From positions 1-42,148 of the forward strand of contig NZNM01000089.1 of NCBI GenBank assembly GCA_002694885.1: DNA of 42,148 bases, read 5' to 3'. A model generated the notes under the pieces. That model did no database searches. It saw only the letters and a program-made list of their open reading frames with translations, and was not told where the DNA came from. Position numbers and translations under genes: made by a program. Positions 1 through 42,148 of the stretch are shown here, piece by piece (the first letter of the stretch is position 1; every line of letters starts with the position of its first letter). This DNA is from Opitutaceae bacterium. Its GTDB lineage: Bacteria > Verrucomicrobiota > Verrucomicrobiia > Opitutales > Opitutaceae.

Positions 1-28
1 GGGCATCGATTTACGGGCGGATGAATGG

Positions 29-1663
29 ATGAAGAACATCTCTCTGGCTCGGCTGCAGACCATTATCATCGCCGGCCTCGTACTAGTGCTGATCATTTTT
101 TTCGTCTACTATCAAATAGAAAACGAGTCGGAAACTGATCTTGCCTTGGCTAAGGAGCGAGCGGAAGCAGCGGATAGGGCTAAGAGTGAGTTTCTGGCTG
201 TAATGAGCCATGAAATACGAACACCTCTGCAAAGTGTTCTTGGATACAGCAACTTGCTGAAGAATACCCGGCTCGATGAGAAGCAGATTTCATGTTTGGA
301 TACAATCCAGTCGGAAGGTAAAATTCTGTTGCGAATCGTGCAGGATATTCTGGACTTCAGCAACCTGCGTAAGGCGAGTCCGGAACTGAAGGAAGATTCG
401 GTTCATTTAAAAAGTTTGATCGAGGAAACGTATCGGACAATCCAGCCAATGGCTGAAAAAAAAGGTTTAGTGGCGGAATTGGAAATCGATCCTGAGTTGC
501 CGGCGGTCGTTAGAACGGATGGAGTGCGATTAAGGCAGGCGCTGCTTAATCTCTATGGGAATTCCGTGAAATATACGGAAAAGGGTTCGGTGAAGCTGTC
601 GGTCGAGTATAGAGCGGCAGGTCGAAGCCCAGGCGTTTTCGAGTTCCAAATTTCGGATACAGGTGTTGGTATAAAGCCAGATGATTTGGATCGGCTTTTC
701 GAGCCGTTTATCCAATTGGCTCATGTGGGATCGTCGCCAAGAGAAGGCGCTGGGCTTGGCTTGGCCATCGTTAAGCGAATTGTGGAGCTCATGGGTGGGA
801 GGATCGAAGTTGCGAGCGAATTCGGCAAAGGGACGCGTTTCACGGTCTTTTTCGATTTTCAGATAGAGGAATTGACTGAGTCCGATTCAGAAGAATCCAG
901 TCAGATTCGAACCCTGCGATCGGAGGTATCGAGGCGGGTAGGCGATCTTTACCCTCTCAGGGTCCTGGTCGCTGACGATAATCCTATGGTGCGTCGACTC
1001 ATAACGCTTTACCTCGAAGTGTTGGGCTACACTCCAGACCAGGTGGATGATGGCAAACCGGTATCAGAGCGGGGTGGCGCTTATGACGTGATCATAACCG
1101 ATTTGAGAATGCCTGGACTAGACGGACCGGGAGCAGCGAGAATCGTTCGGGAGAAGTCGGGGATTGCCGATCGTCCTTGGATTATTGGCGTATCCGCTAC
1201 GCTTGCGGAAAAGGAGATTGAGCGAGCGATGGATGCGGGGATTAACGATTTCCTGGGCAAACCCTTCTTGGAAAGCGATCTCGAAGCGAAAATTCGATCC
1301 ATTCCTTGGCTGGAGGAACATGGAGCTAGCGAAGTAGATGAGGCGGAAAATGGTGATGATGCAATCGACAGCTCTTTTGTTTCCGGTGGCATGGGATTCT
1401 TTTCTGATGAGTTGATAGAACAAGCCATCGAGGAAACGCGAAAAATTGCTGGTGAAATGGTCGATGCTGAGAAAGAGGGGAATTGGGACCTTATCCGGGA
1501 AAAAGTCCATTACCTTTCCAATACGGCCATGGCGTTGGGAATTGAGTCCCTATATGCCGATAGCAAGCGGTTGCAAAAGGCGGCGGAATCGAAATCGAAA
1601 GATTGCTTAGCTTTAATTACTCTACTTCAGGAAAATTTCGCGAACTGGGAAAAGTCGAGGTAG
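29..1663 (+). CDS. hybrid sensor histidine kinase with receiver and degenerate Hpt domain
   Basis: This is a membrane-bound hybrid kinase for phosphorelay signalling. Residues ~11-28 form a membrane helix. The HisKA dimerisation domain follows, with SHEIRTPL (H61 the expected phospho-acceptor). The ATPase domain has the N-box (NLYGNSVKY, ~174-182), G1 (DTGVGI, 210-215), F-box (FEPF) and G2 (GAGLGL, 240-245). A receiver domain spans ~310-425 with acidic pocket DD (316-317), acceptor D358, S389 and K411. A C-terminal Hpt-like helix bundle follows, with H494 in HYLSN instead of the usual HxLKG. The frame stays open from base 2 to ATG 29 with no stop and no clear ribosome site, so the true gene may begin upstream of the window and include a periplasmic sensor domain ending at this helix. 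The signal sensed cannot be told from here. Confidence 0.9.
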   Translation: MKNISLARLQTIIIAGLVLVLIIFFVYYQIENESETDLALAKERAEAADRAKSEFLAVMSHEIRTPLQSVLGYSNLLKNTRLDEKQISCLDTIQSEGKILLRIVQDILDFSNLRKASPELKEDSVHLKSLIEETYRTIQPMAEKKGLVAELEIDPELPAVVRTDGVRLRQALLNLYGNSVKYTEKGSVKLSVEYRAAGRSPGVFEFQISDTGVGIKPDDLDRLFEPFIQLAHVGSSPREGAGLGLAIVKRIVELMGGRIEVASEFGKGTRFTVFFDFQIEELTESDSEESSQIRTLRSEVSRRVGDLYPLRVLVADDNPMVRRLITLYLEVLGYTPDQVDDGKPVSERGGAYDVIITDLRMPGLDGPGAARIVREKSGIADRPWIIGVSATLAEKEIERAMDAGINDFLGKPFLESDLEAKIRSIPWLEEHGASEVDEAENGDDAIDSSFVSGGMGFFSDELIEQAIEETRKIAGEMVDAEKEGNWDLIREKVHYLSNTAMALGIESLYADSKRLQKAAESKSKDCLALITLLQENFANWEKSR

Positions 1664-1695
1664 TGTAGGCCTCGATCAGCGTATAGCGGGTTCCC

Positions 1696-2229
1696 CTACT
1701 TTCTGGGCCGAAAGACTTTCATGGCGGATTCGTCCGTTTCCAGATAGGCGCCTCCTATAAGATCGATACAGTAGGGTATAGCGGGAAAGACGGCTTCCAG
1801 GTTTTCCCGAATGGCTTTCGGTTTTCCTGGCAGATTTACTATGAGACTCTTACCTCGGATTCCGGCGGTTTGCCGAGACAGGATTGCCGTGGGCACATAT
1901 TGCAAAGAAGCCCGTCGCATTTCTTCGCCAAATCCAGGAAGCATTTTTTGGCAGACACTTGCGGTAGCTTCCGGAGTAATGTCGCGTACCGCTGGACCCG
2001 TTCCGCCAGTGGTTACAATCAAGCTGCAAGACGCGTCATCGCTAAAGCGTTTCAGCGTCGCCTCAATTTGCTCTTGCTCGTCGGGCACTACCGCATACTC
2101 GACTTCGAATGGCGTGGTCAGCCACTCCTTCAGCAAGTCGACACAAGCCTTGCCTGGAATGTCTTCGTAGATTCCTTTCGATGCCCGATCGGATACATTG
2201 ATCACGCCGATTCTCGCTTTATTTGCCAT
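1696..2229 (-). CDS. mog: molybdopterin adenylyltransferase (MogA/MoaB family)
   Basis: A cytoplasmic enzyme of molybdenum cofactor synthesis that adenylates molybdopterin before metal insertion. The 177-residue product has the MoCF-biosynthesis fold: GVINVSDRAS near the N-terminus, TTGGTGP (73-79), the RDITPEAT segment with D83, and LPGKPKAI (133-140), all typical of MogA. The frame can be extended 10 codons upstream to a TTG at 2259, but ATG 2229 begins the conserved MANKARIGVIN stretch and is the better start. The gene converges on the histidine kinase with a 32-bp gap. No other Mo-cofactor genes are in the window. Family assignment is firm; MogA versus the closely related MoaB is less certain. 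Confidence 0.88.
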   Translation of the reverse strand: MANKARIGVINVSDRASKGIYEDIPGKACVDLLKEWLTTPFEVEYAVVPDEQEQIEATLKRFSDDASCSLIVTTGGTGPAVRDITPEATASVCQKMLPGFGEEMRRASLQYVPTAILSRQTAGIRGKSLIVNLPGKPKAIRENLEAVFPAIPYCIDLIGGAYLETDESAMKVFRPRK

Positions 2230-2549
2230 GAGTTGAATGGCTATTGAATATGTAGCCAAGGTCTACGGAAAAACGCCCGAAGAGAATAGAGCGTTTTAGA
2301 ATCTGAAACAATTTCGGCGAGCGACTCAACGCAGAGAAGATCAAGGGTCGCAAAGCCTCGCCCGCCTTGCGCGGCTTGAATCTGGTTCTGCGCCATAGGC
2401 TCACTCTTTTCGTAATTGGTATTAATTCGTTTGCTTGCGGTCGTATGAAGGTTCGACTTGCAGGATTGACAGGGGAGCGTGAGAGAGAAGCATGGGAGAC
2501 GAGCTTTAGTAGGCTGACGATAGCATGGCAGCGGCTCGAACATTAGCTG
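2230..2549. other. intergenic gap between divergent mogA and Minf_1886 gene
   Basis: About 320 bp between divergently oriented genes, so both promoters should lie here; I could not assign clear -35/-10 pairs. A minus-strand 51-codon frame (2241-2396) ends 11 bp before the mogA start, but it has no recognisable domain and only a weak ribosome-binding site. I do not call it a gene. Confidence 0.4.
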
Positions 2550-2990
2550 ATGAAAAAGCAGAATTTTTTAGAGATGGTGAACCTGATCGTCAAAGAAGAC
2601 GATCGCTACACGAGAGAAGCGTACGGTTTTCTAAAGGAAGCGCTCGATTTCACCATGGATAAGGAGCGAAAAAGCAAGGGAAAGGTTGTTAGCAAAGTTC
2701 AGAGGCATGTCACAGGCCAGGAGCTACTTGAGGGTGTGCGCGAGTACGCACTGGATCAGTTCGGCCCCATGGCGTACACGGTGCTAACATCCTGGGGCCT
2801 CGAACGCTGCGAAGATTTTGGGGAAATGGTGTTCAATCTTATCGAGTATGGAGTCTTCAGTAAGAATGAGGATGATACTAAAGAAGACTTCGCTGCTATC
2901 TACGATTTCGAGGAAGCTTTTTTGAAACCCTTCCAGCCAGACCGTCGCCGATTGAAGCGCCCCAGGTATAAGGTGATCGAGTCCCTCTAG
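2550..2990 (+). CDS. Minf_1886 family protein (Verrucomicrobia/Planctomycetes-restricted)
   Basis: A 146-residue protein that I recognise as the Minf_1886 / TIGR04138-type family, restricted to the PVC group and of unknown function. Visible signature parts are DDRYTREAYGFLKEALDFT near the N-terminus, RHVTGQELLEGVREYALDQFG in the middle (split here as RHVTGQELLEG and YALDQFGPMA), a tryptophan-glycine turn (SWGLERCEDFGEMVF), then YDFEEAF before a basic tail rich in R and K. There is no signal peptide or membrane segment, so it is probably cytoplasmic. It stands alone between the mogA promoter region and the M16 peptidase gene 78 bp downstream. It is mainly useful as a lineage marker. Confidence 0.85.
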   Translation: MKKQNFLEMVNLIVKEDDRYTREAYGFLKEALDFTMDKERKSKGKVVSKVQRHVTGQELLEGVREYALDQFGPMAYTVLTSWGLERCEDFGEMVFNLIEYGVFSKNEDDTKEDFAAIYDFEEAFLKPFQPDRRRLKRPRYKVIESL

Positions 2991-3068
2991 CGATACCTAT
3001 CGAAAAGAGTCGCTTAACCGCGTGGACTTTCCATTGCTAGCGTCTAAGCGGCGCAAGTTTCGCAAATC

Positions 3069-5648
3069 ATGAGTAAGCAACATTCATTTTTGGACGCTGG
3101 TCAATCGGATGCCGATTTGCTGGAGTCACTAGCCACAGAGTCCTATCATAGGTACCAATTGGACAATGGCTTAACGGTTCTCTTTAGACCCGATCGCTCA
3201 CTAGGACTGTGTTCGGCCCAAGTTTGGATCAAATCAGGAAGCATTCACGAAGAGAAAAGTTTAGGTTCGGGCTTATCGCACTTTCTGGAGCACATGCTTT
3301 TCAAGGGAACAGAGAAGCGAGAAGGACGGGAAATTTCTGAATGCGTCCAGGCAGCTGGCGGCTACATAAATGCCTACACTACATTTGACCGGACAGTTTA
3401 CTACATAGACATCCCGTCCGAAAATATCGACGTGGCTCTCGACGTGTTGAGCGATTCGGTATTCAAGTCTACCTTGCCGCCAGATGAGATTGAGAAGGAA
3501 CGGGACGTCATCCTGCGTGAAATAGACATGGGGAATGACGATCCGGATCGAAAACTGCTTCGGGCTTTATTTGAAACCGCATTTCGAGAGCATCCATTCA
3601 GATATCCGATAATTGGCTACAAGGACCTATTCGCCAATGTTTCAAGAGACGAACTTGTAGCGTACTACGAACGTCGTTATGTTCCGAATAACGCCGTTTT
3701 GGTGGTTTCGGGCGACTTCGATGTTCAAGACATGAAGGCGCGGGTAGATCGGCTTTTCGGCGACTTGCCCCGCAAGCCTTTGCCCAATATCTATATTGCT
3801 CCTGAGCGTAGGCAGCTAGCTTATCGCTCGAAAGCCCTCTATGAGGATGTGCAAATCGTACGGGTGGCGATGGGATATCAAACGCCGGGACTGTCTCATC
3901 CCGATACACCAATTCTCGATGCGCTTTCATTAATTTTGGGTCATGGATACAGCTCCTTGCTCTCTGTTCATTTGCGCGAGAAACTGAAACTCGTCCATAC
4001 GATCGATGCCTCCAATTGGACGCCAGGCGAGCTAGGCGTATTCTACCTGGCTCTGGTATGCGATACAGACAAGCGACAAGAAGCTTTGGCCGAAACAAAA
4101 CGGTTTCTACAATCACTCTCGGTAGCCGACTTTTCGGAAGACCGCATTCGTAAGGCTGTCAGGCAGCTTATAGTGTCTGAAATCAATGCTCGCAAGACCG
4201 TTAGCGGACAGGCGTCGAAGCTCGCCGCTGCCGAAGTAGTTGTCGGCGATATACGCTATGCCGAGCAATATATCCGCAAGGCCATGCGAATCACTCCTGA
4301 CGATTTGATACGCGTATTGAAAGATTGGCTGCTAGAAGAAAGGATGACGGTGGTTTCGCTTAATCCGAAATCCTTGGAATCGGAGGATGCCGAGGCTTCG
4401 AACTGGCAAGACGGCGGTACCGACTTCGAGACTCGGAAGCAGCCAAACGGAAGTGTGTTGCTTACGCGATCGGACAATCGCCTTCCGAATACGCACTTAA
4501 GAGTCGTCTTGAATGGCGGCTCTCTATTGGAGGACTTCGGGAAGCAAGGTTCTACGTCGTTATTGGCTACCTTGCTAACCAAGGACACGGAGAAGAGAAC
4601 TGCCAATGAAGTTGCCCAGGCGGTCGAAACCGTTGGCGCTAGTTTCCATGAGTTCGCCGGCAATAATAGCCTAGGGCTTGGTATCGATTTTCTGCCGACG
4701 GATATCGAATTGGCAATAGACATCGTGGAACAGGCGCTCCTTTACCCGAAATTCGATGAAGAGACTTTTAGTATCGAAAAGGAGGCCCATTTGGCGGCGA
4801 TCAAGGAGGATCTTGATGATGTTGTTGTCGCTGGCCGACGGAAACTGAGAAAGCTGTTTTTTGGCGACCATCCCTTTAATCTGGGAGGTTCTGGATCGCT
4901 AGAAACGGTGGAGCCATTGAAGACCGGAGATCTCGACGATCTGCGCGGCCGATTGCTAGTTGCAGGAAATGTGACTCTGGTGATTTCTGGCATGTTCGAT
5001 GAGGAAATCGTTATTCCGAGACTGGAGACGCTGATGGCGAAATTACCGCAAGGTGAAAAGCCTATCGGGGATTGTCAGTTTGACGGGCCGGACGCGCCTG
5101 GCATTCACCGATCGCCGATGGACCGACAGCAGGCGGTGGTCTTCCATGCCTATCCTGGACCTGGATTGCTGGATGACGATTTTCATGTATCTGAGGTTGC
5201 TGATGAGTTGTTTAGCGGCATGTCGAGCCATTTGTTCGAACGGGTCAGAGAAAGCCTAGGCTTGGCGTACTTTATTCGATCTAGTCGTATCGTAGGGCTG
5301 AAAACGGCTATGTTTTACTTCTATGCGGGAACGTCGCAGCAAGGCTACGATCAAGTAATCGAGGAATTGATCGCGGAAATCGAACGGGTTCGAGCAGGAG
5401 AGATTGCGGACGAGGAATTAGCCCGCTGCCGATCTCGATTGAAGGCGGCTCGTCGCATGGGATTGCAGACGAACGCGTCCTGCTCAAGTCACGCGGCCAT
5501 GAATGTGGCCTACGGTTTGCCGGCGAACGATGGTTCTGAATACGACCGGAAGATCGGCTCCGTCTGCAAGGAAGACCTTGCCCGATTCGCAGAACGGTAT
5601 TTCAAGGAATCCAGCCGGGTCGAGCTGGTTGTAGGAGCCATCAAATAA
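3069..5648 (+). CDS. M16 family zinc metallopeptidase, two fused M16 units
   Basis: An 859-residue protein made of two pitrilysin-type halves. The N-terminal half carries the inverted zinc motif HFLEH (H71, E74, H75) followed by GTEKR and, 76 residues after H75, the third ligand E151 in ILREIDM, so this half should be catalytic. The C-terminal half (~430-859) is an M16-like fold without zinc ligands: the position equivalent to HxxEH reads STSLLATLLTKDT. It ends with the RESLGLAYFI segment that supplies substrate-contacting R and Y residues in this family. No signal peptide is seen, so it is probably a cytoplasmic oligopeptidase; substrates are unknown. The gene stands alone, with no Shine-Dalgarno at its ATG. 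Confidence 0.92.
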   Translation: MSKQHSFLDAGQSDADLLESLATESYHRYQLDNGLTVLFRPDRSLGLCSAQVWIKSGSIHEEKSLGSGLSHFLEHMLFKGTEKREGREISECVQAAGGYINAYTTFDRTVYYIDIPSENIDVALDVLSDSVFKSTLPPDEIEKERDVILREIDMGNDDPDRKLLRALFETAFREHPFRYPIIGYKDLFANVSRDELVAYYERRYVPNNAVLVVSGDFDVQDMKARVDRLFGDLPRKPLPNIYIAPERRQLAYRSKALYEDVQIVRVAMGYQTPGLSHPDTPILDALSLILGHGYSSLLSVHLREKLKLVHTIDASNWTPGELGVFYLALVCDTDKRQEALAETKRFLQSLSVADFSEDRIRKAVRQLIVSEINARKTVSGQASKLAAAEVVVGDIRYAEQYIRKAMRITPDDLIRVLKDWLLEERMTVVSLNPKSLESEDAEASNWQDGGTDFETRKQPNGSVLLTRSDNRLPNTHLRVVLNGGSLLEDFGKQGSTSLLATLLTKDTEKRTANEVAQAVETVGASFHEFAGNNSLGLGIDFLPTDIELAIDIVEQALLYPKFDEETFSIEKEAHLAAIKEDLDDVVVAGRRKLRKLFFGDHPFNLGGSGSLETVEPLKTGDLDDLRGRLLVAGNVTLVISGMFDEEIVIPRLETLMAKLPQGEKPIGDCQFDGPDAPGIHRSPMDRQQAVVFHAYPGPGLLDDDFHVSEVADELFSGMSSHLFERVRESLGLAYFIRSSRIVGLKTAMFYFYAGTSQQGYDQVIEELIAEIERVRAGEIADEELARCRSRLKAARRMGLQTNASCSSHAAMNVAYGLPANDGSEYDRKIGSVCKEDLARFAERYFKESSRVELVVGAIK

Positions 5649-5689
5649 GGTTTATCCTCGTTGTAATTCCGGCACTTGTTGGGAATAGG

Positions 5690-5705
5690 ACCGTTTTAAA
5701 ACGGT
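5690..5705. promoter_or_regulatory. 16-bp perfect palindrome
   Basis: The half-site ACCGTTTT is followed directly by its exact reverse complement. It lies 41 bp past the M16 stop and 3 bp before the A tract of the minus-strand terminator. It could be an operator or part of a bidirectional termination structure; no regulator can be named. Confidence 0.35.
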
Positions 5706-5707
5706 AC

Positions 5708-5741
5708 AAAAAGGCCAGGCCGCTATAAATAGCGACCTGGC
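5708..5741 (-). terminator. rho-independent terminator on the minus strand
   Basis: Read on the minus strand, an 11-bp stem (GCCAGGTCGCT paired with AGCGGCCTGGC, one G-U wobble) with a 6-nt ATTTAT loop is followed by CTTTTTG. On the plus strand the same hairpin has a C-A mismatch and no U tract, so it does not serve the M16 gene well. No protein gene on the minus strand leads into it. Confidence 0.6.
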
Positions 5742-6027
5742 AGGTGTGGGTGTGTTGGGAGGGAAATTGTTGTATTCCAATAGGTTTACGAAGGTATGGA
5801 TTCCATATCAAGCAATTCCTTACAATCTGGTTACAAGAATTTGTATGATGGTGGGTCTACGTGGAAAACCGCGCTTGGATTAAGGGAGAAGCCTTAGAAC
5901 GATAGTCTAGATCGTTATTGGATCGATTCACCCGTACGCGCATCTGCGTGTTCACTTTTGAAATGCGTGGACCAAACGGCTTACTTGGCCTCCCGAATGA
6001 GCGTATGCGATTTTTTGAATTCCCTAT

Positions 6028-6058
6028 TTGACAAGCGAGGCGACACCAGTCCTATTAA
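6028..6058 (+). promoter_or_regulatory. lexA promoter (candidate)
   Basis: A consensus -35 TTGACA (6028-6033) is followed after 19 bp by TATTAA (6053-6058). Transcription would then start near 6065, the A of the likely lexA ATG, giving a leaderless mRNA. This fits the lack of a ribosome-binding site before that ATG. Confidence 0.5.
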
Positions 6059-6073
6059 GTGTTCATGAACACT
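6058..6073. promoter_or_regulatory. LexA operator (candidate), perfect 16-bp palindrome over the lexA start
   Basis: AGTGTTCATGAACACT is a perfect palindrome with core TGTTC-N2-GAACA. It overlaps the end of the -10 box, the probable transcription start and the lexA start codon, as expected for autorepression. The LexA motif published for Verrucomicrobia is TGTTC-N4-GAACA, so the half-sites match but the spacer is two bases shorter. Confidence 0.7.
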
Positions 6074-6673
6074 AATGAATCTTCGTTAACGTCAAGGCAG
6101 CGAGAAGTGCTCGATTTCGTAAGGGAGTGGCGCAATTGGAAGGGAAAGATGCCATCGACTCGCGAGATTCAAAGGCACTTTGGATTCGCTAGCCAGACCG
6201 CAGCGGTCAATCATCTGAAGGCTCTTGAGCGCAAAGGGTTCTTAAGACGGATGCCAGGCGACTTGCTACCCGTTAACGAGAGCCGTTTCAGCGAGGTGCC
6301 ATTGTTAGGAGCGATCCCTGCAGGATTGCCTGCGTATGAAGAAGAGCGTTCAGACGGCGGCGTCGCGATCGACCTGGCTTCCATCGGGGTTTCCGATTCG
6401 AGTCGGACCTTCGCCTTGACGGTGCGGGGAGACTCGATGACGGGAGCGCACATCCAGGAAGGCGATGTGGTGGTCTTGGAATATCGGGAGCCGCGTGATG
6501 GGGATGTGGTCGCGGCTCTGATTGACGGAGAAACGACACTAAAACGGTTCGTTTTAAAAGAGGGGCAGCCTTACTTGAAAGCGGAGAATCCAGCTTATCC
6601 CGATTTGGTTCCGGCGACGGAGCTGATTGCTCAAGGCGTGGTAGTCGCTCTGACGAGAAAGGTGTTCAGGTGA
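6065..6673 (+). CDS. lexA: LexA repressor, SOS response regulator
   Basis: A 202-residue self-cleaving repressor. The N-terminal winged-helix domain (LTSRQREVLDFVREW, then PSTREIQRHFGF...AAVNHLKALERKGFL) binds DNA. The linker holds the cleavage bond A86-G87 (GAIPAGLP). The S24 peptidase domain has the catalytic serine in RGDSM (S124) and lysine in TTLKRF (K160). A GTG at 6059 could add two residues, but ATG 6065 matches the family N-terminus and the predicted transcription start. Expression is probably autoregulated through the palindrome covering the start codon. No recA or imuB/dnaE2 cassette follows; two small ORFs do. Confidence 0.95.
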   Translation: MNTNESSLTSRQREVLDFVREWRNWKGKMPSTREIQRHFGFASQTAAVNHLKALERKGFLRRMPGDLLPVNESRFSEVPLLGAIPAGLPAYEEERSDGGVAIDLASIGVSDSSRTFALTVRGDSMTGAHIQEGDVVVLEYREPRDGDVVAALIDGETTLKRFVLKEGQPYLKAENPAYPDLVPATELIAQGVVVALTRKVFR

Positions 6674-6981
6674 TTGGGTTAGAGGAAGCATCGGCTTGCC
6701 GAGCCGTGGAGGGAATAGGGAGTTGCCGGACGCGATCTGCCGCGAAAGTGGCAGACGCGCCTGGCAGCCACCTGCCCGATCGAAATAACTATGGGGAGTT
6801 TTTGAATCGAAATGCGGTTTCGATCGTTGGAGAAAGTGAGCTTCGTTACGGTCGTAGAGAGGTTCTGATGGAAAAAGGGGGGGATTCTCCGATTGGGGCG
6901 GAATCAAATAGGGAAGCGCTGATGATCGGCGATTTAATATCAGCGTTAGAGAGCAAATTCAAATTCGGGAGGAAATTATAA
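6670..6981 (+). CDS. hypothetical small protein downstream of lexA (doubtful)
   Basis: A 103-codon frame starting with GTG that overlaps the lexA stop and ends in TAATG shared with the next small ORF. I recognise no domain. It contains a G7 homopolymer near 6876-6882, so the frame could be the product of a frameshift. The overlap at both ends would suit an SOS operon lexA-orf-orf, but the N-terminal composition (many R, S, G, A) is not persuasive. Only the last ~35 codons, from an internal ATG (6868), may be real. Confidence 0.3.
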   Translation: MIGLEEASACRAVEGIGSCRTRSAAKVADAPGSHLPDRNNYGEFLNRNAVSIVGESELRYGRREVLMEKGGDSPIGAESNREALMIGDLISALESKFKFGRKL

Positions 6982-7172
6982 TGGATAGAAGGTTTAAGGA
7001 TATTATCGTGAGCGACAGTCGTAGCGAAAATATGATACATCGTTTGCTAGGGAGAACTGATTCGTATCGGACACGGACTCGCCGCTGGATGCTTTTGGCC
7101 AATGGCGGATTGATTTGTCGGGAACAATTGGAGCCTGAATTAGTTTCGGGAGAGAAGGGCCACTCGTCGTAG
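6981..7172 (+). CDS. hypothetical 63-residue basic protein
   Basis: This small ORF has the best Shine-Dalgarno seen in the window: GGGAGG (6967-6972), eight bases before its ATG. The product is arginine-rich in its middle (GRTDSYRTRTRRWMLLANGG) and has one cysteine; I recognise no family. It follows lexA on the same strand, linked through a one-base stop/start overlap with the preceding small frame, and ends 12 bp before the convergent rsmA. It may be an SOS-co-regulated small protein, but that is inference. Confidence 0.45.
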   Translation: MDRRFKDIIVSDSRSENMIHRLLGRTDSYRTRTRRWMLLANGGLICREQLEPELVSGEKGHSS

Positions 7173-7184
7173 ATGGTCTCGATT

Positions 7185-8018
7185 TCAGTCCGACGACTCG
7201 CTCAGTTTTTTCCAGGAGTCGAGTTCGACTTGCTCGGGACGCAATTGAGGCTGAGCATCGGCATCCTTCAATTGCGCTAGCCAGGCTTGGGATTTCTGAT
7301 GAGAGCTTTTTCTCAGGAGAGATCCGATCTGCTTGCGACGTTGCTGGAACAGTTCTCGAATCAAATCCCTATCGGGTTGAGGGAAGAGATAGGGCTTCGT
7401 TTTGCGTTTTAGATGAATGAGGCGAGAGCCGACGTCGGGCTTGGGAAAGAAACAGCTCGCAGTGACATCCCATGTCACATCCAGATCGAAAGCGTTTTGG
7501 ATGAAAATGCTTATACTTCCAAATTGCTTCGAACCGGGATCTGCGATGAACCGCTGGGCGGTCTCTTTTTGCAGCATCAAAGTAAGGCTATAGGGTAGTG
7601 GTTCATTGATGACCGACTCCATCCAAGGGGTAGATATCGCGTAGGGAAGGTTGGCGACAATCTTGAAATCTCCGTCATCTGCAGGAAGATTCGCCAGTGG
7701 GTTTTCGAGCGCATCGCCTTGGATTAGGTGGAGCCGTTCTGGGTAATCGGATTCCAGTTGAATAAGATAGTTTGCAAGCCGCGGATCTCTTTCCACAGCG
7801 TAAATGCAAGCCCCGGTTTCCAGGAGGGAACGAGTGAGTGTGCCCAGTCCGGGACCTACTTCGACGATACGGTCGCCAGATTGTACGTTAGCCAACTCTA
7901 GAGATTTGCGTACTATGTTCCCGTCGATAAGAAAGTTTTGCCCTAGCTTCTTTACCGGACGGTGTCCGAGCTTCTCCAACAGCGCTCGAGTTTCCGACGG
8001 AGATAGCGGGGATAGCAT
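7185..8018 (-). CDS. rsmA: 16S rRNA dimethyladenosine transferase RsmA (KsgA)
   Basis: An S-adenosylmethionine-dependent enzyme that dimethylates two adjacent adenosines in the 3' hairpin of 16S rRNA during 30S assembly. The 277-residue product shows KKLGQNFL (23-30), motif I EVGPGLGTLT (53-62), acidic E76 (AVERD) for SAM ribose, the catalytic NLPY (123-126), and the C-terminal helical domain with QQRRKQIGSLL. Its ATG is six bases past the trpC stop, so the two are probably co-transcribed from the trpC promoter. Confidence 0.95.
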   Translation of the reverse strand: MLSPLSPSETRALLEKLGHRPVKKLGQNFLIDGNIVRKSLELANVQSGDRIVEVGPGLGTLTRSLLETGACIYAVERDPRLANYLIQLESDYPERLHLIQGDALENPLANLPADDGDFKIVANLPYAISTPWMESVINEPLPYSLTLMLQKETAQRFIADPGSKQFGSISIFIQNAFDLDVTWDVTASCFFPKPDVGSRLIHLKRKTKPYLFPQPDRDLIRELFQQRRKQIGSLLRKSSHQKSQAWLAQLKDADAQPQLRPEQVELDSWKKLSESSD

Positions 8019-8024
8019 ATGAAA

Positions 8025-8807
8025 CTAGGCGGAATGAAACTCGCTGATCAGATCTTCGGCGGATTTCGCTCGCATGAGAGCTTCGCCGACAAGGATCGCT
8101 TTCGCTCCGGCCTCTCTTGCCCTCTTGGCATCTTCACCGTTCCAAATACCGCTTTCCGACACAGCTAGAGTGTCGGATGGGATTTTTGGGATAAGCTCTT
8201 CTGAAAAACGAAGATCCGTTTTGAAAATAGCTAGGTCTCGGTTGTTTACGCCAATAATCTTCGCGTTTTGGGCGACCGCCCGTTCTAGTTCGGCTTCGCT
8301 GTGAATCTCATAGAGAGCATCAAGACCCGCCAGATCTGCAGCGCGACGCAGGTGGGTCATTTCCTCATCGGTCAGAGCTCGTACGATTATCAGAATCGCA
8401 GCCGCTCCCGCCTTGGCGGCTTCGAGCACTTGTATCGGATGGATCATGAAATCTTTTCGAAGGCAGGGCGTTTCAAAACCGATATCCGATAGTTGCTGAC
8501 GCGAAGATTCGAGATCGTCCAGCGATCCGCCAAAGTATTTCTGGTCAGTAAGAATCGATAGGCAATCAGCTCCGGCCCGGGCGTACGTCTTCGCTTGTGT
8601 AGCCGCGGACTCAATTGTTCTGATTTCGCCTGCTGATGGTGATCGCCGCTTGATTTCAGAAATGACAGCGAGCCCATCGGGGGCCTCTAGAGCTTCCAGA
8701 AAACTCCCGGAACGACTACAGAACTGAAGCTCGGCTTCGCCCACATCTCGGATTTGCTCGGCAATCTCTTGCCGCTTCCATGCCATGATTTCGTTTAGCT
8801 TGTCCAT
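8025..8807 (-). CDS. trpC: indole-3-glycerol phosphate synthase
   Basis: It closes the ring of CdRP to indole-3-glycerol phosphate in tryptophan synthesis. The 260-residue single-domain TIM barrel has every family block: MAWKRQEIAE at the N-terminus, SEIKRRSPSAG (phosphate/catalytic K), LTDQKYFGGS, LRKDFMIHPIQ (catalytic K), EIHSEAEL, IIGVNNRDL (N), SESGIW, and GAKAILVGEALMR for phosphate binding. It is not fused to TrpF. rsmA follows after six bases. mazG diverges 85 bp upstream, and that short gap must hold both promoters. No other trp genes are in the window. Confidence 0.96.
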   Translation of the reverse strand: MDKLNEIMAWKRQEIAEQIRDVGEAELQFCSRSGSFLEALEAPDGLAVISEIKRRSPSAGEIRTIESAATQAKTYARAGADCLSILTDQKYFGGSLDDLESSRQQLSDIGFETPCLRKDFMIHPIQVLEAAKAGAAAILIIVRALTDEEMTHLRRAADLAGLDALYEIHSEAELERAVAQNAKIIGVNNRDLAIFKTDLRFSEELIPKIPSDTLAVSESGIWNGEDAKRAREAGAKAILVGEALMRAKSAEDLISEFHSA

Positions 8808-8892
8808 TTGAGATTTGAAAGCGGCTCATTTTGGAAGCTCGTCCAATTTCTGTCGAGAATTGTATTTGATCTTCCCGCCATGCGCGGGGTAA

Positions 8893-9570
8893 GTGTTTGT
8901 CGTGAGTGCAATTGAAGATTTGCTGGAGACGATGGCTCGCTTGCGGGCCCCAAATGGCTGCCCTTGGGATCAAGAGCAGAATCACCAATCGATCGCGGAG
9001 TGCCTTGTCGACGAGTGTAGCGAACTCTTGGAGACAATCGACAATCTGGATATGGATCACATGAAAGAGGAATTGGGCGATGTTCTGCTGCAGGTCGTAT
9101 TCCATTCCCAATTGGCGAAGGAGTCCGAGCATTTTGATTTCGAAGCGGTGGCCCGCGAAGTGAACGATAAGCTCATCCGGCGCCACCCCCACGTATTTGG
9201 AGAATCTTCAGCTGAGGATTCAGAACAAGTTCTGCATCAATGGGAGGAAATCAAGGCGCAGGAGAAGAAAAATGGGCCTCAGTCAGAATCCGTATTCAAA
9301 AAATTGCCACCGTCGCTCCCTGCGTTGATGTTCGCAGTCGACATCTATAAGCAGATCCAGAAGGAAACGCTACCAACCGGATCGCTGGTCGACGAAGACT
9401 CAATCGAAACGATAGCGAATTCGATTGATGAAGAGACGGCTGGCGCGTTGCTGTTCGAGATAGCCGCTGCTTGCCGTGAAAAGGGGATAGATCCGGAATC
9501 CTCTGTTCGACGATATTCTCGAGCCGTCAAATCGGAAACGGAGGCGCTTGCCGCGCAGACGCCTTGCTAA
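8893..9570 (+). CDS. mazG: nucleoside triphosphate pyrophosphohydrolase MazG
   Basis: It hydrolyses (d)NTPs to monophosphates plus pyrophosphate, cleaning the nucleotide pool. The N-terminal MazG domain has RLRAPNGCPWDQEQ (17-29) and the metal motif E41-xx-E44 (ECSELLE) with E60-xx-D63 (EELGDV). QVVFHSQLA and IRRHPHVFG follow as in the E. coli enzyme. The C-terminal half (FKKLPPSLPALMFA onward) is the second, degraded MazG repeat. The start is GTG 8893, or GTG 8902 three codons later; there is no ATG. xerC begins 18 bp downstream, so an operon is likely. Confidence 0.93.
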   Translation: MFVVSAIEDLLETMARLRAPNGCPWDQEQNHQSIAECLVDECSELLETIDNLDMDHMKEELGDVLLQVVFHSQLAKESEHFDFEAVAREVNDKLIRRHPHVFGESSAEDSEQVLHQWEEIKAQEKKNGPQSESVFKKLPPSLPALMFAVDIYKQIQKETLPTGSLVDEDSIETIANSIDEETAGALLFEIAAACREKGIDPESSVRRYSRAVKSETEALAAQTPC

Positions 9571-9588
9571 GAAGGATGGCTAACTAAA

Positions 9589-10548
9589 GTGCCCCCTCTG
9601 GACAAAGAGTTGCGGCCAGGTTCTAAGCGTACGAGTGCCAGCTGGCAAGACGTATGGGTGGCCCCCTTTCTCAGGCATTTGGAGCAGGAGCGGCGATTAT
9701 CGGAATACACGGTTCGAAACTACAATACCGCGATTACTCGCTTTCTCAAGCGGCTTGAAAGTGAGCACGAATGGAACGGCCGATTGGATTCAATCGGAAC
9801 CCGCGAAGCCCGAGATTTTGTAATCGAAGAGCAGCGACGCGTTAGTCGAGTTACGCTTAGAAATTACGTTTCTGGATTAAACACCTTCTTCAGATTCTGG
9901 TTGAAGCGAGCTTCTATCGAACGGAATCCAATAGACGGAATCGTATTGCCCAAGCTTCCTAAAAAGCTGCCAGTGTTTCTAACGGAAAGGCAAGTATTGC
10001 GTTTGCTTGAAGGACCCATGCGCCTTTTAGAAAACGAGAGCATTGAGCCGCTCGTAGCGTGGAGGGATCGGCTCGTTTTGGAGCTACTTTACGGAGCCGG
10101 CTTTCGCGTTTCGGAACTGGTGAATCTTACTTATGGTGAGGTCAACCTAGACGAAGGAGTGGCCAGGATTGTGGGAAAAGGGGGGAAATTCCGCAATTGT
10201 CCGCTTGGAAAGGTTGCCGTGGTGGTGTTGGAAAAATGGCGGTCGGAATTTGCCTCAAAGACCGGTTATTCGGATCACGTAATTGTCAGTAATCAAGGGA
10301 GGAAATGGTCTGCTCGGCAGATTCAGCTTCTGCTCAAGAAATATTTGAGTCTGGCTGAGCTGCCCATGGACATCACTCCTCACAAGATTCGGCACTCCTA
10401 CGCCACTCATCTTTTGGACAATGGCGCCGATTTAAGACTGGTGCAGGAACTCCTAGGACATTCCAAACTTTCGACGACTCAGATCTATACGCATGTCAAC
10501 CTGGGGCGCTTGAAAGCCGTATACGACCGCTCCCATCCGCGGGCATAA
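9589..10548 (+). CDS. xerC: tyrosine recombinase XerC/XerD-like
   Basis: A site-specific recombinase of the type that resolves chromosome dimers at dif. An N-terminal SAM-like core-binding domain (~20-115) is followed by the catalytic domain with all active-site residues: R173 (GAGFRVSEL), K197 (VGKGGK), H265 and R268 (HKIRHSYATH), H291 (LLGHSKL) and nucleophile Y300 (QIYTHV). At 319 residues and with a standard Xer C-terminus it is more like a housekeeping Xer than an integron or phage integrase. The start is GTG. It sits between mazG and the protease gene (17 bp gap downstream). The XerC or XerD role cannot be settled from sequence alone. Confidence 0.9.
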   Translation: MPPLDKELRPGSKRTSASWQDVWVAPFLRHLEQERRLSEYTVRNYNTAITRFLKRLESEHEWNGRLDSIGTREARDFVIEEQRRVSRVTLRNYVSGLNTFFRFWLKRASIERNPIDGIVLPKLPKKLPVFLTERQVLRLLEGPMRLLENESIEPLVAWRDRLVLELLYGAGFRVSELVNLTYGEVNLDEGVARIVGKGGKFRNCPLGKVAVVVLEKWRSEFASKTGYSDHVIVSNQGRKWSARQIQLLLKKYLSLAELPMDITPHKIRHSYATHLLDNGADLRLVQELLGHSKLSTTQIYTHVNLGRLKAVYDRSHPRA

Positions 10549-10565
10549 ACGATAAGCCGTTCAAA

Positions 10566-13500
10566 TTGAAAGACTTAAGAAACAAAGGATTTTGGATTCT
10601 TTGGCTACTGGGGCTATCGTCTAGTGGGCTATTGGCTAGCGAAAAAGGCGATCTTGACCCATACGGGCGGCAAATCGTTCCAGGAGAGCTGTTGATCAAA
10701 CTGAAGGAAGATCTCATCCTGCCGCTATCTCAAGGTCCCCGATTAGCCGTTCTCGATGAAACGCACCAAATCGCAGGATCGCGCCTAGAGCGGACTTACT
10801 CGAGCTTTCCGAACATCGCTTTAGTGAAAGTGAACCCAGGAGTCTTGCTAGATTCCGCGATCGCCGCCTACAAACGATCAGGCTTGGTAGAACGAATTTC
10901 TTATAACTACATCCGCAAAGCTTCCGTTCTACCAGACGACGCCTTGTTGGCGGACGGCAAGCAGTGGGGAATCGAGAATACCGGTCAGTTGGGAGGCATC
11001 GAAGGGGCGGATATTAGCGCTGCTGAAGCCTGGGAAATCGGAAACGACGCGTCGGAAATCGTAATCGCCATACTCGATTCCGGTATTCGCTATACGCATG
11101 AGGACCTGGCCGAAAACATGTGGATTAACCCAGGAGAGATTGCGGGTAACGGGATTGACGATGACAACAATGGCTACATTGATGATATCCATGGAATCAA
11201 TACGGTTGGCGTCGATGGTAGTAGGACACCGGAAACTGAGGGCGATCCGATGGACGACTTGGGTCACGGGACTCACGTCGCGGGAATTGCGGGCGCAGTT
11301 GGCAACAATGGAAAAGGTGTAGTCGGAGTCGCTTGGCGAACTAAACTGATGGCTCTTAAATTTTTGGGTTCCCAAGGTGAGGGATCCGATGCCGACGCAA
11401 TCGAGTGCATCAATTACGCAAGAGAGCAGGGAGCTAGAATAATCAACAGCAGCTGGGGCGGGCTCGATTTTAATCCGCTTTTGGGTGATGCCATTGAAGA
11501 GGCAAACGAGGCCGGCATCTATTTCGTGGCGGCGGCTGGCAATGAAAGCAGCAATAACGATGATCAGCCCAACTACCCGTCATCCTATGCCTATCCGAAT
11601 GTCGTTAGCGTAACGGCGACAGACAAGCGCAATGGATTCGCGACATTCGCCAACTTTGGCGAATCGGAAGTTGAGCTGGCCGCGCCAGGAGTGGGCATTC
11701 ATTCGACGTATTTCAATTCTGACGACGACTATCGCGCATTGAGCGGAACTTCCATGGCGACGCCGTTCGTGAGTGGAGCTATCGCCTTGATGCTGGCTCG
11801 CTTTCCTGAGGAACCGATGGTCACAATTCTGAATCGACTTTACTCGTCAACGGATACTTTGGAGAGTCTAGCGCGTCGCTGCCGCTCTGGTGGTAGGCTG
11901 AATCTGGGGAGAGCTCTTCAGTCAGAGATGCCGGCGCCCCTAAACGACAATTTCGAATCGGCAACTCAGGTTTCGATTTCTCCATTCATCGTTTCTGGTT
12001 TCAATTCCAATGCCAGCTCTGAGATCAGCGAAAGTCCTCACGATGCAAATGCTGTAGGAAAATCGGTTTGGTGGAAATGGATAGCGGACGGGGATGGCTT
12101 TACCGAATTGACGACTGCAGGTAGCGACTTTAATTCAGTGCTTTCCGTGTACCGTGGTGATAGCTTGAATACATTGCAATTGGTTGCAAAGGATCGTGAT
12201 CTGTCGCCAAACATCAACGGAGCTTCCGCTTCGTTTGAGGCTACCGAAGGTGAAGTCTACTTTATCGCTGTTGATGGTTTGGGTGGGAGTTCGGGTAACG
12301 TTAGCTTAAGCCTTGGCCAGTCCGTTGTGAATGACGATTTCGCTGATGCTTTGAAAATCGGGGGAATCAATATCCGAACCGCTAGCGAAAATATCGCTGC
12401 AACGCGAGAAGCAGGGGAGCCCGAACACGTCGAGAGCGCTTTTGGGTCGAAATCCGTTTGGTGGAAATGGACGGCTCCGCTTAGCGGCAATGTTACGCTT
12501 TCGACCTCCGCTAGTAATAGTTTCGATACGCTTCTGGCCGTTTACATCGGCGATTCGCTGGAGGAACTGCAACTGGTGGGCTCGAATGATGATGACGATC
12601 GGACAGGTGTTTGGACGAGCGTTCTTACATTCTATGCTCAGGAAGGTGCCGAGTATAGAATCGCAGTAGACGGATGGAATGGCGGCTTTGGCGAGATTTC
12701 GTTGACAGTGGCAATGGCTGAACACGATGACCTAGAAGATGCGCGTAGTCTCACTACTGATACGATCAGCGATATTTCGTTTACCAACAATGCGACGAAA
12801 GAGATTGGAGAACCGTCTATCGCCGGAAGTTCCGTCGGCCAGTCGCTCTGGTGGAAATGGGTGGCAGCTAGGTCGGGGCAGGCGGAAGTGTCAACCTTTG
12901 GTAGCGATTTCGATACAACCTTGGCGGTATACCAAGGAGGATCGCTTTCGTCATTCGAGCTGCTTGGCGAGAATGACGATAGCGGGGGAGCATTGTCTAG
13001 TCGCTTGGCGATAGATGTTGTAGCGGGAGAGACTTATTGGATTTCAGTAGATGGGAACGATTTTCGTGACGATAGAAGCTACGGGCTCGCTTGGCTGAAT
13101 GCCCAAGTAGAGGAGGACCATGCTTGGCAAACCCCGGTTATCGCAGATCCTGGCAACTTGGATGTCGTTGCGGGGGAACCGATCTCTATAGAAGTCGAGG
13201 CGAGTCGAGATGCGAGCAGCTTCGACGCATCAGGCTTGCCTGATGGTTTGAGCATAGATTCTAGCACGGGTATTATTTCGGGGACGCCCACTCAGTCAGG
13301 ACGATTCAATGTGATGATTGAGGCAGCTAATAATGAGGGCGCGGGCTTCTTTCTCTATGTCTTGGATATCGCCCCTCAAGCTGGATCGCCTTCTGTGGGT
13401 CCACTACCTATAGAAGTCAAAGGAATCGAAGGAGGTCCTGTAGTGATCGAAGTGGATGTTGCTAATGGTTCGGGCGCTCAGTATCAGTGGTATAAGGACG

Positions 13501-14447
13501 GATCGATGCTTGGCGGAGAAGAAGAGTCGTCATTGGAGATCCTAACTTTAAGCGCTGACGATGAAGGCGATTATTCAGTAGCCGTTTCGAACGCAAACGG
13601 ATCAGCGCTAGCGGGACCTACAAGAGTGAGGATGATCCGAGAGGCGTTGTTCAACATTTCAACACGTGGGTATGTAGGGGTCGGAAGCGAAATAATGATC
13701 GCCGGATTTGTTGTATCGGGAACGCAACCACGAACCGTCCTTATTCGGGGGTTGGGAAAATCGTTGGAATCTCGCGAGGTTCCCGAGGCCCTTGCGAACC
13801 CGAATCTTGCCTTGTACGATTCACTGGGAGCGAAGATCGGAGAAAATGACGATTGGATTAGCGCGGCTAATTTGCAGGAGATCGAGCATGTCACGCCTAC
13901 TGTGGGCGCGGTTGCCCTAGAGGACTCTGCCGAGTCTGCAATGCTTGTTACGCTGGAACCTGGAGTGTATACCACTCATTTGTCTGGCGTTGGTGGTAGC
14001 GCTGGTATCGGCCTAGTTGAAGTGTTTGACGCATCCGATGAGAGTATCGAAACGCGCTTAGTGAATATCTCGACTCGCGTGTACTCGGCTTCAGGTGATC
14101 GCGTGGCTATCGGTGGTTTCGTGATCACGGGTCAAGATCCAAAACGCGTGCTGATTCGAGCTCTGGGACCTGAGCTGGCTAATCGGGGAATATCTGGCTA
14201 TATGCCGAATCCGGAGATTACGGTTTACGATTCCTCGGAACCGGTAGCGAAAAACGATGATTGGGGCGACGAGTTTGTGTTCCAAATGATGGATGCTTTC
14301 GAGCAAGCTGGAGCATCGCCGCTTGAGCTTGAAAGCAAAGATGCGGCCATGATACGAGAGTTGCAGCCCGGGCTTTACACAGTAATTGCGAGCGATTTCG
14401 ACGGAGAAGAGGGAATCGCCCTGATAGAGGTTTTCGAACTGCCGTAG
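10566..14447 (+). CDS. secreted subtilisin-like (S8) protease with Ig-like and ISTRG repeat domains
   Basis: A 1293-residue exported serine protease. The TTG start leads into a signal peptide with likely cleavage after LLA (~24). A propeptide-like region (PGELLIKLKEDL to ~125) precedes the catalytic domain: D171 (AILDSGI), H234 (GHGTHVAG), oxyanion N326 (AAAGNES), S396 (SGTSMATP). Then come three ~130-residue pre-peptidase-like repeats, each with a V/L-WWKW core (near 457, 588 and 720), a putative-Ig domain (~855-935), an Ig-like domain with YQWYKDG (~945-1025), and two ISTRG repeats (1029 and 1165 onward: FNISTRG, GGFVITG, VLIRALG, NDDW). These tails probably anchor or display it outside the cell. 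An inverted repeat follows the stop. Confidence 0.93.
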   Translation: MKDLRNKGFWILWLLGLSSSGLLASEKGDLDPYGRQIVPGELLIKLKEDLILPLSQGPRLAVLDETHQIAGSRLERTYSSFPNIALVKVNPGVLLDSAIAAYKRSGLVERISYNYIRKASVLPDDALLADGKQWGIENTGQLGGIEGADISAAEAWEIGNDASEIVIAILDSGIRYTHEDLAENMWINPGEIAGNGIDDDNNGYIDDIHGINTVGVDGSRTPETEGDPMDDLGHGTHVAGIAGAVGNNGKGVVGVAWRTKLMALKFLGSQGEGSDADAIECINYAREQGARIINSSWGGLDFNPLLGDAIEEANEAGIYFVAAAGNESSNNDDQPNYPSSYAYPNVVSVTATDKRNGFATFANFGESEVELAAPGVGIHSTYFNSDDDYRALSGTSMATPFVSGAIALMLARFPEEPMVTILNRLYSSTDTLESLARRCRSGGRLNLGRALQSEMPAPLNDNFESATQVSISPFIVSGFNSNASSEISESPHDANAVGKSVWWKWIADGDGFTELTTAGSDFNSVLSVYRGDSLNTLQLVAKDRDLSPNINGASASFEATEGEVYFIAVDGLGGSSGNVSLSLGQSVVNDDFADALKIGGINIRTASENIAATREAGEPEHVESAFGSKSVWWKWTAPLSGNVTLSTSASNSFDTLLAVYIGDSLEELQLVGSNDDDDRTGVWTSVLTFYAQEGAEYRIAVDGWNGGFGEISLTVAMAEHDDLEDARSLTTDTISDISFTNNATKEIGEPSIAGSSVGQSLWWKWVAARSGQAEVSTFGSDFDTTLAVYQGGSLSSFELLGENDDSGGALSSRLAIDVVAGETYWISVDGNDFRDDRSYGLAWLNAQVEEDHAWQTPVIADPGNLDVVAGEPISIEVEASRDASSFDASGLPDGLSIDSSTGIISGTPTQSGRFNVMIEAANNEGAGFFLYVLDIAPQAGSPSVGPLPIEVKGIEGGPVVIEVDVANGSGAQYQWYKDGSMLGGEEESSLEILTLSADDEGDYSVAVSNANGSALAGPTRVRMIREALFNISTRGYVGVGSEIMIAGFVVSGTQPRTVLIRGLGKSLESREVPEALANPNLALYDSLGAKIGENDDWISAANLQEIEHVTPTVGAVALEDSAESAMLVTLEPGVYTTHLSGVGGSAGIGLVEVFDASDESIETRLVNISTRVYSASGDRVAIGGFVITGQDPKRVLIRALGPELANRGISGYMPNPEITVYDSSEPVAKNDDWGDEFVFQMMDAFEQAGASPLELESKDAAMIRELQPGLYTVIASDFDGEEGIALIEVFELP

Positions 14448-14476
14448 AGAGTGTCCTGAGTTATTGGGCACTCTCT
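14446..14476. terminator. hairpin between convergent protease and isocitrate dehydrogenase genes
   Basis: An 11-bp stem (AGAGAGTGTCC with GGGCACTCTCT, one wobble pair) around a 9-nt loop starts in the protease stop codon and is followed by a short TATT. It lies between two genes that end towards each other and probably stops transcription from the plus strand; the U tract is weak. Confidence 0.55.
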
Positions 14477-14501
14477 TATTCAGCTCAGCTCGGATTGGCT
14501 T

Positions 14502-16739
<2,238 letters not shown>

Positions 16740-16832
16740 CTAGCGGAATAGAAGGAAGTTCTTCGGTAACGCACTCCCTCTCTGGGTCAATAGAATATCT
16801 GCGTTTTGTCCGCTTCAAGACACAGTCCAGGT

Positions 16833-17633
16833 TCACTCGATTCTCGATTGGAATCGGGGATATAAGTAGCCGACGAAAGTGATGAATATGGAAAGCAGCG
16901 CGAAAGCGACGATTCGAATTAGCGTGTCTCGAATATCGAAGACGAAAAGGCGAAAAAGCGGTAGAGCGAAACCGACTAGAGCCACCATGCGATAGACCTT
17001 AATCTTCGCGCTGATCCCGATTCCTATGAGAACAAGGCAGAATAGGGCGATGAGGGCAGTGTAGCTGGACTCGTTCCAAAGTAGGTCGCTAGAAAGCAGG
17101 ATGGCAATCGATCCGAAGGCGATGGATGCGAAGAGGTAGGCGAGGAGTTGGCGAGATCGATCGGATAGCCGTCTATGAAGGTTGCGGGCGTGATCGATCC
17201 CGAGTCCAATCGCTAGGCCTGTAACGAGCAGGCCGCCGATAAGGGCCTCTTTGGCCCGAGGTTGAGGAATCAGTTCGGTCTCCAGTGAGCTTTCCCAGAT
17301 GAGGAGGATCAAGATGGTGTTTATGGCGAGGAAGAAGGCGCTTAAAAACAGGGCGACATAACGCTTGTGCAACCGCCAGAGAAAGTGGAAAGCAATCGTT
17401 AGTAAGGAAAGCGTCAATACGCGTTCCAGCCAGCCTTCGACGCTGAATGCTGCCCGAAGAACGATGAGGGCGACTAGCCAGTGATGGAGGGCTCTCCAGA
17501 ATCTCCATTTGCGAAACAATCTGAAGTCTCGAATCAGGCCTTGTCTGAAATTGGGCAGATAGAGGAGGGCTAGGTAGAGAACTACGGCGAGCAAGTTGCC
17601 AAAAAAACCTGCTGGCGATGGAGGATTCATCAT
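16833..17633 (-). pseudogene. C-terminal part of an interrupted DUF2339 membrane protein
   Basis: This 266-codon frame is the tail of the gene that begins at 19733. It lies in exactly the same frame, 66 bp past the TGA at 17697-17699, and the codons between are all open. It encodes about eight membrane helices and ends with the family's closing block (KIKVYRMVALVGFALPLF, FDIRDTLIRI, then LYPRFQSRIE). ATG 17633 is therefore probably not a natural start, and the whole segment from 17696 belongs to the tail. If the TGA is real, either this part is lost or it is made by reinitiation or readthrough. Confidence 0.75.
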
Positions 17634-17696
17634 TGCGTAGAGGAACAGAGGAACAAAGGAGGCGTCCCGAAGAGTTGTGAAAGACCCGACCGGAGT

Positions 17697-19733
17697 TCAG
17701 AGCAGAGCCAGCCCGAATAGAGCTGGGGCGTAGGCAAAATAGGCCTCCGATTGGAGTAGGTTGGCCGCGTAGGCATAAACCGTTGTGATCCAGGAAAAAT
17801 GGAATACGAATTCCAAAAGGGGTAGCAGAATACGTTTCCCCTCCAATTTGCCTCTGGAAGTTATCCAAGCCAGGCCTGCGGTTGTTGCCAGTACCGCGAC
17901 AGTGCTTAGCTCATTGTATGGACGTATCCAAAATTGTATATTGGCTACTTGTATCGGGATGGCTCCGCAAGCGAAAGGAATCGATCGGGACAATCTAGGA
18001 ACGAGCGCGAGAAGACAAAGGGTGGCTCCAAACAGAACGGTAACCTGTGGTAGGATGTCGGAGGCGATTTGCGTTTCGGAGACGAAGACCGTTGCTATCA
18101 AGGCGTTGAGCAGAGTGGGGAGGATGTAGAACCGGTCATTTCGCTGCTCTGACTTTCTAGCGTGATGAAGATAGGCAAGCAGCGCAGTGGCGATGAGAGG
18201 ATGCAGAAGAAACAAGATCCAAGTGAAACTGCCAAACTCTAACCGGGATTGATCTAGGCTGATGATAGCATAGGCCAAGGATACAATCCAGACGACTAGG
18301 GAAGCGGTTTCTTGAAGTAGAGAACGGGATTTTACTGCTACCCATGCGAGGATTCCGGCTTCAATTATCAAGGCGAACCAGCGAACGTCGCCCTCGAATC
18401 GATTGGCCAGCCACAGGGCGGCCAACGCCCCGGCCTTCGAAAGGAAAAGCTGAAAGAGAAAACTCTTGAGACCATTGCGGCTGAACCATAGAGCCCAAGC
18501 GATAAAAACAACTGCTCCCAATCCGTAAAATGCTACGAGCTCGTTGGTGAACAGTATCATGTAGAGATAACCGATGGCCAGAAAAAGAGATGTATTCAGA
18601 AGATGGAGCCGCTGAATAGAGGTTTTCTCGTTGAACAGCTTCCAAAACGCGTCAGACAGTGGCAAGAGGGAGACGGTAATGAGGAAGTAGGCGAGGACAC
18701 TCCAGGCGTGTGGCAGTGTAATAGTCCGCGATCCGATTATCTCGAGGAGGCAGAAGCTCAGCACGGGAAGGTAGGCTCCAATCGTGGAAATGAAGAGTAT
18801 TGGGAGCCAGTCGAATTTGCGGCTGAAGGCAATGCCGATCAAGTAGAGGGCGAGGGTAGATATGAGAGAGGGTTCGAGGAGGCCAACGTATGAAGAATAT
18901 AGGGACGATAGGAAACCGTAGGCCAATGCCATAATGGCGATATTTCGATTGGCGAGTCGCAGACTTGTGGCGAAAATAAAGGCGATGACGCAGAACTGCA
19001 GGATGATCCCGATCAAGGGGTTAGCTATGATGTGAACCGGTGGAGCGGCAAAGGCGGCAATGCTGGTCAAATAGAGCGCGCTGAGCCCAGTGGAAAGCAG
19101 CGTAGATCCGAATCGAGGCCGGCGTTTGAGAAAGAATATCCCGGCAGCGAGAACGGCCATATCAGCCAAAACCAGTTCGGCAAATCGGACCCAGGCGGGG
19201 GTTCCTTGGGAAATATAGACGGCAAAAGAAATCGCCGCCAAGGTAGCTAGCAGGCCGCCGGTGCGCGGAAGCCACCATTGCATTAAGCCGGCTTCGGCGG
19301 ACGCCGATTCCTTTGGAGGCCATAAGCCGATTGATCGCAGGGTTTCGACCAAGCGGGATGCGGTTGCTGGTTTGGAGGCAGGTTTCGGGGGCGTTACGTG
19401 TGTAGATCTGGGTTGGGGTCTTGGAGCAGGCGTTTTAATGGCCTGGGCTGGAGTCGGTTGCTTAGGCGGCTCGGGCCCTACCTCGCCTTGAGTGAATGGA
19501 GTTGGGGTTGCCGTTGGGGCGCGGTACTGCTCTGAAGAGGGAGCTGGCGCTTCAGTAGACCTCGGCGCTGAGCTCGATTGTTTAAAAGACCCCTGGGAAG
19601 CGGTCAGACTGTCCAGTCTTTGTTCCAGCAATTGGATACGCCTAGCATCTTTCGATCGCTTGATGAGTAAGAATACGCAAATCGGGAATGGAAGGAGGAC
19701 GAAGAGCGCTCCAAGGAAAACGATGACGGACAT
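17697..19733 (-). CDS. DUF2339 polytopic membrane protein, cut short by an in-frame TGA
   Basis: An integral membrane protein of unknown function. From ATG 19733 the product has an N-terminal helix (SVIVFLGALFVLLPFPICVFLL), a short coiled coil (RRIQLLEQRLDSL), a proline/threonine-rich linker (~50-120), then about twenty membrane helices. This matches DUF2339 proteins, which usually run to 900-1000 residues. The frame stops at 678 residues at TGA 17697-17699 and then continues in the same frame for another 287 codons. Upstream codons up to 19841 are open but run into a palindromic repeat, so I reject the longer start. Function, transport or envelope related, is unknown. Confidence 0.8.
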   Translation of the reverse strand: MSVIVFLGALFVLLPFPICVFLLIKRSKDARRIQLLEQRLDSLTASQGSFKQSSSAPRSTEAPAPSSEQYRAPTATPTPFTQGEVGPEPPKQPTPAQAIKTPAPRPQPRSTHVTPPKPASKPATASRLVETLRSIGLWPPKESASAEAGLMQWWLPRTGGLLATLAAISFAVYISQGTPAWVRFAELVLADMAVLAAGIFFLKRRPRFGSTLLSTGLSALYLTSIAAFAAPPVHIIANPLIGIILQFCVIAFIFATSLRLANRNIAIMALAYGFLSSLYSSYVGLLEPSLISTLALYLIGIAFSRKFDWLPILFISTIGAYLPVLSFCLLEIIGSRTITLPHAWSVLAYFLITVSLLPLSDAFWKLFNEKTSIQRLHLLNTSLFLAIGYLYMILFTNELVAFYGLGAVVFIAWALWFSRNGLKSFLFQLFLSKAGALAALWLANRFEGDVRWFALIIEAGILAWVAVKSRSLLQETASLVVWIVSLAYAIISLDQSRLEFGSFTWILFLLHPLIATALLAYLHHARKSEQRNDRFYILPTLLNALIATVFVSETQIASDILPQVTVLFGATLCLLALVPRLSRSIPFACGAIPIQVANIQFWIRPYNELSTVAVLATTAGLAWITSRGKLEGKRILLPLLEFVFHFSWITTVYAYAANLLQSEAYFAYAPALFGLALL

Positions 19734-19804
19734 GGATGGGGTTAAAGGATGTTTTCTGGGTGGTTGTTCTGAAAAGTCACCGCAGCAATTCGCAGTACAT
19801 TTAA

Positions 19805-19873
19805 GGTAGCGGGCGATCTCCGAGCTCCCATCTTCTGACATATATAATGGGCGCTCGGAGATCGCCCGCTACC
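19805..19873. repeat. REP-like inverted pair, family G
   Basis: Two 21-nt arms, exact inverse copies beginning GGTAGCGGGC, flank a 27-bp centre. Each arm reads GTAG then a hairpin (GGGCG...CGCCC in the second). It lies just upstream of the DUF2339 start. Variant copies occur at 25501-25537, 27478-27500, 27585-27620 and 42071-42095. Confidence 0.8.
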
Positions 19874-19956
19874 ATTTAGGCAACGAAGCAAGTTTCCGAA
19901 GATTGGACCCAAAAAGGAAAAAGATCTCCGTTGCAAGCAGCGTGGTATTTCTGAAA

Positions 19957-20020
19957 GTAGGGAGGATCGTCTCGATCCTCCGAAACACCTATGCGGAGGA
20001 CCGAGCCGGGCCTCCCTACC
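19957..20020. repeat. REP-like inverted pair, family E
   Basis: GTAG followed by a 9-bp stem GGAGGATCG-TCT-CGATCCTCC, then a spacer, then an inverted second copy (stem CCTCC...GGAGG with loop GCT) ending CCTCCCTACC. Related copies are at 41943-41968 and 42121-42146. Between DUF2339 and the MuiA-like gene. Confidence 0.8.
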
Positions 20021-20181
20021 AAAAAGCCGAAACCGCCGACAGATCGGGGCCTGCGACAAACTTCGGGTATTAGGCCCAAAAAGATTAGGTCGGAATACAC
20101 GCGCTCAATGACGGACACATCTGGACCAAAATGCTGCGCCCTATTGGCTCGTTAGGTAATTGTTGAGCGGAGTTCCGTTCT
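20021..20181. other. intergenic spacer between repeats, nothing else seen
   Basis: Together with the palindromic elements on both sides this forms the ~570-bp gap between the MuiA-like and DUF2339 genes. I see no ORF, RNA gene or clear promoter in it. Confidence 0.3.
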
Positions 20182-20252
20182 GGGATAGCCTGCGTCTCGC
20201 GGGCTGGATTGAACTGAATGCTTCAAAAGGCCCGCGAGCTGCGGGCGATCCC
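20182..20252. repeat. palindromic repeat pair, family C (GGGATC-headed)
   Basis: GGGATAGCCTGCG-TCT-CGCGGGC followed, after 26 bp, by the inverse copy ending GCGGGCGATCCC. The head is GGGAT(C/A) rather than GTAG, but the stem with a TCT/GCT-like loop resembles the other families. A single further arm is at 25329-25351. It lies just beyond the stop of the MuiA-like gene. Confidence 0.7.
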
Positions 20253-20304
20253 AATTCACCGTAAGTATTCGATGGCAGGACTATAAGGCTGGTAGGCATT
20301 CTCT

Positions 20305-21945
20305 TTACAGTTCGGGGGCGATATGCCAATCGCGAGGATAGACAACATCGTAGGCAGTTGTGAAAGTCTTTTCGGCTTTTGGCTGCAGTACGGCTTCCCA
20401 TTGAAAGATGCCATTGTTTTCATTTTCTTCATCGATGACGACTTCGCTATCTTTTGGGGCGTTACGCCGGATTTCGATCTTGGAATTCTGGGCGATTGGA
20501 AACTGATCGACGATGATTACCTTGTGAGCCACATTGTGCTGACTGACGACCTCGTTTCTGTGCTCCCGTTTTAGCGTAGTGGTTTTGTCAATAAATCCGG
20601 AATCGGTATCTTTTTGGGCTCCTTCAGTGCGCTTGACAACGATATTGCCGTCCACGCCAAGGGAGATATCCCTTTCCTCGTCGGGAAGGATTTTTTCGAG
20701 GTAAACTTTGGAAGACAGCTTACCTTCAACGAAGGCCAGGGCTTGCCCAGGCAGAATTGGCAGTGGCAGCGTGTTCTTGAGTTTGGCCCGCAGATAAGCA
20801 TCCAGTTGTATCCGAGGAACGGATTCCGACCAATACTCGGCTCCGATGGATTCTTCTAGAATTTTGTAGGCGCTGCTGTCCTTGGCGCTGGGAACGGTCA
20901 TCTGCCCCGGGATGGTCGCCTGAAAGGAAACTGTGGAGGCCGTAACTGCGGCTTGCTGCTGGCTCGCTGGTCGTGCTGATTTTGCGCTGGCCGCGTCCAC
21001 TGAGAAGGGAGACAACTCGAACACCTCTCCCTGAGATTCAGCTCGCCCTCGGTAGGTGTCCTCCAGTTTCCGAACGAGCAAAGGCGGTGGTTCCGGCACA
21101 TTACCTTGTCGGCTCGCTTGGTTGGTTTGCAGAGAAAGTGTGATGTCTGACCAGTCTTCTCCCGTATGCTGCCAAACGGATGCAAAGTATCCGAAATCCA
21201 GAGACCCATTTTCGGGTGAAGCGCGCAACTCGTATTGGGGAACCCAGCGAGCATTGTTGGCCAAGTAGCTGACAACAATTCCGATCTCGCTCGCCGCCTC
21301 CATTTCGATTTCCACTTCAGCGATAGACGATAGCAAGGCAGCGGTTTCTACAGCCTCTCTAAGCTCAAATTCGATTTCCTGAATCCGTTCGTCGATATCC
21401 CGCATAGCCGTTTCAGATTGGTCGATAGCTTCATAGGCGTCCGCTTGCGTTCGCTGTACGAAGGCGCTTAGTTCTTTGGCTTGGTCCAAGGAAAGGGATT
21501 CACCCTCATCGATCTTGCCGAACTCTGCTGCGAACGATTCCCGCATAGCGTTGGCGAATTCCATATTGGTCTTAGCTTCTGTATGGATTCTTAGCTGTCT
21601 CTCCTTATCTTTTTTGGCGTCGTCGAGCCGATCGCGGATGGCTTTGATGATATCGCTTTCTTGGCGCTCTTCCGGTCGGAAGATCTTCGCGTTGCGTATC
21701 AGGCCATTGGTGGCATCGATGAAATTGGCTTGCAGGGCTGAAGAATCGACTTGGCTGGGCAGGTTTTTAAATACGAGAGTTGATTTGCCCGAGGGAGCGT
21801 TTAGGGTTCCTGTCCGCGTAACCAGAGCTCCGTCGCGAAAAAGCGAAACTTCGGTGATAGCGGACTCGACTTCGATATCGTCGGCCAGGGAAGTTGGTAT
21901 AAAAAGGAGAACAGCAATAAGGGCGAAGGAAACTTGAAATTTCAT
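20305..21945 (-). CDS. exported DUF4140/DUF4139 (MuiA-like) protein with ELSPFSVDA motif
   Basis: A 546-residue protein with signal peptide (MKFQVSFALIAVLLFIPTSLA, cut before DD). The N-terminal DUF4140 domain (~25-130: AITEVSLFRDGALVTRTG) leads into a long coiled coil (~95-205), then the DUF4139 domain (~225-546: ARWVPQYELRAS, GEDWSDITLSLQTNQ, and the YLRAKLKNTLPLPILPG block). Family members are called mucoidy-inhibitor MuiA-like, but the function is not established. Inserted in DUF4139, at residues 308-318, is VFELSPFSVDA, nearly identical to the mature N-terminus of the TonB receptor at 30635. This is unexpected in this family and may be an interaction motif. No Shine-Dalgarno is seen. Confidence 0.85.
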   Translation of the reverse strand: MKFQVSFALIAVLLFIPTSLADDIEVESAITEVSLFRDGALVTRTGTLNAPSGKSTLVFKNLPSQVDSSALQANFIDATNGLIRNAKIFRPEERQESDIIKAIRDRLDDAKKDKERQLRIHTEAKTNMEFANAMRESFAAEFGKIDEGESLSLDQAKELSAFVQRTQADAYEAIDQSETAMRDIDERIQEIEFELREAVETAALLSSIAEVEIEMEAASEIGIVVSYLANNARWVPQYELRASPENGSLDFGYFASVWQHTGEDWSDITLSLQTNQASRQGNVPEPPPLLVRKLEDTYRGRAESQGEVFELSPFSVDAASAKSARPASQQQAAVTASTVSFQATIPGQMTVPSAKDSSAYKILEESIGAEYWSESVPRIQLDAYLRAKLKNTLPLPILPGQALAFVEGKLSSKVYLEKILPDEERDISLGVDGNIVVKRTEGAQKDTDSGFIDKTTTLKREHRNEVVSQHNVAHKVIIVDQFPIAQNSKIEIRRNAPKDSEVVIDEENENNGIFQWEAVLQPKAEKTFTTAYDVVYPRDWHIAPEL

Positions 21946-22135
21946 AGGAGCAAGAAGTCGATTGGACGACGGACAATAGTCTCATCGGAAGGTTCCAAGA
22001 TAGCAATTGTATTACGGGTATCTAAGTAGACGTTTGGGGGACAGGATTTCTTAGAGAGTGCCGAATAATGAGATGAAATGTAGCTCTTCGTCGTAGGGTT
22101 GCCGCATAGATACTTTCAAATAGTTGCTATCCGAT
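21946..22135. other. upstream region of the MuiA-like gene
   Basis: The first 190 bp of a 440-bp gap between divergent genes. It presumably contains the promoter of the MuiA-like gene, but no clear -35/-10 pair or operator stands out. The rest of the gap is palindromic repeats. Confidence 0.3.
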
Positions 22136-22210
22136 GGTAGGGCTGCTTGTCCTCAAGCAGCCGCAGGAAAGATGCTCAATTACGGCTGCTTGGGGGCAAG
22201 CACCCCTACC
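22136..22210. repeat. REP-like inverted pair, family A
   Basis: GGTAG, then stem GGCTGCTTG-loop-CAAGCAGCC, a spacer, and an inverted copy ending CCCCTACC. Other copies are at 27347-27373 (single), 37921-37992 and 41994-42069. Stem bases vary between copies in a paired way. Confidence 0.85.
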
Positions 22211-22222
22211 CATCGATGACGT

Positions 22223-22300
22223 GTGGGAGCCCCGATGTTTCGGGGCGATTATTCTTATTGTTTAACCCAATGGAGATCGCGGGATAAACCCGGCTCCTAC
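22223..22300. repeat. REP-like inverted pair, family F (Pseudomonas-REP-like)
   Basis: The left arm reads GTGGGAGC-CCCGA-TGTT-TCGGGGCGAT. The right arm, on the minus strand, reads GTAGGAGCCGGG-TTTAT-CCCGCGAT. The layout GT(G/A)GGAGC-stem-stem-GCGAT is the same as the common Pseudomonas REP. Upstream of the uvrA-like gene. Confidence 0.7.
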
Positions 22301-22385
22301 AATCCTCTACACTTAGGATCGCCCTATCGGGAAGTTAACCTCAATCGCTCAAAGCCGACTCCCTGGATTCCTAGAGATTGACCTT

Positions 22386-25277
22386 TTGGCTGGATACACC
22401 CGTGATCGGTCCCGAAAGCATAGCAGAGCATTGGAACGGACCCATCATATACACATTAAAGGCGCTCGCGAGCACAACCTTCAGAATATCGAGGTTAAGA
22501 TTCCGCGCGACAAGCTGGTCGTAATCACAGGGGTGTCGGGCTCGGGCAAATCCACTTTGGCTTTCGATACGCTCTACGCCGAGGGCTACCGTAAATACAT
22601 GGAGAGCTTGTCGACCCAGGCGCGCCAAGCCATGGAGCAATTCAAGCGTCCAGATGTGGATTTCATTCATGGCTTGTCTCCGGTACTGGCCATCGAGCAA
22701 CGCTCCGCGTCATCATCCCCTCGCAGTACCATAGCGACCGTTACCGAGATTGCGGACTATGCTCGCCTGCTATGGACTTTGAAAGGCGAGCAACGCTGTC
22801 CCAAAGATGGGGGTCTCATCAGTCGGCAAACGCTCGATAGTTCGGTCGAGCAAGCGATGGAGCTACCGAAAGGGGCTCGAGCGATGGTGCTGGCTCCATA
22901 CATGTCCGCTAAAAAGGCGGTGATTCTCGATGAGCTGCCGCGATTGCGGCAAAAGGGCTTCCAGCGCGTGCGCATCAATGGCGAGGTTGTCAGTATCGAT
23001 GAATCGGAAGGGAGCGTTTCAGGAAGGGGAGAGCTTGAGCTGGAGCTTGTGGTTGATCGAATCGTTATTGGTCCAGATCAACGGAGCCGGTTGGCGGATT
23101 CGTTGGAGTTGGCGTTCAACGAAGGCAAGGATCGGGCTGCAATCGCCTATCAGGCGAATCGAGACGCGGAATGGGAGGAGCTGAGGCTTAGCCGAAACCT
23201 AGCTTGTTCCATATGCGGCGAAGTATACGAGCCGATATCTCCACGTCATTTTTCTTTCAATACGATCGAAGGGGCTTGTTCGGAGTGCGGAGGACTCGGG
23301 AAAACGCGCCGCTTTTTGGAAGAGCTTGTCGTGCCCGATTCAAGCAAGTCGGTGAAAAAAGGGGCCTTGAAACCGCTGCGTATTGGAGGAAAACAGCTCA
23401 TCATTCGTAACAACGCCCTATTGCGTCAATTGGCCGAGCAACTCCCTTTCGATCCCAAGACTCCCTGGAAAGACTTGGACCGAGAGACGCAGGAAGCGAT
23501 TCTTTACGGAGTCGAAGACCGGCTTTTCGAATTCAAGTTGACGCGAAGAAAAACTAAGCCAGCGCCACAGAAGTTTGAAGGCGTGATAGCGCTCCTGCAA
23601 AAGTCCTACCAGGAAACGAAAAGCGACGGCTTTCGAGCTCGTTTGATGACCTATCAAACGGATCAGGAGTGTCCAACCTGCCAGGGCCATCGATTTAGCC
23701 AACGGAGCGCGAATGTGTTCGTGCAAGGGAAGAGCGTGCCCGATTTTCTGGCCATGGACCTGGGGCAAGCCTATGAGTTTGCGGCCAGCTTGCCGGCGAG
23801 CGAAGATCGAGTCTCCACTTATGGGGAAGTGATCGAAGGAATCGAGCTGAGATTGCGATTTCTGAAGGAAGTCGGTTTGAACTATTTGACCTTGGATCGT
23901 CAATACAGCACCTTGAGTGGGGGCGAGGCTCAGCGCGTACGCTTGGCCACTCAATTGGGCATGAGCTTGGTTGGGGTCGTCTACGTTCTCGACGAACCGA
24001 GTATCGGATTGCATCCGAGAGATAACCTGAAATTGATCCAATCTCTCAAGGAGCTAAGGGACCGGGGCAATTCGGTCATCGTTGTCGAGCACGACGAAGA
24101 GACCATGCGGGCATCCGACCATTTGATCGAGCTAGGTCCAGGAGCCGGATCCTCTGGAGGACAGGTTCTTTTTGAAGGACCTCCGGAGGGCTGCCAGAAG
24201 GAGGCTAGCGGGAGGTTTGAAACCGGGGACTACTTGTCCGGCAAACGTAGTTTGACCAAGTCTGTGGATACAAAGGTTCCGCGAAAAGATTGGCTCACGA
24301 TCAAAAAGGCCAGTGAACACAATTTAAGAGGAGCCGATGCCCGTTTCCCGATCGGGCTGCTCACCTGCGTGACCGGAGTTTCCGGATCCGGCAAGTCCAC
24401 GCTAGTAAACGAAATCTTGGCTAAAGCCGCTGCCCGGAAACTGAATCGTTCGAAAGACATTCCAGGGAACCACAAGGGAATTGACGGATTAGAAGAGCTG
24501 GAACGGGTAGTCCGCGTTAGCCAAGACCCAATTGGCCAAAGTCCGAGATCCAATCCGGCGACTTATACGAAGCTCTTTGACAGCCTTCGCGATTTGTATT
24601 CCAAAATGCCTTTGTCTCGGGCTCGCGGATACAAACCGGGACGATTCAGTTTTAACGCGAGAGGAGGGCGCTGTGAACGGTGTCAAGGCCAAGGAGCCAT
24701 CAAGCTAGACATGCTCTTCATGAGCGACGCCTACATCGATTGTCCGAGTTGCCATGGCACGCGCTACAATCGGGAGACCTTGGAGATTCAGTATGGAGGA
24801 TTGAATATCGCTCAGGCTTTGGACCTTTCGGTGGGGGAAGCCGTGGATCGTTTTAAGAACATCCCCCGTATCATGGATAAACTGAATACTCTCGATGCAG
24901 TGGGTCTTGGCTATCTCAAATTGGGACAAGCTGCGAATACCTTGAGTGGCGGAGAAGCCCAGCGTCTGAAGTTGTCATTGGAACTGTCTAAGAGAGGCGC
25001 TGGGAAAGCGCTCTATATTCTGGACGAGCCAACTACCGGTCTGCACTGGTCAGACATTCAGAAGCTCTCGGATTTGCTTTTCCAATTACGGGATCAAGGG
25101 AATACGGTGATCGTAATCGAGCATCACCTGGATTTCATCCGGCTAGCAGACTGGATCGTAGACCTGGGTCCGGGTGGTGGCTCTGAAGGGGGTGAGGTCG
25201 TTTTCGAAGGAACGGTCGACGCTATACAGAAGTGTAGAAAGTCGGAGACGGGCAAGGCGCTGAAGTCGAAGAAGTAG
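22386..25277 (+). CDS. uvrA: UvrA-family excinuclease ATPase (possible paralogue)
   Basis: A 963-residue double ABC ATPase that scans DNA for bulky damage in nucleotide excision repair. It has Walker [10 protein letters not shown] twice (49-57, 664-672), zinc modules (CSICG...CSECGG, CPTCQG, CERCQG...CPSCHG), a UvrB-binding-like region (~130-270), both SGGEAQR signatures and Walker [10 protein letters not shown] and LDEPTTGLH. Some normally fixed blocks differ: [12 protein letters not shown] where housekeeping UvrA has [27 protein letters not shown] in the first signature region, and TGLHWSDI for TGLHFxDI. It may be a second UvrA. The start is TTG 22386 or TTG 22431. No LexA-type site lies upstream. 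Confidence 0.85.
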
Positions 25278-25328
25278 CCAGAAAGGATTATCGGCTCATT
25301 TGGTGCATCAAAGCACGCGTCGCAAACC

Positions 25329-25351
25329 GGGATCGCCCGCGGCTCGCGGGC
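25329..25351. repeat. palindromic repeat arm, family C
   Basis: GGGATC followed by the perfect stem GCCCGCG-GCT-CGCGGGC and then TGGATTG, the same tail as in the pair at 20182-20252. It lies 52 bp past the uvrA-like stop. Confidence 0.65.
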
Positions 25352-25389
25352 TGGATTGGGCCTGCTAGGCGCATTGACGTCAACTTAAG

Positions 25390-25456
25390 CTCGCCCGGAG
25401 GTCGAGCTCCACCTTTACGTATCGGTTTCAAGGGTGGAACTCGACGTCCCGGCGAG
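25390..25456. repeat. palindromic repeat, family D
   Basis: Two 24-nt arms in inverted orientation match at 21 of 24 positions (CTCGCC.GGA.GTCGAG.TCCACC), around a 19-bp centre. The flank GACGTCAACTTAAG also occurs inside the composite element at 29970-30091. It lies between the convergent uvrA-like and sialate esterase genes. Confidence 0.7.
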
Positions 25457-25500
25457 TTTATTCCAGCATCTTATAGCTAGGTTAACGCATTTGCGCCACA

Positions 25501-25537
25501 GCCGAAGCGATGTGAATGAGTGAGATCGCCCGCTACC
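25501..25537. repeat. 37-bp repeat ending in CTACC (family G derivative)
   Basis: Begins GCCGAAGCGATGTGAA and ends GATCGCCCGCTACC. A close copy lies at 27585-27620. On the minus strand it starts GGTAGCGGGCGATCTC like the family G arms. Confidence 0.65.
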
Positions 25538-25585
25538 GTAAGCGCCTCGCGAACTTGCTTTGTTGCTGCCTCTGGTAGGTAGGAC

Positions 25586-27130
25586 CTAGCGATGATCCAC
25601 CCCTTCGGTGATCATGGGCCAATTGTCGGTGCGGAAAGGCGTAACCGGCAGCCCATTGCGGCCGTATAGATTGCAAACGGGATTATTGGCCCAAGCGTAG
25701 CGAACGGCGATCGGCTTGCTTACGGAATCGCTCCACACTTCGACGGTGTTTTCGTCGATGACCTTAGCGGAGGCCCAGACGAATTTCCTGTCCTCCCCAG
25801 CAATGGCGAATCCTTTGATTTCCGCGGTATCAAAGGCCCTAAGACCTCCGTCTCCGAGGTGATTAAAATCGATTACTGCTTTTGAGCCCTTGACCTGCAT
25901 GGATTTGAACCGCGGACTTTGATAGTCGATATCGAACCCATAGTCGCGAGCCAAGGCCCAGCGGGCTAGGCGATTGGCCACCGTATGCTTGTCGCGAGGA
26001 TGAATGTCTCGGTCTTCACCTGCGTCGATAATCACAGCCTGACCGGTGTTTGGCAGGCGATCCAAAGTCATGGTCTGAGCCTCCCGCAGTTCGGCCCAAT
26101 CTTCATCGACGGGTTTATCGACTTCCGCTCTGAAATCCGCCAACTGCACAAAGTAGAACGGAAAATCGCCTTGGTCCCATTCGTCTCGCCAGTGCTGGAT
26201 CATGAGGGGGAAAAGCTCTCGGTACTGATGGGCCCGCGAGGCGTTGGCTTCGCCCTGATACCAGATCGCTCCTTTGATTCCGTATCCAATTGTTGGTTTC
26301 AGTACGCCGGCGTAGAGATTGCCTGGTCGATGTTGCCCCACGAGTGGATTGCGAGGCGCCCGCGGGCGATTGCCTTTGGAACCGTCGCCTTTCCATTTGG
26401 CCAGTCGCGTTTCGTATTTGGCTATTTCCGCATCGTGGTCATAGGTTCGCTCGGTCTCCTCCCAGTGCTCGATCAGCCCACGATAGCGTCGGTTCGATTC
26501 CAATACATCGCGTTTAACCCAAGCCTCGGCCGCGGAACCTCCCCAAGCATTATCGATGAGTCCGACAGGTACGCCCAGCGCTTGGCGCAACTGGAGGCCA
26601 AAACGATAGCCGACTGCAGAAAAATTGCTCACGATATCGGGTGAGGCGTGAGACCATTCGCCGTCGAAGTCGCGCTGTGGTTCCTGCGTGCCCACTTGAG
26701 GGACCGTGATCAGTCGCAGTTGAGAGTCCTTAGCGGTCAGAGCAACCAGATCCCCATCGTAGGACTGGGATACGGACCACTGCATGTTCGATTGCCCCGA
26801 GCATATCCAAACTTCCCCGACAAGGACATCGTCGTACTCAAGTGTGTTCTTCCCTTTAATTGTCAACCGATGAGGTCCGCCTGCGGGCAGCGGTTTCAAG
26901 GTTACTCGCCAGTCCCCTTGCCGATTAGCCTTCGTTTTATGCTGCTGGTCGCCAATGGAGACAGTTACCTGCTCTCCTGGATCGGCCCAGCCCCAAACGG
27001 GATTGGCCTGATCGCGCTGCAGAACCATGTGGTCGCCGAAGACGGAAGGCGTCGCGACATCGGCGTGGGCGATGATGGGAGATATCAGAATTGCGGATGC
27101 GAATAATAAATGGGTGATCAAGGCATTCAT
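25586..27130 (-). CDS. secreted sialate O-acetylesterase-like carbohydrate esterase
   Basis: An exported SGNH-type esterase that removes O-acetyl groups from glycans. ATG 27130 begins a good signal peptide (NALITHLLFASAILISPIIAHA); the frame extends 21 codons upstream to a TTG, which I reject because it would bury the signal peptide. The mature protein of ~490 residues has an N-terminal beta-rich domain (GDHMVLQRD...VWGWADPGE), catalytic serine in CSGQSNM (S114), the NAWGGSAAEAWV block with the oxyanion Gly, GAIWYQGEANA, and the Asp-His pair in DRDIHPRDK. The sialic acid specificity in the family name is not shown; many members act on other acetylated sugars. The sulfatase gene is upstream on the same strand. 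Confidence 0.9.
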   Translation of the reverse strand: MNALITHLLFASAILISPIIAHADVATPSVFGDHMVLQRDQANPVWGWADPGEQVTVSIGDQQHKTKANRQGDWRVTLKPLPAGGPHRLTIKGKNTLEYDDVLVGEVWICSGQSNMQWSVSQSYDGDLVALTAKDSQLRLITVPQVGTQEPQRDFDGEWSHASPDIVSNFSAVGYRFGLQLRQALGVPVGLIDNAWGGSAAEAWVKRDVLESNRRYRGLIEHWEETERTYDHDAEIAKYETRLAKWKGDGSKGNRPRAPRNPLVGQHRPGNLYAGVLKPTIGYGIKGAIWYQGEANASRAHQYRELFPLMIQHWRDEWDQGDFPFYFVQLADFRAEVDKPVDEDWAELREAQTMTLDRLPNTGQAVIIDAGEDRDIHPRDKHTVANRLARWALARDYGFDIDYQSPRFKSMQVKGSKAVIDFNHLGDGGLRAFDTAEIKGFAIAGEDRKFVWASAKVIDENTVEVWSDSVSKPIAVRYAWANNPVCNLYGRNGLPVTPFRTDNWPMITEGVDHR

Positions 27131-27221
27131 GAGTTTGAGGCAGTTGGGTGGTATTGGAATGGGCAAGGCTGCAAAGCGCTTGAGACGGGTCAATTCGTAA
27201 AGAAGTAGGGCGGTCCCAAGA

Positions 27222-27282
27222 GTAGTACAGGCTTCCAGCCTGTGTCCGACGGGAAATACACAGGCAGGATGCCTGTTCTACC
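27222..27282. repeat. REP-like inverted pair, family B
   Basis: GTAG-T-ACAGGCT-TCC-AGCCTGT, a spacer, then the inverse copy (ACAGGCA-GGA-TGCCTGT) ending TTCTACC. Related elements are at 27505-27555, 29900-30141 (outer arms) and 36803-36903. Upstream of the sialate esterase gene. Confidence 0.8.
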
Positions 27283-27346
27283 TTATTCGCGGGCTAAAGC
27301 GCCGCGCTACTCTTTGACTAGCTTGATCAAAAAAACAGTCCCGAAT

Positions 27347-27373
27347 GGTAGGGCCGACTGTCCCCAGTCGGCC
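27347..27373. repeat. single REP-like hairpin, family A
   Basis: GGTAG followed by GGCCGACT-GTCCCC-AGTCGGCC, a perfect 8-bp stem. Compared with other family A copies the stem has paired changes that preserve base pairing. Unlike the others it has no inverted partner. Confidence 0.75.
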
Positions 27374-27477
27374 GAAAAAGTGCCGATACCAGCGACGCCG
27401 CTGATGGTATTAGAGATGACCGATGTTTAATACAGTACCAATGCCCCCGTGCAATTGCGTGGTTGTAGACTGTGGAA

Positions 27478-27500
27478 GTGGGCGATCTCTGAGCACCCAC
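27478..27500. repeat. family G hairpin variant (GTGG head)
   Basis: GTGGGCGATCTCTGAGC followed by ACCCAC: the GATCTC-GAGC core of family G with a GTGGG...CCCAC stem. Five bases before the family B pair at 27505. Confidence 0.5.
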
Positions 27501-27504
27501 AAAT

Positions 27505-27555
27505 GGTAGCATAGGCTTCCAGCCTGTGTATAAACAGGCAGGATGCCTGTTCTAC
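27505..27555. repeat. REP-like inverted pair, family B
   Basis: GGTAG-C-ATAGGCT-TCC-AGCCTGT, a five-base centre, then ACAGGCA-GGA-TGCCTGT-TCTAC. The left stem contains a wobble pair. Between the esterase and sulfatase genes, in a ~570-bp gap made almost entirely of such elements. Confidence 0.8.
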
Positions 27556-27584
27556 TCTTTTGATATGGTCGCTCGGCTCGCGCC

Positions 27585-27620
27585 GCCGAAGCGATGTGAA
27601 GGAGTGAGGTCGAACGCTAC
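27585..27620. repeat. 36-bp repeat (copy of 25501-25537)
   Basis: Begins GCCGAAGCGATGTGAA and ends CGCTAC, differing from the copy at 25501 at a few positions. The preceding GGTCGCTCGG also occurs at 42071. Confidence 0.6.
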
Positions 27621-27661
27621 TTCAAGAAGGCGGGAGACCTTTATTTTCACCTCTAGCTAAA

Positions 27662-27691
27662 TCTGAGTTCATCTGAGTCTATCTGCGGGCA
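27662..27691. repeat. three 10-bp tandem units (TCTGAG/TCTGCG)
   Basis: TCTGAGTTCA, TCTGAGTCTA and TCTGCGGGCA follow one another with a 10-bp period, just after the sulfatase stop. A related 9-bp-period run (CAGAT, CAGAT, CGGAT) lies at 34550-34572. Confidence 0.55.
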
Positions 27692-27697
27692 AAAATC

Positions 27698-29569
27698 TCA
27701 GTGCCCTTTCTCCATGAATTCCATGACGCGGACGTCGTAGGCTTTGTAACGGCCCATCCAGGGAGCGGCGCTGAGTTCTTTGGCGTTGCTGGGCCAGAGG
27801 GATTGAGAGGTTTTCAGCACTCGTTGATTGTAGGGGTAGCCCGCTCTCACATGGTCCATGGCGTTGATGGCGTGGAGGCGAGCCATGACGTTGGGGCTGT
27901 TGAGCAAAACGTCGTTGAGAACGGGACGCGGATCTTTCTTGCCGATTCTAGCTAGGTGCTCAGCGGCGGCGATTCTATTGGCTGCCACGGGACTACGAGT
28001 GCGAGCGTTGATGAGACGCAAGGCCTGTTCGTCTTCGGTTTTCAGAACCAGGCAATTGACTAGAGCCCAGTATTGGACAACTGGATGCGGATCGCGTAAT
28101 CCTTTTACTAGATCGGGAAGGGCGCTCTCGCCTTTGTCCAGCAAAGCATCCGCCATATTGAGGATCTTCATCAGCGGGTACTGGTCCCGGTCTCGGGAAA
28201 TGTTGAAGGGAATTTTTCCGGAACTGCGGGTCCATTCGACTAGAAGCGACTCGGGAATGAATCCGGTATCGAAGGTATCCAGTATATGCTTATGATTTGC
28301 TTCCCGCATGCGAAGCAAAACGTCACGGTAGGCCGGATCATTGGCCAGATTGTTGACCTCGTCTGGATCCTTTTCCAAATCGAAAAGCTCTTCGAGTGGA
28401 GCCGGTTGGAAGAAGGCGCTTTGAGCCGCATTGGTCTTGCCTTCGCGGAACAGGCGCTCCCATTCCGGAGTCGCTGGGTTGTCCCAAAGATAGTCGACGC
28501 GCTGGCCCGTGGGCAAGTAGGCGAGATAATTGCGGATGTAGTTGAATTTTCCATCAGTCACCCCGCGTTTAAAGTCGATTCGTTCGTCAGCTCGGGCTCG
28601 AAAAGTGTAGGCGTATTGGGGAGCTGGAGACCGCTTTTCCCCAAGAAAAGCTCGCCCTTGCATGTGAACCGGGATATCCGCTCCAGCCAGGCTCAATAGA
28701 GTGGGGGCGAAGTCGACGAAGCCCACGATCTCTTCCGCTCGAGAACCAGCCTTATGTGGCATGAGGTGGGCCCATTTTTCGGGTACGCGAACGATCAAGG
28801 GAACGTGAGTTCCCGAATCGTAGATAAAGCGCTTGCTGCGGGGCATGATGCCGCCGTGATCCGAGTAGTAAAAGATGATGGTGTCTTCTAGGAGCCCGGC
28901 ATCTTCCAGCTCCTTGATGCGATTGCCCATGTAGCTATCCATTTCGTTGATACGCGTGTAGTAGGCGGATATGCGCTCGCGGACAGTTGCCGTGTCGGGC
29001 AGGTAGGCGGGCACGCGAATCTTATCCAATGGCACATTGGCTTCGACGGTATGCCGAATTGGATGCAAGCAGCTCTCGTGGGTTAGGTTGGTATTGAAGA
29101 TAGCGAAGAAGGGTTTGCCTTCTGGGCGGTTCTTCCAGTGGGCGTTCCGGCTACTCTCGTCCCAGCCTGGAGTGTTCTGGTCGATGTTGTAGTCCTGCTT
29201 GCTGTTGTTGGTCGTGTAGTAGCCGGCTTCACGCAGATATTGCGGATAGATTTTCATGTTTTTGGGCATGGGCACTTGGCTGCGCATATGCTCACCGCCG
29301 AAGGTATAGGGATAGGTTCCGGTTATCAGAACCGTGCGTGCCGGACCGCAAACAGCCGCGTTGGCGTAGGCGTGCTCGTAGACAACCCCTTCGGCCGCCA
29401 GTCTGTCCAAGGTAGGCGTATTGGCGTGTGGATTCCCGTAGGGACCTAAATAGTCCGGGCTGTTGTCCTCGCTGGTGATCCAGACAATATTGGGTCGATC
29501 GGCCGCGATTGCTGTGACAGCGACAGCTAGGTAAGCTACCAAGCTTCGAAAAAGGGGAAAACGATTCAT
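27698..29569 (-). CDS. secreted sulfatase with C-terminal HEAT-like repeats
   Basis: An exported type I sulfatase that cleaves sulfate esters (or N-sulfate) from glycans. The signal peptide ends near AIAA-DRPNIVW. The metal site includes TSEDNSPDYLG, and the formylglycine motif is C74-G-P-A-R, so an anaerobic or FGE-type maturase elsewhere in the genome is needed. YYSDHGG supplies further metal ligands. Residues ~480-590 form short helical HEAT-like repeats (VQYWALVNCLV, RIAAAEHLARIGKKD, RLHAINAMDHV), seen in some sulfatases resembling N-sulfoglucosamine sulfohydrolase. The gene is followed on the same strand by the sialate esterase. Substrate is not predictable in detail. Confidence 0.92.
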   Translation of the reverse strand: MNRFPLFRSLVAYLAVAVTAIAADRPNIVWITSEDNSPDYLGPYGNPHANTPTLDRLAAEGVVYEHAYANAAVCGPARTVLITGTYPYTFGGEHMRSQVPMPKNMKIYPQYLREAGYYTTNNSKQDYNIDQNTPGWDESSRNAHWKNRPEGKPFFAIFNTNLTHESCLHPIRHTVEANVPLDKIRVPAYLPDTATVRERISAYYTRINEMDSYMGNRIKELEDAGLLEDTIIFYYSDHGGIMPRSKRFIYDSGTHVPLIVRVPEKWAHLMPHKAGSRAEEIVGFVDFAPTLLSLAGADIPVHMQGRAFLGEKRSPAPQYAYTFRARADERIDFKRGVTDGKFNYIRNYLAYLPTGQRVDYLWDNPATPEWERLFREGKTNAAQSAFFQPAPLEELFDLEKDPDEVNNLANDPAYRDVLLRMREANHKHILDTFDTGFIPESLLVEWTRSSGKIPFNISRDRDQYPLMKILNMADALLDKGESALPDLVKGLRDPHPVVQYWALVNCLVLKTEDEQALRLINARTRSPVAANRIAAAEHLARIGKKDPRPVLNDVLLNSPNVMARLHAINAMDHVRAGYPYNQRVLKTSQSLWPSNAKELSAAPWMGRYKAYDVRVMEFMEKGH

Positions 29570-29899
29570 AGCGATTAAGCTAGATAGGTTTTGAACCAGC
29601 CGTCGACTCGTTTTCCGGCAAACTTGGATTTTCCCATTATAATAAATTGGTCGATAGAGGTTTTTAACAGGATACGCTTCGCTACAGGATCACGCCCTGC
29701 ATGAGCATGATTTTGTCTTTTTAAGATTAGACCCATTGTTTCGAAGAAACACCCATTCGCCTTGGAAAGGCGACAAGCGAGGCACGAGCGTTGTTAACAT
29801 CGCTCTTCCGCGCATGCGGGTTCGCTAGTCCTTCGCAATGCGAGGAAATAGGTGTCCGCTCGCGGACAGTGGGTTGGAAAAATCGGGGATTTTTAAAAA
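29570..29899. other. intergenic, upstream of the sulfatase gene
   Basis: About 330 bp before the composite repeat. It presumably includes the sulfatase promoter, but no clear signals are seen. A 70-codon minus-strand frame (29727-29939) runs into the repeat and looks non-coding. Confidence 0.3.
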
Positions 29900-30141
29900 G
29901 TAGAATAGGCATCTTGCCTGTATCAGAGCCGTAGACCACAGGCCAGTCACCGTCCCGCTTGCGCGCGAAGGCGTCAACTTAACTAGTTTTGATTAATAAT
30001 ACCCGCATGGAGGTCGGGTTCCACGAAAGAATCCTATGCAAAAAAGTGGAGCTAGATCCCGCGACTGCGGGAGCGAGCTTAAGTTGACGCCGCTGCGCAC
30101 ACGCGGGACTATGCCCGATGCGACTGGAAGCCTATGCTACC
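29900..30141. repeat. nested composite palindromic element (families B and D)
   Basis: The outer arms are family B: GTAGAATAGGCATC at the left and GGAAGCCTATGCTACC at the right. Inside is a 122-bp unit (29970-30091) with perfect 13-bp terminal inverted repeats GGCGTCAACTTAA, which itself contains family D-like arms (GGAGGTCGGGTTCCAC and GTGGAGCTAGATCC). It looks like one small mobile element within another. Confidence 0.7.
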
Positions 30142-30634
30142 TTTCGTGACGACTCCGTTTTCGCTGATCGATATATCTCCTGGGGCAAAACCCTAGCTTA
30201 ACCGTCGGGTTTCCTCTGCCTGGAGTCGAATTCGGGTCCAGGTTATTAATTTGCTGTATTTTCGCGCCATTTTCGTGAAAATCAGGGCTTGACCTTCATT
30301 GAGTAAGGGATACGAAAGCAGAACCTTATTAAACGCAAAGGGCGAGCGTCATGGGTGAAGCGGTTATCGTTTCCTCGTCTGCGAGCCCATCAAAACACAT
30401 ACTGCCACAAATCGGATCTGCTAAATTTCGGCAACGAAATGAACGGTTTTCGACGCGGGCAGACACTACACTATCCCAGAATTTCCCACATTCCCACTAA
30501 TTACCCTTAGATAATAGACTTTCGGCGTTCCCGAACGGTCTCGTATTACGCGTCTCTGCTTGATTCGAGTTTCGTCGTGTTAGCCGCATCGATGCAAAAA
30601 CTCACAATTACCTATAACTAGAAACTACCTGGCT
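30142..30634. promoter_or_regulatory. long leader/promoter region of the TonB receptor gene
   Basis: About 490 bp without ORFs. A 14-bp inverted repeat ATTTTC-GT-GAAAAT lies at 30269-30282, and a -10-like TATAAC at 30613-30618 just before the start codon. The -35 is not clear. The length suggests regulated expression, but nothing names the regulator. Confidence 0.4.
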
Positions 30635-33600
30635 ATGATCAAAAACAACCTATTAAGGCTGGCGCTTGCTGGCCTCCTAACCACAGGGCTTTACGTACAG
30701 GCTCAGGATGACGAAGTCATCGAGCTGTCGCCCTTCTCCGTCGATGCCGCGGATGACGTAGGCTACCGAGCCACCACTACATTGGCCGGTTCCCGTGTCC
30801 GTTCGAACATCGGCGACCTTGGCGCTTCAATCGCGGTCGTGACTGAGGAATTCATGGAAGATACCGGAGCTACCGACGGCGAGTCACTGCTCCAGTTCAT
30901 TGGCAACGTCGAAGTCGGGGGAGTTCTTGGTAATTTCTCGAATTCAGACGGCGGCAATGGAACCGTTGAGTCCCGTGTCAATCCGCAGCGAAGTCAACGT
31001 GTTCGCGGTCTTGTTTCTGCGAACCTGACCCGCGATTATTTCCAAACGGACATTCCTTTCGATTCTTACAACACCGACCGTGTTGTTGTGAATCGTGGCC
31101 CGAACTCAATTTTGTTCGGTCTGGGATCTCCGGGGGGTGTAATCAATAATAACCTTAAGCGCGCTTACATCGGTCAAGATAACACCGAAGTTTCCATTCG
31201 TTTCGACCATCGTGGAACGTTGCGTGGCACATTCGATATCGGCCGTACGCTGATTGACGATCGCTTAGCGATTCGGGTTGCCGGACTTAGCGAGAAGCAG
31301 AAGTACAAGCAGAAGCCTGCAGTAACGGATGACACCCGGTTGTACATGGCGTGGGAGGCGACAATCTTCAAGAATGAGAATAGCAACTTCCTCGGCCGGA
31401 CTTCATTGCGGGGTAGCTATGAAACGGGCGAGATTGACAGTAATCCACCTGACGTAATTCCTCCAACGGATTATTACTCTTCATGGTGGAATGGACTGGG
31501 GACGCAGGAAGAGATCAACTCGATACTCAGCGTTCCAGGAACGGACTTGGACGATATCGACAACGGAGCATTGACCCAGCAGAACGTCGCAGCGCTTCTT
31601 GACGCTGGGATCGAAACAATCCCATCTACTTTCACTGGGACGCGCGAAGAGTTCATAGCTCAGGAAGGTATGTTCATTCCTCGCACAACAGTAGACCGGT
31701 TCAAGAGAGGCGATCCACTGAAAAATGACCCGACTCAAGGGGGTCGACTAAACAGTGTGCAGGGAACGCCTTACTTTTTGTTTCCTGCGATCAATTTCAA
31801 TTCGCCGAACGATCAAGTTCCGGGTTGGGACAATGACCCCCTACTTTCGGGTGCCCTCAATGGTTTCGGAATTCAGGGTATAATGGCTCGTTGGCGGCCA
31901 AGGGGATTCGCAACTCAGGATGTTCGCTGGTCTCGTGCGGCAACAGGGGGCACTGGCTTCTCTGCGAAGTCTATGAGAGATCGTAACGTATTCGACTACC
32001 ACAATTATCTTTTCATGGGTACGACCAACGACATCGTTACAGATTTCGATCTAAATCAGGTCTTTTTGGTCCAGGAACTATTTAACGGGAATGCGGGTAT
32101 CGAGCTTGCATTTGATACTCAAGAGCGAAAGCAAAAGGAGTTCACACCGTTTGATACTGGCGACCGGAAGGCAATACAGATCGATTTGAGCGAAAACCTC
32201 TCCCCAGGAGATTCTGATTTTGACGGGGTCGCTGATCGCTTGTTTAATGAGAATCTTGGTCGTCCGGTTATTCGATGGAACGACAACTTCGTTCGGAATC
32301 GCACCAACGAGCAGGACACGTTTCGTGCAACCGCCTTCGGTACATTGGATTTCGAAAAGTTTTCGAACAACGACTTGATCTCAAAGTTCCTAGGCAAGCA
32401 CACGATCACGGGACTGTACGAGGATCGCGAAAATATTAATCTGCAACGTCAGATTCGCGGTTCCTGGTGGGCCGATAACAGCAAGTGGCCTGGTTCTGCG
32501 GAAATTTCTAATGGCCTAAGCGACAACTTCCGCCGTATTGTAAAGAGCCAGGTCTACTTAGGTCCTGATGTTCGGAACTTCACGAGTCCCGGGCAAGTTC
32601 GCATTGACGGATACTTGGATGTACCTTTCCCGAAGATTGGGGACGAGTACGGCATTTGGTACTTTGACAATAAAGAGAAGACTGATAAGCAAGCGATTTG
32701 GAGAATCATCGAGAACGAGGGCCCTGCCAGCTACAACAAGAGTAGGCTAGTTTCTGAGGCATACTCAGTGCAGAGCACGTTCCTAGACGGTCATGTCGTT
32801 GCTCTTTACGCTGAGCGTTCGGATACTCAGGATGCCTACTTGGCTCCTAATCCTGGTGGCTATGGTGCCGCTGGTCCTGACGGAGCCCTTCGTTTGGATT
32901 TGGAAGGCACGAATGAGGTGGACGGAACGTACAATGCGGATCTCCTCTACTTCAACGCTACGCCGGACAGTATAAACACAGGCGATACGAGTACGAAGAG
33001 CTTGGTAGTAAAGTTCCCAGAAGAATACCTTTTCGAATTGCCATTTGGAATGGACCTTCAAGCTCACTACTACGAAGCGGATAGCTTTCAGCCTGCAGGC
33101 GTATCTGTTAACCTGCTAAACCAGCCTTTACCGCCGCCATTGGGGGTTACTGAGGAAAAAGGTTTTCAGGTTACGATGTTAGATGGTCGTCTGGCTATAA
33201 GGTACAACGAATTCACGACTGCCCTTAACAACGATCGGACAAACCTAAACGGTGGTTTAGCCAACATCGGCAATCGGATAGGGTTCTACCTTGATAGAAT
33301 AACGTCGGCTCAGAACGATCCTTCGACGAACTTGTTCCCTGATGGTTATTCGCCTGATCCGAATGTGACTGGCGACTATGCTGACTTCTTCGCCAACAGG
33401 GGTAATTATACCACAGTTGATGCGGATGGAAACCCTGCTGGGCCTGGGGATAGTGATGCGGCGAAAAAGCCTGACACATCTCCAGACAATCGTCAGCGGC
33501 TTACAGGAACGGGAGCTGACCTCATCGGCGTTAAATCATGGGATGAATACTACAAAGCAATCCAAGACGCCGTAATTCCCGAGCTTCAAGCTATTCGCAA

Positions 33601-34366
33601 CCATCGCGTTGAGACTCTTGAGAGTGGTGAAACTGTCGATCTTTCTGATCCACAACCAGGGCTGAACTCAACCCGGGATTTCGTATCTGAGGGAACTGAA
33701 GTAGACATCGTTGGGCAGGTAACGAGAAACCTGACAATATCGGCGAATGTTGCTCAGCAGACGACTGTTACATCTAACACCGGACCGGTTGCAGTACCTC
33801 TGGCATTCGAGCAAGCAGAGCGCTTGAAGCGTCCGATTGGCCCCGACGGCTATAGCTTGTGGGACCTGCGTGGTTCGCCATTCCAGCGAGAGTCGGACCA
33901 AATTGGGCAGCGTTTTCAGAATAACGCACTCAATAGAATCATCCTAGCTAAGTCCTTAGACGGAACTCAGTTGCCAGAACAACGCGAGTGGCGTGTCAAT
34001 GTAACAGCGCGCTACGACTTCCTGGATGGTCCATTGAAGGGCTTCCAAGTTGGTGGTAGTTTGCGCTACCAAGATGCGATAGCTGGCGGCTACCCGAACG
34101 TCCTAGACGAAGACGGCAACGTGCTTCCGGACGTAACGAAGCCATGGATGGGACCTGACTCCACAGACGGAGACCTGTTCCTTCGTTACCGTAGGCCAAT
34201 AATGAACAATCGTGTGGACTGGAGTGTTCAGTTCAATGCACGTAACGTTTACAGAAGCAGCGGTGACAGGGATATTCCAATCGAGTTCAATCCGGACGGT
34301 GCGGTTACGTACGTACGTGTTCCTGTGGAGCAGATGTACTTCCTGACCAACACCTTCAGTTTCTAA
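30635..34366 (+). CDS. large TonB-dependent outer-membrane receptor (Opitutae type)
   Basis: A 1243-residue outer-membrane transporter for energised uptake of large substrates, probably glycan fragments. A signal peptide ends at about A23; the mature N-terminus is QDDEVIELSPFSVDAADD (residues 24-41), the motif seen at this place in many Opitutae receptors and possibly serving as TonB box. The plug domain (~48-190) has TLAGSRVRS, VVVNRGPNSILFGLGSPGGVIN and an FDHRG strand. The rest forms the barrel, ending in TNTFSF with the C-terminal phenylalanine needed for outer-membrane insertion. No SusD-like partner is adjacent, normal for Verrucomicrobia. A very strong terminator follows. Substrate guess rests on the nearby sulfatase and esterase. 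Confidence 0.95.
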   Translation: MIKNNLLRLALAGLLTTGLYVQAQDDEVIELSPFSVDAADDVGYRATTTLAGSRVRSNIGDLGASIAVVTEEFMEDTGATDGESLLQFIGNVEVGGVLGNFSNSDGGNGTVESRVNPQRSQRVRGLVSANLTRDYFQTDIPFDSYNTDRVVVNRGPNSILFGLGSPGGVINNNLKRAYIGQDNTEVSIRFDHRGTLRGTFDIGRTLIDDRLAIRVAGLSEKQKYKQKPAVTDDTRLYMAWEATIFKNENSNFLGRTSLRGSYETGEIDSNPPDVIPPTDYYSSWWNGLGTQEEINSILSVPGTDLDDIDNGALTQQNVAALLDAGIETIPSTFTGTREEFIAQEGMFIPRTTVDRFKRGDPLKNDPTQGGRLNSVQGTPYFLFPAINFNSPNDQVPGWDNDPLLSGALNGFGIQGIMARWRPRGFATQDVRWSRAATGGTGFSAKSMRDRNVFDYHNYLFMGTTNDIVTDFDLNQVFLVQELFNGNAGIELAFDTQERKQKEFTPFDTGDRKAIQIDLSENLSPGDSDFDGVADRLFNENLGRPVIRWNDNFVRNRTNEQDTFRATAFGTLDFEKFSNNDLISKFLGKHTITGLYEDRENINLQRQIRGSWWADNSKWPGSAEISNGLSDNFRRIVKSQVYLGPDVRNFTSPGQVRIDGYLDVPFPKIGDEYGIWYFDNKEKTDKQAIWRIIENEGPASYNKSRLVSEAYSVQSTFLDGHVVALYAERSDTQDAYLAPNPGGYGAAGPDGALRLDLEGTNEVDGTYNADLLYFNATPDSINTGDTSTKSLVVKFPEEYLFELPFGMDLQAHYYEADSFQPAGVSVNLLNQPLPPPLGVTEEKGFQVTMLDGRLAIRYNEFTTALNNDRTNLNGGLANIGNRIGFYLDRITSAQNDPSTNLFPDGYSPDPNVTGDYADFFANRGNYTTVDADGNPAGPGDSDAAKKPDTSPDNRQRLTGTGADLIGVKSWDEYYKAIQDAVIPELQAIRNHRVETLESGETVDLSDPQPGLNSTRDFVSEGTEVDIVGQVTRNLTISANVAQQTTVTSNTGPVAVPLAFEQAERLKRPIGPDGYSLWDLRGSPFQRESDQIGQRFQNNALNRIILAKSLDGTQLPEQREWRVNVTARYDFLDGPLKGFQVGGSLRYQDAIAGGYPNVLDEDGNVLPDVTKPWMGPDSTDGDLFLRYRRPIMNNRVDWSVQFNARNVYRSSGDRDIPIEFNPDGAVTYVRVPVEQMYFLTNTFSF

Positions 34367-34400
34367 TCGAGCTGTAGGGAAACTAAGATTACAAAATTTC

Positions 34401-34432
34401 AAGGCCCTCGCTTAGCAGCGAGGGCCTTTTTT
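34401..34432 (+). terminator. rho-independent terminator of the TonB receptor gene
   Basis: A 12-bp perfect stem AAGGCCCTCGCT with AGCGAGGGCCTT around the 4-nt loop TAGC, ending in a run of six T. It is the clearest terminator in the window, 34 bp past the stop codon. Confidence 0.92.
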
Positions 34433-34854
34433 ACATAGCGCTTTCCAGTTTGAGAACCGCTTAATGCCGCGATAGAGACCAATCGCTTACCGTGGCATAA
34501 AGCTGCACCTGCAAGAAAAGGGAGATTTGAGGATAGCTTTTTCCAACCGCAGATCGTGCAGATAGCACGGATGGGAAGTTCAAGATAGGGTCGTTCTATT
34601 TTTCGCGTCTTATACGTGGTTAGCGTGCAAAAAATTATGGTTAAAAGTAATGCCGGCATCCATGCATATGTCCGGATCGGCAATACAAAAATCCACGGGC
34701 CATCCATCATCCCAGGTTGATGGGACTTTGCCTGTTGCGACTGGAAGCATGTGTTACTTTACTTATCGCATTCGCGGCATCTTATTTGCCGAACCAGCAG
34801 TCAAGGTAGGGACATCCTAGTACCGCAGTTGCCGGAACGGTGACAAATTCTCGA
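34433..34854. other. intergenic gap with decayed repeat copies
   Basis: About 420 bp without a credible gene. It has a 9-bp-period run with CAGAT/CGGAT (34550-34572) and a worn family B arm near 34724-34760 (GCGACTGGAAGC...GTTAC, like the right end of the composite at 30141). No function assigned. Confidence 0.4.
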
Positions 34855-36456
34855 TCAATTCCGCTTCAACAAAGGCACAGTGATTGTTGCGCAGTGGATG
34901 TAACCAAGATCGGATACCATGGAGTCGCAATTGATCCAATGTACTTTCGCTTTCGGCCAGGCGGACTTGTATGCCTTTTCGGCTTCAGCTTCCCACTTCT
35001 TCAAGAGAGCGCTTTCGTTTGCATCTTTCGAGGTGAATTTTGGAACCATAAATGCCTGCTTCCCATCTGAAGTGTGGAGAAAAACGCTGTTGATAAAGGA
35101 GCGGTAGCGGGTGCCCGGTTCCGAGTAGCGGTCAATGTAGGGCTCGAGTCCTAGTTGACCGAAGTGCCTAAGAACTGAGTCAAAAGACCTGAATGAACTG
35201 AAGTCGGCATTGGGCAGCTCATTTTTGATGTCAGTTAGAACCTGTTTCTCAAGGTCAGTGAATTGGGTACTCGACAATCGATTGATCATGTCGGATTCCT
35301 CTAGGCCCTTTTCTACGGCGTATGCTTTCACGAAAGCTTGCTTTGCCTCGGCCACGATTTCCTCTCTGTTTTTGAACAAAATCGGGGGCATGGGCGCTTT
35401 CAGGATTTTGTAATCAGGAAAGTGTTCACGCAAATAGCGCTCATTCTTGTCGATAGCCCAATGGGCTTTGCGTATCAGATCGGCGTGGTAAGGATTAACC
35501 GCCTTATTAGACGCATCCTGGAAATCAGGCAGGAGAATGGTATCCGCATCTAGGAACTTAACGATCATATCGAGGTGCGGCACCGTTCTTCCTGGGAGGG
35601 CCTCAAGAATGTGTAGTTCCTTGGCCCCAAAGTAGCGTTGAAAAATCGATTCCAATTCGGATCGATTGCCGCCGTTGCGAACTAGTGTTTGTCGAGATAT
35701 AAAGACATTGCCCTGACCATCGCTAATGAAATCTCCCCCATCCATAGAAACGGGTGGGCGGACGATATCGACGGAAATATCAAACTCCGTTTGCAGGGTG
35801 GCGGCCACTTCGGAAGGCAGGGCATCTCCATGTAGATCGAAGAGGTCGCGGAGAGGCTCTAGGGGTTCCTCAGTATGCAGCGTCTTCTCCTGGAGTGGCT
35901 TCATCATGTTTCGGTAGATGGGATCAAGGGTCACCAATTGGCGATTGGCTCGAAATCCGAAGATAGGCCCGAAGTCTCGGGACCAACGCAGCACCCTTCG
36001 CGAGTCGACAAACTGTGTTTTCTCGAGGATCGATTCGATTCTCGGGTGATTGCTGAGCAGGGATAGGAAATGGGCGTATTGCTTGTGCTCCTCCTGATCG
36101 CCAAAGACGTAAATGGGCAAGTAGTTGTGGGCGACGTCTAGGATGCTGGCGAAATTACGGGCAATCTCTAGATCCTCCATGGCTTCAGTGAAAGAGAGGC
36201 TGAGGATTAGGGCTTCTTGCGGCTCCCATTCGTTCGCTAATCGGAAAAGTTCGATGGGAGGCGTAATCTGGAAATGGGCATCCGCTCTGGGGGCACCGAA
36301 GGCGGTTTGAGGCGATTGAGTTTCAAGATTCGGGCTACCGGTATCGGAGCATCCGGAAAGGACTAGGAGGATAGCGATTGCTGTAGCGGTAGGGAGAGCG
36401 ACCAGACTAAGGGGCAATGCCTTAATTGAATTATTGGCCGTTGAGTCCGTTTTCAT
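34855..36456 (-). CDS. agmatine/peptidylarginine deiminase-family lipoprotein
   Basis: A 533-residue predicted lipoprotein: hydrophobic N-terminus with lipobox LVLSGC (C36). ATG 36456 is chosen over an upstream frame start at 36630, which would bury the lipobox. The guanidino-modifying fold typical of agmatine deiminase and Porphyromonas-type PAD is evident: EWEPQEA (76-82), RWSRDFGP (W158, R160, D161), SMDGGDFISDGQG (D239 onward), PHLDM (H294, D296), and the C-terminal nucleophile in GYIHCAT (H521, C522). All key residues are present. The segment ~355-445 is an extra helical insertion absent from ~370-residue agmatine deiminases. It may citrullinate peptides or deiminate free arginine compounds outside the cytoplasm; substrate is unknown. 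Confidence 0.82.
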   Translation of the reverse strand: MKTDSTANNSIKALPLSLVALPTATAIAILLVLSGCSDTGSPNLETQSPQTAFGAPRADAHFQITPPIELFRLANEWEPQEALILSLSFTEAMEDLEIARNFASILDVAHNYLPIYVFGDQEEHKQYAHFLSLLSNHPRIESILEKTQFVDSRRVLRWSRDFGPIFGFRANRQLVTLDPIYRNMMKPLQEKTLHTEEPLEPLRDLFDLHGDALPSEVAATLQTEFDISVDIVRPPVSMDGGDFISDGQGNVFISRQTLVRNGGNRSELESIFQRYFGAKELHILEALPGRTVPHLDMIVKFLDADTILLPDFQDASNKAVNPYHADLIRKAHWAIDKNERYLREHFPDYKILKAPMPPILFKNREEIVAEAKQAFVKAYAVEKGLEESDMINRLSSTQFTDLEKQVLTDIKNELPNADFSSFRSFDSVLRHFGQLGLEPYIDRYSEPGTRYRSFINSVFLHTSDGKQAFMVPKFTSKDANESALLKKWEAEAEKAYKSAWPKAKVHWINCDSMVSDLGYIHCATITVPLLKRN

Positions 36457-36802
36457 AGATGATCGCTGGAAATTTACGAGATGCCCTGATTCTACGTCGA
36501 CCCTGATGATTGCAAGCGAGATTTCCATTCGGGCATGGGATGGCCTCGAGTCGGGTCGCTGCAAGCAGCGACATGACCAACCGTCTCCGCCTGCTTGGTG
36601 GACATACGCCGAGTCGTAGCAAGAGCCCAATTACACAGATATCAAACGGATGAGTTGCTGGATGTTTGGACTGCTCGATCTTTCGGGTGTTTAGTAGAAA
36701 GTCATATTTCCCCTAGTTGTGATACGCTAGCGATAGTGGAATCTACTGTAGACGCGGTCGTTGATCGTGCCCAAAAAAATTATAAGGTCATGACTGTCAG
36801 AA
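36457..36802. other. intergenic, upstream of the deiminase-like gene
   Basis: About 345 bp between the deiminase gene and a palindromic element. Short frames cross it on both strands, but none has a domain or a good start site. Nothing else seen. Confidence 0.3.
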
Positions 36803-36903
36803 GGAGCACAGGCATCCTGCCTGTGACCGATGGGAAAAATACAGGTCAGCCGTCGCCCCGCGTTGACGGGACTATGCCCGGTGCGATTGGAAGCCTGTGC
36901 TAC
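36803..36903. repeat. REP-like element, family B composite, reaching the AraC stop codon
   Basis: The left arm is GGAG-C-ACAGGCA-TCC-TGCCTGT. The right arm reads on the minus strand GTAG-C-ACAGGCT-TCC-AATCGC. The centre (ACTATGCCCG, CCCCGCGTTGACGGG) resembles the right part of the composite at 29900-30141. The TAG of its GTAG head is the stop codon of the araC-type gene. Confidence 0.75.
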
Positions 36904-37841
36904 TTAATCGCCTCCGCTTTGAACAATCTTTTGCGGTAAGCTCTGGGGGATTCGCCGATGGCGTTGCTGAAGAAGCGGGAAAAGGCGGATAAGGTGGTGA
37001 AACCTAGCTGGAAGGCGATATCAGTCAGGCTGAGATTGGGGTTCTGCAGATAGAGAATGGCTTGATGGGCTCGATAGTTTTTCAGGTAGGCGCCCAGACT
37101 GATATTGAAGTGGCGCCGAAAGTGGGCCCTTAGATTCGATTCCGACATGTGCAAGGCTTCAGCGATTTCGGATACGCTTTGAAGGCTATCGGAGTTTTGG
37201 GAGAGGTATTCCTGTATGGCGTTTATCAATTCGGTTGAAGCTTGCTGGGCGGAGCCCTGACTGGCGATTTCCGCTTTGGGACCTCCACGAAGGCTCTCGC
37301 GAAGGTGATTGATCAATGACGCGGATTTTAGGATGAGACGACGATTGGTCCGAGGCGAATCCTTTCCCTGGTAGTTCTCGAGGATGTTGTTCAACTGCTC
37401 AATAGTTGACGCATCCAGATCGATGATGCGATTTCGGAATGACTCCATAACCACAGGGTTTTGTAATTCGAAGGTTAGGATGAGCCAAACGATGTTCGGA
37501 TCAGAAAGCTCTGAATAGTAGTGGAATTGGTAGGGGAAGATAACAAAGCCTTGCTCGGGTTTGATACGCCATTGGATGCCGTCTACGGTAACGCTCCCCT
37601 CGGTCATGAGATTGAAAACGAGTACAAACCGATGATGAGGATAGGAGTCGAAACTGCGACGCTGGAGCTCGTGGGAAGTTCGCCTCGAGAAAAGGATGAG
37701 GTTGCTAGGAATGCAGACATCGGCGGACGATCGCCCTTTGAAGTAGTCTTCAGGAGGTCCGAGCTCGAGGGCGTTCTGTAGAAGAGGAAGGCGCACTTGG
37801 ATGCAGATAATTGACGAAACTGCAAAGAATTGAGCAAACAA
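36900..37841 (-). CDS. AraC-family transcriptional regulator
   Basis: A 313-residue regulator with an N-terminal cupin-like ligand-binding domain (LVFNLMTEGSVTVDG, PYQFHYYSEL, 70-130) and a C-terminal double helix-turn-helix (~215-305: SVSEIAEALHMSESNLRAHFRRHF, then SLTDIAFQLGFTTLSAFSRFF and SPRAYRK). The start is TTG 37841; GTG 37796, giving 298 residues, is equally possible. It is divergent from the nagB-pigL-gfo operon 245 bp away and most likely responds to a sugar or amino sugar that this operon handles; that is inference. Its stop codon lies in a palindromic repeat. Confidence 0.88.
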   Translation of the reverse strand: MFAQFFAVSSIICIQVRLPLLQNALELGPPEDYFKGRSSADVCIPSNLILFSRRTSHELQRRSFDSYPHHRFVLVFNLMTEGSVTVDGIQWRIKPEQGFVIFPYQFHYYSELSDPNIVWLILTFELQNPVVMESFRNRIIDLDASTIEQLNNILENYQGKDSPRTNRRLILKSASLINHLRESLRGGPKAEIASQGSAQQASTELINAIQEYLSQNSDSLQSVSEIAEALHMSESNLRAHFRRHFNISLGAYLKNYRAHQAILYLQNPNLSLTDIAFQLGFTTLSAFSRFFSNAIGESPRAYRKRLFKAEAIK

Positions 37842-37920
37842 TGGAAAGTTTTTGCCATATGAACAATGGTATAGTTTTTATTTATAGCAGAGGACGCCGA
37901 GATCGCGGAGGAGGTATGAT

Positions 37921-37992
37921 GGTAGGGCTGACTGTCCCTAGTCAGCCGAATCGGATGGTTTAGGCGGCTGCTTGGGGACAAGCAGCCCTACC
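37921..37992. repeat. REP-like inverted pair, family A
   Basis: GGTAG-GGCTGACT-GTCCCT-AGTCAGCC, a spacer, then GGCTGCTTG-GGGA-CAAGCAGCCCTACC. The two stems differ from each other yet both pair perfectly. It sits in the divergent promoter region between the AraC regulator and nagB. Confidence 0.85.
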
Positions 37993-38086
37993 TCTTGTAG
38001 AAATAGGTATTATGAGAAATTATTTCGGTTCAACGAAGCTTGTAGATTCTGTAACCTCTAGAATCCAGTAACGGATACTCCAAACA

Positions 38087-40018
38087 ATGGCACGAGAAGA
38101 AGAACAGTTTGAACGGATCCCCACGAAAATATGCCCCAGTTCCGATGAAGCGGCTAAGACCGTCGCTGCTGAAATCGCGACCTTGATTCGAGAGCGAGCG
38201 GAGTCAGGCAAGAACGTAGTCTTGGGCCTGGCGACGGGCTCGACTCCGGTCCCCGTTTATCGTGAACTAGTGAGGCTTCACAAAGAGGAAGGACTTTCTT
38301 TCCGCAACGTGATTACCTTCAATTTGGACGAATACTTCGGTCTCAATGACGATCACCCGGAGAGCTATCATCATTTCATGTGGGAGCGGCTTTTCAAGCA
38401 TGTCGACATTCCCAAGGACAATGTCCACGTTCCCTCCGGCACGGTTGATCGCTCGGCGGTTTACGAATACTGCCAATCCTACGAGCAAGCCATCGAAGAG
38501 GCGGGTGGGCTCGACTATCAGATTCTCGGGATTGGCCGCACGGGCCATATCGGTTTCAACGAACCCGGATCTACGCGCGATTCGCTGACTCGTCTAGTTA
38601 CTTTGGATGCCTTGACGCGTTTGGATGCGGCCCGCGATTTCTTGGGGGAAGCCAATGTTCCTCTCTACGCTATTACGATGGGTGTGGGCACGATCTTGAA
38701 GGCTCGCAAGCTCGTATTGATGGCCTGGGGACAGTCGAAGGCTGGGGTTGTTCGAGATGCCGTGGAAGGCGTGCCCGATGAGAATCTGCCTGCCAGTCTG
38801 CTGCAGGGCCATCCGGATGTTCGTTTCTTTATCGATCCAACCGCATCCGAAGAGTTGATACGGATACGCTTGCCCTGGCTGGTAGGCCCCGTCGATTGGA
38901 CGCCGCGCTTGATTCGCAAGGCGATTTTGTGGCTTTCCGATACTGTCAAGAAACCGATCCTGAAGCTGCAGGAATCCGACTATAATGAGAATGGGTTAGG
39001 CGAATTGCTCATCGATTCCGGTCCGGCTTACGACCTGAACATAAAGGTATTCAACCAGACCCAGCACACTATTACAGGCTGGCCAGGCGGAAAGCCTAAT
39101 GCTGACGACAGCAATCGTCCCGAGCGGGCCAAACCCTTCCCTAAGCGCGTCTTGGTTCTAGGCTCGGAACCGCATGAAGACATCCTCTGTATGGGCGGTA
39201 CGGTGCACCGTCTGGCGAACCAAGGATCGGAGGTCACTTTGGCTTATCTTACTTCGGGCAACCTGGCGGTACCGGACAATTTGACCAAGCAAACCTTGGC
39301 TCTAATGGCTGAGCTAGAGGAAGAGATGGATTTCAAGAAAGGGGATGGGCTCAGTTTGGGTCAGTTCGCGGAAGTGATTCTCAAAAGCTTCGAAGACGTG
39401 GGAGACTCGGATCAGGACTCGGATGCCGTGCGGCGGATCAAGAGTTTCGTGCGACGGAACGAGGCCCGGGACGCAGCCAAGATCTTGAAGATCGATCGTG
39501 ACCAGCAAACCTTTCTCGATCTGCCATTCTACGAAAAGGGTCGCTACCGGAATTTCTTTCCTGCCGATGAGGATGTAGACACGCTTTCAGCTTTGCTGGA
39601 GTCGGTGAAGCCTCACCAAGTATACGTAAGCGGCGGTTTAGCGGACCCCGGGTCGGTTTCTGGTGTTTGCTACCGGGTTTTTCAACGCGCCATGAAGCGC
39701 GTAAGCGGTGAGGGATGGGTAAAAGATTGCCGTATTTGGAGCTATCGAGGGGTGGGACAGGAATGGCCACTCAACGAGATCGATATGGCGGTGCCACTTA
39801 GCCCTGGGGAACTGGCATCCAAGATCGAGGCTAGCTTCCAGTATCGATCGCAACGGAGCCAATTTCCGTTCCGGGCGTCGTCGCATCGCGAGATTTGGCA
39901 GGAAACGGATGATATTAATCGCTCGACTGCGGAGGCTTACGACGCTGTCGGCATGGCGGAGTACGAAGCCATCGAGGCCTTTAAAGAAATCTCCATTGCG
40001 GCGTTGCAAGGCGCCTAG
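38087..40018 (+). CDS. glucosamine-6-phosphate deaminase-like domain fused to a degenerate PIG-L domain
   Basis: A 643-residue fusion. Residues ~15-290 are NagB-like (glucosamine-6-phosphate to fructose-6-phosphate plus ammonia): LATGSTPVPVY, NLDEYFGL (D81, proton transfer) and GIGRTGHIGFNEP (H154, E159). T152 replaces the aspartate of the usual GxDGH; I recall this variant in other long fused homologues. Residues ~352-600 are PIG-L/LmbE-like, but the metal motif HPDD(E/D) is EPHED (361-365) and the usual DPHGTH is DPGSVS (520-525), so zinc-dependent deacetylase activity is unlikely. It is first of three genes, followed 20 bp later by an intact PIG-L gene. It is probably AraC-regulated. No Shine-Dalgarno. 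Confidence 0.88.
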   Translation: MAREEEQFERIPTKICPSSDEAAKTVAAEIATLIRERAESGKNVVLGLATGSTPVPVYRELVRLHKEEGLSFRNVITFNLDEYFGLNDDHPESYHHFMWERLFKHVDIPKDNVHVPSGTVDRSAVYEYCQSYEQAIEEAGGLDYQILGIGRTGHIGFNEPGSTRDSLTRLVTLDALTRLDAARDFLGEANVPLYAITMGVGTILKARKLVLMAWGQSKAGVVRDAVEGVPDENLPASLLQGHPDVRFFIDPTASEELIRIRLPWLVGPVDWTPRLIRKAILWLSDTVKKPILKLQESDYNENGLGELLIDSGPAYDLNIKVFNQTQHTITGWPGGKPNADDSNRPERAKPFPKRVLVLGSEPHEDILCMGGTVHRLANQGSEVTLAYLTSGNLAVPDNLTKQTLALMAELEEEMDFKKGDGLSLGQFAEVILKSFEDVGDSDQDSDAVRRIKSFVRRNEARDAAKILKIDRDQQTFLDLPFYEKGRYRNFFPADEDVDTLSALLESVKPHQVYVSGGLADPGSVSGVCYRVFQRAMKRVSGEGWVKDCRIWSYRGVGQEWPLNEIDMAVPLSPGELASKIEASFQYRSQRSQFPFRASSHREIWQETDDINRSTAEAYDAVGMAEYEAIEAFKEISIAALQGA

Positions 40019-40038
40019 GAATTCGGAAGGTTGCCAGA

Positions 40039-40893
40039 GTGTCCCCCTTTCATAACCCCGAGTCCGATATCTGGCTGAGTGATGGCCTGGATTTAGAGGC
40101 GTCTTTGAGGAGAACGACCCATCTGGGCATTGGCGCTCACCAAGATGATTTGGAGTTCATGGCTTACGAGGGAATCTCCGCCTGCTATCGGCAGAGTAAT
40201 CTCTGGTTCTCCGGCGTTACTGTGACCGATGGGCGCGGCAGTTCTCGAAAAGGGCCGTTCGCGAGCTATACAAACGAGCAGATTCGGGATGTTCGGCGTC
40301 AAGAACAGAGGGATGCAGCGGGAATCGGAGGTTATTCGGCTCAAATCCAGCTGGATTATCCCAGTTCCGAGATTAAGGGAGACAGGCGATCGAATGTCGT
40401 CGATGATCTGGTTTACATTCTTGAGCGAATGCGTCCGAAGGTCGTCTATCTGCACCAACCGGCGGACAAGCACGATAGCCACGTGGCCACGCTGGCTTGC
40501 TGCATCGCGGCGTTGCGTCGCGTAGCCGGTCAGCACCTGCCAGACCGGATCATTGGTTGCGAAGTTTGGCGGAGCCTCGATTGGCTGGCGGATAAGGATA
40601 AGATCGCCATGGTCTGCGATGGCCATCCGGAAGTGATGCGTTCGCTGTTCGCGGTCTACAGGTCGCAGATTGAAGGAGGCAAACGGTACGATCTTGCCGT
40701 GGAAGGGCGTCGCCGATCCAATGCTACTATGTTCGATTCGCACGGATCTGATGAATATGAGTCTCTGGCCTGGGGAGTGGATCTGAAACCTTTGGTAGAG
40801 CAACCAGACCTATCGATGGAATCGTTTATCCTAGAGAAAATTTCCGATTTCTCGAACGATGTTCGAGGTCGTATCCAAAAATTTGCTATATGA
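40039..40893 (+). CDS. PIG-L (LmbE-like) family deacetylase
   Basis: A 284-residue member of the zinc-dependent N-acetyl-sugar deacetylase family. The metal motif is intact: H34-Q-D36-D37-L-E39 (proline replaced by Q) and HDSH (H145, H148). GVTVTDGRGSS and EIRDVRRQEQ-type blocks (here QIRDVRRQEQRDAA) fit the family. GTG start with a GGAAGG ribosome site about eight bases upstream. It follows the NagB/PIG-L fusion by 20 bp and overlaps the oxidoreductase start by four bases (ATGA). It may supply the deacetylase activity that the fused domain has lost, removing the acetyl group from an amino sugar before deamination; this is inference. Confidence 0.85.
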   Translation: MSPFHNPESDIWLSDGLDLEASLRRTTHLGIGAHQDDLEFMAYEGISACYRQSNLWFSGVTVTDGRGSSRKGPFASYTNEQIRDVRRQEQRDAAGIGGYSAQIQLDYPSSEIKGDRRSNVVDDLVYILERMRPKVVYLHQPADKHDSHVATLACCIAALRRVAGQHLPDRIIGCEVWRSLDWLADKDKIAMVCDGHPEVMRSLFAVYRSQIEGGKRYDLAVEGRRRSNATMFDSHGSDEYESLAWGVDLKPLVEQPDLSMESFILEKISDFSNDVRGRIQKFAI

Positions 40894-41921
40894 GTGATCA
40901 AGATGGAAACTTGAAGGGCATCCTAGTGGGATGCGGATTCATGGGTGGCATGCACGCCCAGATATACAACATACTCGAAGGTGTGGATCTAGTTGCCGCA
41001 GTGGATAAACGAGTGGAGGAGTCCCAAGAGAAATTGGATCGGCTGGGATGCCAGGCCAAAGTGTATGCCACCTTGGATGAGGCTATGGAGCAGGCTCAAT
41101 GCGATTTCGTCGACGTCTGTCTGCCGACTCATTTGCATGAAGCTTTTTCCATCAAAGCCTTGGATGCGGGCAAAGCTCTCTTTTGCGAGAAGCCTTTGGC
41201 TCTAACAGGAGAGAAGGCTGATCGGATAATCGAAGCGGCCAAACGGAATGACGCCATTGCTCAAGTGGGGCATTGCTTGCGATTCTGGCCGGAGTACCAA
41301 AAGCTCATGGAGTACCATTCCAGTGGGGAAGGAGGCAAACTGCTAAGCTTGAGTTTCGTGAGGCGGGGCGCTCGACCGAATTTCGGAATCGACGATTGGT
41401 TTAACGATGAAAGCCTATCTGGTGGCGCAGCATTGGATCTGCATATCCATGATTCGGATATCATGTTGGCTATGCTAGGTCAACCGAAAGCGATTCATAG
41501 CAAGGTGACCCGCGACTACAGTGGTCCGTCTCACATTTATAGCCTATTTGAATACGATTCGCTGATTGTTAGTTCTGAAGGCGGCTTCAACTATCCGGCG
41601 AAATGGGGATTTCAAATGGCGTTTCAGGCGGTTTTTGAAAAAGCGGTGCTCGATTTTGATTCGACTAATGGAAAGGGCCTCATCATCTGCCAAGGCGACG
41701 AAGAGCCAGCGCAAATGGAAGTACCCAAGCCCGACACCGGCAGCTCGCAAAGCGGGGAGGGAAATGTTTCAGACTTGGGCGGCTATTTTAACGAGCTTCA
41801 GTATTTCACCAACTGCTTGAAGACTGGGAATAAACCAGAGGTCGCCACCTTAGAGGAGGCCCGAGATGCGGTGTCTATGGCATTGAGAGAGGTGGCTATT
41901 GCGGATGGAAAAAGCGGTTGA
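40890..41921 (+). CDS. Gfo/Idh/MocA-family sugar oxidoreductase
   Basis: An NAD(P)-dependent sugar or inositol dehydrogenase of 343 residues. The Rossmann domain has VGCGFMGGMH (13-22) and the EKP motif (E100-K101-P102). The C-terminal domain has GGAALDLHIHDSD (178-190), whose D183 and H187 sit at the usual catalytic positions. Its ATG overlaps the PIG-L stop, so translation is probably coupled. As the third gene of the amino-sugar operon it may oxidise or epimerise the same substrate; this is a guess from context. Confidence 0.92.
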   Translation: MSDQDGNLKGILVGCGFMGGMHAQIYNILEGVDLVAAVDKRVEESQEKLDRLGCQAKVYATLDEAMEQAQCDFVDVCLPTHLHEAFSIKALDAGKALFCEKPLALTGEKADRIIEAAKRNDAIAQVGHCLRFWPEYQKLMEYHSSGEGGKLLSLSFVRRGARPNFGIDDWFNDESLSGGAALDLHIHDSDIMLAMLGQPKAIHSKVTRDYSGPSHIYSLFEYDSLIVSSEGGFNYPAKWGFQMAFQAVFEKAVLDFDSTNGKGLIICQGDEEPAQMEVPKPDTGSSQSGEGNVSDLGGYFNELQYFTNCLKTGNKPEVATLEEARDAVSMALREVAIADGKSG

Positions 41922-41942
41922 TATGGGATGTCTGTTTGAAAA

Positions 41943-42146
41943 GGTAGGGAGGATTGTCTCAGTCCTCCGTTTTGATGAAAAGCTGTCTGAAGTGGTAGGG
42001 CTGCTTGTCCCCAAGCAGCCGATAGATCTCGATACTGACTGCGGCTGCTTGGGGACAAGCAGCCCTACCTGGTCGCTCGGAGATAGACCGCTACCATGGA
42101 TGAAATGGATCAATACGATCGGAGGAGCGAGCCGCTCCTCCCTACC
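41943..42146. repeat. nested cluster of REP-like elements (families E, A, G)
   Basis: It opens with family E (GGTAG-GGAGGATTG-TCT-CAGTCCTCC, 41943-41968) and closes with the inverse family E arm (42121-42146, ending CTCCCTACC). Between them are a complete family A pair (41994-42069) and an inverse family G arm (42071-42095, GGTCGCTCGG...GACCGCTACC). It lies downstream of the oxidoreductase gene at the window edge. Confidence 0.8.
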
Positions 42147-42148
42147 TA

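Follow-up and report, generated by a model that had tools for sequence, protein, structure and literature searches.

Results and Discussion

The window, by which we mean the whole analysed stretch of 42,148 nucleotides from contig NZNM01000089.1 of an Opitutaceae bacterium (assembly GCA_002694885.1), encodes on its minus strand (20305..21945) a protein of 546 amino acids that belongs to the MuiA family. The open reading frame matches the NCBIfam model TIGR02231 over residues 29-540 with 267.9 bits against a curated cut-off of 112.6, which makes it a full-length member, and both domains of the family are present, namely DUF4140 (residues 32-129, 21559..21852, minus strand, Pfam E 5.4e-11) and DUF4139 (residues 224-537, 20335..21276, minus strand, Pfam E 6.6e-42). 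A likely Sec signal peptide was recognised by eye at about residues 1-21 and a lipobox cysteine was not seen; from its sequence the protein is predicted to be exported and periplasmic. Its DUF4139 domain is interrupted by a hypervariable loop predicted to be disordered (residues 278-336, 20938..21114, minus strand), which alignments and a structure model place between two DUF4139 strands. The AlphaFold2 model, built with 8 sequences and having a mean pLDDT of 76.7, consists of beta domains and long helices, and its pLDDT falls below 50 at residues 278-294 and 296-336, with flanking strands at 264-272 and 341-343. No convincing fold match was found in the PDB (highest TM by query length 0.17 among the 50 matches listed), nor a credible solved relative by sequence (three matches with E 0.1 to 0.42), and a relative of P0003 was not found on viral contigs.

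Residues 308-318 of this protein, encoded at 20992..21024 on the minus strand, read VFELSPFSVDA. Further along the window, on the plus strand, lies the gene of a TonB-dependent receptor of 1243 amino acids (30635..34366; ORF and Pfam), in which VIELSPFSVDA occupies residues 28-38 (30716..30748) directly after a signal-peptide-like stretch, that is, at the position of the TonB box. The N-terminal segment of the receptor as we modelled it in receptor alignments and profiles, from the TonB-box region to the plug start, spans 30704..30871, and the plug domain PF07715 (residues 61-169, Pfam E 1e-6) spans 30815..31141. Genes for a SASA-type esterase and a sulfatase (25586-29569) adjoin the receptor gene and may point to the use of a sulfated or acetylated polysaccharide. 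A TonB gene was not found among the 20 window proteins scanned; TonB_C matches occurred in all 10 genomes searched, the window's own genome having 10 of them.

The two 11-residue segments agree in 10 of 11 residues. Their near-identity and the position of the motif had been noticed in an earlier sequence-only reading, and both are right, the gene lying on the minus strand. That reading had set the motif next to a low-complexity AQ/S-rich stretch, a placement that has to be corrected, as the motif lies inside the DUF4139 domain, in the loop predicted to be disordered. From its position only, we infer that ELSPFxV is the TonB box of the bacterial group of the window, and receptor TonB boxes are described as flexible in the consulted part of PMC9249621. 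The DUF4139 protein thus carries a TonB-box-like segment, but at residues 308-318 and not after the signal peptide. The segment sits in a flexible region (the loop with pLDDT <50) of an exported protein, as it would in a TonB client, the signal peptide having been judged by eye only. The protein is not itself a receptor: Pfam returned only DUF4139 and DUF4140 at E up to 1, with no plug domain PF07715, and a beta barrel was not noted in the 546-residue model.

Comparing the two motifs codon by codon, we found 3 identical, 7 synonymous and 1 non-synonymous codons. The 7 synonymous differences bear out the earlier proposal that identity is held at the protein level and that the motif is no recent DNA copy.

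We asked how surprising this resemblance is within the own genome of the bacterium. The loose pattern E-L-x-P-F-x-V occurs at 9 places, which are 7 receptor starts (one of them in a broken copy), the DUF4139 gene and one place, taken as chance, inside a protein that by eye looks RND-like; the reversed control pattern occurs at 1 place. Against that single control match the loose pattern alone is unsurprising and proves little, whereas the 10/11 match is surprising: for the core ELSPFSVDA, a crude expectation with independent letters is about 3e-5 per proteome of 1.1 million residues. When an alignment of receptor N-termini was searched against the same genome, the DUF4139 gene was found at E 2e-4, with a weaker non-receptor place on contig C50 at E 0.0025 that is likewise taken as chance. 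The receptor alignment A1 was searched in 12 genomes, where part of the matches were identified. In the broken receptor copy of the own genome (L034 / L275, G000:C68), the N-terminal segment is kept and the frame ends after about 60 residues. Receptor numbers vary widely in genus g1: across 11 genomes, the matches per genome range from 4 to 58.

Profiles built from receptors were then searched against 146 DUF4139 proteins. A first profile was made from 34 N-termini of the genus's receptors; in every protein that it matched at E <0.1, the best stretch falls in the linker. The control of this search (20 shuffles each plus reversed sequences) reaches 9.1 bits and E 0.003. A broad profile of 66 family sequences (79 matches minus duplicates) gave at least 10 bits for 7 of the 146 proteins, all from family f1: L051 (43.5 bits), L142 (35.2), L056 (27.1), L169 (24.8), L050 (15.6), the window protein L001 (15.0) and L059 (11.7). 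None of 7300 linker shuffles reached 10 bits (best 7.2) and neither did any of the 146 reversed proteins (best 9.5). The longest matches are NEEIFELSPFSVDATNKNGYAETSTIAGARL in G415 (E 8.5e-15) and one in G401 that runs through the plug start; in the best-matching proteins, what is shared with receptors goes beyond the motif and covers TonB box and plug start. Alignment search, profile and codon comparison agree in that the window segment matches the own receptors beyond chance.

These data bear on the simplest alternative, that the resemblance is fortuitous or an echo of the conserved PELxPWxV-like DUF4139 strand preceding the loop. Such strands are found nearby in many orthologues, and the loose pattern gives about one chance match in the own genome, which is what this explanation would need. 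The window protein, however, has the counterpart of that strand separately, as PEPPPLLV ahead of the motif, the shuffles fell short of the observed scores and the matches reach 30-50 residues in relatives, so we hold chance or echo to be very improbable.

To see which part of the receptors is shared, 176 linkers (146 from DUF4139 proteins, one of them empty, and 30 from the VWA proteins described below) were compared with 81 receptor ORFs, which had been picked by profile and cut at locus ends, the same receptor recurring from several loci. At E up to 0.01, 15 linkers (7 DUF4139, 8 VWA) gave 624 alignments, of which 566 start in the region from box to plug start and 58 upstream of it, running into it. 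No alignment starts in the remaining plug or the barrel, to which about 90% of the compared receptor residues belong. Within this comparison, the sharing is therefore specific to the receptor N-terminus and does not extend to receptor sequence generally. The empty linker, here as in the broad-profile search, is that of L184 (G410:C16), where the DUF4139 of one congener is only a 112-residue frame and apparently a remnant.

The codons of a second pair point the same way as those of the window. The DUF4139 loop of G398 and a receptor of the same genome are equal in 23 of 23 residues (GGEGVTVLSPFEVETTGAQGYLE), encoded by 10 identical, 13 synonymous and 0 non-synonymous codons in a stretch chosen for its identity; over 32 codons the counts are 11, 17 and 4. 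For the insert of G415, the best DNA match to a receptor covers 36 bases at 83%. A recent DNA copy from a receptor is thus disfavoured by the two codon-compared pairs and the one DNA search, which covered G415 and the own genome of the window, and the synonymous divergence indicates that the segments are old, or under strong constraint at the protein level, or both.

DUF4139 relatives turned up in 40 of the 236 genomes searched for the class and in 165 of 252 for the family, and few of them have the box. Contrary to what the sequence-only reading would require of a conserved feature of MuiA-like orthologues, the motif is present in 1 (G415) of 8 congeners with a readable linker and absent from the other 7. 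The G415 loop exceeds the motif: its NEEIFELSPFSVDATNKNGYAETSTIAGARLRS corresponds to the N-terminal stretch of a receptor, TonB box and plug start included. Some box-free congeners keep a stretch like EAVGSRLRAQKVA at the place where G415 has TIAGARLRSQKVA, of which it may be a remnant. Outside the genus, the box also occurs in G402 (genus g150), and a degenerate box in G405.

For a wider count we used four regular expressions on 123 family linkers, taken from the proteins fetched from the 165 family genomes with a match, weak or partial matches being mostly left out; L066 (a near-copy of L044) and L184 were dropped, and where the GEDW landmark was missing, as in a few proteins, the linker start was set at residue 280. 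The core expression matches 19 of the 123 linkers and leaves 104 without it; shuffling the family linkers gave a mean of 1.06 and a maximum of 4 matches in 500 rounds. Against 6.5 to 7.0 linkers expected from the rate in the rest of the proteins (59406 aa with 37, 40 and 39 matches), the strict, mid and core expressions were seen in 14, 25 and 19 linkers, respectively, while the 'ext' expression matches 16 of 123 linkers and nothing in the rest of the proteins, all four expressions having been written after the linkers had been looked at. The core box was found in 0 of 12 linkers from the order or class outside the family and in 0 of 9 linkers from other phyla, of which the mid expression matches one. 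Among the proteins compared, the LSPF form was observed only in the family of the window (order Opitutales).

A motif of the form VNMQ(A/S/T)(F/L)T recurs in many family DUF4139 linkers (L006, L014, L119 and others). We considered VNMQxxT as a variant TonB box and rejected it, the DUF4139 gene being the sole match in each of the 6 genomes, out of 7, that have a match.

The receptor-like pieces are also variable in content. Three species of genus g149 (L142, L169, L116) hold three different ones, the linker of L059 holds a plug-start-like and a box-like piece in reversed order, and the plug start is present without a clear box in L169 (DUF4139) and L232 (VWA). The patchy distribution together with the members having only the plug start speaks for fast turnover, and leaves room for a reader other than TonB or for neutral grafting, in which ectopic recombination would bring copies of receptor pieces into disordered linkers that tolerate them, to drift there functionless. 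The turnover between congeners and the three different pieces in g149 are what such grafting would produce, and receptor genes are numerous. We nevertheless regard it as improbable: none of the 624 alignments, from 15 linkers and with repeated receptors counted, begins in the barrel or the remaining plug, no recent copy appeared in the two codon-compared pairs or the one DNA search, the 13 synonymous to 0 non-synonymous codons of the G398 match (17 to 4 over the longer stretch) argue for protein-level identity, and there is a small parallel in Bacteroidota, described below.

Beyond the DUF4139 proteins, YfbK-type VWA proteins (PF12450/PF12034) carry the segment as well. By PF12450, they were found in 57 of 100 family genomes and are absent from the own genome of the window. 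Among the 30 loci with the best matches in those 57 genomes, 9 reach at least 10 bits with the broad profile, the best (L228) scoring 81.9 bits over 53 positions, and 0 of 6000 shuffles reached 10 bits (best 6.1). Read by eye, their layout starts with an anti-sigma-like stretch and one likely membrane helix, followed by the linker with the receptor-like segment and lastly by the VWA part. The gene directly upstream encodes sigma-70 region 2 and 4 domains according to Pfam at 4 of 4 loci (L284-L287) and was recognised by eye as a sigma-like frame at L282 and L283, so that all 6 loci read have one; 5 of these 6 carry the segment with at least 10 bits, L287 being no carrier. An example is the gene at L284:953-3963 (minus strand), which follows its sigma-factor gene. 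By eye, the YfbK-type proteins of the family look like transmembrane anti-sigma factors; at E up to 0.001, an anti-sigma or FecR domain was not found in four of them, the matches being vWF_A, VWA and YfbK_C only. In G405, a VWA protein (PF00092; L288, G405:C6, minus strand 1888-3864) has a signal-peptide-like start followed by YELSPFEVSGPSTGGYRATSTLSATRIRT and is, as judged from its sequence, a third kind of non-receptor carrier. The earlier suggestion that the segment would be met in exported proteins other than receptors is supported.

The unit that these proteins share with receptors also raises the question of who reads it. In place of TonB, the segment could dock onto another factor that recognises receptor N-termini, such as a factor for sorting or quality control at the outer membrane, a protease of the periplasm, or a partner in sigma/anti-sigma signalling. 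The unit often includes the plug start, and in L169 and L232 this stands alone, although contact with a TonB box needs none of it; a pure TonB-box tag would predict neither such members nor the reversed order in L059, and the YfbK-type carriers sit after sigma-factor genes. In the window, however, the shared element is the box itself, and in receptors TonB is the known reader of this place (PMC9249621); we consider a reader other than TonB unlikely.

The parallel outside the family comes from Bacteroidota. In the corresponding loop of a Persicobacter DUF4139 protein, a CarbopepD_reg_2 domain (E 1.5e-16) precedes LEEVVVVGYGTPAQGQLAGAVSGI; the loop contains EEVVVVGYG and a plug-start-like stretch, which is the Bacteroidota form of the receptor N-terminus. 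A tblastn search with this segment led to places annotated as TonB-dependent receptors, with 31-46% identity among the matches listed, most of which end near the plug start. The combination of CarbopepD_reg with DUF4139 in Bacteroidota is one that domain databases may show already. YfbK-type proteins of Bacteroides finegoldii and Bernardetia have, by eye, a Bacteroidota-type box, so that in this small sample 1 of 2 DUF4139 and 2 of 2 YfbK-type proteins are carriers. By eye, a receptor-like box was not seen in the DUF4139 proteins of Aureibacter, Pseudomonas, Bosea, Comamonas and Ruegeria, nor in the YfbK-type protein of Nostoc or in the part read of that of Shinella. The proposal that the motif is specific to Opitutae was too narrow, because Bacteroidota proteins carry the Bacteroidota form of the segment.

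With the alternatives weighed in this way, we favour the reading that the loop segment of the DUF4139 protein is a TonB-docking tag on a non-receptor client, to which we assign a probability of roughly 0.55; this agrees with the docking tag for a shared periplasmic partner that the sequence-only reading had suggested. On this reading, the protein would be exported by the Sec route to the periplasm, where the disordered loop that splits its DUF4139 beta domain would present a replica of the TonB-box region that the cell's receptors have. In the manner known from receptors, the C-terminal domain of TonB could pair with the box in the loop by strand addition, and the DUF4139 protein would then be pulled by the ExbBD-TonB motor or compete for it. 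Contained within this docking-tag reading is the case of a decoy, in which the loop would bind TonB and limit receptor traffic without any work being done on the DUF4139 protein. The soluble look of the protein and the position of the box in a loop, not at a terminus, suit a decoy; nothing decisive speaks against it, the loop-split beta domain suiting mechanical coupling equally well, and we judge it a rather unlikely special case.

The docking-tag reading can be extended, much more tentatively, to a class. TonB may have non-receptor clients among the DUF4139 and YfbK-type VWA proteins of the receptor-rich Opitutales family and of Bacteroidota, which can carry the receptor N-terminus of their host's own group; in the family of the window, the YfbK-type protein would be an anti-sigma factor spanning the membrane, and through the TonB box on its periplasmic side the occupancy or pull of TonB would set sigma activity, so that the cell would sense its TonB load. 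We judge this wider proposal less likely than not.

Comparison with known systems

TonB-ExbBD is generally viewed as serving outer-membrane receptors. If the proposal is true, the motor has further jobs in regulation and envelope mechanics, the little-understood families DUF4139/MuiA and YfbK acquire a role open to testing, and the occupancy of TonB may set sigma factors. Peptides and TonB C-terminal domains allow a direct test of the idea of a TonB tag.

The closest likeness is to the receptors themselves. The segment has the sequence of their N-termini between TonB box and plug start, and its best examples also keep the receptor order of box, GYxAxxTLAGTR and VVTxxFLxDTGA; it differs in that its host protein is no receptor and gave no plug domain match. 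Group B colicins, too, are non-receptor proteins that have a TonB box, but these are foreign toxins, whereas the carriers described here are the cell's own predicted periplasmic proteins. To the MuiA/DUF4139 family (TIGR02231) the window protein belongs over its whole length, but most members examined are without a receptor-like segment. MuiA of Pseudomonas inhibits swarming and enhances biofilm formation, and a link of MuiA to TonB is not made in the consulted part of that work (PMC7603352). In those parts of the open-licence PMC literature that were consulted, we did not come across a receptor TonB box described for DUF4139 or YfbK proteins.

Two systems come near to the YfbK-type carriers. 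PMC12204202 proposes motor-driven inner-membrane vWA force transducers related to YfbK that would act much as TonB and TolA do. Those proteins and ours have in common a YfbK-related vWA fold and the suspicion that they are linked to a Ton/Tol-type motor; ours differ by another N-terminus, in which the SHLS helix was not noticed, and by the receptor-like segment. A search of the available text of PMC12204202 for 'TonB box' and 'DUF' gave 0 occurrences each; its proposal agrees with a Ton/Tol link, though the claim is another one than ours. FecR-type cell-surface signalling, as described in the consulted part of PMC9249621, likewise unites an anti-sigma factor, an ECF sigma factor and TonB. There it is the receptor that has the TonB box (PMC9249621), while here a receptor-like box is found on the putative anti-sigma YfbK-type protein.
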